In this document: in pieces, positions 1 to 64,000 of the stretch
How the letters are laid out: every line of letters starts with the position of its first letter
How positions within the stretch are numbered: position 1 is the first letter of the stretch
Assembly: GCF_030696805.1 (NCBI RefSeq)
Contig: NZ_JAUYRO010000053.1
Location: 62,001 to 126,000, forward strand
From: Methyloversatilis sp.
GTDB lineage: Bacteria; Pseudomonadota; Gammaproteobacteria; Burkholderiales; Rhodocyclaceae
Reading direction: 5' to 3'
DNA: 64,000 bases
The notes under the pieces: generated by a model
Database searches by the model: none
What the model was told of the DNA's origin: nothing
What the model saw: only the letters and a program-made list of their open reading frames with translations
Position numbers and translations under genes: made by a program

Positions 1-166
1 CGACCCACAGTCTGACGTGCCAGCCATGGTCGCGCGCCAGGCAGCGCGCCAGCCGCCAGCACACGCCGATATCTCCGAAATTGTCGATGACGCGGCAGAA
101 CAGATCGGCTTCTGGCCGGGGCAGCGACCGCTTCCGTGATGAATCTTGCGTGACAGGGTGCGACAT
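1..166 (-). CDS. earP: EarP, EF-P arginine rhamnosyltransferase (N-terminal part only)
   Basis: The reverse strand from the ATG at 166 reads into the window edge for 55 residues. After a short variable head it contains DLFCRVIDNFGDIGVCWRLA, which I recognise as the conserved N-terminus of the EarP (DUF2331) family. EarP transfers rhamnose from dTDP-rhamnose to an arginine of elongation factor P and so supports translation of polyproline stretches. The rest of the gene, and probably efp, lies left of the window, so catalytic residues cannot be checked. No obvious ribosome-binding site decides the exact start; the conserved block begins near residue 21, so a later start is conceivable. Confidence 0.8.
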   Translation of the reverse strand, partial: MSHPVTQDSSRKRSLPRPEADLFCRVIDNFGDIGVCWRLARCLARDHGWHVRLWV

Positions 167-251
167 GCCTTCAAGTCCTGAATCCGGTCGTCGTAAAGGA
201 AAAGGTATCCGACATCATCCGTCATTACCTGCCCGCTCAAGGAGTCCAGTC

Positions 252-458
252 ATGCCCATGCAGCGTCCGACGTCCGAAGCACTCGGTTTTCGCCACACTC
301 ACCGCACCCTGCAGGCCGGCGAACACATTCCGCCGATGCCGAGCCTGCTCGACCAGATCGCCCAGATCAATGCGATGGCGCTGGTTGCCGAGGCCGATGG
401 CGAGGCCGACAATGACGACTGGGCGGGCGACACGGCGATCGACGACGACGAGGATTGA
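252..458 (+). CDS. Small acidic hypothetical protein (68 aa)
   Basis: A 68-residue reading frame starts at an ATG preceded by AAGGAG seven bases upstream. The same frame is open further upstream, but this ribosome-binding site favours the start given. The protein has a basic N-terminal third, a leucine/isoleucine-containing middle (MPSLLDQIAQINAMAL) and a very acidic tail ending in IDDDED. There is no signal peptide or membrane segment. I do not recognise a family. It lies between divergent earP and the HDOD gene and may be co-transcribed with the latter. Confidence 0.6.
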   Translation: MPMQRPTSEALGFRHTHRTLQAGEHIPPMPSLLDQIAQINAMALVAEADGEADNDDWAGDTAIDDDED

Positions 459-534
459 ACCGCGCATCGCGGCCACCGTTCAGCCGGCGGGTGTCCCGGC
501 CGTAAACAGGTCATCTGAACGAAGGACCTGAATC

Positions 535-1398
535 ATGCGCGATATTTCTATCGCCACCCTAGACGGCTGGGTGGCGTACATGGGGGACAAGCCCCTGCCG
601 GTTCTCGCACGCACCGTGCGCGAACTGGCCGTATTGCGCGAGAAGGAAAGCTCGGTCAGCGCGCGCAGCATCGCCCAGGTCGTGCTGCACGACCCGCTGA
701 TGACGCTGCGGGTGCTCGCCTTCATTGAATCGCGCAATCGTCACAGCCAGCATCACGACATCACGACCATCGAGCGGGCGCTGATGATGATCGGCATTTC
801 GCCCTTCTTCAATCATTTCGATGGCCTGCCCACGCTGGAAGATCATCTGCACGGGCATCCGCAGGCGCTGCTGGGCGTCATGCGCGTCATTGCTCGCGCC
901 CGCCGCGCCACCAGCTGGGCCCGTGAGTGGGCGCTCATGCGGCACGACATGGATGTGGACGAAATCACCGTCGCGACGCTGCTGCACGACGTCGCGGAAG
1001 TACTGTGCTGGGTGTTTGCGCCCAAGCTGTCGCTCGACCTGCGCGACCTGCTGCGCGCCAACCCGGGCATGCGCACGGCAGCCGCGCAAAAGGCGGTATT
1101 CAACGTCACCGCGCATGAACTCCAGCTCGCACTGGTGCGCGCCTGGAAGCTGCCGTCACTGCTGGTCGAGCTGATGGATGGTCGGCATGCGGCCACGCCG
1201 CGCACCCGCAACGTGTCGCTGGCGATCGATCTGGCGCGCCACAGCGCCAAGGGCTGGGATGATCCGGCGCTGCCGGACGATTTCGCTGCAATCGAAGCGC
1301 TGCTGCGCGTCAGTCACGAAACCCTGCTCGGCCGGCTGGGGTTGCCGATGGATGGTTCGCCTCCGCCGGCGTTGCCCGACGAGCCCGAGCAGCCCTGA
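535..1398 (+). CDS. HDOD domain protein
   Basis: This 287-residue soluble protein resembles HDOD proteins, a non-enzymatic relative of HD phosphohydrolases linked to signalling and often encoded with response regulators or chemoreceptors. The helical N-terminal part has the typical HDOD phrase around LHDPLMTLRVLAFIESR and a short loop before IERALMMIGI. A partial HD-like motif (LLHDVAEVL) appears near residue 155, but the full metal-binding set is not evident. The ATG at 535 follows an AAGGA-type ribosome-binding site. The C-terminus is proline- and glutamate-rich. Its output is unknown. Confidence 0.8.
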   Translation: MRDISIATLDGWVAYMGDKPLPVLARTVRELAVLREKESSVSARSIAQVVLHDPLMTLRVLAFIESRNRHSQHHDITTIERALMMIGISPFFNHFDGLPTLEDHLHGHPQALLGVMRVIARARRATSWAREWALMRHDMDVDEITVATLLHDVAEVLCWVFAPKLSLDLRDLLRANPGMRTAAAQKAVFNVTAHELQLALVRAWKLPSLLVELMDGRHAATPRTRNVSLAIDLARHSAKGWDDPALPDDFAAIEALLRVSHETLLGRLGLPMDGSPPPALPDEPEQP

Positions 1399-1433
1399 GC
1401 TTCGGGCTCGGCGTCGCAGGCTACGCGCCAGAT

Positions 1434-3317
<1,884 letters not shown>

Positions 3318-3399
3318 GGGGAATACGGGAAGTGGAGCGGCGCCGCAGTATATCGCCGCACCGCAGCAAGCCGGTCACCCGGGTACAATCGCGGCCGCC

Positions 3400-3474
3400 G
3401 GCTCCATAGTTGAATGGATACAACAACCCCCTCCTAAGGGGTAGGTACAGGTTCGATTCCTGTTGGGGCCACCA
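3400..3474 (+). tRNA. tRNA-Arg (anticodon CCT)
   Basis: The sequence folds as a cloverleaf. The acceptor stem GGCTCCA pairs with TGGGGCC through one G-T pair. The anticodon stem ACCCC/GGGGT encloses the loop CTCCTAA with anticodon CCT at 3433-3435, which reads AGG. The T arm has the usual GTTCGATTC loop at 3451-3459. The CCA tail is encoded at 3472-3474. A TACAAT hexamer at 3384-3389 is a good -10 element for it. Confidence 0.95.
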
Positions 3475-3608
3475 GATCGTCCGCCTCCCGCCCTCCCGCC
3501 AATCTTGCCGTCTTAGGTCAATTCTCACGAATGCCGGTTCAAGACTTGGTCCAGATCGACCGATTACGCTCAGGTCAAACAATTCCAACAGACAGGACAC
3601 GGGCAATC

Positions 3609-4817
3609 ATGGGCATGCGGTCGATGCGGGGCGACGACGTCGCGGTATGGGCAGGTCTGGTGCTGAGCGGCACCGCGGCGGGACTGTCGGCAGCCGGGCT
3701 GACGACCGGATGGATTCCCGCGCTGCTGGCTGCAGCGATCGTCAGCCTGATCGCGTCGCAGGTGCTGAGCCGGCGCGCGCGTCGGCATCATGCGGCCCGT
3801 CAGGCCGCCCGCATGGCGGAGATCGACCACAGCGTGAATCGCTACGACGAACTGTGTTCGGCCCTGGCCACCGGCAGCCGCGAGCAGTTCCAGCGCCTGC
3901 AGGGCTCACTTGAACACAGTCAGGGCATTGTGTCGGGCGCCGCGAGCCGGCTGCGCGAAAGCAGCGGGCAGGAGACGCTGCGCGCGATGGTGGAACAGCT
4001 GCAGGCACTGGCCGCAGATCAGGAACAAGCGCAGCGCCGGGCCGACATCGAACAATTTGCCCAGGATACCCAGACAGCGCTTTCGGCGTTCGTCGTCACG
4101 GCGGAAAAGCTCGGCGCCGACAGCACCGTCATCGCCGAACGCTTTCAGGGCGTGCGCGGACAGCTCGACCAGGTACGCGGCCTGATCGGCCAGGTGAACG
4201 AGATCAATCGCCAGACTTCGCTGCTCGCGTTGAACGCGGCGATCGAAGCGGCGCGCGCCGGCGAAGCGGGGCGCGGTTTCGCCGTGGTCGCCGACGAAGT
4301 GCGCAAGCTCGCGCAACGCACTGAATCCTTCAGCCACGAAATCGGCACGCTGCTCAAGCACGTGAATGAATCCATCATTGAAACCGGTCAGGTCGTGACG
4401 ATGTCGGCCAGCACCGACATCGGTTCGGCGCGCGCGGCCGAGGCCAACGCGGAACAGTTGCGGCGCCGGATGGAGGACATCAACCGTCACGCGGCCCTGC
4501 AGGCCGAACGCGTGAACGAGCTGTCGGGTGCCATCCACGACACGGTGATGCAGAGCATCGTGTCGATGCAGTTCGAGGACATGGTGAATCAGGTGCTGGC
4601 GCGGGTGCGCGAACAGTCGCAGTTGATGTCGCACTACGTGAATGGCGTCTTTGATGCGCACCGCGATGTCGAGCAGCGCGACGGCGTGTCGAGGGTGACC
4701 CAGCGCAACGAAGTGCTGTCGAGACTGTTGGCCGACGCCGAAGCAGCGACCAAGGTGATGAGCCTGAATGCAGTCAGCAAGACTGCGATGTCGACCGGCG
4801 AGGTCGAACTTTTCTGA
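3609..4817 (+). CDS. Membrane-anchored methyl-accepting chemotaxis-type protein without periplasmic sensor
   Basis: From the ATG at 3609 the protein has 402 residues. The N-terminus holds two adjacent hydrophobic segments (about residues 8-50) forming a membrane hairpin with almost no periplasmic loop. A long helical cytoplasmic part follows, containing the conserved receptor hairpin motif [20 protein letters not shown] and [15 protein letters not shown]. These are the CheA/CheW contact regions of chemoreceptors. The C-terminal part ([21 protein letters not shown]) is a variant often seen in short-tailed bacterial receptors. No chemotaxis operon lies nearby. The frame stays open back to 3531, but that would place the start only about 57 bases after the tRNA and adds an unhydrophobic head, so I prefer 3609. 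Confidence 0.85.
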
Positions 4818-4945
4818 GTGAAGGGCTGTGCTCATTCGGTTCGAGCGGCCAGCCCGAGTGCATCGCGCAGGGCGCCGAGCGTGAGTACGAATCAAATGAG
4901 GACAGACCCTGGAGCGGCGCGTGGTGGCACGCCGGGGCAAGCGGC

Positions 4946-7144
4946 TCAGCCGCGCCGCGCCTCGACCACGCCGTCGACGTCACGCAGCAGCGTCAGTATT
5001 TTCTGGATCTGGCCGACGCTGGCGATTTCAACCGTGAAGCTCATACGCGCCATGTCGGCCTTCGACAGCGTGCTCACCGCCGTCACGTTGATGCGCTCGC
5101 GCGACAGCAATTCGGAAATGTCGCGCAGCAGGCCCTGCCGGTCGTGCGCCTCGACCAGCAGGTCGGCCGCGAAGCGCGATTCCGGATCCTGGCTGGCGAT
5201 CTCGCCCCACTGCGCGTCGACCACCCGTTCCGGGTTGCGCGCCACCATGTTGATGTAGTTCGGGCAGTCGCTGCGGTGGACGGCGACACCGCGCCCGCGC
5301 GTGACGAAGCCCGAAATCGGATCCGGCGGTGCCGGCTTGCAGCAGCGCCCAAGCTGGGTCAGCAGCTTGCCGACACCTTCCACCAGCACGCCGCGTTCGC
5401 CGACGGCACGCGGTGCGCGCGGCTTGATCAGCGGTTCTTCCGGCAGTGGCTCTTCACCCTTGAGCGCGACGTGAATCGCGCGCGGTCCGACCTCGCCGTG
5501 CGCGCACGCGATCAGCATGGAGTCAACGCTGTTGTAGCCCAGCTTCTGCGCCAGTTCGTCCAGATTGGTCTGCGCCGCGCCTTCGCGCGACAACTCGCGC
5601 GTGAGCCATGTTCGGCCCTGCGCCAGCGTTTCGCCTTCTTCGATCTGGGCGAACCAGCGCCGTACCTTCACGCGCGCCTGATGGGTCGCGATATAGCCCT
5701 GCTGCGGGTTCAGCCAGTCGCGCGACGGCCCGCCCTGTTTGGCGGAGATGATTTCCACCCGCTGGCCGTTGTCGAGCGGCGTATTGAGCGGCACCAGTTG
5801 ACCATTGACGCGCGCACCCCGGCAGCGATGGCCCAGATCGGTGTGCAGCCGGTAGGCGAAGTCGATCGGCGTCGCACCCTGCGGCAGGTCAATCACCTTG
5901 CCTTGCGGCGTCAGCACGTACAGCGTGTCGTCGAGCGCGGCACGCTTGAATTGTTCCACCCATTCCGAGTGGTCGGCGATTTCATCGCGCCATGACAGCA
6001 ATTGGCGCAGCCAGGCAATCTTGTCGTCGTAGTCCTTGTCCTGGCCCGAACCTTCCTTGTAGCGCCAGTGCGCCGCCACACCCATCTCGGCGTGCTGGTG
6101 CATCTCGCGCGTGCGGATCTGCACCTCGAGCGAGCGGCCGTCCGGCGCCACGACGGCGGTGTGCAGCGAGCGGTAGTTGTTGCCCTTCGGGTGCGCGATG
6201 TAGTCGTCGAATTCACGCGGCAGCGGTTGCCACAGCTGGTGCACAACGCCGAGCGCGGCGTAGCAGTCGCGCACCTCGTCGACCAGCACGCGCAGCGCGC
6301 GCACGTCGTATACCTCGGCGAACTCGATGCGCTTGGCGCGCATCTTGTTCCAGATGCTGTAGATGTGCTTCGGCCGGCCCTGGATTTCCGCCTTGATGCC
6401 GGCGCTCGCCAGCTCGGCCCGGAGCCGGGTCATCGAGTCGGCAATGAAGGCTTCGCGTTCAAGGCGCTTCTCGTCAAGCTGCCTGGCGATGCGCTTGTAG
6501 GTGTCGGGTTCGAGAAAGCGGAAGGACAGGTCTTCCAGCTCCCACTTCAGTTGCCAAACGCCGAGCCGGTTGGCGAGCGGCGCATAGATGTCGAGCGATT
6601 CGCGCGCCATGTCGATGCGCTGCTCGTTCGGATTGACCGTGAGCCAGCGCAGGCTCTGCACGCGCGACGCCAGCCTCAGCATGACGACGCGTACATCTGC
6701 CACCATGGCCAGTACCATCTTGCGCAGCACCTCGGCCTGGTTGCCGATCTCGGCGCCGGTCGTGCTCCTGGTGGCATGCGAACGGGTGATCAGTCGCAGA
6801 TGATCGAGCCGCTGCAGGCCTGAAACCAGCTCGCTGACCGACTGGCCGTACTGTTCGGCAATCTGCTGATCGGCGTCGTCGATCACCTCGTGCAGCGGAA
6901 ACAGCAGCGCCGCGAGTCGGGTTTCGAGGTCGAGCCGCAGCGAGGCGCAGATCAGCGCCTGACCCACCACATGTTCATGCATCGGCTCGCCGGTGCCGAG
7001 CGTGCGGCCGGCGTACAACGTCGCCACGCGGTCGTGGGCGGCCCGCAATGTGGCGGCGTCGGCGTCACCCAGGCCGTCGGCCAGCAATTCGAATGTGTTG
7101 CGGGCAGTGTCTGCGCTGACGAGGGAATGGACGACGGAAACCAT
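4946..7144 (-). CDS. relA: RelA-type (p)ppGpp synthetase
   Basis: This 732-residue protein of the RelA/SpoT family makes pppGpp/ppGpp from ATP and GTP/GDP in the stringent response. The N-terminal pseudo-HD region (about residues 35-180) has LLFPLHEVIDD where an active hydrolase has LLHD..ED, so the hydrolase half looks dead. The synthetase domain (about 225-365) contains IYSIWNKM, the EFDD motif at 311-314 that marks monofunctional RelA enzymes, and the NNYRSLHT / VQIRTREMHQHAE blocks. A TGS domain (about 405-465) and a C-terminal ACT domain (about 655-730) follow. A separate SpoT hydrolase is expected elsewhere. The gene runs convergent to the receptor gene. Confidence 0.93.
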   Translation of the reverse strand: MVSVVHSLVSADTARNTFELLADGLGDADAATLRAAHDRVATLYAGRTLGTGEPMHEHVVGQALICASLRLDLETRLAALLFPLHEVIDDADQQIAEQYGQSVSELVSGLQRLDHLRLITRSHATRSTTGAEIGNQAEVLRKMVLAMVADVRVVMLRLASRVQSLRWLTVNPNEQRIDMARESLDIYAPLANRLGVWQLKWELEDLSFRFLEPDTYKRIARQLDEKRLEREAFIADSMTRLRAELASAGIKAEIQGRPKHIYSIWNKMRAKRIEFAEVYDVRALRVLVDEVRDCYAALGVVHQLWQPLPREFDDYIAHPKGNNYRSLHTAVVAPDGRSLEVQIRTREMHQHAEMGVAAHWRYKEGSGQDKDYDDKIAWLRQLLSWRDEIADHSEWVEQFKRAALDDTLYVLTPQGKVIDLPQGATPIDFAYRLHTDLGHRCRGARVNGQLVPLNTPLDNGQRVEIISAKQGGPSRDWLNPQQGYIATHQARVKVRRWFAQIEEGETLAQGRTWLTRELSREGAAQTNLDELAQKLGYNSVDSMLIACAHGEVGPRAIHVALKGEEPLPEEPLIKPRAPRAVGERGVLVEGVGKLLTQLGRCCKPAPPDPISGFVTRGRGVAVHRSDCPNYINMVARNPERVVDAQWGEIASQDPESRFAADLLVEAHDRQGLLRDISELLSRERINVTAVSTLSKADMARMSFTVEIASVGQIQKILTLLRDVDGVVEARRG

Positions 7145-7225
7145 GTTCGGGATTATCGCTGATCAGGGATGCGGGGGCTTGTGGCGCAGCAGCATGGACA
7201 GATGCTGCGGAGACCTCAGACTGAA

Positions 7226-7258
7226 AGAAAAAGGGGCGGCCGATCGCTCGGCCGCCCC
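7226..7258 (-). terminator. Rho-independent terminator of the small exported-protein gene
   Basis: On the minus strand an 11-bp perfect stem (GGGGCGGCCGA with TCGGCCGCCCC, positions 7233-7258) with a four-base loop is followed by a run of five T. It lies 33 bases after the stop of the 42-residue gene and before relA, so it isolates that small gene as its own transcript. Confidence 0.85.
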
Positions 7259-7290
7259 GCAGACATCTGTCTCACGACAGTTGTCCTGAA

Positions 7291-7419
7291 TCAGGTCTTC
7301 GGCTTGTCCGGTTGGGAGCTCTGGGGTTTGGCGTCGCCGTGCTTATCGCCCGGGCATGCAATGACAACGCTGGACGACGCAAACATCGCCAGCCCCAACA
7401 GGATCGCGAGACGTTTCAT
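7291..7419 (-). CDS. Tiny exported or lipoprotein-like peptide (42 aa)
   Basis: The minus strand from the ATG at 7419 encodes a 42-residue protein beginning MKRLAILLGLAMFASSSVV. The start is preceded by a perfect AAAGGAGGTGATC ribosome-binding site, one of the strongest in the window. The first 21 residues form a signal peptide, ending in a lipobox-like V-I-A-C. The mature part is short, hydrophilic and rich in Lys, Asp, Pro and Ser (ending QPDKPKT). It has its own terminator. I do not know its function; a small membrane-anchored or periplasmic protein is the likely product. The pattern of strong SD, signal peptide, stop codon and terminator makes a real gene likely despite its size. Confidence 0.75.
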   Translation of the reverse strand: MKRLAILLGLAMFASSSVVIACPGDKHGDAKPQSSQPDKPKT

Positions 7420-7500
7420 CACGGATCACCTCCTTTCATGGTTGCGGAGCCAGTACGATAGGCGCGCCCCCGACCTTACGCAAGCAAGGACCATTGCCAA

Positions 7501-8295
7501 ATGTTTCACTGGCTCAGACGCGCGCTTGCGCCGGCCGACGCCGACCTGCCCGAGGTAACGCCTGACACCTGGGCGCGCATCGAGGCGCGGCTTCCCTTTC
7601 TCGACTATCTCGAACCGGCCGACCGGCCGGTGCTGCGAGAACTGGCTCGCCAGTTCATCGCCAGCCGGCAGTTCCACGGCGCGCACGACATGGTGCTGCA
7701 CGACGATCAGCTGGTGGAGATCGCACTGCAGGCCTGCCTGCCAATCCTCAGGCTGGGGCTGGACTGGTACGACGACTGGGTGGGCGTGGTGCTCTATCCG
7801 GGCGACTTCCTGGTGCCGCGGCAAAGCGTGGACGACGCCGGCGTGGTGCATGAGTACCAGGAGCCGCTGATCGGCGAAGCCTGGGCCGGCGGGCCCGTGC
7901 TGCTGTCCTGGCAGCCGGACGATCACGCGGCCGACGGCGTGAATGTGGTGATCCACGAATTCGCGCACAAGCTCGACATGCGCAATGGCGACGCCGACGG
8001 CCTGCCGCCGCTGCACGAAGGCATGAGCACGGCGCGCTGGGCGAGGGTGTGGTCGGACGCGTACCAGCGCTTCTGCGCCGACATCGAAGCCGGTGTCGAA
8101 ACCGGCATCGACGACTACGCAGCGGAAAGCCCGGCTGAATTCTTCGCCGTCATGTCGGAATGCTTCTTCGAAATTCCGGATCTGATCCAGGACGTGTGGC
8201 CGGATCTTTATGCACAACTGGCGCTGTTCTACCGGCAGGATCCGGCGCCGCGCGCCCGTGCGCTGCACGCACCCGGGGGCGAAGCCCTTCCGTGA
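7501..8295 (+). CDS. mtfA: MtfA-like zinc metallopeptidase
   Basis: The 264-residue protein matches the MtfA (DUF980) family. E. coli MtfA is a cytosolic zinc aminopeptidase that also sequesters the repressor Mlc (DgsA) and so affects glucose uptake genes. The zinc-binding HEFAH motif is at residues 152-156, followed by the family phrase KLDMRNGDADGLPP. The glutamate-rich segment AAESPAEFFAVMSE about 55 residues later would supply the third ligand. Whether Mlc exists here is not visible. The stop codon overlaps the GTG of the next gene, so the two are probably translated together. Confidence 0.88.
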   Translation: MFHWLRRALAPADADLPEVTPDTWARIEARLPFLDYLEPADRPVLRELARQFIASRQFHGAHDMVLHDDQLVEIALQACLPILRLGLDWYDDWVGVVLYPGDFLVPRQSVDDAGVVHEYQEPLIGEAWAGGPVLLSWQPDDHAADGVNVVIHEFAHKLDMRNGDADGLPPLHEGMSTARWARVWSDAYQRFCADIEAGVETGIDDYAAESPAEFFAVMSECFFEIPDLIQDVWPDLYAQLALFYRQDPAPRARALHAPGGEALP

Positions 8296-9056
8296 TCGCC
8301 GAACTGTTCGCCTGGTGGCGCACTGACTGCCTGCCCGCGGCCCGGCGCCTGGGTTACCGGCGGGAAGCGGCGGCGCTCGTCGTGCGCCACCGGCGCCTGG
8401 GCCGGCATTGGGCCGATCACCTGGCCCGCACGCGCGCCGCGCTGCTGACATCGGCACGGCAGGCTACCCGCGCACGCGACGCACCGAAACGCGCATGGAT
8501 CATGGGTGCCGGGCTTCTGCACGATGTTCCGCTCGATCAATTGCTCGACTGCTTTGAACGCATCGATCTGGTCGACGTCTCCTTCGCGCCGGCGGCGCAT
8601 GACGCGGCGCGCCGTTACCCGGGGCGCGTCGCTTGCGTCATGCAGGACGTGACCGGCCTGATTGCCGACCCCTTGCGCGATCCGCGCGATGCAACGCCGC
8701 CACTGCCCGATGATGCCTGGTGCGCGTCGGTCAACCTGCTCAGCCAGTTGCCGCTGCTGCCATGCGACGCATTGTTGCAGCAGGGCTTGGCCGAACCCGA
8801 GGTCGAGCGGCGCGGCCGTGCCCTCCAGCACGCGCACGTCGAGGCGCTGCAAAAGGCGGCGCACGCCTGCCTGATCATCGAATACGCGCAGACCCATCCA
8901 CCGCCCGGACCCGCCGACATGATTCTGCTGCCCGGGCTGCCGGAACGCCTTGGCGCGTCTGGCTGGCGGCAGCACGACAGTTGGCACTGGCCACTGAATC
9001 CGCGCGGCGAAACCGAACTGCCGGAAGGCCGCGCGATGCAGGCCTGGTCGCGCTGA
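8292..9056 (+). CDS. Conserved hypothetical protein, methyltransferase-like fold
   Basis: I start this gene at GTG 8292, which overlaps the mtfA stop (GTGA); the frame is open further upstream only inside mtfA. The product is 254 residues. The segment AWIMGAGLLHDVPLDQLL followed by IDLVDVSF resembles the glycine-rich SAM loop and acidic end of strand two of class I methyltransferases. The later phrase CASVNLLSQLPL resembles a strand-four region. Substrate is unknown. Coupling to mtfA suggests a shared transcript rather than a shared pathway. Confidence 0.65.
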   Translation: MIAELFAWWRTDCLPAARRLGYRREAAALVVRHRRLGRHWADHLARTRAALLTSARQATRARDAPKRAWIMGAGLLHDVPLDQLLDCFERIDLVDVSFAPAAHDAARRYPGRVACVMQDVTGLIADPLRDPRDATPPLPDDAWCASVNLLSQLPLLPCDALLQQGLAEPEVERRGRALQHAHVEALQKAAHACLIIEYAQTHPPPGPADMILLPGLPERLGASGWRQHDSWHWPLNPRGETELPEGRAMQAWSR

Positions 9057-9155
9057 CCCGCAGCAGGGAGCGTTGTCGAGTGGGAGGGTTCGACGAAACC
9101 GGCATGTGTGAAGGGACCCTGCCGGAGCGCGCATTGTGGGAGCGGCCCCTGTGGG

Positions 9156-9226
9156 AGCGGCGGCCTCGCCGCGATCGTGCCGCGACCATCGTCGTGCAGC
9201 GTGCGTATCGCGGCGAGGCCGCCGCT
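9156..9226. repeat. REP-like palindrome
   Basis: Twenty-base arms at 9156-9175 (AGCGGCGGCCTCGCCGCGAT) and 9207-9226 are exact inverted copies around a 31-base spacer. The left side carries two GTGGGAGCGGC boxes, at about 9137 and 9151. Related elements occur at 21545, 24192, 35495 and 44641. It lies in a convergent intergenic gap, where it could act as an RNA hairpin. Confidence 0.85.
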
Positions 9227-9245
9227 GCACCGCCGTGCGGCCCGC

Positions 9246-9878
9246 TCAACTGGCTGGACGGCGCCACGCGCTGGCCAGCCAGGTCTGCTGTTCGCGCGGC
9301 AGGCCGAACGGGCGGTAGTAGTGGGTCAGCTCGACGAAACCTGCGCCGGTCATGTAGCGGCGCCAGCCGCCGAGGTCGTGGTAGCTGCCGTAGCGTTCGC
9401 CATTCCACCCCTCCTGTCCGTTGCCGCGGGGATTTGAACTGAACAGCACGCCGCCGGGCTTGAGGGCAGCGAACAGCTTGCCCAGCACCTCAGGTAGCAG
9501 ACGCGCCGGCACATGGAACAGCGAGGCATTGGCGAACACGCCGTCGAAACGCGCCGGGGGAAGGTCGAGATCGAGGAAGTTCTGTTCCAGCACCGTGCAG
9601 CCGCTGAACTCGCGCGCCATGGCGGCAGGGCGCGCGGCGCCTTCGAGGCCGGTCGGGCGGTGGCCCATGTCCTTCAGCGTCTTCAGGTCGCGGCCGGGGC
9701 CGCAGCCGAAATCGAGCAGCTCGAATGGCGGCTCGATTTCGATGAAGGACAGCAGCGCGGAGATGTTCTGGCTCACGTCGTGGTCGCGCGTACCTTGCCA
9801 ATAATCATCGGCATGGCGATCGTAGTGGCCCAGCGTGGAACGGGCTATCAGCTCTGCATCGTCGGCTGGATCTGACAT
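9246..9878 (-). CDS. Class I SAM-dependent methyltransferase
   Basis: The ATG at 9878 has GGAAG eight bases upstream and gives 210 residues; an alternative ATG lies at 9893. Motif I is FELLDFGCGPGRDLKTL, followed by an acidic strand region near GHRPTGLEGA, and FDGVFANASLFHVP as the strand-four motif. KLFAALKPGGVLFSSNP is the typical post-motif III of this family. Substrate unknown; small-molecule or quinone-type methylation is possible. The gene stands alone. Confidence 0.82.
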   Translation of the reverse strand: MSDPADDAELIARSTLGHYDRHADDYWQGTRDHDVSQNISALLSFIEIEPPFELLDFGCGPGRDLKTLKDMGHRPTGLEGAARPAAMAREFSGCTVLEQNFLDLDLPPARFDGVFANASLFHVPARLLPEVLGKLFAALKPGGVLFSSNPRGNGQEGWNGERYGSYHDLGGWRRYMTGAGFVELTHYYRPFGLPREQQTWLASAWRRPAS

Positions 9879-10174
9879 GGGGTGCGCTTCCATGGGTGGG
9901 GTCGGGGTGACGTCGCTGCAGTGCAGCGGGAAACCTGCGCGAAAACCTCTACGCTTAAAGGGTGCGCGCTGTTCCGCAGCCGATGCGTATTGTGTGCCGA
10001 TTGCAGGCCCTGCCGCCCGGTCTTCCGACAACATTCAGATAACCGGCCGGCAGCCGATGAAACCCGGGCGGCGTCCGAGGCCCGCGCCCTGCAAGCGGCG
10101 AACCATAAAAAGCTTCGCTGGTGCGGCCGCCGCCGCAGCGGATGAAGCGTCGACTACCGATGGAGGAGACCGTA

Positions 10175-10843
10175 ATGAAACGTGCAGGAAAAACCCCCGA
10201 TCCTGACCCTTGTCTGACAACCGGAAACGAAGTGAGGGTCGGGGCAGGCGCCAGGGAGGACATCGCAGCGGAATTTGTCCCGCCCCTTGACGTGCTGCAG
10301 GCGGAAAAAGCCGGATTCGGCATGCCCTGGGAACGCGAACTCGATGTGGTCGCAGCCTGGCAGGCGGCCGGCGGCAATGTCGACAGCGAGTGGGATGTCT
10401 GCGTCTGGGAAACGCGCGCCACGAGATTGCGCAGCACATCGAATGCATCGCGCGCGGCCGGTCCGGATGCCGCGAACGAACCCCCGACGATGGCCACCGT
10501 GGTCCGCCTCACGACCTCGCTCGTGTCGCTGCGCGAGCGGCTGTTCCGCATGCAGAGCGAGGTGACCGACGTCGCGCGTGGCGAAATGCGCGAGCGGCGC
10601 ACGCCGGTTGACGATGCCGATGCGGCCCCGCGCTCGGTGGTGCGCCGCCCGCTCGGCGCGCCAAACAGCGCACGCATCCTGCGCCTGGCGCGCGACTACG
10701 TGGCGGCGCTCGATCTTGCGCGCGCCGGCATGGCCAGTCTGATCGGATTGCAACCGATGAATGAAGCAACTGCCGAGCCGGTGGTCGATCGCCGTCGCAA
10801 CAGCGTGCTCATCGATTTTCCCGACCGCCGCTCGGCCGGCTGA
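10175..10843 (+). CDS. Hypothetical protein (222 aa)
   Basis: ATG 10175 is preceded by GGAGGA seven bases upstream, so I place the start there although the frame is open earlier. Third codon positions are strongly GC, supporting coding. The product is hydrophilic with alternating charged helices (for example TTSLVSLRERLFRMQSEV) and no signal peptide or membrane span. I do not recognise it. It precedes the convergent ABC exporter gene by only 36 bases. Long antisense frames overlap it but lack a ribosome-binding site. Confidence 0.55.
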   Translation: MKRAGKTPDPDPCLTTGNEVRVGAGAREDIAAEFVPPLDVLQAEKAGFGMPWERELDVVAAWQAAGGNVDSEWDVCVWETRATRLRSTSNASRAAGPDAANEPPTMATVVRLTTSLVSLRERLFRMQSEVTDVARGEMRERRTPVDDADAAPRSVVRRPLGAPNSARILRLARDYVAALDLARAGMASLIGLQPMNEATAEPVVDRRRNSVLIDFPDRRSAG

Positions 10844-10879
10844 CGCCTCAAGCCCGCACCGGCGAGTGTCCCCGCCCGG

Positions 10880-12757
10880 TCAGGCGACCGCGGCGGTGGC
10901 TGCTTCGGCCGGCTCGTCGACGTCCTCGCCGAGGAACCCGCCGCTCTGATGCGCCCACAGTCGTGCGTAAAGCCCGCCGCGGGCCAGCAGCGCCGCGTGG
11001 TCGCCCTCTTCGACGATGCGGCCGCGATCGAGCACGATCAGCCGGTCCATCGCGGCGATGGTCGATAACCGATGCGCGATGGCGACCACGGTCTTGCCGG
11101 TCATCAGCCGGTACAGGCTGGCCTGTATGGCCGACTCGACCTCCGAATCAAGCGCGCTGGTCGCCTCATCGAGCAACAGGATGGGCGCGTCCTTCAGCAT
11201 GACGCGGGCGATCGCCACCCGCTGGCGCTGTCCGCCTGACAACTTCACGCCGCGCTCGCCGACGTGGGCGTCATAGCCGCGCCGGCCCTTCGGATCCACC
11301 AGTTCGGCGATGAATTCGTCGGCTTCTGCGCGCTCGGCAGCGGCGATCATGTCGGCATCGTCGGCGTCGGGCCGGCCGTACATGATGTTGTCGCGCACCG
11401 AGCGGTGCAGCAGCGAGGTGTCCTGCGTGACCATGCCGATCTGCGCACGCAGGCTGTCCTGGGTGCCGAGCGACACGTCCTGACCGTCGATCAGGATGCG
11501 ACCGCCCTCGACGTCGTGAAAGCGCAGCAGCAGGTTGATCAGCGTCGACTTGCCGGCGCCCGAGCGACCTACCAGGCCGATCTTTTCGCCCGGCCGGATG
11601 TGCAGCGACAGGTCGTCGATCACGCGCTCGCCGGTGCCGTGACCGTTGCCGTAGTCGAAATCGACGTGCTCGAAGCGGATGTCGCCGCGCGTCACCCGCA
11701 GCGGCTGCGCGTCGGGCCGGTCATTGACCACGCGCGGTCGCGACAGCGTATTGATGCCGTCGCGCACGGTACCGATCTGCTCGAACAGCGACGCCAGTTC
11801 CCACATCACCCAATGCGAAATGCCGTTCAGGCGCAGGGCCATTGCCGTGGCCGCCGCCACCGCGCCGACGCCGATCTCGCCCTGCATCCACAGCCACAGG
11901 GTGGTACCGGCGGTGCTGGCGATCAGCCCCATGCTCAGAATGTGATTGACGATTTCGAAACCGGTGACAAGCCGGCTCTGCGCGTACACCGGCACCATGA
12001 ATTCACGCATCGCGTCGCGCGCGAACAATGCCTCGCGCGCCGAGTGCGAAAACAGCTTCACGGTCGCGATATTGGTATAGGCGTCGGTGATGCGCCCGGT
12101 CATCAGCGAGCGCGCGTCCGCCTGCGACTGTGCAACCTTGCCCAGGCGCGGCACGAAATAGACCATGGCCGCCACGTACAGCGACAGCCAGCCGGCGAAG
12201 GGCAGCAGCAGCCACAGGTCGAAACTGCCGACCAACGCCACCATGGTGACGAAGTAGATGATGACGAACACCAGGATGTCGGCCACGATCATCCAGGTGT
12301 CGCGCACGGCCAGCGCGGTCTGCATCACCTTGGCTGCGATGCGGCCGGCGAATTCATCCTGGTAGAAGCTCATGCTCTGGTCGAGCATGTGGCGGTGGAA
12401 GTTCCAGCGCAGACGCATCGGGAAGTTGCCGGCCAGCGACTGGTGCTTGATCAGCGTCTGCAACGCGATCAGCAGCGGGCTGGCCAGCAGGATGCCGCCC
12501 AGCATCAGCAGGTGGGTGCGCTCCTGCGTCCACAACTGTGCCGGCTCGACCTTGCCCAGCCAGTCGACGATGTTGCCCAGCATGGCGAACAGCATGGCTT
12601 CAAACACGCCGATCAGCGCGGTACATGCGGTCATCAGCAGGATGAGGCCACGCATGCCTTCGGTGCCGCTCCACAGGAAGGCGAACAGGCCTTTGGGTGG
12701 CGAAGGGGGCGTGCCGTCCGGATACGGATCGACCCGTCGTTCGAAATAGCTCAGCAA
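10880..12757 (-). CDS. ABC exporter, fused permease and ATPase
   Basis: This 625-residue half-transporter has six predicted membrane helices in residues 30-340 and an ATPase domain after about residue 370. The ATPase has Walker A GRSGAGKSTL, signature LSGGQRQRVAIARVM and Walker B ILLLDEATSALDSE, then the H-loop AHRLSTIA. It belongs to the MsbA / multidrug (ABCB-like) group and would dimerise in the inner membrane. Substrate cannot be told from sequence; the neighbouring genes give no hint. The final residues carry a short acidic-alanine tail. Confidence 0.88.
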   Translation of the reverse strand: MLSYFERRVDPYPDGTPPSPPKGLFAFLWSGTEGMRGLILLMTACTALIGVFEAMLFAMLGNIVDWLGKVEPAQLWTQERTHLLMLGGILLASPLLIALQTLIKHQSLAGNFPMRLRWNFHRHMLDQSMSFYQDEFAGRIAAKVMQTALAVRDTWMIVADILVFVIIYFVTMVALVGSFDLWLLLPFAGWLSLYVAAMVYFVPRLGKVAQSQADARSLMTGRITDAYTNIATVKLFSHSAREALFARDAMREFMVPVYAQSRLVTGFEIVNHILSMGLIASTAGTTLWLWMQGEIGVGAVAAATAMALRLNGISHWVMWELASLFEQIGTVRDGINTLSRPRVVNDRPDAQPLRVTRGDIRFEHVDFDYGNGHGTGERVIDDLSLHIRPGEKIGLVGRSGAGKSTLINLLLRFHDVEGGRILIDGQDVSLGTQDSLRAQIGMVTQDTSLLHRSVRDNIMYGRPDADDADMIAAAERAEADEFIAELVDPKGRRGYDAHVGERGVKLSGGQRQRVAIARVMLKDAPILLLDEATSALDSEVESAIQASLYRLMTGKTVVAIAHRLSTIAAMDRLIVLDRGRIVEEGDHAALLARGGLYARLWAHQSGGFLGEDVDEPAEAATAAVA

Positions 12758-12884
12758 GACATTCTCCGAGAGGGGCTGCAGGGGTGCGTCGCGCTGGCCC
12801 GGTCAACGGATTTTACCCGGCCGGTCATGACAGCCCGCGCTTGGGCAACGGATCGACGGGTTGGTTGCGCCGTGCGCAGCGCCG

Positions 12885-13382
12885 CTACAGCAGCACCACG
12901 CGGTCTGGCAACTCGTTGTGCGGGTGGCCGTCGGGCGGGAAGTGACGGGCCAGCGCCTGCGTGACCGCTTCGACGCATTCCAGTGCGCCGTCGCGGAACT
13001 CGCCGCGCGCAAAGCGCGTTTCGAGCTGCCCGCACAGCGCCGCCCATTCGGCGTCGCCTACGCGGGCGCGAATGCCGCGATCTGCGACGATTTCGATGTC
13101 GTGATCGGCCATCTGAAGATAGATCAGCACACCGTTGTTCTGAGCGGTGTCCCAGATGCGCAGCAACGAAAACACCTCGATCGCGCGCTCGCGTGCGGTC
13201 TGGCCGCGCCACACCGCAAGCGGTTGCTGCGCGCCCTCGACCACGAAACGCAGTTCGCCCGCATGGCGCGTTTCACTGGCTGCGATCGCCTGTTCGATGT
13301 CGCGCAGCGTGGCAGCCGGAAACGCTCGGTGCATCTGCCAGGGCAGATGGAAGGCATGTTTGAGCATGCGCAGCACGGTCAT
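12885..13382 (-). CDS. TPM domain protein
   Basis: A 165-residue protein with the TPM fold (YgcG/TLP18.3/Psb32 domain): the strand-helix pattern ETRHAGELRFVVEGA, then NNGVLIYLQMADHDIEIVAD is characteristic. Unlike its neighbour it has no clear signal peptide or Gly-rich tail. It is the third gene of a lemA / TPM / TPM cluster in the same direction, an arrangement common in bacteria and tentatively linked to envelope functions. Confidence 0.8.
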   Translation of the reverse strand: MTVLRMLKHAFHLPWQMHRAFPAATLRDIEQAIAASETRHAGELRFVVEGAQQPLAVWRGQTARERAIEVFSLLRIWDTAQNNGVLIYLQMADHDIEIVADRGIRARVGDAEWAALCGQLETRFARGEFRDGALECVEAVTQALARHFPPDGHPHNELPDRVVLL

Positions 13383-13431
13383 GGCCTCACTCCGATCACC
13401 TGCTCGTTCGTCCGCTCATTCATGGGATCGC

Positions 13432-14265
13432 TCACCATCGACCCGACGCGCCACCGCCGCCAAAGCCGCCGCCCCCGCCACCGAAGCCGCCGCCCCCTCC
13501 GAAGCCGCCACCGCGCCCGCCGCCCATGCCGCCGATACCGCGCCCGCCGCCGCCAAACAGCGTGACCAGCAGCGCGATGATGGCGGCGGCAATGGCGATG
13601 CCCAGCGCACCCACCATCAGCCAGGCGACGAAGCCCACCGCGCCGCCGGTCACCAGCGCGCCGGGCAGTCGGCCCAGCACGGAGCGCAGGATGCCGCCCA
13701 TCGCCAGTGCAATGACGAACAGCACCGGAACGTAGCCTTCGATGTCGCCGGCCGATTGACCAGATTTCGGGGATACCGCAGGCAATGGCTCGCCGTCGAT
13801 CACCGACACCATGCGTTCGACGCCGGCACGCACGCCGCCGTCGAAGTCGCCTTCGCGAAAGCGCGGCGTGATGATTTCGGCAATGATGCGCTTGGCCGTG
13901 ATGTCGGTCAGCGCGCCTTCCAGCCCGTAACCGACCTCGATGCGCAGCGCGCGGTCGTCCTTGGCCACCAGCAGCAGCGCGCCATCATCCACGCCCTGGC
14001 GACCGAGCTTCCAGCTTTCGGCGACGCGCAGTGCGTACTGCTCGACGGTTTCGGGCGCGGTCGTCGGCACGATGAGCACCGCGATCTGGCTGCCCTTGCG
14101 CGTCTCGAAGGCCGCCAGCGACTGTTCGAGCGCGGCCGTGGTGGCCGGGCTCAGCGTGCCGGTCTGGTCGGTGACGCGCGCGCTCAGCGGCGGCACCGCC
14201 AGCTGCGCGAAGGCCAGCGTGGCGAGCAGCAACAGTGCGCCGCACGCGGCGCGCAGGCCCGGCAT
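13432..14265 (-). CDS. YgcG-like TPM domain protein with Gly-rich tail
   Basis: From ATG 14265 the product has 277 residues. A signal peptide (ACGALLLLATLAFAQ) precedes a TPM domain with the family opening ARVTDQTGTLSP and the phrase GYGLEGALTD. Two membrane segments follow (about residues 165-225), and the tail is almost pure Gly/Phe with repeats such as GGGFGGGGGFGGGG. This layout matches YgcG-type proteins encoded after lemA. The mature domain should face the periplasm. The frame is open upstream inside lemA; a GTG at 14274 is another possible start. Confidence 0.85.
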   Translation of the reverse strand: MPGLRAACGALLLLATLAFAQLAVPPLSARVTDQTGTLSPATTAALEQSLAAFETRKGSQIAVLIVPTTAPETVEQYALRVAESWKLGRQGVDDGALLLVAKDDRALRIEVGYGLEGALTDITAKRIIAEIITPRFREGDFDGGVRAGVERMVSVIDGEPLPAVSPKSGQSAGDIEGYVPVLFVIALAMGGILRSVLGRLPGALVTGGAVGFVAWLMVGALGIAIAAAIIALLVTLFGGGGRGIGGMGGGRGGGFGGGGGFGGGGGGFGGGGASGRW

Positions 14266-14281
14266 CGGATTCACTTTCGGC

Positions 14282-14905
14282 TCACTGCGTGGCGCCGGCC
14301 GGTTTCGCCGGCTGGCTGCCGAAATCCACCGTCGGCGGGCGGGCAATCTCGGCCTCGTTCTCGACCGTGAAGTTCGGCTTGACGTCATGCCCGAACACCA
14401 TCGCCGTCAGGTTGCTCGGGAAGGAGCGTACCGTCACGTTGTAGTCCTGCACCGATTTGATGTAGCGGTTGCGCGCCACGGTGATGCGGTTTTCCGTGCC
14501 TTCGAGCTGCGCCTGCAGGTCGCGGAAGTTGGCATCCGACTTGAGCTGGGGATAGTTTTCGGCGACCACCAGCAGGCGCGACAGCGCGCTGCCCATTTCG
14601 CCCTGTGCGGCCTGGAACTTCGCGAATGCCTGCGGATCGTTGATCAGCTCCGGCGTGGCCTGGATGGCCCCCACCCTGGCGCGCGCTTCGGTCACGCGGA
14701 TCAGGATGTCTTTCTCCTGTTCGGCGAAACCCTTGACCGTATTGACCAGATTCGGAATGAGATCGGCACGGCGCTGATACTGGTTCAGCACCTCCGACCA
14801 CGCCGCCTTCACCTGCTCGTCGCCCGACTGCAGCGTGTTGTAACCGCAGCCCGACAGCAGCGTGACGGTGAGAAGAGCCAACAGTGACATCCACAACTTG
14901 CGCAT
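14282..14905 (-). CDS. lemA: LemA family lipoprotein
   Basis: ATG 14905 follows a GGAGG six bases upstream and gives 207 residues. The N-terminus is a lipoprotein signal (LLALLTVTLLSGC). The body is helical with LemA-family phrases QVKAAWSEVLNQYQRRADLI and PNLVNTVKGFAEQEK. LemA proteins are envelope proteins of uncertain function, usually next to TPM proteins as here. Upstream is a long repeat-filled gap, so the promoter must lie in or near that block. Confidence 0.9.
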   Translation of the reverse strand: MRKLWMSLLALLTVTLLSGCGYNTLQSGDEQVKAAWSEVLNQYQRRADLIPNLVNTVKGFAEQEKDILIRVTEARARVGAIQATPELINDPQAFAKFQAAQGEMGSALSRLLVVAENYPQLKSDANFRDLQAQLEGTENRITVARNRYIKSVQDYNVTVRSFPSNLTAMVFGHDVKPNFTVENEAEIARPPTVDFGSQPAKPAGATQ

Positions 14906-15005
14906 AGCCTGCCTCCGGAACCGTTTGAACATGACGGTAGTTGGGGGCGAGTGCCCCGGATGCAAGCAGGATACAGGCTGGATGTGACGGCGCCTCGGTT
15001 GTGAG

Positions 15006-15430
15006 GGTGATCGCGGACAGGGGCCGGTCCGACAAACAACCGCAAACGGCAGGAACGGACCCTGTCCGCGATACGGACGCTGATCACGCGATGCCGCATT
15101 TTCGGAGACCGGAATCGCCTGCAGGGGCGGCGCGGGGGTTTCGGCGAGCATTGCTCGCCGCCCGCAGAGCCGGCCGGCCATGCAGGGCCGGCCGTGGAGG
15201 GCTCCTACGAAAAACAGCGATGTTTGCCCTTCGTAGGAGCGGACCCCGTCCGCGATTGGCACGTCGATCACGCGATGCTGCATTTCGGAGACCGGAATCG
15301 CCAGTGGGGGCGGAGCGGGGGGGGGGGCGGCGAGCACAGCTCGCCGACCGTGGAACGGCTCCTGCGGATACCGCGACGATGTTGCTCTTCGGAGCGGACC
15401 CCGCCCGCGATACGTGCGTCGATCACGCAA
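15006..15430. repeat. Imperfect tandem repeat block with embedded palindromes and an 11-G tract
   Basis: This fills most of the gap between fabI and lemA. The box CGGACCC(C/T)G(T/C)CCGCGAT occurs at 15056, 15240 and 15396, each followed by GATCACGC and, in the first two copies, CGGAGACCGGAATCGCC. That gives repeat steps of 184 and 156 bases. GTAGGAGC boxes relate it to the palindrome at 30741. A run of eleven G spans 15317-15327. Short frames through the block look like chance. No gene is supported here. Confidence 0.85.
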
Positions 15431-15467
15431 GGGCAGAGGTTCAGCGAACTGGCGCGGGGGCGCCGAC

Positions 15468-16253
15468 TCAGTCGACCGCGCTCAGCGCCGTCTGGCTGAA
15501 ACCGCCGTCTACATAGGTGATTTCGCCGGTCACGCCGCTGGCGAGATCCGACAGCAGGAAGGCGGCGACATTGCCCACTTCCTGGATGGTCACGTTGCGG
15601 CGCAGAGGTGCATTTTTTTCGTTGTAGGCCAGCAGCTTGCCGAAGTTGCCGATGCCCGAGGCGGCCAGCGTCTTGATCGGACCGGCCGACACGGCGTTGG
15701 CGCGGATGCCCTGCGGGCCGAGGCTGGCGGCAAGGTAGCGCACCGACGCTTCCAGGCTGGCCTTGGCCAGACCCATCACGTTGTAATTGGGCAGTGCGCG
15801 CACGGCGCCGAGGTAGGACAGAGTCAGCACGGAGCCATTGCGCCCCTGCATCATCGGGCGCGCCGCCTTGCACAGCGCCGGGAAGCTGTAGGCGCTGACT
15901 TCATGCGCAATGCGGAAGGCTTCGCGCGACAGGCCGTCGAGAAAGTCGCCGTCGAGCGCCTCGCCGGGGGCGAAGGCGATCGAGTGCACCAGGCCGTCCA
16001 GCCCGTCCCACTTCGAGCCCAATTGTTCGAACAGTGCAGCGATCTGCGCGTCGTCCGCCACATCGCACGCGAACACCATCGACGAGCCGAAATCCCCTGC
16101 CATCTTGGTGACGCGATCGGTGAAGCGCTCGTTCTGGAAGGTAAACGCCAGCTCCGCGCCTTCCCGGTGACAGGCCTGGGCGATGCCATAGGCGATCGAG
16201 CGATTGGACAACAGTCCGGTGATCAGTATTTTCTTGCCGGCGAGAAAGCCCAT
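15468..16253 (-). CDS. fabI: Enoyl-[acyl-carrier-protein] reductase (NADH), FabI
   Basis: From ATG 16253 the protein has 261 residues, the usual FabI length. It performs the last reduction of each fatty-acid elongation cycle. It starts with [20 protein letters not shown], where the [10 protein letters not shown] nucleotide-binding segment is diagnostic. The catalytic Tyr-x6-Lys is in YNVMGLAK. The C-terminal part [11 protein letters not shown] is the standard short-chain-dehydrogenase ending. The frame remains open far upstream but only the part from 16253 is homologous. It is transcribed away from the RNase H-like gene. Confidence 0.95.
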
Positions 16254-16308
16254 GTACGTCTCCAGAGGTCCGGCATCGCGCCGGTTGGGGGAGGGCGGAT
16301 TATAGGGG

Positions 16309-16866
16309 ATGGCGCGCGCTTCGCTTCGCCCGTACGCGCGCGCCGCGTGGCACCATCTGCCGGTGCCGACGTCTGTCCCTCTCTTGCCCGAAATCTTGCC
16401 TGAACGTGCGCCCGAACCTCTGCCCTCGTCGATGTGGCAGATCTGGTTCGATGGCTGCGCACTGCCCAATCCGGGCCGCATCGGACTGGGTGCGCTACTG
16501 CTATCGCCCCAGGGCGCGCGCATCGAGCTTTCGAGCCAGGCAGGGCGCACCGGCTGCAGCAACGAAGCCGAGCTGATCGCACTTTGCAGCGCGCTCGAAC
16601 ACGCCGGCAGCCTCGGCGCCCGCCATATATGTATACGCGGCGACAGCGACTTTGTCGTCCGCCACCTGCGCGGCGAACAGCGCACTGCCATCGCACCGCT
16701 GCTCGAACTGGTCGTGCGCACCGAAGCGCTGCTCACCGGCTTCGAATCGGTCAGCCTGGAATGGGTGCCGCGCCATCGCAATCGCGACGCCGACCGCCTG
16801 TCGCGCGCCGCGCTCGGCCTGCCGGACAAGCCGGCGCCGGTGCCGGGTCGCCGCCGCAGGCGCTGA
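16309..16866 (+). CDS. RNase H-like protein (RNase HI fold)
   Basis: The protein has an RNase HI-type core: [11 protein letters not shown] (first Asp), [12 protein letters not shown] (Glu), [13 protein letters not shown] (Asp) and [15 protein letters not shown] (last His/Asp region). All four acidic positions seem present, so it may cleave RNA in RNA-DNA hybrids. It is diverged from the canonical rnhA at 42230 and has a basic Arg-rich tail. The start is uncertain: ATG 16309 gives 185 residues, but the domain begins at ATG 16432, and neither has a convincing ribosome-binding site. Confidence 0.75.
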
Positions 16867-17232
16867 CGCCTGGCAGTTTCCGCTCGGCGCCGCGCTTTTC
16901 CTGCTCGCACCCACTGCCGCGTGCCGGTCCACGCCCGCGTGATATGGGTAGGGCGGCTGGCTGGCGCCCTCACGGTTACGCAAGATGCGTTGACCTGTTC
17001 CCACGCCTTCCTGTCCATGATCAAGTCATGTTTGCCGCCTGCGATCTGCAATATCCGGACCGAGGCTGCGGTGCCCGGACCGGGCAGCGGCTCATGAGAC
17101 AAGATAGTCCGCGTAGTCTGAATGGCGGATGTCTGGGCGGGGCGGGCCTAGACGACATGCAACCTGGGTTGACTAGATTGGGGCTTCCTGGGCGGTGAAT
17201 CACCGCCCCCCACTTTTTCCAGGAGCGCCCCA
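16867..17232. other. Intergenic leader before the PEP-CTERM genes
   Basis: This 366-base stretch shows no supportable gene. Its only clear structure is a hairpin at 17190-17208 close to the next start codon. The remainder has lower third-position bias than neighbours and no repeat of the REP type. Confidence 0.6.
17190..17208 (+). promoter_or_regulatory. Hairpin in the leader of the PEP-CTERM gene
   Basis: GGGCGGTG pairs exactly with CACCGCCC around a three-base AAT loop, then CC and, six bases on, a CACTTTTTCC tract. It sits 24 bases before the start codon at 17233 and just upstream of the ribosome-binding site CCAGGAGC. It resembles a weak terminator or attenuator; function is inferred only. 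Confidence 0.45.
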
Positions 17233-17922
17233 ATGGTTCGCATGTCCCTCGTCGTACTCGCCGCTACCTTCATGCCGGCGATGGCTTCCGCAGCCGACGA
17301 CCTTCCGCCGCTTGATGGCGCGGCCACCTCCAGCACGTTCGAGGACGTGTCGGTATTCGGCGGATCCATCCCGCTCAGTTCCGGCGCCTACGCATGGACG
17401 GCCGTCGCCGGCGATGCGCGCGCCTTTCGTGACTCGGTCGTGATCGGCAATGCGGCGCTCATACACCTGAGTTCCGCGGCCTCCGCCTACACGATGCAGC
17501 ACGCCACCGGAATCGACTTCGTGGTCGACTCGGTCTATACGCTCGAGGCCGACATCGGATTCATGACGACCTATCGGGCCGCTGGCCGCAGCGCGCCCTA
17601 CGTGATCGAGATCGGTGTGCTGGACGATGGTGGCCAGTTCACCCGGCTCGCCGCCTACCAGGACACGGCTGTCTGGCAGGGTCACTTTGGTGACGGCGCC
17701 GCCGAACACGCCAGCGTGAGCTACACGGCGACCGGTCTGGAAGACGGCAGCATCGCGGTTCGCCTGTCGCGTCTTGCAGGGGGTACGGAAGGTCGCTGGA
17801 TGGGCTTCGACAACGTGACGCTGTCCGTGGTCGCAGCCCCCGTTCCGGAGCCCTCGGCTGCGCTGCTTCTGGTCTCGGGTCTTGCGCTGCTTGGCTTCGC
17901 CGCCCGCCGCAGCCGTGCCTGA
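17233..17922 (+). CDS. PEP-CTERM sorted exported protein
   Basis: A 229-residue protein with a signal peptide (MSLVVLAATFMPAMASA) and a C-terminal PEP-CTERM signal: VPEPSAALLLVSGLALLGFA followed by the basic RRSRA. Such tails are recognised by exosortase for transfer to the cell surface or matrix. The body looks beta-rich (SVYTLEADIGFMTTYRAAG...) and resembles carbohydrate-binding or jelly-roll modules, but I cannot name the family. The following gene also has the signal. No exosortase gene is in the window. Confidence 0.88.
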   Translation: MVRMSLVVLAATFMPAMASAADDLPPLDGAATSSTFEDVSVFGGSIPLSSGAYAWTAVAGDARAFRDSVVIGNAALIHLSSAASAYTMQHATGIDFVVDSVYTLEADIGFMTTYRAAGRSAPYVIEIGVLDDGGQFTRLAAYQDTAVWQGHFGDGAAEHASVSYTATGLEDGSIAVRLSRLAGGTEGRWMGFDNVTLSVVAAPVPEPSAALLLVSGLALLGFAARRSRA

Positions 17923-17998
17923 TCGTATCTCTGCCTACTTGCATTCTCCCGTCGCCGGCCGGAAGGCCGGCTGACGGCTCATCCCAGGAGCATCCACA

Positions 17999-18976
17999 AT
18001 GAAATCCGTCCTCGCGTTCGCGCGCGCCCTTCCGTTGCTCGCGCTCGTGCTGTCGGTGCCGGCGCACGCGCTCGACAATGCCACGCTCGACTCCTGGACC
18101 TCGCTGTTCAAGGGCGTCTACTACACCACCGGCTACGCCACCGGCGTCACCAGCCCGACCAGCAGCAGCCCGCGCAGCCACGCCATCAACGCGATGCGCA
18201 TCAATCTGAGCGATCCGGACATCCGCTTCTTCTCGACGCCGGGCAACGGCAGCGTCATTGGCGACACCAACGCGCAGACCACCAGCAGCTTCCTGGAAAC
18301 CTACGACCTGCAGGTGGCGATCAACGCCAATTTCTTCAGCCCCTGCTGCGCGGCCTCGCCCGATCCGAAGGATGTGCTCGGGCTGGCGATCAGCAATGGC
18401 AACGTGGTGTCGCCGTCCGACTACAACGCCATTCCGCCGGGCGGAAACCCGTACTCGCTCGGCATTACTGCGGGCAACGAGGCGCTGATCCAGTATTTTG
18501 CGCCGGGCGCCGACGTCAGTTCGCTCTACACGGCGGTGTCGGGCGGACCCATCCTGCTCAGCAACGGCCAGATCATGGTAGCCGAAGCGCCGCAGAACGC
18601 CTTCTTCGACACCAATCCGCGCACCGCGGTCGGTCTGTCGTCCGATGCGCGCTATCTCTATCTGCTCACCATTGACGGGCGCCAGCCCGGCTACAGCGAT
18701 GGTGCAACGCTGTACGAGACAGCAGAGTGGCTGATGCTGATCGGGGCATCGCACGGCCTCAACCTGGATGGTGGCGGCTCGACCACCATGGCCCGCGCCG
18801 ACGAGAACGGCGGCGCCGTTGTGCTGAACCGCCTGAGCGGCGGCGTGGAGCGCTACAACGCCAGCAACTTCGGCCTGTACGCGGCGCCGCTGCCCGCAGT
18901 GCCCGAGCCTTCGGCCTGGGCACTGATGATGTTCGGCCTGCTCGTGCTGCTGGCCGCCTCCCGCCGCCGGGTCTGA
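17999..18976 (+). CDS. PEP-CTERM phosphodiester glycosidase family protein
   Basis: This 325-residue exported protein has a signal peptide (residues 1-24), a phosphodiester glycosidase (NAGPA/DUF2233-like) domain and a PEP-CTERM tail VPEPSAWALMMFGLLVLLAA + RRR. Domain landmarks are VAINANFFSPC, GGPILLSNGQ, NPRTAVGLS, LLTIDGRQPGYSDGATL and the highly conserved LNLDGGGSTTMA. In mammals the family uncovers mannose-6-phosphate; in bacteria it occurs on exopolysaccharide or wall glycans. A role on a surface polysaccharide is inferred. It lies 76 bases after the other PEP-CTERM gene and likely shares its transcript. Confidence 0.9.
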   Translation: MKSVLAFARALPLLALVLSVPAHALDNATLDSWTSLFKGVYYTTGYATGVTSPTSSSPRSHAINAMRINLSDPDIRFFSTPGNGSVIGDTNAQTTSSFLETYDLQVAINANFFSPCCAASPDPKDVLGLAISNGNVVSPSDYNAIPPGGNPYSLGITAGNEALIQYFAPGADVSSLYTAVSGGPILLSNGQIMVAEAPQNAFFDTNPRTAVGLSSDARYLYLLTIDGRQPGYSDGATLYETAEWLMLIGASHGLNLDGGGSTTMARADENGGAVVLNRLSGGVERYNASNFGLYAAPLPAVPEPSAWALMMFGLLVLLAASRRRV

Positions 18977-19029
18977 GCGTTGTCCGCGCGGCTGCCTGCC
19001 CATGAATGAACGGTGGGCGGCGCGCGACG

Positions 19030-20040
19030 TCAGCCCACCACCCGTGCCGCGACCGCCGCATACGCCGGTATGCCGACCATCAGGTTGAGCGGGAAGGTCA
19101 CGCCCAGGCTGAGACCGAAGTACAGCGCAGGGTTGGCTTCCGGTATCGCGGTGCGCAGCACGGCCGGCACCACGATGTAGGACGCACTGGCCGACAGCAC
19201 CATGAGCAGGGTGGCGTCGCCTGCGCCCATGCCCAGCGCGGCAGCGAGCGCCAGGGCAATGGAGGCATGCACGACCGGAGCCACGGTGGCGTAGACCAGC
19301 AGCCAGCTGGAGGCTTTGCGCGCCACACCGAAATTGCGCGCCACCATCAGGCCCATGTCGAGCAGAAAGAAGGCCAGCATGCCCTTGAACAGGTCGCCGG
19401 CGAAGGGCTGCATCACCGCCTTGCCGGCTTCGCCGCTGAAGTAGCCGATAACCATCGCGCCGATCAGCAGCAACTGCGCGCCGTCGGTAAATGATTCGTG
19501 AAGAATGCGGCCGATCGGCGTGCCCGTTGCAACCGGGCCGGCAGTCATCGTGAGCGCGCCGCCGCCCGAAGCGACGACCGCGGGGGCGGTTGCCGCCTTT
19601 CGTGCTGCGTTTGCCAGCAGCACCGCCATGATGATGGCGGGCGATTCCATCAACACCATGGCTGCGGTCATGTGGCCGCCGAAGTCGGTGCCGGCGTTGT
19701 CCAGATACTGCGTGGCGGTGACGAAGGTGACCGCGCTGACCGAGCCGTACGAGGCCGCCACCGCCGCCGCGTCGAAGCGCGACCCCACCCGGCGCAGCAG
19801 CAGGTAGCCGATCCCCGGCACCAGAAAGGCCATGAAGACTGCAGCCGCGAGGCCGGCCGCCACGCCCGGATTCATGCCGGACTGCGCCAGGGCGTAGCCG
19901 CCCTTCAGGCCGAGTGCCATCAGCAGGTAAAGAGACAGGAATTTCTTGATCGGCTCCGGGATGTCGAGGTTGGAGCGCAGCGCGCCGGCCAGAATGCCGA
20001 ACACGAAGAACAGGATGGCGGGGTCGAGCAGTGTGTGCAT
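19030..20040 (-). CDS. SbtA-like sodium-dependent bicarbonate transporter
   Basis: A 336-residue polytopic membrane protein with about ten helices and the SbtA (DUF897) family features: MHTLLDPAILFFVFGILAGA at the start, the repeated half (LLLIGAMVIGYFSG, KGMLAFFLLDMGLMVARN) and the SASASYIVVPAVLR region. SbtA imports bicarbonate with sodium. Its presence suggests inorganic-carbon use by carboxylation or autotrophic metabolism, but no RuBisCO gene is in the window. No SbtB-type PII partner follows it. It is divergent from a LysR gene that probably controls it. Confidence 0.88.
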   Translation of the reverse strand: MHTLLDPAILFFVFGILAGALRSNLDIPEPIKKFLSLYLLMALGLKGGYALAQSGMNPGVAAGLAAAVFMAFLVPGIGYLLLRRVGSRFDAAAVAASYGSVSAVTFVTATQYLDNAGTDFGGHMTAAMVLMESPAIIMAVLLANAARKAATAPAVVASGGGALTMTAGPVATGTPIGRILHESFTDGAQLLLIGAMVIGYFSGEAGKAVMQPFAGDLFKGMLAFFLLDMGLMVARNFGVARKASSWLLVYATVAPVVHASIALALAAALGMGAGDATLLMVLSASASYIVVPAVLRTAIPEANPALYFGLSLGVTFPLNLMVGIPAYAAVAARVVG

Positions 20041-20075
20041 GGGGGCAATCTCCTTTCGACCCGGATGCTAGGGTG

Positions 20076-20113
20076 TGCAAGTCATCGAGTAAAATCGATT
20101 TTTGTGTCTTGCA
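20076..20113. promoter_or_regulatory. Candidate LysR operator between sbtA-like and lysR genes
   Basis: The 89-base divergent gap holds an inverted repeat ATCGA-N6-TCGAT (20084-20099), flanked by TGCAAG (20076) and CTTGCA (20108-20113), also inverted to each other. LysR regulators bind dyads of this form near divergent promoters. Assignment rests on position and symmetry only. Confidence 0.5.
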
Positions 20114-20129
20114 ACATAGATAAAACCCT

Positions 20130-21011
20130 ATGAACATCACCTTCAGGCAGTTGCGGCTCTTTCTCGCGCTGGCCGAAACCGGCAGCGTGAGTGGTGCGGC
20201 GCGCGCACTCCATGTGACCCAGCCCACTGCGTCCATGCAGTTGAAGGACATGAGCGAATCCGTGGGGCTGCCGCTTTACGAAGTGGTGGCGAAGAAGGTG
20301 TATCTGACCGACATCGGTCAGGAACTTGCCAAGACCGCGCGCGCCATCGCGCAGTCCTGGGACGCCTTCGAGCAGGAAGCCGACGGCGTCCGCGGTCTTA
20401 CCCGGGGACAGCTCAGGGTGGCGGTAGTGAGCACTGCGCAGTACTTCATGCCGCGCCTGTTGGGCAGCTTCTGCGCACGGCATCCGGCGATCGACGTGTC
20501 GCTCGAAGTGCTCAACCGCGACGGCGTGGTGCAGCGCCTGCGGGAAAACATGGACGACCTCTACATCATGTCGATGCCGCCGGCCGACATGGATCTGAGC
20601 GACGATATCTTCATGACCAATCCCATCGTCGTCGTGGCGCCTGCCGACGATGCGCTCGTCAGCCGTTCGTCGGTGCCACTGGACGCGCTGCGCAGCCACC
20701 GCTTCATACTTCGCGAGCGCGGCTCCGGCACCCGCATGGTGGCGGACCAGCATTTTCGCAGCCACCGCTTCCGGCCCGACATCCGGCTCGAACTGGGCAG
20801 CAACGAGGCGATCAAGGAAGCGGTCGCCGGCGGCCTGGGCATCGCCGTGCTGTCGCGCCACGTGCTGCACGGCCTGGACGGCGAACATGGCGTGAGCGTG
20901 ATCGACGTCGAGGGGTTTCCGGTGCTGTCGAACTGGCACATCGTGCATCCGGGCGGCAAGAAGCTGTCGCCGCTGGCGCGCGCGTTCAAGGCGCATCTGC
21001 TGGCCACGTGA
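20130..21011 (+). CDS. LysR-family regulator, CbbR-like
   Basis: A 293-residue LysR protein. The N-terminal helix-turn-helix is clear: FLALAETGSVSGAARALHVT-QPTASMQL. The substrate-binding part starts at LRVAVVSTAQYFMPRLLGSF, which resembles CbbR/RbcR regulators of carbon-fixation genes. It ends near GGKKLSPLARAFKAHLL. Divergence from the SbtA-like gene with a dyad between them supports control of bicarbonate uptake. The true inducer is unknown. Confidence 0.85.
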   Translation: MNITFRQLRLFLALAETGSVSGAARALHVTQPTASMQLKDMSESVGLPLYEVVAKKVYLTDIGQELAKTARAIAQSWDAFEQEADGVRGLTRGQLRVAVVSTAQYFMPRLLGSFCARHPAIDVSLEVLNRDGVVQRLRENMDDLYIMSMPPADMDLSDDIFMTNPIVVVAPADDALVSRSSVPLDALRSHRFILRERGSGTRMVADQHFRSHRFRPDIRLELGSNEAIKEAVAGGLGIAVLSRHVLHGLDGEHGVSVIDVEGFPVLSNWHIVHPGGKKLSPLARAFKAHLLAT

Positions 21012-21041
21012 TCCGGTAGTCGGGCAACGGGAAGACGCCAA

Positions 21042-21473
21042 TTGAGAACCACCCGCGATCGACTGCGCCACGCCATCGCCTTTGAAGTGATCGGCCTTGC
21101 GCTGTGCATCCCGCTCACCGTACGGGTGTTCGACCTGCAGGTGCTTGAGGCCGGTCCGCTGACCCTCGGTCTGTCGCTGATCGCCACCAGCTGGAACTTC
21201 GCCTACAACAAGGCGGTGGATGCCTTGATGGCCCGCCATCTCGGCCGGCTCGAAAAGACCTGGGCCGAGCGCGTCTGGCACGCGCTCGGCTTCGAACTCG
21301 GCCTGCTGGTGATGACATTGCCGCTGATCGCCTGGTGGCTGTCGGTCAGCCTGCTCGACGCGCTGATCGTCGATCTCGGGCTGATCGTGTTTTATGTGTT
21401 GTATGCGTTCTTCTACAACTGGGCGTACGACCGGGTGTTTCCGCCGCCTGCGGTCAAGCCGCCGCATCGTTAG
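21042..21473 (+). CDS. PACE-family efflux protein
   Basis: A 143-residue protein of four membrane helices arranged as two repeats. Each repeat has the PACE signature: TSWNFAYNKAVDAL and AFFYNWAYDRVFP, with an Asn/Trp/Asp pattern. PACE transporters (AceI-type) export biocides such as chlorhexidine and probably natural polyamines. The start is a TTG at 21042, 30 bases after the LysR gene, so it may be read through from it. Confidence 0.88.
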   Translation: MRTTRDRLRHAIAFEVIGLALCIPLTVRVFDLQVLEAGPLTLGLSLIATSWNFAYNKAVDALMARHLGRLEKTWAERVWHALGFELGLLVMTLPLIAWWLSVSLLDALIVDLGLIVFYVLYAFFYNWAYDRVFPPPAVKPPHR

Positions 21474-21544
21474 GAGGGTTTCTACGGGGGCAGCCCTGTG
21501 CTGGCGCCCCTGTGATGCGGTGACGGCCTGGGTGGGAGCGGCAT

Positions 21545-21629
21545 CTGTGGGAGCGGGCACCCCGCCGCGATCGGCACGTTGCACTGTTGCCATCGCTGCA
21601 CGATCGCGGCAAGGCCGCTGCTCCCACAG
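21545..21629. repeat. REP-like palindrome
   Basis: CTGTGGGAGCGGG on the left is mirrored by GCTCCCACAG on the right, with CCGCCGCGATCG / CGATCGCGGC near the centre. The arms are less perfect than at 9156. It lies between the PACE gene and the converging katG end, a place where such elements are often found. Confidence 0.75.
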
Positions 21630-21645
21630 GGCCTTGCTGCCGGCT

Positions 21646-23925
<2,280 letters not shown>

Positions 23926-24191
23926 TCAAGAACTGCGCCAGAAAGTTCTTGCATGGCATGCATAAGTCGGTTGTCGCCCGCAACGTGCAGCGCATTCGAG
24001 CTAGACGAGGTTGTGCCGCCGCACAATTCTCGTCGATGCCCTTCGAATGACGATCGCTATTTTCTTTAGAAGGGCTTCAACAATCAATGCAAGATGCCGG
24101 CGGACGAGCGGTCAATCAAACTTCATGCCTTGAACGGTCTGCCACCGCTGCGGGCGGCGAGCAGCGAGGTTTCTGTGTGAGCGGCGTTCCT

Positions 24192-24275
24192 TGTGGGAGC
24201 GGCGTCCTCGCCGCGATAGTCACTGTGTACTGCGACCATCGCGGCACTGATCGCGGCGGGTACGCCGCTCCCACA
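24192..24275. repeat. REP-like palindrome
   Basis: TGTGGGAGCGGCGTCCTCGC at 24192 is mirrored by the right arm ending GCCGCTCCCACA at 24275, and CGCCGCGAT by ATCGCGGCG. The element lies between divergent-free ends of katG's upstream region and the dinB stop. Confidence 0.8.
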
Positions 24276-24338
24276 GGGGCCCCTCAAGTATTCCTCGCCG
24301 CTTTCAATTGCGCCGGCTCGACTTCACGCGTCGCAAGT

Positions 24339-25532
24339 TCAGAAGGGCAGTACGAGCTGCCCTTCTTCCTTTTCCGGCGCAGTGCCGGGCGCGGGCAGTG
24401 CGTCGGCACGCATCAGGTGGCCGGCGCGCACACCGAGCAGGCGGAAGCGCCGGTCGAGCGGCATGCGCTTGACGCACAGGGCGGCATGGTGGCGGATGCC
24501 CTGTGCATCGCACAGGTACGCAGGCAGCGTGATTTCGCGTGTCCGGATGCTGAAATCATCGAGCCGCATTTTCGCTCCGATGGATTTCGCGACATAGCCC
24601 TTGCGCTGCAGGTCTTCCGCAAGGCGCTCGCACAGACGGGTGAAGATCACGCCCAGTTCGGCACGGTCGTGGCGCGCATGCAGGTCGCGCTCGAAGGTGG
24701 TTTCGCGGCTGAGCGATTTTGCTTCGCGCTCGGTCACCAGCGGCCGGTCGTCGCGGCCGTGCGCCGCGTCGGTCAGCCAGCGGCCGTAGCTCTGGCCGAA
24801 CAGTTCGATCAGCCAGTGCGGTTCGGCCGCGGCCAGTTCGCCGATGCTGCGGATGCCCAGCGCTTCGAGCTTCGCACTGGCCTTGGGGCCGATGCCATTG
24901 ATGCGTTTGGCCGGCAGCGGCCAGATGACCGAAGGGATGTCGGCTGCGGTCAGCAGCGTGATGCCGCGTGGCTTGTGCAGATCGGACGCCAGCTTGGACA
25001 GCAGCTTGTTCGGCGTGACGCCGATCGAACAGCTGAGCCCTGTTGCCGCCAGCACGGCCTGCTGGATGCGCAGCGCGATGGCGCGCACACCGCCGTGCGG
25101 GTCGTCGCCGACAGCGTCCTGTGCACCCGGAAGATCGGTCAGGTCCATGTAGATTTCGTCGATGCCACGGTCTTCGATCAACGGGGCATGCTCGGCTACG
25201 GCCGCCTTGAACAGCCGCGAATTGTGTCGATAGGCGTCGAAATCGACCGGCAGCAGCACGGTATCCGGCGCGAGTGCGGCGGCTTTCATCAGCCCGATGC
25301 CCGAATGCACGCCGAAGGCGCGCGCCTCATAGGTGGCGGTGGTGGCGACGCCGCGGCCGGCGTAGTCGCGCAGCCGTGCGAACCGGCGCGTGCCGTCGGT
25401 CTGCAGTTCGGGCTGATGCCGTGCGCCGCCACCCACCACCATGGGCAGGCCGCGCAGCTCGGGGTAGCGCAGCAGTTCGACCGACGCGAAAAATGCGTCC
25501 ATGTCGAGGTGGGCGATCCAGCGGCGGGGCAT
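24339..25532 (-). CDS. dinB: DNA polymerase IV (Y-family)
   Basis: From ATG 25532 the protein has 397 residues. It is a translesion polymerase. The first catalytic Asp is in IAHLDMDAFFASVEL, and the second acidic pair is in DRGIDEIYMDLTDL. The little finger follows SRETTFERDL. The last residues EEGQLVLPF form a sliding-clamp binding peptide, which is expected of DinB. The GIDE form, rather than SIDE, is a common variant in Betaproteobacteria as I recall. Ten bases separate it from the upstream rhomboid gene. Confidence 0.92.
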   Translation of the reverse strand: MPRRWIAHLDMDAFFASVELLRYPELRGLPMVVGGGARHQPELQTDGTRRFARLRDYAGRGVATTATYEARAFGVHSGIGLMKAAALAPDTVLLPVDFDAYRHNSRLFKAAVAEHAPLIEDRGIDEIYMDLTDLPGAQDAVGDDPHGGVRAIALRIQQAVLAATGLSCSIGVTPNKLLSKLASDLHKPRGITLLTAADIPSVIWPLPAKRINGIGPKASAKLEALGIRSIGELAAAEPHWLIELFGQSYGRWLTDAAHGRDDRPLVTEREAKSLSRETTFERDLHARHDRAELGVIFTRLCERLAEDLQRKGYVAKSIGAKMRLDDFSIRTREITLPAYLCDAQGIRHHAALCVKRMPLDRRFRLLGVRAGHLMRADALPAPGTAPEKEEGQLVLPF

Positions 25533-25542
25533 GGCGGTCGGA

Positions 25543-26682
25543 TCAGTTCGGCTTGGCGCTTCGCGGCGCGACCTGCGGGGGCGGCTGGCTGGCTTGTTCC
25601 AGCGCGTCGCGCACGCGCTCGATGTCGTGCGCGCGAAGGCCGTCGACCAGCGCACGCGAGGCGTCGAGCCGCCGTTCGGCATAGCGGCGCAGGCTTTCCA
25701 GTGTCGGCGCCGACGGTGCTTCCGGGCTCAGGCGCAGGTCGGTCAGTTCGTCGAAACGCTGCTGGTAGGCGTCGGCCACCTCGGATTCGATGCGCCCGGC
25801 CAGTTCGTCGAACGACGCGCCGGACGACTGCGCATCACCGATCAGCTGCGTCCAGCGGTCGGCGATGCGCTTGTCCTCGCCGATGAATTCACGGATTTCG
25901 CCGCGCGCCATGACTTCTTCGCTCCAGCGGTAGCGCGGCGACGGGATGCCGATGACCATCAGCACGAGTGCGGTCGCCAGCGTGAAGCCGGCCAGCCATT
26001 GTCCGGCCGAGGCCGTATGCGTGCGATAGCGGCCGAGCAGCGGTTTTGCGCTGTCGCTCAGCGGTTGCGCCAGTGCGGCACCGGCCAGCAGGCCGGCAAT
26101 GAAGCCGCCGATGTGCGCGCCGTTGTCGATGCCGGGGATCTGGAAGCCGAGAAAGATGGTGATGGCCGCGAACAGGCTGGCACCCCAGAACAGGCGGGTG
26201 AATTCGCGCGGGTCAAGCGTGTCGCGCTGCTGCCACAGAAAGCTCAGCAAGGCGCCATACACACCGAAGATGGCGCCCGATGCGCCGCCCGACACCGCCC
26301 GGTCGCCCTGCGAAATCAGAGACAGAAGATTGCCGGCCAGACCGCTCACCAGATAGATCGTGATGAAGCGCGCAGGACCGAACATTCGTTCGACCAGTCG
26401 GCCGCCGTCCCACAGCGACAGCATGTTCATGCCCAGATGGAACAGCCCGAAGTGCAGGAACAACGCGCTGCCCAGCCGCCACCATTCACCATCCTTGGTG
26501 GCCGGGCCGAAATTGGCACCCCACGCGAACTGCACGTCGCTCGACGAATGCCACAGACCGGCGCCGTACAGCAGCATCAGTGCAAACACGCCGACATTAA
26601 GTGCGACCAGTGTCAGCGTGACCGGAATGCGCCGGCGCCGCCGGATAAGCTGGTCGAGCAGGGGCAGGGGGGAGGGTGTCAC
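25543..26682 (-). CDS. Rhomboid-family intramembrane serine protease
   Basis: A 379-residue membrane protein. The rhomboid core occupies about residues 20-240: LFLHFGLFHLGMNMLSLWDGG, the catalytic Ser in SGGASGAIFGVYGALL and the catalytic His in IDNGAHIGGFIAGLLAG. Both active residues are present. The remaining C-terminal 130 residues are soluble, charged and helical, and not part of the standard core. Substrates unknown. Confidence 0.88.
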   Translation of the reverse strand: MTPSPLPLLDQLIRRRRRIPVTLTLVALNVGVFALMLLYGAGLWHSSSDVQFAWGANFGPATKDGEWWRLGSALFLHFGLFHLGMNMLSLWDGGRLVERMFGPARFITIYLVSGLAGNLLSLISQGDRAVSGGASGAIFGVYGALLSFLWQQRDTLDPREFTRLFWGASLFAAITIFLGFQIPGIDNGAHIGGFIAGLLAGAALAQPLSDSAKPLLGRYRTHTASAGQWLAGFTLATALVLMVIGIPSPRYRWSEEVMARGEIREFIGEDKRIADRWTQLIGDAQSSGASFDELAGRIESEVADAYQQRFDELTDLRLSPEAPSAPTLESLRRYAERRLDASRALVDGLRAHDIERVRDALEQASQPPPQVAPRSAKPN

Positions 26683-26834
26683 AAGCGGCAGTGCGTCATG
26701 CGGGAGTGGGTCGAGCGTAGCACTGCACTGCGGCGGCGACGCTCAACAACGTGTATCCGTTTGCGATCCACCCGGCCGGAAGTCGCGGACGCACGCGCAC
26801 CGACTGCCGAACCCTCTCGACTTCGCCGCAGGCG

Positions 26835-27461
26835 TCAGCGACCGAATTCGGTCATGTCCAGCAGGTCGCTGATCAGCTCAAGGCGGAGCAGCGGATCAGT
26901 CATTTCCATCATGCGCTGGCGATCTTCGGCTGGCACCGGCAGCAGCTCGCACCAGCGGTTGGCCACCCAGCCCGCAGCGTCGAAGCGGCGGGGTTCGAGG
27001 ATAGGCGACACTTCGGCCGACTCGAACACTTCGAGCATGCGCACCAGATTAGCCGCGACATAGGCCAGATCCGACGGCACCTTGACATGCGGGTCGGCCG
27101 GCAGGATGTCGATATCGGCCATCCACAGACCATGCGGGGTCTGTTCGCTGGCAATTACCTTGAAGCGCGAGGTGCCGCGGGTGACGATTTCGATCAGGCC
27201 GGGCTGTGGTGTCTGGTAGTCGATGATTTCGGCCAGCGTGCCGATGGCGTGGAAGCGCTCGCCCGGCGTCGGGCCGGGGCGCTGCACGTCCTGGCCCTGG
27301 GTCAGCGCCACCACGCCGAACGGCTTTCCGGTCTTGTGGCACTGCTTGATCATCGTCAGATAGCGCACTTCGAAGATGCGCAGCGGCAGCATGCCGTCGG
27401 GAAACAGCACGACACCGAGCGGAAACAGCGGTATGGCGTCGGGAGAAAGTGAAGTCGTCAT
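26835..27461 (-). CDS. Lon substrate-binding domain protein (stand-alone LonN)
   Basis: A 208-residue protein corresponding to the N-terminal domain of Lon alone: it starts DAIPLFPLGVVLFPDGMLPL and continues IFEVRYLTMIKQC. The AAA+ and protease parts are absent, so it cannot be a protease itself; such proteins are widespread and poorly understood. ATG 27461 overlaps the stop of the upstream lipoprotein gene (ATGA), indicating an operon. Confidence 0.85.
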   Translation of the reverse strand: MTTSLSPDAIPLFPLGVVLFPDGMLPLRIFEVRYLTMIKQCHKTGKPFGVVALTQGQDVQRPGPTPGERFHAIGTLAEIIDYQTPQPGLIEIVTRGTSRFKVIASEQTPHGLWMADIDILPADPHVKVPSDLAYVAANLVRMLEVFESAEVSPILEPRRFDAAGWVANRWCELLPVPAEDRQRMMEMTDPLLRLELISDLLDMTEFGR

Positions 27462-28360
27462 GATCGGGCCTGTAGGCTGGATTCGCTGCGGCGGCATACG
27501 ATCTGTTCGATATCGCCGACGAGCGAGGCGGCTTCGCGCTGCAGGTGCTTGCGCTGAGCCGGAGTGAGCGAGGCCGACAGCGCCGACAGCGCCTCAGCCG
27601 CGCGGGCACGATTGGCGTCGAAGGCGGCGGAGTAGCCAGGTGTGAAGAGGTTGCCGGGCGACACGAAAAGGGTTTCGAGTTCGCTGATCACGGCGTCGCG
27701 TCCGGCATTGCGGCGCGCCAGCACGTCGGCCAGTGCCGTTTGCCAGCGACGGCGGCTTTCCATGCCGTCCTCGCCGTTGCCGCGCACGTCGCGCGCCCAG
27801 TCGTCGATCAGCGTCAGCTGCGCCGGCGTGAGTTTGCCCAGCCATGCCTCGCTGCGCTTCTTCATGCGCTTGGCGCGCTCGCGCACCAGTTCGTCGGGCG
27901 GTGGTTCGACCCAATCTTCAACATAGTCACGGTTGCTCTTTTTCATCCGCTTGTTGAATGTCTCGATCTGCGCCGGCGTGGCGCCCACCATCAGCGGCCC
28001 GACTTCACGTGCCGCGCGGCGGGCGATGTCGTGGCCGAACCCCAGGGCCTGGTCGATGTGCGCGTTCGCGCGCGCCATGCTCAGGCCGCTGCGCATGTCC
28101 GCATCGACCGTGCGCAGCCATGCCGAGTATGCAGGAAGCTGGGTTGCGCAGTGCCAGTCGACGAGTCGCGTGACCGCCGGTTCGACCACCGCACGCTGCT
28201 CAGAATACATCGGCAGGTAGTCGTCGAGCCGCCAGGCGATCAGGCGGTCGAGCTGGTTGTAGCCCATCTGCACAAAGCTGCAGCCGGTAAGCGCAAGCGC
28301 AACGGCGAACGCGGTCAGCAGCGTTTTCAGGGAGCGCGCAAAGGGGTGGTGCCGGTTCAT
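27458..28360 (-). CDS. DUF6279 family lipoprotein
   Basis: A 300-residue protein with a lipoprotein signal ending LALTGC at residue 27. The mature part begins SFVQMGYNQLDRLIAWRLDDYLP and is helical and Arg-rich, as in DUF6279 proteins. Likely anchored to the inner face of the outer membrane. Function unknown. It overlaps the Lon-domain gene by four bases. Confidence 0.8.
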   Translation of the reverse strand: MNRHHPFARSLKTLLTAFAVALALTGCSFVQMGYNQLDRLIAWRLDDYLPMYSEQRAVVEPAVTRLVDWHCATQLPAYSAWLRTVDADMRSGLSMARANAHIDQALGFGHDIARRAAREVGPLMVGATPAQIETFNKRMKKSNRDYVEDWVEPPPDELVRERAKRMKKRSEAWLGKLTPAQLTLIDDWARDVRGNGEDGMESRRRWQTALADVLARRNAGRDAVISELETLFVSPGNLFTPGYSAAFDANRARAAEALSALSASLTPAQRKHLQREAASLVGDIEQIVCRRSESSLQARS

Positions 28361-28446
28361 CGGTGGGCGCAGAGGTGATACATCATGTTCATCCTAGACC
28401 GATCGTCGCACCGTCGGTTCGCCGAGTGAACCGTCGGGCCTGTCAG

Positions 28447-28480
28447 GCGGGCAGCCGGAAACCTTTTTCCGGCTGCCCGC
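28447..28480. other. Perfect 15-bp hairpin upstream of the peptide-binding protein gene
   Basis: Fifteen bases at 28447-28461 (GCGGGCAGCCGGAAA) pair perfectly with 28466-28480 around a four-base loop. There is no T-run after it in either direction, so it is not a standard terminator. It ends 34 bases before the ATG at 28515, upstream of a TACAAT hexamer at 28503-28508. Confidence 0.6.
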
Positions 28481-28514
28481 TCACAGACCGGACCTCGCCG
28501 CCTACAATCCGCCC

Positions 28515-30695
28515 ATGATCCGACTGCGACCGCTGCACCGCTCCCTGTGCCGACTGCTGGCCGCGTCCTTCGCCTCCGTGCTGCTGAGTGGCTGCGGCGA
28601 GGTCTGGAACAATCCGTATCCGGCGGCGGAAAGCGGTCGCAACGTTCTCTACACGGCCTTCACCGACCGGCCCAAGCACCTCGACCCGGTGCAGTCGTAC
28701 AGCGAGAACGAAATCACCTTCACGGCGCAGATCTATGAGGCGCCTCTGCAGTACCACTACCTCAAGCGACCATTCGAACTGACCACGGCCACCGCCGAGG
28801 CGATGCCGCAGCCGCGCTTCTACGACCGCGGCGGGCGCGAATTGCCGGCCGATGCGCCGGCGACCGACATCGCCGAGTCGGTGTACGACATCCGCATCAA
28901 GCCGGGCATCCGCTATCAGCCGCATCCGGCACTGGCGCACGACGAAGCCGGCAATCATCTCTATCACTCGGGTGGCCCCGGCGCGCGGCTGACGCTGTAC
29001 GACTTCGAACAGACCGGCTCGCGCGAACTCGAAGCCGCCGACTACGCTTACCAGATCAAGCGGCTGGCCCACCCCGGCCTGCATTCGCCGATCTTCGGCC
29101 TGATGAGCGACTACATCGTCGGCCTGAAGGAGTTCGGTGACACGCTGAAGGACGCCGCGAAGACACTGCCGCCCGGCGCCTGGCTGGACCTGCGCCAGCA
29201 TGCGCTGCCGGGCGTCGAGGTGATCGACCGCCACACCTACCGCATCCGTCTCAAGGGCAAGTACCCGCAGTTCCTGTACTGGCTCGCCATGCCCTTCTTC
29301 GCGCCGGTGCCGTGGGAGGCCGACCTGTTCCACGCCCAGCCCGGCATGGCGGAACGCAACCTCACGCTGGACTGGTACCCGATCGGCACCGGCCCCTACA
29401 TGCTCAGCGAAAACAATCCGAATGCACGCATGGTGCTGACGCGCAACCCGAATTTCCGCGTAGAAAGCTATCCGTGCGAAGGCGAGGAGGGTGACCGCGC
29501 TGCCGGCCTGCTGGCCGACTGCGGCAAACGCCTGCCGCTGGTCGAACAGATCGTGTTCACGCGCGAGAAGGAACAGATTCCGTACTGGAACAAGTTCCTG
29601 CAGGGCTATTACGACGCATCGGGCATCAGTTCCGATTCCTTCGATCAGGCGGTGCAGTTCGGTCAGACCGGCGAGGTCAGTCTGAGTGACGGCATGCAGG
29701 CGCAGGGCATCCGGCTGCAGACGTCGGTATCGACGTCCACGATGTACATGGGCTTCAACATGCTCGACCCGGTGGTCGGCGGCATGGAAGAGCGCGGCAG
29801 AAAGCTGCGTCAGGCCATCGGCATCGCACTCGATCAGGAAGAGTTCATTTCCATCTTCCAGAACGGCCGCGGCCTGCCCGCGCAGTCGCCGCTTCCGCCG
29901 GGCATTTTCGGTTACCGCGACGGCCGCGAAGGCATGAACCCTCAGATGTATGCGTGGGTCGGGAACGAGGCGCGGCGCAAACCGATTGACGATGCGAAGC
30001 GGCTGCTGGCCGAAGCGGGCTGGCCGAACGGTCGCGACGCGAAGACCGGCGAGGCACTGGTGGTCAATCTCGACACCACCGGCACCGGCCTCGGCAGCAA
30101 GGCGCGCATCGACTGGCTGACCAAGCAGTTCGATCAGCTCGGCGTGCAACTGGTGGTGCGCAGCACCGATTACAACCGCTTCCAGGAAAAGGTGCGCAAG
30201 GGCGCCGCCCAGCTCTTTTTCTGGGGCTGGAACGCCGACTATCCGGACCCGGAAAACTTCCTGTTCCTGCTCTATGGCCCGCAGTCGAAGGTGAAGGTGC
30301 AGGGCGAGAATGCGGCGAATTATGAAAACGCCGAGTTTGACTACCTGTTCGAGAAAATGAAGGCGATGGACAACAGCCCGGAGCGGCAGGCCATCCTCGA
30401 CCGCATGCTGGCCATCCTGCAGCACGACGCGCCCTGGGTGTGGGGCTTCCATCCGAAAAGTTACGGCCTGGAACACAGCTGGGTGTTCAACCGCAAACCG
30501 TCGACGGTGGCCAACAACACGATGAAATACACCCGCATCGACCCGGCGCTGCGCGAAGCAAAGCGCGCCGAATGGAACCGCCCGGTGCGCTGGCCGCTGT
30601 TCGCGGGTGCGCTGCTGCTGCTCGCACTGGTGTGGCCCGCCTGGCGCCACTGGAAGCGCTCGGAACAGGCGCGGGCGGTGGGGGCGGCGGCATGA
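28515..30695 (+). CDS. Peptide/oligopeptide ABC transporter substrate-binding lipoprotein
   Basis: A 726-residue family-5 solute-binding protein (OppA/DppA group), larger than usual. It has a lipoprotein signal (LLSGCGE), the opening NVLYTAFTDRPKHLDPVQSY, and the conserved late-half phrases QAIGIALDQEEF and GWNADYPDPENF. A single membrane helix and basic tail (WPLFAGALLLLALVWPAW) near the C-terminus is odd and would anchor the protein a second time. It is followed by two permeases and a double ATPase: a complete importer. The ATG may lie at or near the transcript start, since TACAAT at 28503 is the nearest -10. Confidence 0.88.
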   Translation: MIRLRPLHRSLCRLLAASFASVLLSGCGEVWNNPYPAAESGRNVLYTAFTDRPKHLDPVQSYSENEITFTAQIYEAPLQYHYLKRPFELTTATAEAMPQPRFYDRGGRELPADAPATDIAESVYDIRIKPGIRYQPHPALAHDEAGNHLYHSGGPGARLTLYDFEQTGSRELEAADYAYQIKRLAHPGLHSPIFGLMSDYIVGLKEFGDTLKDAAKTLPPGAWLDLRQHALPGVEVIDRHTYRIRLKGKYPQFLYWLAMPFFAPVPWEADLFHAQPGMAERNLTLDWYPIGTGPYMLSENNPNARMVLTRNPNFRVESYPCEGEEGDRAAGLLADCGKRLPLVEQIVFTREKEQIPYWNKFLQGYYDASGISSDSFDQAVQFGQTGEVSLSDGMQAQGIRLQTSVSTSTMYMGFNMLDPVVGGMEERGRKLRQAIGIALDQEEFISIFQNGRGLPAQSPLPPGIFGYRDGREGMNPQMYAWVGNEARRKPIDDAKRLLAEAGWPNGRDAKTGEALVVNLDTTGTGLGSKARIDWLTKQFDQLGVQLVVRSTDYNRFQEKVRKGAAQLFFWGWNADYPDPENFLFLLYGPQSKVKVQGENAANYENAEFDYLFEKMKAMDNSPERQAILDRMLAILQHDAPWVWGFHPKSYGLEHSWVFNRKPSTVANNTMKYTRIDPALREAKRAEWNRPVRWPLFAGALLLLALVWPAWRHWKRSEQARAVGAAA

Positions 30696-30740
30696 GGACG
30701 TCGCTGACCCGGGCTGGTGTCACTGGATTGTCCGCCGGGA

Positions 30741-30816
30741 TCGCCTGCGGGGCAGGCTCCTACGAAAACCCCGCAGCTTTCGGTACGCCTCTCGTAGGAG
30801 CCGGCCCTGCAGGCGA
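30741..30816. repeat. GTAGGAGC-type palindrome inside the peptide transporter operon
   Basis: TCGCCTGCGGGGCAGGCTCC plus TACGA at 30741-30765 is the inverted partner of the sequence at 30792-30816, apart from small mismatches. Related boxes occur at 15207-15240. It splits the binding-protein gene from the permeases and could form a strong hairpin in the operon mRNA. Confidence 0.75.
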
Positions 30817-30894
30817 CAGCGCGGCGATCGACGATGCTGCGGGAGCTGCCTTCTGCATCGCGGGCCGGGCCTGCGCCTGCGAGAGGCTTGCCCG

Positions 30895-31872
30895 ATGATT
30901 GCCTACATCATCCGCCGGCTGCTCTATGCCATTCCCATCCTGATCGGGGTGAACCTGATCACCTTCCTGCTGTTCTTCGTCGTCAATTCGCCCGACGACA
31001 TCGCACGCATGCAGCTGGGCGCGAAGCGGGTGACGCCGGAAGCGATTGAGAAGTGGAAGGCCGAGCGCGGCTATGACAAGCCGATGGTGTGGAATGCCGC
31101 CGCGCCGGGCGTGGCGAAGGCGACCGACACCATCCTGTTCGACAAGTCGGTGCGCATGTTCGCGCTCGATTTCGGCCGCGCCGACGACGGCCGCGACATC
31201 GCGCTCGAAATCAAGAGCCGCATGGGTCCCAGCCTCGCCATCGCGATTCCGACCTTCATCCTCGGGCTGTTCGTCACCGTCAGTTTCGCGCTGCTGCTGG
31301 TGTTCTTCCGCAACACCGCGCTCGATGTCGGCGGCGTCGTCCTTTGCGTGGCGGCGATGTCCATTTCCGGGCTGTTCTACATCATCGGCGGCCAGTATCT
31401 GGTCAGCAAGGTGTGGAATCTGGTGCCCATCTCCGGCTACAGCGGCGGGCTGGACGCAGGCAAGTTCCTCATCCTGCCGGTGCTGATCAGCGTGGTCGGC
31501 GGCATCGGCGCGTCGGCGCGCTGGTACCGCACGCTGTTTTTGGAAGAAATCAACAAGGACTACGTGCGCACGGCCCGGGCCAAGGGCCTGTCGGAACTGC
31601 GCGTGCTGTTCCGGCACGTGCTGAAGAACGCGATGATCCCCATCCTGACCGGCGTGGTGGTCGTCATTCCGCTGCTGTTCATGGGGTCGCTGTTGCTGGA
31701 AAGTTTCTTCGGCATTCCGGGGCTGGGCAGCTACACCATCGACGCCATCGGCTCGCAGGACTTTGCCGTGGTGCGCTCGATGGTGTTCATCGGCTCGGTG
31801 CTCTACATCATCGGTCTGCTGCTGACCGACATTTCCTACACGCTGGTCGATCCGCGGGTGAGGCTCAATTGA
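30895..31872 (+). CDS. Peptide ABC transporter permease (OppB-like)
   Basis: From ATG 30895 a 325-residue protein with six membrane helices. It begins MIAYIIRRLLYAIPILIGVN as in OppB/DppB proteins, and the EAA loop reads RTARAKGLSELRVLFRHVLKN. The C-terminus YTLVDPRVRLN is standard. It partners the next permease. An upstream in-frame part contains the palindrome and is not homologous, so I exclude it. Confidence 0.9.
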   Translation: MIAYIIRRLLYAIPILIGVNLITFLLFFVVNSPDDIARMQLGAKRVTPEAIEKWKAERGYDKPMVWNAAAPGVAKATDTILFDKSVRMFALDFGRADDGRDIALEIKSRMGPSLAIAIPTFILGLFVTVSFALLLVFFRNTALDVGGVVLCVAAMSISGLFYIIGGQYLVSKVWNLVPISGYSGGLDAGKFLILPVLISVVGGIGASARWYRTLFLEEINKDYVRTARAKGLSELRVLFRHVLKNAMIPILTGVVVVIPLLFMGSLLLESFFGIPGLGSYTIDAIGSQDFAVVRSMVFIGSVLYIIGLLLTDISYTLVDPRVRLN

Positions 31873-31920
31873 TGTCCCACTGTTCACTGCATTCGCTGCC
31901 CGCTGCGAGGTACGGCTGAC

Positions 31921-33369
31921 ATGGATTTCAAGCCGCTCCTCTTGTGGTCCGACATCCTGCTGTGGGCGATGGTCGCCGGCTGCGTGGCGCTCGCCTTTTA
32001 CTGCCGACGGCAAGATTACCTGCGCCGCGCCTGGCGGCGCGTGGGCGAGTCGGGCGTGGCGATGTCGTCCGCCACGATACTGGCCGCCTTCGTCAGCGTC
32101 GGCCTGCTCGATTCGCTGCACTACCAGCCGCGGCTGCCGGCGCAGGAGGGCAGTACCGAGGCGCAGTACGCGCCCGAGGTGCTGTCGGCGCTCGACGCGC
32201 TGGTCGCCGATCTGCGCCTCAACAAGGAAAAGACCTACTCAGCGCCGCTTGCCACGCATGCCTTCGCGAAGGAAACGATGGAGCGCGATGGCGTGCAGAC
32301 GCGCGACTACCCACGGCTGAAGTGGGGCGGTGCGCATCTCGAAGACGTGGCCGGGCGCGACAGTGATCTCGCGCGTCGCGCCGCAAGCGGCGCCTTCTAC
32401 GGACTGCTGCTCTGGGCGGCGGTCGTCGGCGTGGCCGTCGGCCTGATGGCACTTGCGCGCGGCGCCCCCTATGGCGCCACCTGTCGCACCGTGTGGCAAC
32501 CGGGCACCGCGGCAACCCGGCCCATCGCCTGGCGCGCGGTGTTCGCGACGCTGGCCGTGCTGAGCGTGATCGGCGGCATCACTGCGGCCTGGGCGGCTGG
32601 CTATCACGTGTTCGGCACCGACAAGGTCGGGCAGGACGTGCTCTATCTGTCGCTCAAATCGGTGCGCACCGCGCTGCTGATCGGCACGCTGACCACGCTG
32701 GTGACGCTGCCGCTGGCGGTCGCGCTGGGCCTGATCGCGGGTTTCCGCGGCGGCTGGTGGGACGACGCGATCCAGTACCTCTACACCGTGCTCAACTCCA
32801 TCCCCGGCGTGCTGCTGATTGCCGCCATGGTGCTGATGATGCAGGTCGTCATCGACACCCACCCCGAATGGTTCGAAACCGCCGCCGAACGCGCCGATGC
32901 CCGGCTGCTGGCGCTCTGTTTCATCCTTGGCCTGACGTCATGGACCGGCCTGTGCCGACTGCTGCGCGCCGAAACCCTGAAGCTGCGCGAACTTGACTAC
33001 GTGCAGGCAGCGCGTGCCTTCGGTGTCGGCGACGCGCGCATCATGGCGCGCCACATCCTTCCCAATCTGATGCACATCGTGCTGATCGCGCTGGTGATGG
33101 ATTTCTCCGGCCTGGTGCTGTCCGAAGCCGTGCTGTCCTACATCGGCATCGGCGTCGACAGTTCGATGAACAGCTTCGGCACGATGATCAATGCGGCGCG
33201 CCTCGAACTGTCGCGCGAGCCGGTCGTGTGGTGGTCGCTCGCCGCAGCCTTCGTTCTGATGCTGGCACTTGTGCTGGCCGCCAACCTGTTTGCCGATGCG
33301 GTGCGCGATGCGTTCGACCCGCGTTTCCAGTGGCGCGCACGGCGCGTCGTGAAGAAGGTGGCCGCATGA
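31921..33369 (+). CDS. Peptide ABC transporter permease (OppC-like) with N-terminal extension
   Basis: A 482-residue permease, about 180 residues longer than normal OppC. The extra N-terminus has one helix (LLWAMVAGCVALAFY), another hydrophobic stretch, a soluble part and a helix near residue 165. The standard core starts about residue 205 with GYHVFGTDKVGQDVLYL; its EAA loop reads QAARAFGVGDARIMARHILP. A larger-than-usual partner may match the enlarged binding protein. ATGA overlap with the ATPase gene shows translational coupling. Confidence 0.88.
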   Translation: MDFKPLLLWSDILLWAMVAGCVALAFYCRRQDYLRRAWRRVGESGVAMSSATILAAFVSVGLLDSLHYQPRLPAQEGSTEAQYAPEVLSALDALVADLRLNKEKTYSAPLATHAFAKETMERDGVQTRDYPRLKWGGAHLEDVAGRDSDLARRAASGAFYGLLLWAAVVGVAVGLMALARGAPYGATCRTVWQPGTAATRPIAWRAVFATLAVLSVIGGITAAWAAGYHVFGTDKVGQDVLYLSLKSVRTALLIGTLTTLVTLPLAVALGLIAGFRGGWWDDAIQYLYTVLNSIPGVLLIAAMVLMMQVVIDTHPEWFETAAERADARLLALCFILGLTSWTGLCRLLRAETLKLRELDYVQAARAFGVGDARIMARHILPNLMHIVLIALVMDFSGLVLSEAVLSYIGIGVDSSMNSFGTMINAARLELSREPVVWWSLAAAFVLMLALVLAANLFADAVRDAFDPRFQWRARRVVKKVAA

Positions 33370-35390
33370 GCGGACCGGACGTGAGACACGCGGTCGAGCC
33401 GCTGCTCGAGGTGCGCGGCCTGATCGCCGAGCTCGATACGCCGGCCGGCGTTGCGCGCGCGGTCGACGGCCTCGACTTCGAAGTGCGCGCCGGCGAAACC
33501 ATGGCGCTGCTGGGCGAATCCGGCTGTGGCAAATCGATGACTGCCGGTGCGCTGATGCGCCTGCTGCCCGACGTCGGCTACATCGCCGGCGGTTCCGTGA
33601 AGCTGGCCGGGCGCGAACTGACCACGCTGACCGAAGCGCAGATGCGCGAAAGCCGCGGCAGCGACATGGCGATGATCTTCCAGGAACCGGCGACCAGCCT
33701 GAACCCGGTGCTCACCGTGCTGCAGCAGATCGGCGAGGTGCTGGCCACCCATCGCGGCCTGCGTGGCGCACCGGCGCGCGCCCGGGCGCTCGAGCTGCTG
33801 AACGCGGTCGGCATTCCCGACGCGGCGCGCCGGCTCGACGAATACCCGTTCCAGTTTTCCGGCGGCATGAAGCAGCGCGTGATGATCGCCATGGCGCTGG
33901 CCGGCGAGCCGCGCCTGTTGATTGCCGACGAGCCGACCACCGCGCTCGACGTGACCATACAGGCGCAGGTGCTCGACCTGCTGGCACGGCTGCAGCGCGA
34001 GCGCGGCATGGCGGTGCTGCTGATCACGCACGACCTCGGCGTGGTGGCGCGCATGGCGCACCACATCGGCGTCATGTACGCCGGCCAGCTCATCGAACAG
34101 GCGCCGCGTGCCGCCTTCTTCACGCGGCCGGCGCATCCGTATTCGAAGCTGCTGTTCGATGCGCTGCCGGATGCCGCGCGCCACGGCCGCGGCGAACTGG
34201 CGACCATCCCCGGTTCGGTGCCGCCGCTGACCACCGCCTTCACCGGCTGCCGCTTCGCCGACCGCTGCCCGCAGGCCTGGTCGCGCTGCCATGACGAAGC
34301 GCCGGCCTGGCATGAGGCGGGCGAGGCGCAGCGTGTGCGCTGCCATCTGTACGACCCGGCGGAGGCGGCACGCGCTGTGCCGCTGGCGGCTGTGGCATCG
34401 CAGGTTGCGGCGGATGACCGCTTGCCAAGGGCGCAGGCACCTTTGCTGTCGGTGCGCGACCTGAAAGTGCATTTCCCGATCCGCCGCGGTGTGCTGCAGC
34501 GCGTGGTCGGTCAGGTGCGCGCGGTCGATGGCGTGTCGCTCGACATCCGCCCGGGTCGAACGCTGGCGCTGGTCGGTGAATCCGGCTGCGGCAAGACCAC
34601 GGTGGGCAAGGCCATCCTGCGGCTGATCGAACCGACCGATGGTTCGGTGAGCCTCGATGGCCAGGACGTCGGCAGCCTGTCGAGAAGCGCGCTGCGCAGC
34701 TTGCGCGCGCGCATGCAGATGGTGTTCCAGGACCCTTACGGCTCCTTGAACCCACGCATGCGGGTCGGCGAAATCATCGGTGAGGGCATGGGCGCGCTGC
34801 AGCAGGGCGGTGACGGCGTCGCGGTGGCGCGCCTGCTGGAACAGGTCGGCCTGCGCGCCGACATGGCCGATCGCTACCCGCACGAGTTTTCCGGCGGCCA
34901 GCGTCAGCGCATCGCCATCGCGCGCTCGCTGGCGGTGCAGCCCGCGCTGATCGTGTGCGACGAGCCCACATCGGCGCTCGACGTGTCCGTGCAGGCGCAG
35001 ATACTGAATCTGCTGGGCCGGCTGCAGCGCGACATGGGGCTGGCCTATCTGTTCATCACGCACAACATCGCGGTGGTCGAACACCTCGCGCACGATGTGG
35101 CGGTGATGTACCTCGGACGCATCGTCGAGATCGGCAGCGTTGACCAGGTGCTCGGCGCGCCGCGTCATCCCTACACGAAGGCGCTGCTGTCGGCGGTGCC
35201 GCGCGCCGACCTTGACGCGGCCACCCTGCCGCAGAAGCTGGCCGGCGACCTGCCCTCGCCGGCCGATCCGCCGTCAGGCTGCCATTTTCACCCGCGCTGC
35301 CCGCGCGCGCAGGCGCGCTGTGGCACCGATGCGCCGGTGCTCGAAGGTCGTGACGGACGTCAGGCCGTGGCGTGCTGGTTCGCGGACTGA
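33366..35390 (+). CDS. Double ABC ATPase for peptide import (OppD-OppF fusion)
   Basis: A 674-residue protein with two oligopeptide-type ATPases in one chain. The first has Walker A GESGCGKSMTAG, signature FSGGMKQRVMIAMAL and Walker B LLIADEPTTALDV; the second has GESGCGKTTVGKA, FSGGQRQRIAIARSL and LIVCDEPTSALDV. Each ends with a cysteine-rich motif (CRFADRCPQAWSRC and CHFHPRCPRAQARC) typical of OppD/OppF, probable iron-sulfur or metal sites. The fusion arrangement is known in YejF-like and related importers. It overlaps the permease gene by four bases. Confidence 0.93.
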   Translation: MSGPDVRHAVEPLLEVRGLIAELDTPAGVARAVDGLDFEVRAGETMALLGESGCGKSMTAGALMRLLPDVGYIAGGSVKLAGRELTTLTEAQMRESRGSDMAMIFQEPATSLNPVLTVLQQIGEVLATHRGLRGAPARARALELLNAVGIPDAARRLDEYPFQFSGGMKQRVMIAMALAGEPRLLIADEPTTALDVTIQAQVLDLLARLQRERGMAVLLITHDLGVVARMAHHIGVMYAGQLIEQAPRAAFFTRPAHPYSKLLFDALPDAARHGRGELATIPGSVPPLTTAFTGCRFADRCPQAWSRCHDEAPAWHEAGEAQRVRCHLYDPAEAARAVPLAAVASQVAADDRLPRAQAPLLSVRDLKVHFPIRRGVLQRVVGQVRAVDGVSLDIRPGRTLALVGESGCGKTTVGKAILRLIEPTDGSVSLDGQDVGSLSRSALRSLRARMQMVFQDPYGSLNPRMRVGEIIGEGMGALQQGGDGVAVARLLEQVGLRADMADRYPHEFSGGQRQRIAIARSLAVQPALIVCDEPTSALDVSVQAQILNLLGRLQRDMGLAYLFITHNIAVVEHLAHDVAVMYLGRIVEIGSVDQVLGAPRHPYTKALLSAVPRADLDAATLPQKLAGDLPSPADPPSGCHFHPRCPRAQARCGTDAPVLEGRDGRQAVACWFAD

Positions 35391-35697
35391 ACGCGGCTTG
35401 GCGGACTGCGCGGTGAAGATCGGCACGTGAGAGCCGTTTGGGAGCAGCCCTTCGAAAGCGGCCCTATTAGGAGCGGCCCGGTGGGAGCTACCCGGTGGGA
35501 GTGGCGTCCCCGCCGCGATCCGGGCGTCGATCAAAGACCATCATGGCACTCATCGCGGCGGGGACGCCGCTCCCACAAGTCGCCGCTCGCACCGGTCGCC
35601 GTTCAAGCACAGACACCAGTCAATCACGGCCTTCGCGAGATGTACCGCCTCGCGAGGCTGCTGCAGCCGTGAATCGCGCTTGTTGCAAGCCCGAACG
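35391..35697. other. Convergent intergenic region containing a REP element
   Basis: The gap between the ATPase gene and mltD, about 307 bases, is dominated by the palindrome at 35495-35576 plus single GTGGGAGC boxes. I see no gene or clear terminator. Confidence 0.6.
35495..35576. repeat. REP-like palindrome
   Basis: Arms of 25 bases at 35495-35519 (starting GTGGGAGTGGCGTCCCCGCC) and 35552-35576 pair with one G-T mismatch across a 32-base spacer. Same family as those at 9156, 21545, 24192 and 44641. Confidence 0.85.
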
Positions 35698-37200
35698 CTA
35701 TTTTCCCGTCGCTGATTTTCCAGCCGGAATCACCGTCTTCTTCCGGGCGGGCGGTGCGCTGACCTTCTTCTTCTGCACGCCCGGCTTCACGGCCTTGCTG
35801 CCGGAGGCGGGCGTGACCGGCACGTTCACCCAGCGACCGTTGCGCTTGACGCGCTTGTATTTCGGCTTGTCGACGCCCAGGCGCGGCGCTTCTTCGGCGT
35901 TGCCGCCGTCCAGCGACAGGCTGCTGTTCTCGTCCGGCACCAGCAGCGTGCTGCCCGGGCCGATGCGCACGGTCGGTGACAGTCCGTTGAAACGGCGCAG
36001 CCGCCATTCGCTGACGCCGAAGCGTCGGATTACCGTGGCCAGCGTTTCCTTCGGCCCGAGCGTGTAGGTACGCCAGGGCGCGCCGGCGGTCGGTGCGGCG
36101 TCGGGGTTGCGGTTGTCCAGATTCGCCATGAAGGTATCGACCGCGTGCGCCGGCAGCACCAGTTGCGCGCCGCCCTTGCCGGTGCGGATGACCGGCCGCT
36201 TGTGCTGCGGGTTGAGCGCCTTGATTTCGGCCACCGGTACGTCGGCCAGCCGGGCAGCCGTGGCGAGGTCCATCGACGGCGCTTCGGCCACCTGGGCGAA
36301 ATAGGGCTTGTTTGCGACCGATTCAAGTTCGATGCCGAACAGTTCGGGCTGCGCGATGATGTTCTTCAGCGCCTGCAGCTTGGGGACGTAGTGCCGCGTT
36401 TCGGCCGGCATGTTCAGCGAGGCGTAGTCGCTCGGCAACCCGGCCGCCTGGTTGCGCAACACGGCGCGCCCGACCGCGCCTTCGCCCCAATTGTAAGAGG
36501 CCAGCGCCAGATGCCAGTCGCCGTGCATTTCGTAGATTTTCTGCAGGTATTCGAGCGCCGCCTGGGTCGACGCGACGATGTCGCGCCGGTCGTCGCGCTG
36601 TGCGTTCTGTTCGAGACCGTACATCTTGCCGGTGGACGGGATGAACTGCCACAGACCGGACGCCTTGGCCACCGACAGTGCCTCCGGGTTGTACGCGCTC
36701 TCCACCATAGGCAGCAGTGCCAGTTCGGTCGGCAGGCCGCGCTTTTCGATCTCTTCGACGATGTGGAACATGTAGCGCCGGCCCCGCTCGGACATGCGTC
36801 GGAAGTAGTCGGGGCGGTTCAGATACCAGGCCTGGTGCTCGGCGACCAGCGGGTGGTCGAGGTCGGCCATGCCGAAGCCCTTGCGGATGCGCTCCCACAG
36901 GTCATCCGGCGGCAGCGTGAGGTCGACCGGTTTGATTTCGTCTTCCGGTGCGCGGACGATTTCGGTCGGTTCCGGGAAGGGGATGGGTTCCGCCTTGCCG
37001 GGTTTGATCCCCGGCGTGCGGCTGGTGTCACCCGGTTTTTTCGTCACACGGCTGCGTTCCGGCGTGCTGACGGATGACCGGGCAACGGGCGCGTCGCCGG
37101 TATTCTCGCTGACCACGCCGGTGGCCGCACAGCCGGCGAGCAGCAGGCCCGACAGCAGGATTGCGGCGCGGCGCAGGAGGGAATCGATGAAAAGCGGCAT
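35698..37200 (-). CDS. mltD: Membrane-bound lytic murein transglycosylase D (MltD-like)
   Basis: A 500-residue lipoprotein (LLSGLLLAGC). It cleaves the MurNAc-GlcNAc bond of peptidoglycan with formation of 1,6-anhydro ends. The SLT domain has the catalytic Glu in ALLPMVESAYNPEAL, then SGLWQFIPSTGKMYGLE and LALASYNWGEGAVGRAV. A LysM-like module (YTLGPKETLATVIRRFGVSE) follows. The C-terminus is lysine- and proline-rich. E. coli MltD normally has two LysM modules; I see one clear copy here. Confidence 0.9.
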   Translation of the reverse strand: MPLFIDSLLRRAAILLSGLLLAGCAATGVVSENTGDAPVARSSVSTPERSRVTKKPGDTSRTPGIKPGKAEPIPFPEPTEIVRAPEDEIKPVDLTLPPDDLWERIRKGFGMADLDHPLVAEHQAWYLNRPDYFRRMSERGRRYMFHIVEEIEKRGLPTELALLPMVESAYNPEALSVAKASGLWQFIPSTGKMYGLEQNAQRDDRRDIVASTQAALEYLQKIYEMHGDWHLALASYNWGEGAVGRAVLRNQAAGLPSDYASLNMPAETRHYVPKLQALKNIIAQPELFGIELESVANKPYFAQVAEAPSMDLATAARLADVPVAEIKALNPQHKRPVIRTGKGGAQLVLPAHAVDTFMANLDNRNPDAAPTAGAPWRTYTLGPKETLATVIRRFGVSEWRLRRFNGLSPTVRIGPGSTLLVPDENSSLSLDGGNAEEAPRLGVDKPKYKRVKRNGRWVNVPVTPASGSKAVKPGVQKKKVSAPPARKKTVIPAGKSATGK

Positions 37201-37391
37201 TGCTGCGAAAGAGCCAAACTCCGAATGCTAGCCACCCGGAGCATGCAGCGTCAAACCTGATTGCGGACGCTGCCGGCGTTGAAGAACCGAAGAAGAGACC
37301 GGAGACGGACCGCATGGGCAGCGCTTAGTTTCGTTTCGTCAGACACCCGCACGCGCGGCGCGGACGTGGCTTATCATGCGAAAAAAAGGGT

Positions 37392-38354
37392 ATGTCCATG
37401 AAAGCGCTGATCATTGAAGATTCCCAGACGGGGCTCGCCGTCATCAGTCAGCATCTCGAACGGATGGGCATTCTGCCCATTGCGGCGACCGACGGAGAAG
37501 CCGGCATTGCGGCTTTCCGTGAACACAATCCGGACATCGTGCTGCTCGACGTGGTGCTGCCGGGCATCGACGGCTACGAGGTCGCGCGACGCATCCGCGC
37601 CATCGAGCAGTCGGGCGAATGGACACCCATCCTCTTCCTGACCGCTCGTACCGCCGACACCGATCTGGTGCAGGGAATTACCGCCGGCGGAGATGATTAC
37701 CTGTTCAAGCCGGTCAGCGAAGTCGTCCTTGCGGCCAAGGTGCGCGCCATGCAGCGCATCCTGCAGATGCGTTATTCGCTGGTGGTGCTGACACGCAAGC
37801 TCGATGCCGCCAACCAGGAACTGACCCGGCTGAGTTCGCTTGACGGGCTGACCGGGTTGGCCAACCGCCGCCAGCTCGACGAAACCATCATGCGTGAATG
37901 GCGCCGCGCGGCGCGCTACAAGCGACCGATCGCGCTGGCGCTGGTCGATGTGGACAATTTCAAGCAGTACAACGATACCTACGGTCACATCGCCGGCGAC
38001 GAATGCCTTAAAAGCGTTGCCAATGCATTGCTCGCGGTGTCGCGCCGACCGAGTGATCTGGTGGCGCGCTATGGCGGCGAGGAATTCGCGCTGGTGCTGC
38101 CGGAAACCGATCTGGGCGGAGCACAACGGGTCGGCGAGGGGCTATGCGACTCGATACGCGCGCTCGGCATCGAACATCGTGCCGTGCCGGGCGGCAAGCT
38201 GACCATCAGCGTCGGCGTCGCCAGCACGACACCCGGGCAGGACAGCGGTGGCCCGCAGAGCCTGCTTGCAGAAGCTGATTTCGCGCTCTATTCCGCGAAG
38301 ACTGGCGGACGCGATCGCGTCGGCTTCAAGGTGCCGGAAGTCGCCGTGGAGTGA
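37392..38354 (+). CDS. Response regulator with diguanylate cyclase output (REC-GGDEF)
   Basis: A 320-residue PleD-like protein. The receiver domain has acidic residues 9-10, phosphoacceptor Asp53 (LLDVVLPGIDG) and Lys106 (FKP). A short coiled-coil linker (about 128-148) leads to the GGDEF domain, with active site GGEEF at 228-232 and an inhibitory I-site RPSD at 219-222, the proper five residues upstream. It should make c-di-GMP when phosphorylated and be feedback inhibited. No partner kinase is adjacent. Confidence 0.93.
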   Translation: MSMKALIIEDSQTGLAVISQHLERMGILPIAATDGEAGIAAFREHNPDIVLLDVVLPGIDGYEVARRIRAIEQSGEWTPILFLTARTADTDLVQGITAGGDDYLFKPVSEVVLAAKVRAMQRILQMRYSLVVLTRKLDAANQELTRLSSLDGLTGLANRRQLDETIMREWRRAARYKRPIALALVDVDNFKQYNDTYGHIAGDECLKSVANALLAVSRRPSDLVARYGGEEFALVLPETDLGGAQRVGEGLCDSIRALGIEHRAVPGGKLTISVGVASTTPGQDSGGPQSLLAEADFALYSAKTGGRDRVGFKVPEVAVE

Positions 38355-38550
38355 TCCGGGGCCTTGTACGCATGTACGAGCACCCTGCGCATCCCGGTAT
38401 TGAGGCTCACGCTGAGCTGTCGCCAACGCACCGGCAACGTCACCGGAAGGAACTCTTTGAAAAATGTGTCGAAACTTGACGCTGAAGAGGTGGTTGCCGA
38501 TCGCAGGGGCTGCTACCTTTCAACGCGTGCCGTCTTCACGGAGTTGAGCC

Positions 38551-40488
38551 ATGGACATCACCGGCCTGAACCGAGCCGTGCCGTCGCCGCGCCATCACAA
38601 CGCCCCGCGTTTCGGATTGGCTGCGGCCCTGTGCGTGTGCGGCGTTGCAGCGTGGGCGCCAGCGACGGCGCAGACGATCGTGTCCGCAGGTCAGCAGATC
38701 GATCGGTACGGAGCCGTCGATCTGGGTGTGCTGTCGATGCAGGGCGGTACGATCATTTTTCGGGACGGCTTTCAGGGACCGTCAACCGCCACGAACGCCG
38801 TGCTCGGCAATGGCTGGATTGCTGCTTCCGGTTACTCGGCTCGACTTGAGTTTTACGGAACAACCCGGCTCCAGGGCGCAAGTTACGGCGCTTCGTTTCC
38901 GTCTGACGGCATGCACATCGCTGCCAGTGACTCGGAGAGCGTGTTTCCGCTCGATGCGATCAACAAGGGAGAGCTCTTCCAGACCGCCAACGGTCAATTG
39001 GTTCTCGGTGGCGGTGCGCGTTTCGTCAATGACGTCTACTCGACCTTCTGGATCCAGAACGATCTGGGCATGGTTCGAAGTTCCGTGCTCGCGCGGTCGT
39101 CCTTTGTCAATCGTAGCGGCTCCGTGATCAAGGCGTCCGGTACCGGCACAAGTGTCTTCGCGCTACCCGTGGTGCATGACTTCGGAAAGTTCGAGGTGTG
39201 GTCAGGCTCCCTGCATCTGGCAGCGGGCGGTTTTCATGACAACGCCTCTTTCTATGCGGATACGTTTGGCGGTTCTGCTCAGTACGGTATCTCCTTCTCT
39301 GGCTCTCACGTCTTCACCGGCTTCATGACCACCGAGACCGGTGGTCTGTCGCTGACCGAGCGCAGCCGCATCGCCTTGATGCGGGGCGGACGCTTTGATC
39401 TGGCGGAGTGGCAGCAACGGGCGAATGTTCTTGTCGCAGGCTTTCAAAGCCGCCTCGAAATCGGGCCCGACGCGACCCTTCACAACACGGGTTCTTTAGT
39501 GACGGCGAACAGCGGTGCGGTGCTGGCGGTCGGTGCAGGGACGTCGCCTGTCGCCCCGGGCCGCGGCCTTCTGATCAACGAAGGGTCCTTCTCGGGTGTG
39601 CTGCTGGGCAGCCGCGAGTCCGGCGCCTGTTCCAACGATCGATACGGCGATACCTGCGTGGTCAACGTCCGCAACGAACGGGGCAGCGAACTGACGTTTC
39701 TTCCGGTGCCGGAAGACGACCCGCTTTTTCCTGATAATGCCTCCGATTACAACGCCGTCGGCGTCTTCGAGAACGCTGGTCGGGTGCGCATCCCTGGAAT
39801 CGTCGAACCTCTAAACGGCATAGCGACCGTGGTGGACGCCGACACCTTCATTCAGGATCGGCAGGGCGTGGCCACGCTGTTCAACACGCCGGAACTGGTT
39901 ATCGACCCGGATGGAGAACTGCGCGTTGGCAGCTTCAGGCAGATCGAGGGTGACACGGTGGTCAATGGCAGGCTGACCGGGAATCAGATCGAATTCCTCG
40001 GCGGCACGCTCAGCGGCACCGGGACAATCGGTTATGGCTCCGGCGGTTTCAACGGCCAGATCTCGACGGGTGCCGTCGCCATCGGGCCGGGCAACTCGCC
40101 CGGCATCCTCACCATCGACGGCAACCTGGATGCGAACGGCACGATTTTCGACATCGAAATCGGCGGTCGCCTGGCGGGCATCGAACATGACCAGCTGGTC
40201 GTACTGGGTCAGGCGAATCTGCTGGACAGCATCGTGAACCTGCGCTTCATCGATGGCTTCATTCCGGATCAGGGCGACGTGTTCGAATGGCTGGTCGCTG
40301 ACCCGCCATTCGTCGGTCTGGCGCCGGTGACCGTCAATGTCTTCAGCGACCTGGCCGTCATCCAGGGCGAAACCGACGGCCGCAGGTTCTATGTCAATGC
40401 CGTCACTGCGGTGCCGCTGCCGCCTGCCGTTTGGCTGTATGGAGCGGGGTTTCTGATGGTCGGTTACCTGGCCCGGCGCAGACGATGA
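38551..40488 (+). CDS. Large exported beta-rich protein with PEP-CTERM-like tail
   Basis: A 645-residue exported protein. The N-terminus is long before the hydrophobic signal (FGLAAALCVCGVAAWAPATA). The body is rich in Gly/Ser/Asn, with repeated beta-helix-like strands (LEIGPDATLHNTGSLVTANS), as in adhesin/filamentous-type surface proteins. It ends VPLPPAVWLYGAGFLMVGYL + ARRRR, the VPLPPA variant of PEP-CTERM. Two regions (TINNNG-type) resemble autotransporter-associated repeats (NSPGILTIDGNL). Function unknown, likely surface or matrix protein. Confidence 0.8.
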   Translation: MDITGLNRAVPSPRHHNAPRFGLAAALCVCGVAAWAPATAQTIVSAGQQIDRYGAVDLGVLSMQGGTIIFRDGFQGPSTATNAVLGNGWIAASGYSARLEFYGTTRLQGASYGASFPSDGMHIAASDSESVFPLDAINKGELFQTANGQLVLGGGARFVNDVYSTFWIQNDLGMVRSSVLARSSFVNRSGSVIKASGTGTSVFALPVVHDFGKFEVWSGSLHLAAGGFHDNASFYADTFGGSAQYGISFSGSHVFTGFMTTETGGLSLTERSRIALMRGGRFDLAEWQQRANVLVAGFQSRLEIGPDATLHNTGSLVTANSGAVLAVGAGTSPVAPGRGLLINEGSFSGVLLGSRESGACSNDRYGDTCVVNVRNERGSELTFLPVPEDDPLFPDNASDYNAVGVFENAGRVRIPGIVEPLNGIATVVDADTFIQDRQGVATLFNTPELVIDPDGELRVGSFRQIEGDTVVNGRLTGNQIEFLGGTLSGTGTIGYGSGGFNGQISTGAVAIGPGNSPGILTIDGNLDANGTIFDIEIGGRLAGIEHDQLVVLGQANLLDSIVNLRFIDGFIPDQGDVFEWLVADPPFVGLAPVTVNVFSDLAVIQGETDGRRFYVNAVTAVPLPPAVWLYGAGFLMVGYLARRRR

Positions 40489-40629
40489 TCGTTGCCTGAG
40501 ATGACCTGATCCATTCGAGCAAGCGGTTTTTCGCGTCGAGGACAGTGACCTGCCTGGCCACTCTTCAGTCTGGACAGGACACAGCTCGGTTAGCGGAACT
40601 TCGGACCCGGTTTGACGGTTCCGCGCGCG

Positions 40630-41391
40630 CTAGAACACATTCTTCCACTCCCGCAGAACCGCGAATACCTCGACCGGAGTATTCAACGTGCGGCCCGCGT
40701 GTGCTTCGGCGGCGCGGATGATTGCGGCTTCGCGTACCCGCAGGAAGGGGTTGGTGGCCAGTTCTTCGGCCAGTGCGAACGGCACACTGGGCTGGCCGTC
40801 CGCCCTGAGCTTGGCGACGCGCCGCTTGCGGGCGATCAGTGCCTGATTGTCCGGTTCGACTGCGAGTGCGAAGCGCAGATTGGATTCCGTATATTCGTGC
40901 GCGCAGTAGATACGCGTGTGCAGCGGCAGCGAGGCGATGCGTGAAAGCGAGTGCCACATCTGCTCGGCGGTGCCTTCGAACAGCCGGCCGCATCCGGCGG
41001 CGAACAGGGTGTCGCCGCAGAAAAGCGCATCGCCGCCATACCAGGCGATGTGGCTGCGCGTGTGGCCGGGCACTTCGAGCACGCTGAGGCCAACGCCCAG
41101 CCAGGGCAGGTCGATGCGCCGGCCCTCCGCCACGCGCTCGGTCACGTCGGAGATGCGCTCGTCTGCCGGGCCATATACGCGGGCACCGCTGTGGCGCACC
41201 AGTTCGGCAACGCCGCCGATGTGGTCGCTGTGGTGATGGGTGAGCAGGATCGTGTCGAGCGTGAGGTGGTGCCGGTCAAGTGCGGCGAGCACCGGTGTGG
41301 CGTCACCCGGGTCGACTGCCAGCGCGCGCGTTCCGTTTGCGACCAACCAAAGATAATTGTCGCCAAACGCGGGTATCGGATATATCTTCAT
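40630..41391 (-). CDS. gloB: Hydroxyacylglutathione hydrolase (glyoxalase II)
   Basis: A 253-residue metallo-beta-lactamase-fold enzyme. It hydrolyses S-lactoylglutathione to D-lactate and glutathione in methylglyoxal detoxification. The metal motif THHHSDH is at 51-57, with further ligands in VPGHTRSH, FCGDTLFAAGCGR and YCAHEYTESN. The glutathione-binding tail ends REWKNVF. ATG 41391 is the start of homology. It is divergent from the methyltransferase/rnhA/dnaQ group. Confidence 0.95.
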   Translation of the reverse strand: MKIYPIPAFGDNYLWLVANGTRALAVDPGDATPVLAALDRHHLTLDTILLTHHHSDHIGGVAELVRHSGARVYGPADERISDVTERVAEGRRIDLPWLGVGLSVLEVPGHTRSHIAWYGGDALFCGDTLFAAGCGRLFEGTAEQMWHSLSRIASLPLHTRIYCAHEYTESNLRFALAVEPDNQALIARKRRVAKLRADGQPSVPFALAEELATNPFLRVREAAIIRAAEAHAGRTLNTPVEVFAVLREWKNVF

Positions 41392-41468
41392 CCGCCCGAT
41401 TCTGGCGTGAGGCTGAAGCAATGACAATGCGTCTGCCTCACGCGTGACGATTCACCGCCCCGTAAAAC

Positions 41469-42215
41469 ATGTCGATTCCCGGTTTGCACGAATGGCTGGA
41501 TACCCCGCAGGGACAGTACGTCCAGCGCTGGGAGCATGCACAGGTCGACGAGATGGTGGCCGACGTGTTCGGTTACAACGCGGTACAGATCGGCCTGCTG
41601 CAGCACGACTACCTGCGCGCCAACCGGATGCCGTTCAAGCTGTACAGCGACGATGCGCGCCCCGGTCCGATGCCGGCGCTGGTGTGCGACCCGGTGCATC
41701 TTCCGTTTCCGGCCACCAGCGTCGATCTGGTGGTGCTGCCGCATGTACTTGAATTCGCCGCTGACCCGCACGCCGTATTGCGCGAGGTCGAGCGCGTGCT
41801 GGTGCCCGAAGGTCAGGTGCTGGTGACCGGCTTCAACCCGTTCAGCCTGTGGGGCGCACGCCGCCGCCTGCAGGAACGCGAGCCCTTTCCGTGGAATGGC
41901 GACTGGCTGTCGGTGCCGCGCCTGCGCGACTGGTTCAAGCTGCTCAGCCTGGACACGCAGGCCGGCTGTTTCGGCTGCTACCGCCCGCCGGTGCGCAGCG
42001 AAAAATGGCTGGCGCGCTGGAGTTTCATCGAATCCGCCGGTGACCGCTGGTGGCCCTTTCTGGGTGGCACCTACGTGCTGCAGGGGGTCAAGCGGGTGCA
42101 TGGCATGCGCCTCATTACGCCGAAATGGAGCGACCGCCGCGCCGCCGCGCGGGCCGTCGCCAGCGTCGGCAGCGCCAATCGCAACACCGTGCCGGACCGC
42201 AAGTTCGGCACCTGA
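41469..42215 (+). CDS. SAM-dependent methyltransferase next to rnhA
   Basis: A 248-residue protein with a class I methyltransferase-like core ([36 protein letters not shown]). The usual glycine-rich motif I is not evident, so activity is uncertain. It ends VPDRKFGT. The arrangement gloB-(divergent)-this gene-rnhA-dnaQ recurs in Betaproteobacteria. Substrate unknown. Confidence 0.8.
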
Positions 42216-42229
42216 ACCTGGAGCAAACC

Positions 42230-42667
42230 TTGGACGACGTGATTATCTACACCGACGGTGCCTGCAGCGGCAACCCGGGCCCGGGCGGCTGGGGCGCACT
42301 GCTCAAATCCGGGGCCGTGGAGCGCGAACTGTCGGGCGGCGAGCGCGCGACAACGAACAACCGCATGGAACTGATGGCGGTGATCGAGGCGCTCAACGCA
42401 CTGAAGAAGCCGGTGCGCGCCGTGGTCTATACCGATTCGCAATATGTGCAGAAGGGCATCAGCGAGTGGATACATGGCTGGAAGCGCAAGGGCTGGAGAA
42501 CGGCGGGTGGCGATCCGGTCAAGAACGTCGACCTTTGGCAGGCGCTTGACGCGGCGGCGCGCGTGCATGAAGTCGAATGGAAATGGGTCAAGGGCCACGC
42601 CGGCCACCCGGAAAACGAACGCGTCGACCGGCTCGCGCGCGACGCGATTCCTGTGCGCGGCGCGTAA
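42230..42667 (+). CDS. rnhA: Ribonuclease HI
   Basis: I start at TTG 42230, which has GGAG six bases upstream; the alternative GTG 42239 lacks spacing. The product has 145 residues, the typical RNase HI length. Catalytic segments are [42 protein letters not shown] and [18 protein letters not shown]. It removes RNA from RNA-DNA hybrids such as primers. It precedes dnaQ. Confidence 0.95.
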
Positions 42668-42731
42668 GCGTGACGGCTGGCTGTAGAATGCGCGGCGCTG
42701 CAGTCCGACCTGTTTCCAGACTTCCCTTCCA

Positions 42732-43451
42732 ATGAAACGCCAGATCATCCTCGACACCGAAACGACCGGGCTGGAATGGCAGAACGGCGACCGGCTGATC
42801 GAGATCGGCTGCGTCGAAATGGTGGGTCGCAAGCGTACCGGCCGGCAACTGCACCGCTTCGTCAATCCGGAGCGCGAGGTGCCGGAAGGGGCCGTCGCCA
42901 TTCACGGCATCACGACCGAGTTTCTCGCCGACAAGCCGAAATTCCGCGATGTGGCAGCGGAGTTCGTCGATTTCGTGCGCGACGCCGAACTGGTCATTCA
43001 CAACGCCGCATTCGACGTCGGTTTCATCGACAACGAACTGAACCTGATCGGGCTGCCGCTGCTGCGCACCATCACCAGCGGCCCGCCGATCGACACCGTG
43101 CGCATGGCGCGCGACATGTTCCCCGGCAAGCGCGCCAATCTCGATGCGCTGTGCGAGCGCTTCGGCATCGACAATACGCATCGCGAGTTCCACGGCGCGC
43201 TGCGCGACGCCGAACTGCTGGTCGAGGTGTATCTGGCGATGACGCGTGGTCAGGAAAGCCTGATCATCGATCTCGAACCGGATGCCGCAACGGTGCGCAG
43301 TGCCGGGCCGACGCGCGTTTCCGGTGCATTGCGCCGCGTGCGGGCGAGCGACGCTGAGCGGGCCGAACATGAACGCGTGCTGGCGGAGATCGACAAGGCC
43401 AGCGGCGGCGCCACGGTATGGCGCGCCATCGAGCCGGTCGCGCCGGCATGA
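42732..43451 (+). CDS. dnaQ: DNA polymerase III epsilon subunit (proofreading exonuclease)
   Basis: A 239-residue DEDDh exonuclease. Exo I is ILDTETTGLE with the two acidic residues, Exo II is VIHNAAFDVGFIDNEL, and Exo III is HREFHGALRDAELL. It proofreads during chromosome replication. The last 60 residues carry the polymerase contact and are variable. It lies 64 bases after rnhA, an old partner arrangement. Confidence 0.95.
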   Translation: MKRQIILDTETTGLEWQNGDRLIEIGCVEMVGRKRTGRQLHRFVNPEREVPEGAVAIHGITTEFLADKPKFRDVAAEFVDFVRDAELVIHNAAFDVGFIDNELNLIGLPLLRTITSGPPIDTVRMARDMFPGKRANLDALCERFGIDNTHREFHGALRDAELLVEVYLAMTRGQESLIIDLEPDAATVRSAGPTRVSGALRRVRASDAERAEHERVLAEIDKASGGATVWRAIEPVAPA

Positions 43452-43585
43452 ACATCGGGTCTGCCGGTACGTACCGCCAGACCCTGCCGGGGCAGGTTTC
43501 TTGCTTCGGCCATTCCACATTTCCGGACGCTGCGCCAACCCGGCACTGACGTCCGGCGATGCATAACCATGACAGGAGATCCCGA

Positions 43586-44620
43586 ATGAGTGCGCACAAA
43601 ATCCCCGCCACCCTGATACCCGGCGACGGTATCGGCCCCGAAATCATGGACGCCGCGCTGGCTGCGCTGGATGCCGTCGGTGCGCCATTCGAGTGGGATA
43701 CCCAGCCGGCCGGCATGGGCGCGCTCAAGACGCATGGTGATCCGCTGCCGGAGGCGACGCTGGAAAGCATCCGCCGCACCCGGCTCGGCCTGAAGGGCCC
43801 GCTGGAAACACCGGTCGGTGGCGGCTTCCGCTCGATCAACGTGCGCCTGCGCGAGGCTTTCAAGCTGTACGCCAACATCCGTCCGGCGCGCACGCTGATC
43901 CCGGGCGGCCGCTACGACAACATCGATCTCATCGTCTGCCGCGAAAACCTCGAAGGCCTGTACATGGGCTATGAGCACTTCATCCCGATCGAGGGCGACC
44001 CGCACGCGGTGGCCATGTCGACCGGCGTGAACACCCGTCAGGGCGCGCGCCACATTCTCGAATACGCGTTCGAACACGCCATCGCCCTCGGCCGCAAGAA
44101 GGTGACCGTGGTGCACAAGGCCAACATCATGAAGGCGCTGACCGGCATCTTCCTGGAGACCGCCGAACAGATGTACGAAGAGCGTTACAAGGGCCGCATC
44201 CAGTTCGAACAGGTCATCGTCGACGCCTGCTGCATGAAGCTGGTGATGAATCCGTGGCAGTTCGACGTGCTGGTGACCACCAACCTGTTCGGCGACATCC
44301 TGTCCGACCTGACCGCCGGTCTGGTCGGTGGTCTGGGCATGGCGCCGGGCTCGAACATCGGCGCCGACGCGGCGATTTTCGAAGCGGTACATGGATCGGC
44401 ACCCGACATCACAGGCAAGGGCATCGCCAACCCCACTGCATTGGTACTGGCGTCCGCGCTGATGCTCGACCACGTGAAACTGCAGGACATGGGTGACCGC
44501 ATCCGCAAGGCGGTGTCGGATACGCTGAACATCGACAACGTGCGCACCGGCGATCTCGGCGGCAAGGCGACGACGAAGCAATACACCGACGCCCTGGTCG
44601 CGCGCATCCGCAACAGCTGA
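43586..44620 (+). CDS. Isocitrate dehydrogenase (NAD-type)
   Basis: From ATG 43586 (AGGAG seven bases upstream) a 344-residue enzyme. It converts isocitrate to 2-oxoglutarate. The family opening TLIPGDGIGPEI, substrate loop SINVRLREAFKLYANIRP, YDNIDLIVCRENLEG and NLFGDILSDLTAGLVGG are all present. The short length and sequence suit the NAD-dependent, homo-oligomeric class rather than the large NADP-IDH. 3-isopropylmalate dehydrogenase is a related alternative, but the loop and ending favour IDH. Confidence 0.88.
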   Translation: MSAHKIPATLIPGDGIGPEIMDAALAALDAVGAPFEWDTQPAGMGALKTHGDPLPEATLESIRRTRLGLKGPLETPVGGGFRSINVRLREAFKLYANIRPARTLIPGGRYDNIDLIVCRENLEGLYMGYEHFIPIEGDPHAVAMSTGVNTRQGARHILEYAFEHAIALGRKKVTVVHKANIMKALTGIFLETAEQMYEERYKGRIQFEQVIVDACCMKLVMNPWQFDVLVTTNLFGDILSDLTAGLVGGLGMAPGSNIGADAAIFEAVHGSAPDITGKGIANPTALVLASALMLDHVKLQDMGDRIRKAVSDTLNIDNVRTGDLGGKATTKQYTDALVARIRNS

Positions 44621-44640
44621 TCGCGGTCGGGGCTGTCGCG

Positions 44641-44735
44641 GTAGCGGCGTCCTCGCTGCAATAGGCATGGCGGCGGTTCCCTTGGCGCGCGGCCGCCTCG
44701 CCGCTCCCACAGGGGCTCCTCCCACAGGGGCTCCC
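44641..44735. repeat. Degenerate REP-like palindrome
   Basis: GTAGCGGCGTCCTCGC on the left faces GGCCGCCTCGCCGCTCCCAC on the right, and a second CTCCCACAGGGGCT box follows. The pairing is imperfect. It lies between the converging isocitrate dehydrogenase and cytochrome genes. Confidence 0.65.
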
Positions 44736-44827
44736 TGTTCCCACTCAACTGCGCTCACCACAAGGCCGCGCAGATCCCGGATGAAACGGCGAACGCTCCC
44801 GCAGTCATGGCCCGTGGGGCCATGCAC

Positions 44828-46111
44828 TCAGCGCAGATTGCCGCGGTAGCGCTGCACATCGATCACGCTGACCGGGCTTGCGGCATTGCTCCAGCTGCCG
44901 CGGATGTGTGACACGACGAGCGCGATGTCCTCGTCGCTCAGACTGGCGGCGAACGGGGGCATGCCGAATGGACGCGGATTGCCCTGCGTGGCGGGCGCGA
45001 AGCCGCCACCGAGCACGATGCGCAGCGGATTGGCCGGCGGGTCCAGCGTCACCGCGCGGTTGCCGTCGAGCGCCGGATAGATGGGGCCGGATCCTTCGCC
45101 CTGCTCGCCGTGGCAATTCGCGCAGTGGTCGGCATACAGCCGTGCGGCGCGGGCGCGCTGCGCGTCGTCCAGCGTGATAGCCCGGCCGGTCGCTGGCGCA
45201 GAAGGCGCCGCAGGCAACGCCTGCAGATAGGTCGCCATCGCGTCCAGATCGCTGGCGGACAGATATTGCGTGCTGCCGTACACCACCTCGGCCATCGGCC
45301 CGGCGACCGAGGCGTCGTGCGTGATGCCGTCGCGCAGCAGCGCGATGACGTCGTCTCGTTCCCAGCCCTGAACGCCCGCCTCATGCGGTGAGCCCAGCGA
45401 CGGCGCATACCAGTTCTGGCCTGCCATCAGCCCGCCAGCCAGCTTGTCCGCGTCTTCGCTGGCGCCCAGCGCGTTGCGCGGTGCGTGGCACGCGCTGCAA
45501 TGGCCGAGCCCCTGAACAAGGTAGGCGCCGCGGTTCCAGGCTGCGGACTGTGACGCGTCAGCCTGGAATACCGCCGGTTTGAAATAGAGCGCCCGCCAGA
45601 CGGCCAGTGCGGTCTGCGAGTCGTACGGGAAACGCAGCACATGCGGCCGGCTGGCTTGCTGTGTCGCGGGCAGCGTCTGCAGATAGGCCCACAACGCATC
45701 CGAATCTTCGCGCGTGACATGGGTGTAGCTCGTGTAGGGAAAGGCCGGATAGAGCAGTCGGCCATCGCGCGAGCGTCCTTCGTGCAGCGCCCGCCAGAAA
45801 TCGGTGGCTGTCCAGCGGCCCAGACCGGTGTCGGGGTCGGGGGTGAGATTGCTGGTGTAGAAGGTGCCGAACGTGGTGTCGATGGCGCGCCCGCCGGCCC
45901 ATGGCGTGCCGCCGCGTGCGCTGTGGCACGCCATGCAGTTGCCGGCGCGCGCCAGATACTCGCCGCGTGCGACGAGTTCAGCCGGTGGTGCAGCGACGCG
46001 GGATGCGTTGGCAATCGCGGGCGTGTCCGGACCGGGGTTATGGCGGGTCGACCACCAGACCAGTGCTGCCAGCAGCGCGACGAGCGGAACGATCAATACG
46101 ACGCGCTTCAT
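44828..46111 (-). CDS. Tri-haem cytochrome c (alcohol dehydrogenase cytochrome-subunit type)
   Basis: From ATG 46111 the protein has 427 residues. A membrane anchor or signal (VVLIVPLVALLAALVWW) is followed by three c-type haem sites: CMACH, CSACH and CANCH. This three-domain form resembles the cytochrome subunit of membrane quinohaemoprotein alcohol/aldehyde or gluconate dehydrogenases. The dehydrogenase subunit is not next to it, so the electron donor is unclear. It overlaps the stop of the upstream cytochrome gene by four bases. Confidence 0.88.
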   Translation of the reverse strand: MKRVVLIVPLVALLAALVWWSTRHNPGPDTPAIANASRVAAPPAELVARGEYLARAGNCMACHSARGGTPWAGGRAIDTTFGTFYTSNLTPDPDTGLGRWTATDFWRALHEGRSRDGRLLYPAFPYTSYTHVTREDSDALWAYLQTLPATQQASRPHVLRFPYDSQTALAVWRALYFKPAVFQADASQSAAWNRGAYLVQGLGHCSACHAPRNALGASEDADKLAGGLMAGQNWYAPSLGSPHEAGVQGWERDDVIALLRDGITHDASVAGPMAEVVYGSTQYLSASDLDAMATYLQALPAAPSAPATGRAITLDDAQRARAARLYADHCANCHGEQGEGSGPIYPALDGNRAVTLDPPANPLRIVLGGGFAPATQGNPRPFGMPPFAASLSDEDIALVVSHIRGSWSNAASPVSVIDVQRYRGNLR

Positions 46112-46857
46112 CGTGCGGCTCCTCCCGCCGTCTGCGAGGCTGGCACGCCACCGCAGCGCAGCGGCAGGTCGCGCGCCGGCATGGCAGCGGGTCTGGCGCC
46201 GGCCGGCACTGTCTGTGCGGCCAGCCATTGCGATACCGCGCTGATGTCGACTGCGCTCAGCTGCTTGACGATCTGTGCCATGCAGTCTGGTGTGTGTGCC
46301 TGGCGGATGCCGCTTTTCCAGGCGCTCAGCTGGGCGGCCAGATAGTCGCGCGGCAGGCCGATCAGGCCTGGAATCGCGGGCGCTACGCCCATCAATGCGT
46401 CACCGTGGCAGCTGGCACAGGCAGGAAGATCGCGCGCTGCGTCGCCCTTGCGCACGAGTTCTTCGCCGCGGGTGAGCGCCGCGTTGGGGCCGGTGGCACG
46501 CACGGCCGGGTAGGGCAGGTCGAGCGCGGCGAAGTGGTCGGCCATGTCGCGCAGGTAGTCGTCACCGAGCGTCTGCAGCAGTTCGGACATCAAGGGGTAC
46601 TGGCGGCGACCGTCGCGGAAGTTCAGCAACTGGTTGTGCAGATAGCCTGCCGGCTTGCCGGCGATGCGCGGGTAGTAGCCGTCCGGGCCGGCGCGACCTT
46701 CGGCGCCGTGACAGCCGGTACAGGCGAGCACGCGCTGCGCCATCGTGTCTTCGACGAGGGGCGCAGCGAGTGCCGAAAAAGAGAAAAGCGCGCAGCAGGT
46801 GAGCAGCAGGCGCTGCATCGGCAGACGGAAAGGGCGGGATTCAAACAGACGTTTCAT
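46108..46857 (-). CDS. Di-haem cytochrome c (c4-like)
   Basis: A 249-residue periplasmic protein with a signal peptide (LLLTCCALFSFSALA) and two haem motifs, CTGCH and CASCH, in two similar halves. Phrases such as YPRIAGKPAGYLHNQLLNFRDG are typical of cytochrome c4-type proteins. It probably shuttles electrons with the adjoining tri-haem cytochrome. Histidines are near both sites; the second axial Met ligands are likely MSELL and MAQIV regions. Start chosen at ATG 46857, where homology begins. Confidence 0.88.
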   Translation of the reverse strand: MKRLFESRPFRLPMQRLLLTCCALFSFSALAAPLVEDTMAQRVLACTGCHGAEGRAGPDGYYPRIAGKPAGYLHNQLLNFRDGRRQYPLMSELLQTLGDDYLRDMADHFAALDLPYPAVRATGPNAALTRGEELVRKGDAARDLPACASCHGDALMGVAPAIPGLIGLPRDYLAAQLSAWKSGIRQAHTPDCMAQIVKQLSAVDISAVSQWLAAQTVPAGARPAAMPARDLPLRCGGVPASQTAGGAAR

Positions 46858-46952
46858 CGGAGCGGGCCGAGCAGGCAGAAAGGAGGCGGATGATAAGGGC
46901 CACGCCCCGGCATGCACGGTTATGGTGCGATGCCGCGCCCCCGCGGTCGAGA

Positions 46953-47441
46953 TCAGAGCCGGCGGATCTTCTGCAGCAGCGCGCTCGTCGAGCGTTCGTG
47001 TTCGAAGGCGATCGACTCGACGCGACCGCCCCACGCCAGCACTTCACGCGCGCCGATGATGCGGTCGATCGGCCAGTCGCCGCCCTTGACCAGCACCTCG
47101 GGACGACAGGCAAGGATGAGGTCGAGCGGGGTGTCGGCGTCGAACCAGGTGACGAGGCTGACCGATTCCAGCGCCGCAATGACGGCTGCACGATCTGTCA
47201 GCGGATTGACCGGGCGGTCATCGCCCTTGCCCAGCCGACGTACCGACGCATCGGTGTTCAATGCCACGATCAGCGAGCCACCGAGCGCACGCGCCTGTGC
47301 CAGGCAGGTCACGTGACCGCGATGCACGATATCGAAGCAGCCGTTGGTGAATACCCGAGGTCCGGGCAGATCGGCAGCGCGCGCCGACAGATCGGCCGGC
47401 GCGCACAGTTTGCCCTCAAAGGCCGGTGTGCCGCCGTGCAT
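46953..47441 (-). CDS. rfaE2: HldE C-terminal-type heptose 1-phosphate adenylyltransferase
   Basis: A 162-residue nucleotidyltransferase. FTNGCFDIVHRGHV carries the HxGH-type motif, and ALNTDASVRRLGKG, ERSTSALLQKIR match the ADP-heptose synthase adenylyltransferase domain. In many Betaproteobacteria the kinase and this domain are separate genes, as here. It makes ADP-D-glycero-beta-D-manno-heptose for LPS core. Its start overlaps the stop of the ferritin-like gene. Confidence 0.9.
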   Translation of the reverse strand: MHGGTPAFEGKLCAPADLSARAADLPGPRVFTNGCFDIVHRGHVTCLAQARALGGSLIVALNTDASVRRLGKGDDRPVNPLTDRAAVIAALESVSLVTWFDADTPLDLILACRPEVLVKGGDWPIDRIIGAREVLAWGGRVESIAFEHERSTSALLQKIRRL

Positions 47442-48271
47442 CAAGCTGCCGTGGCGAACTGCTTGCGGAAGCGGTTCAGGTCGCTGATGGACTTGAAGCT
47501 TTCACCGAACAGCGAACCGAGATTGCGCAGGATGCCGCCGATGACACGCGCTTCGCAGTCCTTGTCGAAGCGGATCTGCTGATCCAGCCAGTGTTCGAGC
47601 CAGTCAGGGTCGGGCAGGCGGGACTGTATGGTGTCGCGCGGGTAGAGCGCCTTGCTGACGTGCAGGTTGGTCGGGTGCAGCGGCTTGCCCGCACGCCCAC
47701 TGGCCGCCATCAGCATGCCGATCTTGGAAAATGCCGCGCGCGCCGTGTCGCCGGTGCGCTCGATGGCGCGCTTCATGTACTTCAGATAGGCGCCACCATG
47801 CCGTGCCTCGTCGCGCGACAGCAGCCCATAGATGTGCTTGATGACCGGCTCGGTGTGCCATTCCGACGCACGGCGATACCATTGGGTCAGCCGCACTTCG
47901 CCGCAAAAATGCAGCATCAGCGTTTCCAGTGCCGGTGCGGGATCGAACTCGAAGCGTACTTCGTGCAGTTCCTGCTCGGTCGGTGACAGGTCGGGCCGGA
48001 AGCGGCGCAGGTATTCGAGCAGCACCAGCGAATGCTTCTGTTCCTCGTAGAACCACACCGACATGAAGGCGCAGAAGTCGGAATCGTCGCGGTTGTCGCG
48101 CAGGAACATTTCGGTTGCCGGCAGCGCGGACCACTCGGTGATGGCATTCATCTTGATGGTCAGCGCCTGTTCGTCCGACAGCCGCGACGCGTCGAAACCG
48201 TCCCAAGGCACGTCTTTGTCCATGTCCCAGCGGGCGGATTCAAGTGACTTGAACAGTTCAGGGTAGAGCAT
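47441..48271 (-). CDS. Ferritin-like diiron protein
   Basis: A 276-residue helical protein with diiron-ligand motifs: VWFYEEQKHSLVLLEYL (Glu-x-x-His), then CGEVRLTQWYRRASEW and SRDEARHGGAYLKYM (E-x-x-H second half). This is the pattern of ferritin-like diiron carboxylate proteins near acyl-ACP desaturases. Both EXXH elements seem present. Its substrate is unknown. It lies upstream of rfaE2 and overlaps it, an odd pairing. Confidence 0.8.
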   Translation of the reverse strand: MLYPELFKSLESARWDMDKDVPWDGFDASRLSDEQALTIKMNAITEWSALPATEMFLRDNRDDSDFCAFMSVWFYEEQKHSLVLLEYLRRFRPDLSPTEQELHEVRFEFDPAPALETLMLHFCGEVRLTQWYRRASEWHTEPVIKHIYGLLSRDEARHGGAYLKYMKRAIERTGDTARAAFSKIGMLMAASGRAGKPLHPTNLHVSKALYPRDTIQSRLPDPDWLEHWLDQQIRFDKDCEARVIGGILRNLGSLFGESFKSISDLNRFRKQFATAA

Positions 48272-48487
48272 GGGCGGGCTCCTCGGGAAAACGCCATTTT
48301 ACGCGAGCACAAGTCAGCATGATGAATGCTGTACGTGTACGACCGGTGAGATCAAACCACGTTCAGCGCGTTGAGGATGGATGAAATAGACGGACGAATG
48401 GGCCGTTATCGAGCTGGCGGGGCGTGCTCGGTGCATATTTCAGGAGAAATTCCCGGCCGGTTAGCGCGCGCCGGGTAAGTGCGGAAC

Positions 48488-49438
48488 TCAGTTGAGGGGC
48501 GTGGTCGGCGAATCCGGCAGCCGGGCCGCGCGCCACTCGGCCAGTGTGTCGGGCACGCTGCGGATGGCGCCGATCACCGATACGCCCGGGATGCTCGCCA
48601 GTCGCTCGTGCGCACCCGCGCCGCCGACCCAGATGTCCACGGTGTCCGGCAGTGATTCACGCAGGGTACGAACGCCGGCGAGTGCCTGGCGCAGCGGATA
48701 GGCAGCGCTGAAGGAGAGCGCCACGATGTCGGCCGCCGAGGTCAAGGCCGATGCGCGGATGTCGGTCAGTGGCATGCGGGGCCCGAGCGAACAGCACTGC
48801 GCGCCTTCAGACGCAAGCATCACCTCCACCATCAGCAGGCCGAGGCCATGTTCCTCTTCCGGCAGTGTGGTCAGCAACACGCGCGGCGGCGTGGCCGGCC
48901 GGGTGTAGCTGGCAAGGGCACCGCGCAGGAAGCTCTGCACCTGCTCGGTGTAGAAATGTTCTTCGGGTACGCCCAGTTCGCCGCGTATCCAGGCTTCGCC
49001 GATAACCACGTTGAGCGGTGCGACAAGACCCGAAACCAGTCCCTGCAGACCTCTTTCGAGCAAGCTGCGCTGAAACAGGTCGCGCAGTGCGGGCACATCG
49101 TGCCGTCGTATCGCTGCCAGTACGTCGTCGGTCGGTACGCCGCCATCCGGTGCGACCGGCACACCTGTGCCGCGCTCAGCTTCGACAATCCGCTGCAGTT
49201 CCGCCTCGCTGGCGGCCAGCAGCTTGCCTGGCCGCCAGCCCTGATCCAGCAATCTGCGGATCAGGCGCAACCGATTGACGTCTTCGGGCGTATACAAACG
49301 CTCGCCAGATTCATCGCGGGCAGGCTGGGGAAATCCATAGCGTCTCTCCCACACGCGCAGCGTATCTTTGGGAAGGCCTGTTTCGCGTTCGACGGCGCTG
49401 ATCGTCATTCGACCGGAGCCGTTGGCATCATGTTTCAT
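48488..49438 (-). CDS. litR: B12-dependent photoreceptor regulator, LitR/CarH-like MerR
   Basis: A 316-residue protein with a MerR-type helix-turn-helix (residues 11-70: ISAVERETGLPKDTLRVWER), a helical linker and a cobalamin-binding region. The light-sensing helical motif W150-x9-E160-H161 (WIRGELGVPEEH) matches the Wx9EH motif of CarH. E195-x-H197-x-x-G200 (EEHGLG) is the B12-binding signature with the lower axial His. Both match the adenosylcobalamin photoreceptors CarH and LitR, where dark tetramers bind operators and light releases them. It is divergent from the operon at 49532, with the -35/-10 region between. A light-repressor role is inferred. Confidence 0.9.
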   Translation of the reverse strand: MKHDANGSGRMTISAVERETGLPKDTLRVWERRYGFPQPARDESGERLYTPEDVNRLRLIRRLLDQGWRPGKLLAASEAELQRIVEAERGTGVPVAPDGGVPTDDVLAAIRRHDVPALRDLFQRSLLERGLQGLVSGLVAPLNVVIGEAWIRGELGVPEEHFYTEQVQSFLRGALASYTRPATPPRVLLTTLPEEEHGLGLLMVEVMLASEGAQCCSLGPRMPLTDIRASALTSAADIVALSFSAAYPLRQALAGVRTLRESLPDTVDIWVGGAGAHERLASIPGVSVIGAIRSVPDTLAEWRAARLPDSPTTPLN

Positions 49439-49439
49439 A

Positions 49440-49452
49440 TTGTCCTGGACAA
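49440..49452. promoter_or_regulatory. litR: Palindromic operator O1 (candidate LitR site)
   Basis: TTGTCCTGGACAA, a perfect 13-base palindrome centred at 49446. It lies just before the -35 hexamer of the divergent operon and directly upstream of the litR start codon. Same core as O2. Confidence 0.8.
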
Positions 49453-49456
49453 ACCA

Positions 49457-49485
49457 TTGACACGACGTTCAATGCGCCCTAGATT
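49457..49485 (+). promoter_or_regulatory. Promoter of the lit operon
   Basis: TTGACA at 49457-49462, a perfect -35, and TAGATT at 49480-49485 as -10 are separated by 17 bases. The start would be near 49492, ahead of operator O2. Confidence 0.7.
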
Positions 49486-49500
49486 AAGAGCGACAGATAG

Positions 49501-49517
49501 TTTTGTCCAGGACAAAA
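49501..49517. promoter_or_regulatory. litR: Palindromic operator O2 (candidate LitR site)
   Basis: TTTTGTCCAGGACAAAA, a perfect 17-base palindrome centred at 49509 and 63 bases from the centre of O1. It lies just after the predicted transcription start and 15 bases before the ATG at 49532. Confidence 0.8.
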
Positions 49518-49531
49518 TAGGGGAGTCAGTC

Positions 49532-49804
49532 ATGAAGCACACTGCTGTAGCCGGTCTGTTTTTCGCAGGAATGGGTGCTTTCAGCAGCACGTGCGTGGCA
49601 CGGATGCCCGGCACGGATGAGCCGTCGGTTACGGCAAAGACGGCGCAGGTCGCGTTGGCTGAACCGGCCACGTCTGTGCATAAGCCGACCCCCAACGAAA
49701 CGCTCATTCACCTGCACCGCGCGGTAACGGGCATTCATTTCCTGCCGCCGGCGTTTTCCGAAACGGCGGTTCGCTGTTGTGAGCCCAGTCGTGCGTCGCG
49801 CTGA
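49532..49804 (+). CDS. Small exported hypothetical protein, first gene of lit operon
   Basis: A 90-residue protein from ATG 49532, with AGGGGAG six bases before it. It has a signal peptide (AVAGLFFAGMGAFSSTC...) and a mature part rich in Thr, Pro and Ala, with two neighbouring Cys (VRCCEPSRASR) at the end. I do not recognise a family. It is directly under the O1/O2 promoter and overlaps the next gene by 26 bases, so it is translationally coupled. The frame is open upstream into litR but this ATG is well supported. Confidence 0.7.
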   Translation: MKHTAVAGLFFAGMGAFSSTCVARMPGTDEPSVTAKTAQVALAEPATSVHKPTPNETLIHLHRAVTGIHFLPPAFSETAVRCCEPSRASR

Positions 49805-50339
49805 CTGGTTGCTTGCTGCTGTCTTCACACTGACGACCGGAGCCGCCATGGCCGAAACCTGTCCGACGCTGCTTGACCGATCGCTGCCCGGCCTGCTTGA
49901 TGGCAAGCCGAGATCGCTGTGCGAATTCAGCGGCCGTGTGCTGCTTGTCGTCAATACCGCAAGTCGCTGCGGCTTTACCCGCCAGTACGAAGGCCTGGAA
50001 AAACTGCAGTCACGCTTCGGCGCGCGCGGTCTTACGGTGCTTGGTTTCCCGTCAAACGATTTCGGCAATCAGGAGCCGGGCAGCAACAAGGACATCGCAG
50101 AGTTCTGCAGCATGACCTATGGGGTCAAGTTTCCGATGTTTTCGAAAACCGCTGTGAAGGGCGCGCAGCGGCACCCCTTCTACGCAGACCTCACACGCCT
50201 GACCGGCGTCGAACCGGCATGGAATTTCCACAAGTATCTGATCGCAAAAGATGGCAGCACGATCACGTCTTTTCCGAGCAATGTTGCGCCGGAATCGCCC
50301 GAAATGATCGCTGCCATAGAGGCTGCGCTGGCACGATAA
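49779..50339 (+). CDS. Exported glutathione peroxidase family protein
   Basis: A 186-residue protein with an N-terminal signal peptide (WLLAAVFTLTTGAAMA). The fold is GPx: peroxidatic Cys64 in NTASRCGFTRQYEGL, Gln98 in GFPSNDFGNQEPG, and Trp148/Asn149 in WNFHKYLI. A further Cys110 suggests thioredoxin-type recycling. It would reduce lipid or other peroxides in the periplasm. Start is GTG 49779. Placement after a light promoter agrees with the peroxide-handling member of singlet-oxygen regulons. Confidence 0.85.
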   Translation: MSPVVRRADWLLAAVFTLTTGAAMAETCPTLLDRSLPGLLDGKPRSLCEFSGRVLLVVNTASRCGFTRQYEGLEKLQSRFGARGLTVLGFPSNDFGNQEPGSNKDIAEFCSMTYGVKFPMFSKTAVKGAQRHPFYADLTRLTGVEPAWNFHKYLIAKDGSTITSFPSNVAPESPEMIAAIEAALAR

Positions 50340-50444
50340 TGTCGATGTCCATTTGCCGTTCATGGGTAGTGTCAAGGTAAAGTTACGCTTTGCTGCGGCG
50401 GCGGGTGCCGGCCGCATATCACCCAAGGCGGTTCCAGGAGAATT

Positions 50445-51728
50445 ATGAGAATTGCAGTCGTGGGTTCCGGAATTTCCGGGCTCGCAGCCGCATGGCTGCT
50501 GTCGCGCGAACACCACGTCACGCTGTTCGAACAGCATGACCGTCTCGGCGGTCACTCGAACACGCTTGATGTTGAACTGGATGGAGTGCGCCATCCGGTG
50601 GACACCGGTTTCATCGTATTCAACCGGGCGACCTACCCGCACCTGTGCAGCCTTTTCGCTCATCTGGGCGTGGACATCGCGGACAGCGAAATGAGCTTCG
50701 GTGTCAGTCTGCGCGACTCCGGCATCGAATGGAGCGGCAGCAGCCTCGCCACGGTGTTCGCCCAACCGGCGAATCTCGCCCGGCCGAAGTTCTGGCGAAT
50801 GTTGCAGGACATCATGCGCTTCAACAGCGAAGTGACCGAGCGTGCGGCCAACGGCAGCGCAGAGCACCTGTCGCTCGGTGAGTTTCTGGTGAAGCATCGC
50901 TATAGCGAGTCCTTCCGGGACTGGTATTTGCTGCCGATGGCGGCAGCAATCTGGTCCTGCCCGACCCATACGATGATGGCTTACCCGCTCGCCACGTTTG
51001 CCCGGTTCTGCCACAACCACGGATTGCTGCGCGTGAATGATCGACCGCAGTGGCTCACCGTGCGCGGCGGCTCGCGCGAGTACGTGAAGAAGATTGCGGC
51101 GCTGCTCGTCGACGTACGACGCGCAGCAGCAGTGACCCGCGTGCGTCGGACCGAAGAGGGCGTGTGGATCGATGCGGCTGGCGCCTCTACCTGCTTCGAT
51201 CAGGTTGTGATGGCCAGTCATTCCGATGAGTCGCTCGCCCTGCTGGGCGAATCCGCGACCCCTGCCGAACAGCGGCTGCTTGGCGCCATACGTTACCAGC
51301 CCAATCACGCGGTGCTGCACACAGACACACAGTTGCTGCCGCGCAACCGGCGCGTCTGGTCAGCGTGGAATTACCTGGCGGGCGAAGGCGCGCCCGACGA
51401 GCGGCCGGTCAGCGTGTCCTACCTGATGAATCGTTTGCAGCCGCTGCCGTTCAGGCAGCCTGTCGTGGTGACGCTGAACCCGTTCATCGAACCCGATCCG
51501 GCCAGCGTGATCGCGCGCATCGAGTATGCGCACCCGCTGTTCGACGGTCCGGCGATCGATGCGCAGCAGCGGCTGCCGGAAATACAGGGCCGCGATCGCA
51601 TCTGGTTCTGCGGCGCGTGGACCGGCTACGGTTTTCACGAGGACGGCCTGTCATCGGCGGTGCGCGTGGCGCGTCAGCTCGGTGCCGACGTGCCCTGGCA
51701 ACGCAGCGAACCGGTGCTTGCCGCATGA
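50445..51728 (+). CDS. FAD-dependent amine oxidase/desaturase-like protein
   Basis: A 427-residue flavoprotein with the Rossmann motif VVGSGISGLAAAWLL at the N-terminus and the FAD-binding phrase EQHDRLGGHSNTLDVEL. The C-terminal part has IWFCGAWTGYGFHEDGLSSA, typical of this amine oxidase-like group found next to DUF1365 and cyclopropane synthase genes. It may act on fatty acyl chains; the reaction is not known. ATG 50445 has AGGAGAATT before it. A gap of 105 bases from the GPx gene may hold a second promoter, though I see no palindrome like O1/O2 there. Confidence 0.88.
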   Translation: MRIAVVGSGISGLAAAWLLSREHHVTLFEQHDRLGGHSNTLDVELDGVRHPVDTGFIVFNRATYPHLCSLFAHLGVDIADSEMSFGVSLRDSGIEWSGSSLATVFAQPANLARPKFWRMLQDIMRFNSEVTERAANGSAEHLSLGEFLVKHRYSESFRDWYLLPMAAAIWSCPTHTMMAYPLATFARFCHNHGLLRVNDRPQWLTVRGGSREYVKKIAALLVDVRRAAAVTRVRRTEEGVWIDAAGASTCFDQVVMASHSDESLALLGESATPAEQRLLGAIRYQPNHAVLHTDTQLLPRNRRVWSAWNYLAGEGAPDERPVSVSYLMNRLQPLPFRQPVVVTLNPFIEPDPASVIARIEYAHPLFDGPAIDAQQRLPEIQGRDRIWFCGAWTGYGFHEDGLSSAVRVARQLGADVPWQRSEPVLAA

Positions 51729-52495
51729 TGGCTGCAAGCGATGTCAGCCTGTGCCGCGGCGCTGTCATGCACGAGCGGACCGCACAGGTCCGTCGCCGCT
51801 TTGCGTACCAGTTGTTCTTCATGCGTTTTCGCCTCGATGCACTGGGCAAGGCGAAGATTCCGATGCTCGCACTGAACCGCTGGGCGCCGTTGTCGCTGCA
51901 CTACCGTGATCACGGTGCGCGAGACGGATCGCATCCGCTGCCCTGGATACGCGAATTGCTGGCGCATGAGGGGCTGGCCGGCGTCGATGGGGAAGTCATC
52001 CTGCAAACCATGCCGCGGCTGTTCGGTTATGTGTTCAACCCGGTCAGCTTCTGGTTTTGTCACGACGCCGACGGTGCCTTGCGCGCCGTGCTGTGCGAGG
52101 TCAGCAACACCTTCGGCGAACGCCATGCCTACCTCGTGTCGCATGACGACCGTCGCCCCATCCTGAATGGCGAGTGGCTGGAAACGCGCAAGGTTTTCCA
52201 CGTGTCGCCCTTCTTTCCGGTCAGCGGTCGCTATCGCTTCCGTTTCGATCAGCGCGACACCCAGCATGCGGTCGCGATCGACTACTTCGAAGGCACGGAT
52301 CGGCAGTTGCGCACGCGTGTCTCAGGGCGCGCCGTGCCGATGAGTCGCGCCGTGGCGTGGCGTGCGCTGGCGGCTTTCCCGCTGATGACGCTGGGCGTGA
52401 TCGCGCGCATACACATTCAGGCATTTCACCTGTGGCGCGCAAACGTGCCCTTTTTCAGAAAACCCGCTCCTCCAGTACAGGAATTGACCCGATGA
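51725..52495 (+). CDS. DUF1365 family protein
   Basis: A 256-residue protein beginning at ATG 51725, which overlaps the previous stop (ATGA). It has the DUF1365 phrases TAQVRRRFAYQLFFMRFRLD, PRLFGYVFNPVSFWFC and EVSNTFGERHAYLV, and an ending with KVFHVSPFFPVSGRYRFRF. Its function is not established; it nearly always accompanies the flavoprotein and CFA synthase, so a lipid role is inferred. A hydrophobic segment is near residue 215. Confidence 0.9.
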   Translation: MMAASDVSLCRGAVMHERTAQVRRRFAYQLFFMRFRLDALGKAKIPMLALNRWAPLSLHYRDHGARDGSHPLPWIRELLAHEGLAGVDGEVILQTMPRLFGYVFNPVSFWFCHDADGALRAVLCEVSNTFGERHAYLVSHDDRRPILNGEWLETRKVFHVSPFFPVSGRYRFRFDQRDTQHAVAIDYFEGTDRQLRTRVSGRAVPMSRAVAWRALAAFPLMTLGVIARIHIQAFHLWRANVPFFRKPAPPVQELTR

Positions 52496-53706
52496 ACCAA
52501 CCGGATGCCATCATCGCGCTTGCGCGACACGGAAAGCTTCCATCGGCCGCGCGCCACGTATTCAAACTGCTTGAACGCATCGAGCACGGCTGGCTGATGA
52601 TGTCGCTGCCGGACGGCGAAATGGTGTCTTTCGGCGGCCGGGGCGAGCCGGTTGAAATGCGCGTTCGCGACTGGGGAGTGTTCGACCGCGTGATCGCGCG
52701 TGGCGACATCGGTCTCGGCGAAGCGTGGTTCGACGGCCTGTGGGACACCGACGAGCTCGGCCGCGTCCTGACGCTGTTCGCGCAGAACCGCGACGCGCTG
52801 CAGCGTGCGGTGCATGGCAATCTGCTCGCGCTGGTGTTTGCGCGCATGCGACATCTCGGACGTGCCAATACACGACGCGGCAGCCGCCGCAACATCGTCG
52901 CTCACTACGATCTGGGCAACGAGTTCTACGGCCTGTGGCTGGATGGCAGCATGACCTACTCGAGCGCACTGTACGAGGGCGACACCCGACGCGACCTGGA
53001 AACGGCGCAGCGCGCCAAGTACCAGCGCATTGCGCGCGTGATGGGGCTGTCGGCCGACGACAGCGTGATCGAGATCGGTTGCGGCTGGGGTGGTTTCGCC
53101 GAGGTCGCCGCGCAGCGTTCCGGTGCGCGCGTGCACGGCGTCACACTGTCGCCCGCACAACTTGCATGGGCACGACAGCGCGCCGAGCGTGGCGGCTATG
53201 CCGACCGCGCGACCTGCGAATTGCGTGATTACCGTGACCTGCGCGGCAAGGCTTCGCACATCGTATCGATCGAAATGCTCGAGGCGGTCGGCGAGCGCTG
53301 GTGGCCGACCTATTTCGCGAAGCTCGACAGCCTGCTGGCATCCGGCGGACAGGCGGTGGTCCAGACGATCAGCATCGCCGACGATCTGTTTGCGCGTTAC
53401 CGTAAAGGCACTGACTTCATCCAGCAGTATATTTTCCCCGGCGGCATGCTGCCGTCGCCCAGCGTGTTCGTGCAGCAGGCGGAAAAGGCCGGCCTGCAGG
53501 TACGCGACGATTTCCGTTTCGGGCTGGACTATGCGCTCACCCTGGCACGCTGGCGCGCCATTTTCGAAGCGCGCACCGACGCCTTGCGCGCGCTGGGCTT
53601 CGATCGGCGCTTCCAGCGGCTGTGGCGCTTCTATCTCGCTTACTGCGAGGCGGGCTTTCGTGCCGGTTCGATCGACGTTCATCAATTTCATCTGGAGAAA
53701 ACCTGA
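52492..53706 (+). CDS. cfa: Cyclopropane-fatty-acyl-phospholipid synthase family protein
   Basis: A 404-residue methyltransferase of the CFA family. It adds a methylene from SAM to unsaturated acyl chains of membrane lipids; family members make other methylated or branched lipids. The family marker AHYDLGNEFYGLWLD is at 137-151 and motif I IEIGCGWGG at 193-201. SIEMLEAVGERWWPTYF and KGTDFIQQYIFPGGMLPSP follow as expected. ATG 52492 overlaps the DUF1365 stop by four bases. Confidence 0.93.
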   Translation: MNQPDAIIALARHGKLPSAARHVFKLLERIEHGWLMMSLPDGEMVSFGGRGEPVEMRVRDWGVFDRVIARGDIGLGEAWFDGLWDTDELGRVLTLFAQNRDALQRAVHGNLLALVFARMRHLGRANTRRGSRRNIVAHYDLGNEFYGLWLDGSMTYSSALYEGDTRRDLETAQRAKYQRIARVMGLSADDSVIEIGCGWGGFAEVAAQRSGARVHGVTLSPAQLAWARQRAERGGYADRATCELRDYRDLRGKASHIVSIEMLEAVGERWWPTYFAKLDSLLASGGQAVVQTISIADDLFARYRKGTDFIQQYIFPGGMLPSPSVFVQQAEKAGLQVRDDFRFGLDYALTLARWRAIFEARTDALRALGFDRRFQRLWRFYLAYCEAGFRAGSIDVHQFHLEKT

Positions 53707-54230
53707 TGCGCCGAATTCTTGTCTTGCTGTTGATGGTCGCCGGCATTGCCTCCGCCCAGCCTCTGGCGGGTGCCGGCGACTTGCTGCCCGACCTGAAGCC
53801 GCTCGGCAAGGGGGAAATGCGCTGGTTCGGTTTCAAGCTGTACGACGCTTCGCTGTGGGCCAGCGGCGGCACCTATTCGCCGGACGGCGGTTTCGCGCTG
53901 AGCCTCCGCTACGCCCGTTCGTTCGAGGGCTACAAGCTGGCGGAAGCGAGCATTGACGAGATCAAGCGGCTGGGCGAGCGTGACAAGAAGCGGCTGGCAC
54001 GCTGGAAGGACACCTTGACGGGCGTGTTTCCCGACGTGAAGGAAGGCGACGTGCTGACCGGCGTGAAGATGCCTGACGGCAGCGCGCGTTTCTTCCACCA
54101 GGGTGTCGAACTGCCGGCGATCGAGGACACGGCGCTATCCGACGCCTTCTTCGCCATATGGCTTGACGCCCGCACGCGTGAGCCCAGGCTGCGCACCCGC
54201 CTGCTGGCCGAATCGCTCCCTTCAAGTTGA
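53706..54230 (+). CDS. Chalcone-isomerase-like exported protein
   Basis: A 174-residue protein with a signal peptide (ILVLLLMVAGIASA) and the chalcone isomerase-like fold: GEMRWFGFKLYDASLWASGG, FALSLRYARSFEGYKLAEAS and the C-terminal FFAIWLDARTREPRLR. In fungi and plants related proteins bind fatty acids, so a lipid-chain handling role is possible here. Start overlaps the CFA stop by one base (TGATG). Confidence 0.85.
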   Translation: MRRILVLLLMVAGIASAQPLAGAGDLLPDLKPLGKGEMRWFGFKLYDASLWASGGTYSPDGGFALSLRYARSFEGYKLAEASIDEIKRLGERDKKRLARWKDTLTGVFPDVKEGDVLTGVKMPDGSARFFHQGVELPAIEDTALSDAFFAIWLDARTREPRLRTRLLAESLPSS

Positions 54231-55537
54231 GATCGTCTCGCCTGTTTGCCTATGGCGTGCTCGGCGCGCCACTGGCCGCCGCGGCGTTGCCCATTTACGT
54301 CCACATACCGAAGCTTTACGCAGACAGTTTCGGCGTATCGCTGACGGTACTGGGCATCGTGCTGTTCGCAGCGCGCTTGCTCGACGCCCTGATCGACCCG
54401 CTGATTGGCGCTGCCAGTGATCGTGCGCGGAGTCGCCGCCGACTGGTGTGGATAGGTCTGCTGCCGCTGGCGCTCGGGCTGCTCGCACTGGTGCGCCCGC
54501 CCGAAGGCACCGACCCGGTGTTCTGGCTGATCGGTGCGCTGGCACTGGTCTATGCCGGCTACAGCATCAGCACCATCAACTATTACGCCTGGGGCGCCGA
54601 ACTATCGGCAACGCCGGCACTCGGCACCCGACTGGTCGCGGTGCGCGAAGGCTGCGCGCTGGTTGGCGTCGTGGCGGCGTCCATCGCGCCCGGCCTGCTG
54701 GCGCCGGATGCGGCACAGGGTCTTTGGCAGGCGGTGCTCTACTGGCTGCCCTTGCTGGCGGTGAGCGCGGTCATCACGCTGTTTGCCGTGCCGGAAGCAA
54801 GCCATGTGCGGCCGCTGCGACACGAGCCGCTGCGCGCCGTGCTGGGCGAGGTACTGCAGAACCGGCGCTTCCGCCGTCTTCTAGTGGTGTTTGCGCTCAA
54901 TGGCATCGCGTCCGCCATTCCGGCCACATTGGTGTTGTTCTTCATCGCCGACGTACTCGGCGCAGCGCAGCGGGAAGGTCTGTTTCTGGCGCTGTATTTC
55001 GTTGCCGGCGTACTGGCGCTGCCGCTGTGGACGCGCCTGTCGGACCGCTACGGTCGCGCACGCAGCTGGGCGGCGTCGATGGTGCTGGCGATATCGGTCT
55101 TCGCCTGGGCGTTCACGCTCGGCCCGGGCGACGACACGGCCTTCATGCTGATCTGTGCCGCATCGGGCATCGCGCTGGGTGCCGACCTCGCGTTGCCGGC
55201 GGCGCTGGTGGCCGGCCTGGTCGGCCGGCGCGATGAGCCGCTGTCGGCTGGCGGCAGCTTCGGCGTGTGGAACTTCGTCACCAAGATGAATCTGGCACTG
55301 GCCGCCGGTCTGGCACTGCCGCTGCTCGGCCTGCTCGGCTATCAGCCAGGCGCCACCGACGCTGATGCACGACTGGCGCTGGCGGCGGTCTATGGCCTGG
55401 TGCCACTGGCGCTCAAGGCGGCCGCTTGCGTGCTGCTGTGGCGCCATGCGGACTGGCTTGAACCGGAAGTGGAACCCGAATTGACGAACGAAACGGCAAC
55501 CGGAACGGAAGCCGGATATGGAGGACTGAAATCGTGA
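54227..55537 (+). CDS. GPH/MFS-type transporter
   Basis: A 436-residue membrane protein with about twelve helices. It resembles MelB-type (GPH) sodium/sugar symporters: DALIDPLIGAASDRARSRRR and LSDRYGRARSWAA. Its cargo cannot be told; other transporters of this form accompany DUF1365/CFA clusters. The start is a TTG overlapping the previous stop. Export or import of a lipid component is possible. Confidence 0.85.
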   Translation: MRSSRLFAYGVLGAPLAAAALPIYVHIPKLYADSFGVSLTVLGIVLFAARLLDALIDPLIGAASDRARSRRRLVWIGLLPLALGLLALVRPPEGTDPVFWLIGALALVYAGYSISTINYYAWGAELSATPALGTRLVAVREGCALVGVVAASIAPGLLAPDAAQGLWQAVLYWLPLLAVSAVITLFAVPEASHVRPLRHEPLRAVLGEVLQNRRFRRLLVVFALNGIASAIPATLVLFFIADVLGAAQREGLFLALYFVAGVLALPLWTRLSDRYGRARSWAASMVLAISVFAWAFTLGPGDDTAFMLICAASGIALGADLALPAALVAGLVGRRDEPLSAGGSFGVWNFVTKMNLALAAGLALPLLGLLGYQPGATDADARLALAAVYGLVPLALKAAACVLLWRHADWLEPEVEPELTNETATGTEAGYGGLKS

Positions 55538-56085
55538 GATCGATGCTGTGGCGGATGCGGAGCTTCATCGGTGCGCTGTGTGCCGCCGTGCTGGTGGCCG
55601 GGTGCGGCGGCGTGGCCGTTGATCGCTATGCAGGCCAGACGCCGGCCATGGACCTGCGTACTTACTTCAATGGCACGGTCAATGGCTGGGGGATGTTCCA
55701 GGACCGCGGCGGCGAAGTGATCAAGCGCTTCACGGTGCGTATAGAGGCGCGCTGGGAAGGCGATACCGGCACGCTGGACGAACACTTCTCGTGGAGCGAT
55801 GGTACGACCAGCCGCCGCGTGTGGACCATCAGGGATCTCGGCAATGGCCGCTATACCGGCCGCGCCGACGACGTGGTCGGCGAGGCGACCGGCGAGGCGA
55901 ATGGCAGTGCGCTGCGCTGGCGGTATGTACTGGCGCTGCCGGTCGATGGCAGCGTCTACAACGTCGACTTCGACGACTGGATGTACATGATTGACGACAA
56001 GGTCATGCTGAACCGCTCGGCAATGAGCAAGTTCGGCATCCACCTCGGCGAGGTGACGTTGTCGTTCACCCGCGGTGCACCCTGA
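55534..56085 (+). CDS. DUF3833 family lipoprotein
   Basis: A 183-residue lipoprotein (AAVLVAGCGG). The mature part has the DUF3833 pattern YFNGTVNGWGMFQDRGGEV, FTVRIEARWEGDTGTLDEHF and VDFDDWMYMIDDKVMLNRSA. A member of most DUF1365/CFA clusters. A lipocalin-like beta structure is likely. GTG start overlaps the transporter stop. Confidence 0.85.
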   Translation: MRSMLWRMRSFIGALCAAVLVAGCGGVAVDRYAGQTPAMDLRTYFNGTVNGWGMFQDRGGEVIKRFTVRIEARWEGDTGTLDEHFSWSDGTTSRRVWTIRDLGNGRYTGRADDVVGEATGEANGSALRWRYVLALPVDGSVYNVDFDDWMYMIDDKVMLNRSAMSKFGIHLGEVTLSFTRGAP

Positions 56086-56864
56086 TGTTCGCGCCGCTCA
56101 ACCCACCGCTGGCCGACTGGTCGGGCAAGCGCGTCTGGCTCATCGGTGCGTCGTCCGGCATCGGCGAAGCGCTGGCGCGCCGGCTGATGGCGCAGGGTGC
56201 GCGGGTGGCGCTGTCGGCGCGCAGCGCCGACAAGCTCGCAACGCTGTGTTCGTTGTCTGACCAGGCGGTCGCGCTGCCGCTCGACGTGGCCGAACCCGAC
56301 GCGCTGGCTCATGCGGCCGCCACGCTGACCGCAAGCTGGGGTGGCATCGATGCCGTGCTGTTCGTCGCCGCGCGCTATCAGGCGGTGCGGGCCTGGGAAC
56401 TGGATCCGGCGGACATCGATGCAACACTCAACACCAATGTTGCCGCCGTCATGAAGGGCTGTGCCGCGGTGCTGCCCGACATGCTTGCCGCGCAGTCGGG
56501 TGCGCTCGTCATCCTGTCCAGCGTGGCGGGATATCGCGGCCTGCCCAAGGCCATCATCTACGGTGCGACCAAGGCGGCGCTGATCAACTTCGCCGAAACG
56601 CTCTTCATGGACGTACGGCCGCGCGGGCTGGGTGTGCATCTGGTCTGCCCCGGCTTCGTCGAAACGCCGCTGACCGCGCAGAACGACTTCAACATGCCCG
56701 CGCTCATTTCCGCCGACGAGGCGGCCGGGCACATCCTGAACGGCCTCGCCCGCGGTGATTTCCACATCCACTTTCCGCGTCGCTTCACGCGCTGGCTTCT
56801 GCTGCTGCGACTGCTGCCCTACCGCATGTATTTCGCCGCGGTGCGGCGGATGACCGGGCTTTAA
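56085..56864 (+). CDS. Short-chain dehydrogenase/reductase
   Basis: A 259-residue SDR. The Rossmann glycine motif is in IGASSGIGEALARRL, the catalytic Ser in SSVAGYRG, and Tyr-x-x-x-Lys in YGATKAAL. NADPH-linked reduction of a carbonyl is likely. It is the last gene of the operon, overlapping DUF3833 by one base. The C-terminus has a hydrophobic tail (FTRWLLLLRLLPYRMYF) that could associate with membrane. Confidence 0.9.
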   Translation: MFAPLNPPLADWSGKRVWLIGASSGIGEALARRLMAQGARVALSARSADKLATLCSLSDQAVALPLDVAEPDALAHAAATLTASWGGIDAVLFVAARYQAVRAWELDPADIDATLNTNVAAVMKGCAAVLPDMLAAQSGALVILSSVAGYRGLPKAIIYGATKAALINFAETLFMDVRPRGLGVHLVCPGFVETPLTAQNDFNMPALISADEAAGHILNGLARGDFHIHFPRRFTRWLLLLRLLPYRMYFAAVRRMTGL

Positions 56865-56882
56865 GCTCAGCGGAGTCCGGAC

Positions 56883-57542
56883 TCAGCGCGCTTCGACCGT
56901 CGCGGCATCGTCGTCCCGACGCATCGCCAGCGCCGCCAGCCAGTCCAGCACGCAGTAGAACGCACCGGCGGCGATCGGTGGATTGGCGGCGCTAAACGGC
57001 AGCCCCGGCACGAGCAGCGCCCAGGTCCAGTTGCCCATCGCCGTGCCGTACAGTTCCATCAGCAGTGCGAGTGCGAACATGGTGCCGTACAACCGTGGTG
57101 ACGGACCGTAGCGAACGCACAACAGGAAGAAGGCAAACAGCAACAGGCTGATGGTGTCGGCTTCAAACCACGCGAAGGACAGGACCAGACCGGCGCCCAA
57201 CGCGGGAACGGCATCCGGCAGTGCTGCGGGCAGCCGCTCCGTGAGCCACATGCCGAGCGCGAACAGCAGCACGTGGCCGGGCGGTACGAACAGCGGCAGA
57301 TTGCCGAGCCGGTATTCGTACAGCCCCCATACCAGCGCCAGCACGATTTCGCCGAAGGTCGCCCACGCCAGGCAAACCAGCCACAAGCGGCGATGGTCGG
57401 CGTCGGCGCGCCAGCACAGCAGGCCGAACAGCATCCAGGTCCAGATGGACACCACCGGCTGTGCCCAGGCGAAGGCCTGTCCGTCCAGCCACAGGCCGGC
57501 GACGATGGTGAGCACGATGACGAGGGCGAAGCGTTGTGTCAT
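56883..57542 (-). CDS. Polytopic membrane protein facing the lit operon
   Basis: Reading from ATG 57542, this 219-residue protein has about seven hydrophobic helices with conserved-looking phrases YEYRLGNLPLFVPPGHVLLF and YGTAMGNWTWALLVPG. GTG 57563 is an alternative start. It ends 18 bases from the SDR stop on the opposite strand. I do not recognise the family with certainty; DUF2878 proteins occur in such clusters, but the match here is not clear. Confidence 0.75.
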   Translation of the reverse strand: MTQRFALVIVLTIVAGLWLDGQAFAWAQPVVSIWTWMLFGLLCWRADADHRRLWLVCLAWATFGEIVLALVWGLYEYRLGNLPLFVPPGHVLLFALGMWLTERLPAALPDAVPALGAGLVLSFAWFEADTISLLLFAFFLLCVRYGPSPRLYGTMFALALLMELYGTAMGNWTWALLVPGLPFSAANPPIAAGAFYCVLDWLAALAMRRDDDAATVEAR

Positions 57543-57637
57543 GACGAAGGCGGATGCGATCACGGGTGGCCTGCGCCGGAAAGGCGCGACCGGGGCGCAT
57601 GGTAAACTCCACGCCTTGAAAAATCGCGGGTTTTCCC

Positions 57638-58807
57638 ATGTCCGGCAACACTTTGGGCACGCTGTTCTGTGTCACGTCCTTCGGTGAATCGCATGGCCCG
57701 GCCATCGGCTGCGTGGTCGATGGCTGCCCGCCGGGGCTGGCGCTGACCGCGGCCGACATCCAGCATGAACTTGATCGGCGCAAGCCCGGTACATCGCGTC
57801 ACGTGACGCAGCGACGCGAGCCGGACGAGGTGGAAATCCTGTCCGGCGTGTTCGAGGGTATGACGACCGGCACGCCGATCGCATTGCTGATCCGCAACCA
57901 GGACCAGCGTTCGAAGGACTACGGCAACATCGCCGAAACCTTCCGCCCGGGTCACGCCGACTACGCCTACTGGCAGAAGTACGGCATCCGCGACCACCGC
58001 GGCGGCGGTCGTTCTTCGGCGCGCGAGACGGCCGTGCGCGTGGCGGCCGGCGCGATCGCGCGCAAGTGGCTGAAGGAGCGTCATGGCATCGACATCCACG
58101 GCTGGATGAGCCAGCTCGGCCCGCTGCGCATCACTTACCGTGACCGCACGGCAATTGCCGACAACCCCTTCTTCGCCCCCGACGCAGCCATCGTTCCCGA
58201 GCTTGAGGCCTTCATGGACACGCTGCGCAAGTCGGGCGATTCCTGCGGCGCGCGCATCGATGTCATCGCATCCGGTGTGCCGGTCGGCTGGGGCGAGCCA
58301 GTGTATGACAGGCTTGATGCAGACATCGCGCACGCGATGATGGGCATCAATGCGGTCAAGGGTGTGGAGATCGGCGCCGGTTTTGCGAGCGTCGAGCAGC
58401 GCGGCACCGAACACTCGGACGAAATGTCGCCGCAGGGCTATCTGTCGAACAACGCCGGCGGTGTGCTCGGCGGCATTTCGACCGGTCAGGACGTGCGTGT
58501 GTCGATCGCCATCAAGCCGACGTCGAGCATTCGGCTCGATCGACATTCGATCGACAATGCGGGCAACCCGGTCATCGTGAATACGCACGGCCGGCACGAT
58601 CCGTGTGTCGGCATTCGCGCAACACCGGTGGCTGAAGCCATGCTGGCGCTGGTGCTGATCGACCATGCGTTGCGTCACCGCGCGCAGTGCGGCGACGTCG
58701 AATGTGCGACGCCGCGCATCGCCGCGGCGGCGCCGGCCGACGTGATCGCCGGCATCCGCGCGCAGCGCGACACGGCGGTCGATGATCCGGAGCCGGACGA
58801 GGCCTGA
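57638..58807 (+). CDS. aroC: Chorismate synthase
   Basis: A 389-residue enzyme that converts EPSP to chorismate using reduced FMN. The start [35 protein letters not shown], the signature [18 protein letters not shown] and GGISTGQDV are all standard. Slightly longer than average. It stands alone on this strand. Confidence 0.96.
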
Positions 58808-58823
58808 AGGCGCCAGCTGCGCG

Positions 58824-59450
58824 TCAGCCGGCGACGGCCGGGTTCAGCGAGTACACTCCGGTCAGCTTCGCTTCACCGAGTACATGGCCAGCCATCGCCT
58901 TGAGTGCATCGGCGGCCGTGAAACGTCCGTCGACCGGCAGCCGCTCGACGTCCAGCGCGTACAGCGTGAACACGTAGTGATGCAGGACTTCGTCGTTCCA
59001 CGGCGGGCAAGGGCCGTCGTAGCCGTGGTAATCGCCCTTCATCTGCTCATCTGCGGCAAACCAGGCCGTGTAGTCGTTGATGCCCTGGCGGGTGCCGCGC
59101 GGTCCGGTCGGACCTGGCTTGCCGCAGGGGGTCACGTCGGACGAAAACTCGCCCTCGGCGATTTCCCCGGCCGGGGCGAGATCCACCAGCACCCAGTGCG
59201 AAAAATCGGTGCGCGGCAGGCTGGCGGGGACGGTGCGTCCTTCCTGATTGACGTCGTCCGGCCGGGTCGGTACGTCCGGGTCGTTGCAGATCAGCACCAG
59301 CGATCGGGTGCCGGTCGGCAGGCCGGACCAGGCGAGATGCGGATTGCGGTTCGCGCCCAGGCAGGCGTGGCCGGTGTCAGCCGGAATGCAGAAGGCGTTT
59401 TCGCCCGGAATGCGGCTGTTGTCTGCGAAGGTGTTGCTCGTCAGTTTCAT
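58824..59450 (-). CDS. YbhB/YbcL (PEBP-like) family protein
   Basis: From ATG 59450, after GAGGGAAA, a 208-residue protein of the phosphatidylethanolamine-binding fold. Landmarks are NPHLAWSGLPTGTRSLVLIC, NDPDVPT, FSHWVLVDL and YDGPCPPWNDEVLHHYVF. No signal peptide, so cytoplasmic. Ligand unknown. Confidence 0.88.
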   Translation of the reverse strand: MKLTSNTFADNSRIPGENAFCIPADTGHACLGANRNPHLAWSGLPTGTRSLVLICNDPDVPTRPDDVNQEGRTVPASLPRTDFSHWVLVDLAPAGEIAEGEFSSDVTPCGKPGPTGPRGTRQGINDYTAWFAADEQMKGDYHGYDGPCPPWNDEVLHHYVFTLYALDVERLPVDGRFTAADALKAMAGHVLGEAKLTGVYSLNPAVAG

Positions 59451-59463
59451 GCTTTCCCTCCAG

Positions 59464-61002
59464 TCAGGATGCTGCGCGCCGCGAAAAGTCGCGCAGCCGG
59501 AAACCCAGTGCAAACAGCGTGGCGAAGTAGGCACCTGCGCCCGCCAGAACGATCCACGTCAGGTTCAGGATGCGCGTCATCGTACCTGCGCGCAGCCAGT
59601 CGCCGGCAAGATCGGCGCTGATGTACAGCACGCCGCCCATGACGGCCAGCGCCACGAGGATTTTCAGCCAGAAAGCGGTCCATCCGGGTGCCGGCAGGTA
59701 GGCGCCGATGCGCCGCAGGCCGCGATACAGCAGTGCGGCATTGACCAGCGAAGCAAGACCGATCGACAGCGCCAGCCCGGCGTGCGCCAGCGGTTTGATG
59801 AAGGCGAGGTTCATCAGTTGCGTCAGCACCAGCACACCGAGCGCGATTTTCACCGGCGTGCGGATGTCCTGGCGCGAATAAAAGCCCGGCGCGAGCACTT
59901 TCACGAGGATCAGCCCCGTCAGGCCGACACTGTAGGCGACCAGTGCGTTGCGCGTCTGCAGCACATCGTGCGCCGTAAACTGGCCGTGGTGGAACAGCGT
60001 CGCAACAAGCGGCGTGGCGAGCAGGGCGAGCGCCAGCGCAGCGGGCAGCGTGAGCATCAGGGTCAGCCGCAGGCCCCAGTCGAGCAGGCCGGAAAATTCG
60101 CCGGCATTGCCGTCTGCATGGCTGCGCGAAAGCGAGGGCAGCAGGATGGTACCCAGCGCCACGCCGAGCAGACCGGCTGGAAATTCCATCAGGCGGTCTG
60201 CGTAATACAGCCACGACACCGATCCGCTCTCGAGGAAGGACGCGAAGATGGTGTTGATGAGCAATGAAATCTGCGACACCGACACGCCGAGGATGGCCGG
60301 CAGCATCAACTTGAATACACGCCGCACGCCCGGGTCCTGCAGATCGAGCCTGATGCGCGGCAGCATCCCGATGCGCATCAGCGCCGGCACCTGCAACGCA
60401 AGTTGCAGCACGCCACCGATGAATACCGCCCAGGCCAGCGCCAGCACCGGCGGATCGAAAAAGGGCGCCGCGAACAGGCTCATGCCGATGAAGCTCAGGT
60501 TCAGCAGCACCGGCGTGAATGCAGGTATCGCGAAACGGCTGAAGGTGTTCAGCACGCCGCCGGCCATGGCCACCAGCGACATGAAAAGGATGTAGGGGAA
60601 GGTGATGCGGGTCAGCATGACCGTCAGGTCGAACTTTTCTGCGTCTGCCGCGAAGCCCGGCGCCGATATGTAGATCAGCCAGGGCGCGCCGAGGATGCCG
60701 AGCAGCGTCACACCGGTGACGATGAGCGCGAGCAGGGTCGCCACCCGATCGATCAGCGCCCGGGTGTCTTCTGTGCCGCGCCGATTGCGGTACTCGCCGA
60801 GAATGGGTACGAAGGCCTGCGAAAACGCGCCTTCGGCGAACATGCGGCGCAACAGGTTGGGCAGGCGGAAGGCGACGAAAAAGGCGTCGGTCGCTGCGCC
60901 CGCACCGAAAGCGCGTGCGATGAAGAAGTCGCGTGCGAAACCGAGGATGCGCGATAGCAGCGTCATGCTGCTGACAGTCGCGAGTGTGCGGAGCAGATTC
61001 AT
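59464..61002 (-). CDS. murJ: Lipid II flippase MurJ
   Basis: A 512-residue membrane protein with about fourteen helices. It begins [20 protein letters not shown] and has [20 protein letters not shown], the standard MurJ N-terminus with functionally important arginines and acidic residues. It moves lipid II across the inner membrane for wall synthesis. The start 61002 is well upstream of rpsT, which is divergent, a common Betaproteobacterial layout. Confidence 0.95.
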
Positions 61003-61084
61003 CGAATGGAGGCGATGCCGGATCAGCGCGCACCTTACCAGAGCGCGCTTCGCCAACGTGGTTGCCGGAGGTGTCGCCGAGGGC

Positions 61085-61113
61085 TTGCGCCATACGGGCA
61101 GCTTACGTATACT
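61085..61113 (+). promoter_or_regulatory. rpsT: Promoter of rpsT
   Basis: TATACT at 61108-61113 forms a strong -10 and TTGCGC at 61085-61090 a weak -35, 17 bases apart. Transcription would start near 61120, about 24 bases ahead of the rpsT ATG. Confidence 0.6.
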
Positions 61114-61143
61114 CGCGTGTTTTCCCGAACACGAGTTCGCAAC

Positions 61144-61416
61144 ATGGCCAATTCAGCACAAGCACGCAAGCGCGCCCGTCAGGCAAACGTTCGTCGCGAT
61201 CACAACACCAGCCAGCGCTCTGAACTGCGCACGGCGATCAAGAACGTCCGCAAGGCGATTCTCGCTGGCGACAAGCAGGCTGCGCAGGCGATTTTCCTGA
61301 AGGCACAGACGACGATCGACAGCATCGCCGACAAGAACATCATTCACAAGAACAAGGCTGCCCGCCACAAGAGCCGCCTGTCCGGTGCAATCAAGTCGAT
61401 GGCCGCTGCCGCCTGA
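61144..61416 (+). CDS. rpsT: 30S ribosomal protein S20
   Basis: A 90-residue basic protein starting [20 protein letters not shown] and ending [15 protein letters not shown]. The frame is open further upstream, but homology begins at 61144. It is followed at once by a terminator, so it is a single-gene transcript. Confidence 0.97.
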
Positions 61417-61431
61417 GCGTCGATTTGAAAG

Positions 61432-61464
61432 AAAAAGCCGACCTTCTGGTCGGCTTTTTTGTTT
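61432..61464 (+). terminator. rpsT: Rho-independent terminator of rpsT
   Basis: AGCCGACC at 61436-61443 pairs with GGTCGGCT at 61448-61455 around a TTCT loop, and six T follow (61455-61460). An A-run on the left makes it partly bidirectional. Confidence 0.92.
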
Positions 61465-61612
61465 TGTCCGGCAGTTTTTCCGGAACGACGACCTGATTCG
61501 TCGGTGTGTCGTCCGGATCCCGATCCGGAATTCATACATCTTCCGGGACTTCCGTGCTGGCGGCAGTCTTCATTCCGGACGCGGCATGTCCTTCGCGACC
61601 GTGCCGTGCCGG

Positions 61613-62008
61613 TCAGGACAGCGTGTCGCTGACTTCAAAGTCGACACGCAAGCCGTTGTCACGCGCGAAGTGCATCAGAAAATTGTAGGCCAGCGGTTCG
61701 AGTACATACAGCCGTGCATCGACGAAGACACACTTTTCCCCGGTAATCCAGCAACCCGGTCGCACAAATGGCGAATACCGCATCTTGCGCTGGCTGCCGA
61801 ATGACGACATCACGCCGCACAGGCGGTCGCACCAATCGCTGGGGCGGAATGGCTTGCCATTGGCGGTAGCGCCGATGATGGTGAAACTGCGTGGTGCCCG
61901 GTTTCCTTCACGCAATGCGTCCTCGGCAGTGCGTGTCGACAAGACTTCGTTCGCCGGAGAATCGGCAATCGTTAAAGTTGTAGCTTCAATGTGCGGGACG
62001 GCGCTCAT
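61613..62008 (-). CDS. DUF3579 family protein
   Basis: From ATG 62008 a 131-residue protein. The DUF3579 core is FTIIGATANGKPFRPSDWCD, then RLCGVMSSFG and YSPFVRPGCWITGEKCVFVD. The family is a Betaproteobacterial marker of unknown function. Its N-terminal 45 residues are variable. Divergent from the next gene. Confidence 0.85.
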   Translation of the reverse strand: MSAVPHIEATTLTIADSPANEVLSTRTAEDALREGNRAPRSFTIIGATANGKPFRPSDWCDRLCGVMSSFGSQRKMRYSPFVRPGCWITGEKCVFVDARLYVLEPLAYNFLMHFARDNGLRVDFEVSDTLS

Positions 62009-62116
62009 ATCGGATTTACGACCTGTGCAGTGGAATTCTTGACCGAAGCCGCAGATGCATGCGCTTGCAGGCAAAGCGAGTCAACCGAGAAATCCTTTAA
62101 AAACAATCGGAACGAA

Positions 62117-62145
62117 TTGTAAAGTTACCAACTAGTTTCTATACT
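62117..62145 (+). promoter_or_regulatory. Promoter of the small conserved gene at 62158
   Basis: TTGTAA at 62117-62122 and TATACT at 62140-62145 with a 17-base spacer. The predicted start near 62152 leaves a leader of only about six bases to ATG 62158, and 24 bases to ATG 62176. Confidence 0.65.
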
Positions 62146-62157
62146 CGCGCTATCTCC

Positions 62158-62385
62158 ATGACGAGATTGCGATTTATGCTTAATTCACCCATGCGCGCTC
62201 ACAGGGCAGCGAAGCCTTCGACGGTGCGGTCTCCGGTAGCACGGTTCGGATTCACCATTCGCACACGCACTGGCGTGTTGATGGAGAACCTGAGCATTCC
62301 AGGTACGTCGGCTGACGATGCCGAACGCAAGCTCAAGCAGATCTACATGGGTTGCTCAGTGCTAGCACGCTTTGTGCCAGATTGA
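62158..62385 (+). CDS. Small conserved hypothetical protein
   Basis: A 75-residue product if started at ATG 62158, 69 residues from ATG 62176. The promoter position favours the later start, though neither has a clear ribosome-binding site. The C-terminal half (RFGFTIRTRTGVLMENLSIP, DAERKLKQIYMGCSVLARF) resembles short Betaproteobacterial proteins of unknown function. No membrane span. It lies between DUF3579 and argD. Confidence 0.7.
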   Translation: MTRLRFMLNSPMRAHRAAKPSTVRSPVARFGFTIRTRTGVLMENLSIPGTSADDAERKLKQIYMGCSVLARFVPD

Positions 62386-62535
62386 TGCCTGCGCATCGCA
62401 CTTACGGATGATCCTTTCTGGATCAGGACGCTAGCGCTGGTGACGCCGGCTTCAGGGGGCTCTGACGCGATGTGTCACCCGCGTTCGTTGCTGCGCTGCG
62501 GTGACGATGTGCGCCGCAACATGAAGGTTTGGCGC

Positions 62536-62564
62536 TACACAGCGTGACGGCTTTGCACTAAAAT
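62536..62564 (+). promoter_or_regulatory. argD: Candidate promoter of argD
   Basis: TAAAAT at 62559-62564 as -10 and TACACA at 62536-62541 as a weak -35, 17 bases apart. It would initiate just before the hairpin at 62579. Confidence 0.4.
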
Positions 62565-62578
62565 CGTGGCTTGATCAA

Positions 62579-62608
62579 GCACGGCGGCGCGAGCCGCCGT
62601 GCTTTTTT
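62579..62608 (+). terminator. Rho-independent terminator upstream of argD
   Basis: GCACGGCGGC at 62579-62588 pairs perfectly with GCCGCCGTGC at 62593-62602 around GCGA, followed by six T. It ends 55 bases before argD, so it either stops transcription from the small upstream gene or attenuates argD. Confidence 0.85.
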
Positions 62609-62662
62609 CGTTTTCCATAGTGCGCCTCACGGCGCACTCGCCACGCGGTCGCGGAGCTTTCG

Positions 62663-63850
62663 ATGACGCATCTGATGAATACCTACGGCCGGCAGCCGGT
62701 CGCCTTCACGCACGGCAAGGGCGCTCGCCTGTATGACGACGCCGGACGCGAGTATCTGGACGCGATGGCGGGCGTGGCGGTCAACACGCTGGGCCATGGC
62801 CACCCAGATCTGGTGCAGGCGATCTCCCGCCAGGCCGCCGAGATGATCCATTGCTCGAACCTGTACCGGGTGACTGCACAGGAAGATCTGTCGGACCGTC
62901 TGGCAGCACTGTCGGGCATGGATGAGGTGTTCTTCTGCAACTCCGGTTGCGAGGCCAACGAGGCGGCGATCAAGCTGGCACGTTTGTACGGGCATCAGCG
63001 CGGCGTTGAACTGCCCGGCATCATCGTCATGGAGCACGCCTTTCACGGCCGCACGCTGGCCACGTTGTCGGCCACCGGCAACCGCAAGGTGCAGGCCGGG
63101 TTCGAACCGCTGACACCGGGTTTCTACCGCGTGCCGTTCAGCGACATCGCTGCCGTGAAAGCGATTGCCGAACACAACCGCAATGTGGTGGCCGTGCTGT
63201 TTGAACCCGTTCAGGGCGAGGGCGGCATCCACCCGGCAGACCTGGACTACGTGCGCGAACTGCGCGAATTGTGTACCCAGCATCAGTGGTTGATGATGGT
63301 CGACGAAGTACAGAGCGGCGTCGGCCGCACCGGCAGTTGGTTTGCCTTCCAGCATGCCGGCATCGAGCCGGATGTGATGACGCTGGCCAAGGGTCTGGGT
63401 TCCGGTGTCCCGATCGGTGCCTGCGTGGCGCGTGGCCCGGCAGCCGGCGTATTCAAGCCCGGAACGCACGGATCGACCTTCGGCGGCAATCCGCTGGCCT
63501 GCGCCGCCGCACTGACCACGCTGCACGTGATCGAGCGCGATGGCCTCATGGAAAACGCCGTGCGTCAAGGCGACGCCATCCGCACCGCCTTCCGTACGGC
63601 ACTGGCCGACACCGCCGGCGTGAAGGATATTCGTGGCGTCGGCATGATGATCGGTGTCGAACTCGATCGGCCGTGCGGTGCGCTGGTCGCGCGGGCGCTT
63701 GAGGCGGGCGTGCTGATCAACGTCACGTCGGAAAGCACCATCCGTCTGGTGCCGCCGCTGATCTATTCCGATGCCGACAGCCAGGAACTGGTGCAGCGCC
63801 TCACGCCCCTCATTCGCAACTTTCTCGCGGGCTCACAGCTCGCTGCCTGA
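62663..63850 (+). CDS. argD: Acetylornithine aminotransferase
   Basis: A 395-residue PLP enzyme. It makes N-acetylornithine in arginine synthesis and may also serve in lysine synthesis. VNTLGHGHPDLVQAI, FCNSGCEANEAAIKLAR, AFHGRTLATL and the Lys-containing MTLAKGLGSGVPIGA match class III aminotransferases, followed by GTHGSTFGGNPLAC. GGAG before ATG 62663. argF starts two bases after its stop. Confidence 0.95.
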   Translation: MTHLMNTYGRQPVAFTHGKGARLYDDAGREYLDAMAGVAVNTLGHGHPDLVQAISRQAAEMIHCSNLYRVTAQEDLSDRLAALSGMDEVFFCNSGCEANEAAIKLARLYGHQRGVELPGIIVMEHAFHGRTLATLSATGNRKVQAGFEPLTPGFYRVPFSDIAAVKAIAEHNRNVVAVLFEPVQGEGGIHPADLDYVRELRELCTQHQWLMMVDEVQSGVGRTGSWFAFQHAGIEPDVMTLAKGLGSGVPIGACVARGPAAGVFKPGTHGSTFGGNPLACAAALTTLHVIERDGLMENAVRQGDAIRTAFRTALADTAGVKDIRGVGMMIGVELDRPCGALVARALEAGVLINVTSESTIRLVPPLIYSDADSQELVQRLTPLIRNFLAGSQLAA

Positions 63851-63852
63851 CG

Positions 63853-64000
63853 ATGACCCGACCCAGACACTTTCTGCAGCTCACCGACCTGTCGCGCGAA
63901 GAACTGGATTACGTGTTCGCGCGCACGCGCTGGATCAAGGACAAGTTCAAGCGCTATGAGCAGTACTGGCCGCTGCAGGACCGCACGCTGGTGATGATTT
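63853..64000 (+). CDS. argF: Ornithine carbamoyltransferase (start only)
   Basis: The gene begins at ATG 63853, two bases after the argD stop, and runs off the window after 49 residues. MTRPRHFLQLTDLSREELDY is the typical Betaproteobacterial ArgF start, and the last bases enter LQDRTLVMI. It converts ornithine and carbamoyl phosphate to citrulline. The rest lies outside. Confidence 0.92.
   Translation, partial: MTRPRHFLQLTDLSREELDYVFARTRWIKDKFKRYEQYWPLQDRTLVMI

Follow-up and report, generated by a model that had tools for sequence, protein, structure and literature searches.

Furan fatty acids are produced in Rhodobacter sphaeroides by UfaM, UfaD, and UfaO (PMC7380195). In this bacterium, ufaD and ufaO belong with three more genes to the sigmaE-ChrR operon RSP1091-1087, while ufaM lies at RSP2144. 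In Halomonas, ufaM is consecutive with ufaD and ufaO, and its expression in Escherichia coli yields 11-methyl-octadecenoate (PMC12089945). The LitR family has been connected to one of these genes in Pseudomonas, where a class II LitR regulates ufaM independently of B12 (PMC9758184). A B12-binding LitR governing a furan-fatty-acid operon was not found among the papers listed in our literature search, which covered few subscription papers. Here, we describe a locus of Methyloversatilis sp. that we read, with a probability of roughly 0.72, as a light-controlled furan-fatty-acid operon under LitR.

The analyzed DNA, referred to as the window, comprises 64,000 nucleotides. Based on gene calls and Pfam matches, it contains a nine-gene operon divergent from litR, which encodes a LitR/CarH-type repressor. 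The features of the locus are as follows.

48488..49438, minus strand: litR, MerR-type repressor with cobalamin-binding domains, 316 aa (Pfam, search for solved relatives, alignment)
49439..49453, no strand: O1, ATTGTCCTGGACAAA, a predicted operator for LitR that abuts the litR start codon on its upstream side and precedes the operon -35 by 3 bp
49457..49485, plus strand: predicted operon promoter TTGACA-N17-TAGATT, between O1 and O2
49502..49516, no strand: O2, TTTGTCCAGGACAAA, a predicted operator for LitR at a distance of 63 bp to O1 and of 45 bp to the -35, counted to its first base
49532..49804, plus strand: small ORF, 90 aa, first of the operon, signal-like N terminus by eye
49791..50339, plus strand: glutathione peroxidase (GPx; Pfam GSHPx), active-site Cys, signal-like N terminus by eye, alternative start at 49779
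50445..51728, plus strand: UfaD-like FAD amine-oxidase-family protein (Pfam Amino_oxidase), 43% to the Cereibacter johrii copy
51725..52495, plus strand: UfaO-like DUF1365 protein (Pfam E 2.5e-75), 39% to the C. johrii copy
52492..53706, plus strand: UfaM-like member of the CFA family, SAM-dependent fatty-acyl methyltransferase (Pfam CMAS, residues, tree)
53706..54230, plus strand: chalcone-isomerase-like protein (CHI; Pfam Chalcone_3)
54227..55537, plus strand: MFS_2/GPH-type transporter (Pfam), TTG start as listed
55534..56085, plus strand: DUF3833 protein (Pfam)
56085..56864, plus strand: short-chain dehydrogenase (SDR; Pfam adh_short), final operon gene
56883-57563, minus strand: convergent gene outside the operon, without a Pfam match

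The first-pass annotation had named this divergent operon and its genes, and Pfam agrees for all except the 90-aa ORF, which has no match and whose homologues, among the relative loci compared, occur at same-genus loci only. Eight of nine junctions had been called tight; nine genes have eight junctions, of which seven are overlaps of 1 to 14 bp and one, between the GPx gene (start at 49791) and the FAD gene, is a gap of 105 bp. The end coordinate of 57542 lies inside the convergent gene, outside the operon. The description of the small protein and GPx as exported is based on N termini read by eye only. An Rfam search of the window returned one tRNA and no hit at the litR/operon locus.

LitR contains the Pfam domains MerR_1, B12-binding_2, and B12-binding, the last barely above the Pfam cutoff (32.3 versus 32.1 bits). 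This combination of a MerR DNA-binding domain with helical and Rossmann cobalamin domains is the one that defines class I LitR/CarH, and the Rossmann domain separates the protein from class II LitR, defined by a helical B12 domain alone. Its closest solved relative is Thermus thermophilus CarH (TtCarH; E 1.1e-35), and against the NCBIfam CarH equivalog model NF052513 it scores 146 bits, well below the cutoff of 400. The motifs W150-x9-E160-H161, the adenosyl cap, and E195-x-H197-x-x-G200 are unbroken, as first annotated, and both are kept in 40 of 41 aligned LitR proteins. The wider B12 motif continues as x41-S-x-V/T-x22-27-GG in the description by PMC8156234; Ser242 and Gly272-Gly273 are in place, and Ser244 stands where V/T is listed, a position with Ser in 40/41 LitR. 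In addition, a cobalamin adenosyltransferase gene occurs in 12 of the 13 genus genomes, this one included. At the sequence level, an intact cobalamin-type LitR is supported.

One residue differs from the Thermus protein. The position of TtCarH His132, which caps the cobalt once Thermus CarH has been exposed to light, is taken by Ile151, which adjoins the motif Trp, and none of the 41 aligned LitR proteins has His there. The upper His ligand is not universal, since Arg, Gln, or Tyr is reported for other photoreceptors (PMC11796333). Moreover, the TtCarH H132A variant is described as still largely tetrameric once illuminated (PMC10442372), so LitR might respond to light weakly or by another route, comparable to the LOV-LitR pairs of Pseudomonas. 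The missing residue is the His tied to CarH tetramer loss, and it favors an alternative in which LitR controls the operon as the effector of a LOV or BLUF photoreceptor, or by sensing the AdoCbl level or oxygen. The class II LitR of Pseudomonas operates as such an effector according to PMC9758184. However, class II is described there as having one of the two B12 domains, whereas LitR has both, together with ExHxxG and the conserved adenosyl cap, and no LOV or BLUF gene was recognized among the genes examined, which were those at the litR locus only. We consider this alternative unlikely.

The assignment to furan fatty acids is based on the FAD, DUF1365, and CFA-family proteins, which match UfaD, UfaO, and UfaM of R. 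sphaeroides. For UfaD and UfaO, homology is accompanied by the gene order of the sigmaE-ChrR operon. The third protein had been labeled a CFA synthase, a name that its residues and phylogeny do not support. Canonical cyclopropane synthases have C139, E239, H266, and Y317 (E. coli Cfa numbering), whereas the operon protein has S139, E239, A240, Q266, and Y317; Cys139 and His266 are retained by the separate Cfa of the same genome. Across the alignment, S or A139 with Q266 occurs in 38/38 operon-type copies and C139 with H266 in 13/13 Cfa, and both Cereibacter UfaM proteins show the former pattern. In a tree of 44 chosen rows, the operon protein clusters with Cereibacter UfaM, apart from Cfa (support of 100/98). 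This grouping makes a furan fatty acid the more likely product, and "CFA synthase" genes adjoining DUF1365 genes are probably ufaM, likely misannotated.

It is rather improbable that LitR instead governs the synthesis of cyclopropane or merely methyl-branched fatty acids, with UfaD and UfaO acting otherwise. The operon enzyme is a member of the CFA family, and VC1122 of Vibrio cholerae, a putative CFA synthase, is reported to be upregulated in blue light (PMC5241685). Cotton cyclopropane synthases also deviate at the same positions: PMC3132707 states Gln at H266, its own list reading Q, I, Q, and reports that two of the three enzymes have Ser in place of C139. Residues 139 and 266 thus mark a clade and prove no reaction or product. 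Against cyclopropane as the main product stand the clade, the residues, and the adjoining UfaD- and UfaO-like partners, ordered as proven pathway genes, as well as the separate canonical Cfa in 12/13 genus genomes; it is kept as a rival owing to the cotton enzymes.

For UfaO, no solved relative was found by sequence. Its AlphaFold model is confident (pLDDT of 92), and comparison with the PDB gave weak matches to nitrobindin- or lipocalin-like barrels (best E 2.7e-3, query TM of approximately 0.3), which makes a predicted barrel-type fold only a lead.

A neighborhood search of litR homologues, as initially proposed, located the FAD-DUF1365-CFA-family genes divergent to litR in 30/40 relative loci, which is above chance. 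GPx was matched in 20/40, in one case (L058) across litR on the opposite side. The top named LitR matches on plasmids are from the betaproteobacteria Eleftheria, Comamonas, and Azoarcus. In Azoarcus sp. KH32C, a plasmid carries both a LitR homologue and the core operon. No ChrR exceeds the TIGR02451 cutoff in the 13 genus genomes; much weaker matches occur in 11 of them (31 versus 124.5 bits in the genome studied here).

The predicted operon promoter is flanked by two TTTGTCCWGGACAAA-type palindromes, O1 and O2. Their exact 13-mer core, TTGTCCNGGACAA, occurs twice in the 4.19-Mb genome, both times at the litR locus. An operator search confined to the window and allowing three mismatches gave no significant result. 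With a search window of 50 to 85 bp, operator pairs 62, 63, 64, or 74 bp apart were detected in 32/41 litR loci and were missing in nine, compared to a mean of 0.02 and a maximum of 1/41 in shuffled sequences. A stricter cut, covering spacings of 30 to 200 bp, retained a promoter-spanning pair in 28 loci (18 at 63 bp, five at 74, three at 64, and one each at 62 and 86); the distance between O2 and the -35 is 45 bp in 26 of these loci. Spacings of 62 to 64 and 74 bp differ by a step of one turn, and the 74-bp state requires at least two changes on the LitR tree. Sites scoring at least 11/12 number 63 in 40 LitR loci (0.69 Mb) versus two in 80 ChrR loci (1.42 Mb). Convincing pairs are absent from these ChrR loci and from seven more distant LitR loci. 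The latter come from a set of 40 phylum-wide UfaM loci in which these seven show a LitR match, in two cases at only 28%; three of them have single sites, and none has an operator pair. Direct control of the operon by LitR, as suggested in the first-pass annotation, is probable given these paired predicted operators.

It is very improbable that the palindromes belong to the operon itself or to an unrelated regulator, with LitR only a neighbor. O1 and O2 are predicted sites, the seven phylum-wide LitR loci lack the pair, and one perfect copy in a congener may be a terminator. Yet the sites are nearly missing from the ChrR loci, most of which carry the same enzyme genes. In Eleftheria terrae, the gene opposite LitR encodes a fasciclin, the 18.9 kb covered contain no furan-type operon, and two perfect sites are nonetheless present at a spacing of 62 bp. 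In addition, two genus members that lack a full litR also lack any exact 15-mer site and a second full-length CMAS gene.

A wide LitR regulon was dropped, as the genome holds no further exact core site. Its two one-mismatch sites (L039 and L040) suggested no recognizable target. The perfect copy in congener L294 lies within a hairpin that precedes a run of T. Sites upstream of hemB in two congeners raised this gene as a second target, but it was rejected given the hairpin context of the L294 site.

On the reading of a light-controlled furan-fatty-acid operon, LitR with adenosylcobalamin as its putative chromophore would occupy O1 and O2 in the dark, on the same DNA face on either side of the operon promoter. 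Probably a tetramer bridging both operators, it would silence litR together with the operon. Light would cleave the Co-C bond, release LitR, and allow transcription of the nine genes. UfaM would then methylate cis-vaccenoyl chains of phospholipids, UfaD would desaturate the product, and UfaO would introduce O2-derived oxygen to form the furan ring. GPx, if exported, may clear peroxides; a periplasmic GPx of Shewanella is reported to be RpoE2 dependent (PMC4336711).

The new elements are a B12-type LitR beside ufa genes, the regulator swap, the phased operators, and the absent histidine; the parts themselves are known. They can tentatively be combined, at somewhat less than even odds, into a betaproteobacterial branch of B12 photoreceptors that has lost the cobalt-capping His required for the light switch of CarH, keeps its promoter in a repression loop phased at 63 or 74 bp, and replaces the singlet-oxygen sensor sigmaE-ChrR over a same-ordered furan-lipid operon. 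If so, these cells arm their membranes on sensing light, not after damage. One lipid-defense module would answer to two unrelated sensors, of singlet oxygen and probably of light directly, and anticipation and reaction could be compared on the same enzymes. If LitR needs no bis-His ligand to work, the mechanism of CarH is only one of several solutions, which bears on green-light optogenetic tools. Among betaproteobacteria, light may commonly induce furan fatty acids.

Compared to known systems, LitR shares with Thermus CarH the domain plan, Wx9EH, and the lower axial ligand (His177, corresponding to His197). Thermus CarH differs in regulating carotenoid synthesis, in having His132 where LitR has Ile151, and in binding 11-bp direct repeats (PMC8156234), whereas the candidate LitR operators are palindromes. 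The Pseudomonas PmlR1/PplR1 region (phrB, SDR, FAD protein, ufaM) likewise places class II LitR beside ufaM. As described in PMC9758184, its sigma70-type promoter has one operator at the -35 and another between the start site and the gene, resembling O1 and O2. In that description, unlike here, LitR has only the helical B12 domain and acts via short LOV proteins, the operator is TGTACA-N12-TGTACA, and the cluster includes a photolyase. The kinship to the ChrR regulon that had been proposed is supported by the sequence. R. sphaeroides 2.4.1 lies outside the 80 ChrR loci and is represented by C. johrii (ChrR 96% identical), in which the UfaD, UfaO, GPH-type transporter, DUF3833, and SDR order is shared; the Cereibacter module thus has the same order minus UfaM and CHI, and its UfaM forms one clade with the protein described here. 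Relative to the R. sphaeroides operon, the present one has LitR as its regulator, UfaM and CHI inside, and GPx and the small ORF in front. In seven of the 80 Rhodobacteraceae sigmaE-ChrR loci (L262, L264-L268, and L280; Phaeobacter, Tritonibacter, and Aquicoccus among others), FAD, DUF1365, UfaM, CHI, GPH, DUF3833, and SDR genes follow in the same order, divergent to the regulator. The grouping of GPx, CHI, and the transporter, once thought possibly new, is therefore partly familiar: CHI and the transporter belong to this module, and GPx, unmatched in all 80 ChrR loci at the cutoff applied, is the true addition under LitR.

The gene litR, which encodes a LitR/CarH-type MerR repressor, retains both cobalamin domains and both motifs at the residues named in the first-pass annotation. 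It lies divergent to a predicted furan-fatty-acid operon.

48488-49438, minus strand: litR, with cobalamin domains and the Wx9EH and ExHxxG motifs
49439-49453: predicted operator O1, ATTGTCCTGGACAAA
49457-49485: predicted promoter TTGACA-N17-TAGATT, between both palindromes
49502-49516: predicted operator O2, TTTGTCCAGGACAAA
Divergent operon, nine genes in order: 90-aa ORF, GPx, FAD protein, DUF1365, CFA-family enzyme, Chalcone_3 (CHI), MFS_2/GPH transporter, DUF3833, SDR

The nine genes are those listed in the first-pass annotation, which counted eight of nine junctions as tight or overlapping; with the GPx start taken at 49791, seven of eight overlap by 1 to 14 bp, and a 105-bp gap separates GPx from the FAD gene. 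The range originally assigned also ends too far downstream, inside a convergent gene (56883-57563, no Pfam match) outside the operon. On the litR strand, the adjoining gene (47441-48271, minus) encodes a 276-aa protein matching FA_desaturase_2 (4e-8), with AurF (9e-4) under the cut-off; homologues were matched at 20 of the 40 litR loci taken from relatives, including L060, whose LitR lacks the motifs.

The nearest solved protein to the window LitR is TtCarH, and all but one of the 41 aligned LitR sequences preserve Wx9EH and ExHxxG. At the residue following the Trp, His132 in TtCarH, these 41 carry Met (12), Leu (9), Val (6), Ile (5), Ala (5), Thr (2), or Glu (2). His132 of CarH is described as forming the bis-His light state, and TtCarH H132A as mostly locked in the tetrameric form according to one study, from which an earlier report differs (all in PMC10442372). 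The last step of light sensing in a LitR without this His should differ from that of CarH. Light sensing may still occur, since Arg, Gln, or Tyr is reported at this position in other B12 photoreceptors (PMC11796333). AdoCbl could be made in the genus, as 12 of its 13 genomes carry an adenosyltransferase gene. Photolyase-family genes occur in all 13; because no exact core operator was found outside this locus in the window's own genome, photolyase is probably not under LitR control there.

To place the locus among its relatives, 101 genomes (own plus relatives) were searched for LitR at an E value of ≤0.001. Matches were found in 59, many being the DNA-binding part only or other B12 proteins; 42 matches outside the own genome reached ≤9e-50, and 40 were taken as relative loci, leaving out those of genomes G051 and G065. 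The FAD, DUF1365, and CFA-family genes are divergent to litR in 30 of the 40. Three others (L043, L056, and L058) have an incomplete, truncated, or rearranged module, the contig ends near litR in three (L041, L042, and L072), and four (L054, L055, L059, and L060) have no module or only FAD-gene pieces; L060 has no operon nearby. GPx was matched in 20 of the 40 loci (in L058 it lies across litR from its usual side), and the small ORF within the genus only. Full-length litR occurs in 11 of the 13 genus genomes, each with a second full-length CMAS gene on the litR contig. The two genomes missing full-length litR (G005 and G007) have neither an exact 15-mer site nor a second full-length CMAS gene.

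The palindrome TTGTCCNGGACAA occurs exactly at two places in the 4.19-Mb own genome, namely, O1 and O2; at ≤1 mismatch there are 4 places, versus 17 for the reversed pattern. A 3-mismatch search of the window alone was not significant, with 24 of 100 shuffles reaching two matches. Across the 41 litR loci, a search for pairs (spacing 50 to 85 bp, ≥9/12 letters) found them in 32 loci, spaced by 63 bp in 21, 64 in 4, 62 in 1, and 74 in 6; in shuffled controls, pairs turned up in 0.02 loci on average and never in more than 1. Azoarcus KH32C likewise has a pair, at 74 bp. When 10/12 letters were demanded at both sites (30 to 200 bp), 28 loci kept a promoter-spanning pair (63 bp in 18, 74 in 5, 64 in 3, 62 in 1, and 86 in 1), with O2 45 bp from the -35 element in 26 of them and O1 17 to 19 or 29 bp before it. 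On a LitR tree of 40 rows, omitting L060, the 74-bp state changed (gain or loss) at least twice on well-supported branches and five times on the best tree. An 11-bp step without intermediates fits a requirement for two sites on the same helix side.

It is very improbable that the paired palindromes belong to the operon itself or to an unrelated regulator, with LitR a mere neighbor. In its favor, none of the seven LitR-matching loci (five at 43 to 47% identity, two at 28%) among 40 chosen phylum-wide carries an operator pair, which counts against the generality of operator pairing; L187, L188, and L192 have single sites. On the other side, 63 sites were found in 40 LitR loci (pairs in 28) versus 2 in 80 loci around sigmaE-ChrR, the singlet-oxygen sensor, one of which has overlapping pairs inside T/A-flanked inverted repeats. 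Moreover, in Eleftheria terrae (L299:8418-9894), the gene facing litR encodes a fasciclin-domain protein, and two perfect sites are present at a spacing of 62 bp. The palindromes are read here as predicted LitR operators. In Comamonas endophytica, litR lies amid chemotaxis genes; of its two sites, separated by 360 bp, one falls within litR itself. A third operator-like site, not seen in the window, lies 151 to 162 bp downstream of O2 in L041, L072, L073, L075, L078, L079, and L080. Operator-like palindromes also occur upstream of hemB in two congeners, a perfect one at L294:2122-2136 and one with one mismatch at L296:2258-2272; the former is part of a hairpin with a T run after it and may be a terminator. 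If these sites are genuine, LitR would also control porphyrin synthesis.

The CFA-family protein had been labeled a CFA synthase, but its residues and tree position indicate that it is not a canonical cyclopropane synthase. In Escherichia coli Cfa, bicarbonate is held by E239, H266, and Y317 (PMC11387697), and C139 is described as strictly conserved too, plants excepted (PMC3132707). All 38 operon-type copies aligned (window, 32 litR-locus relatives, and five plasmid copies) carry Ser or Ala at position 139 and Gln at 266, versus Cys and His in 13 of 13 canonical Cfa copies (12 from the genus plus E. coli). The 40 phylum-wide UfaM-type loci, hand-chosen among matches in 108 genomes, show S or A/E/A/Q/Y at 139/239/240/266/317, except for Arg at 240 in L173. 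In a tree of 44 chosen rows, UfaM and Cfa split cleanly (support 100/98 and 99/98), with the window protein on the Cereibacter UfaM side. Residues 139 and 266 do not fix the product, since cotton cyclopropane synthases deviate there: they are said to carry Gln at 266 (printed list Q, I, Q), with Ser at 139 in two of three (PMC3132707). Plant relatives were later proposed, by similarity, as furan-fatty-acid enzymes (PMC10940516). Three clusters linked to ChrR or TetR (L130:3630-5462, L131:9668-11538, and L133:3012-4942) encode, next to a DUF1295 gene, a second CFA-family protein with Cys139 and His266, which forms a third clade separate from Cfa and UfaM; similar proteins in L193, L195, and L198 keep His266, with Ala or Ser aligned at 139.

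In Rhodobacter sphaeroides, UfaM, UfaD (RSP1091), and UfaO (RSP1090, DUF1365) convert cis-vaccenate in phospholipid to furan fatty acid, RSP1087-1089 being dispensable (PMC7380195). In Halomonas, ufaM, ufaD, and ufaO are consecutive genes, and the ufaM yielded 11-methyl-octadecenoate in E. coli (PMC12089945). The AlphaFold model of the window DUF1365/UfaO protein (51725-52495) is confident, and its best PDB resemblances, to nitrobindin- and lipocalin-type barrels, are weak; invariant residues in 59 aligned sequences include H16, H134, F104-N105-P106, and W110.

A genome scan anchored on R. sphaeroides ChrR (PDB 2z2s) provided the best 80 of 142 relatives, topped by C. johrii (96%). There, sigmaE-chrR lies opposite FAD-DUF1365-GPH-DUF3833-SDR, all five matching window genes (43, 39, 37, 38, and 37% identity, respectively); the window's CFA-family protein has a single full-length UfaM-type match (46%) in C. 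johrii and another in Luteovulum (Cereibacter) azotoformans. Lone ufaM genes in L174, L176, L178, L179, and L181 of the phylum-wide set, in genomes with photosynthetic reaction-centre genes, reproduce the arrangement described for R. sphaeroides. Among the best 80 of 142 ChrR loci, some interrupted by contig ends, FAD was found in 75, DUF1365 in 73, SDR in 65, DUF3833 in 53, GPH in 46, UfaM in 16, CHI in 8, and GPx in none. Seven of them (L262, L264-L268, and L280) have sigmaE-ChrR facing FAD-DUF1365-UfaM-CHI-GPH-DUF3833-SDR, the window's order, and L275 has the same genes rearranged. No ChrR passed the cut-off in the 13 genus genomes, 11 of which gave weak hits. On six plasmids inspected of 99 with a DUF1365 match, the FAD-DUF1365 pair has a sigma factor with an anti-sigma factor nearby in Paracoccus, Qingshengfaniella, R. 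tropici, and B. anthina, a TetR regulator in Cupriavidus, and a LitR homologue of the MerR type in Azoarcus KH32C. Fasciclin genes stand beside the sigma/anti-sigma pair in Paracoccus and Qingshengfaniella.

LitR/CarH proteins are described as mainly governing light-induced carotenoid production, class I members being AdoB12-based photosensors and class II members thought incapable of B12 binding (PMC9758184). We found no report of a B12-binding LitR over a predicted furan-fatty-acid operon of this kind in the literature searched, where subscription journals were poorly covered. LitR control of ufaM is known from P. putida and P. mendocina (PMC9758184); however, the regulator there is a class II LitR with LOV partners, in contrast to the B12-type LitR of the window, with its two cobalamin domains.
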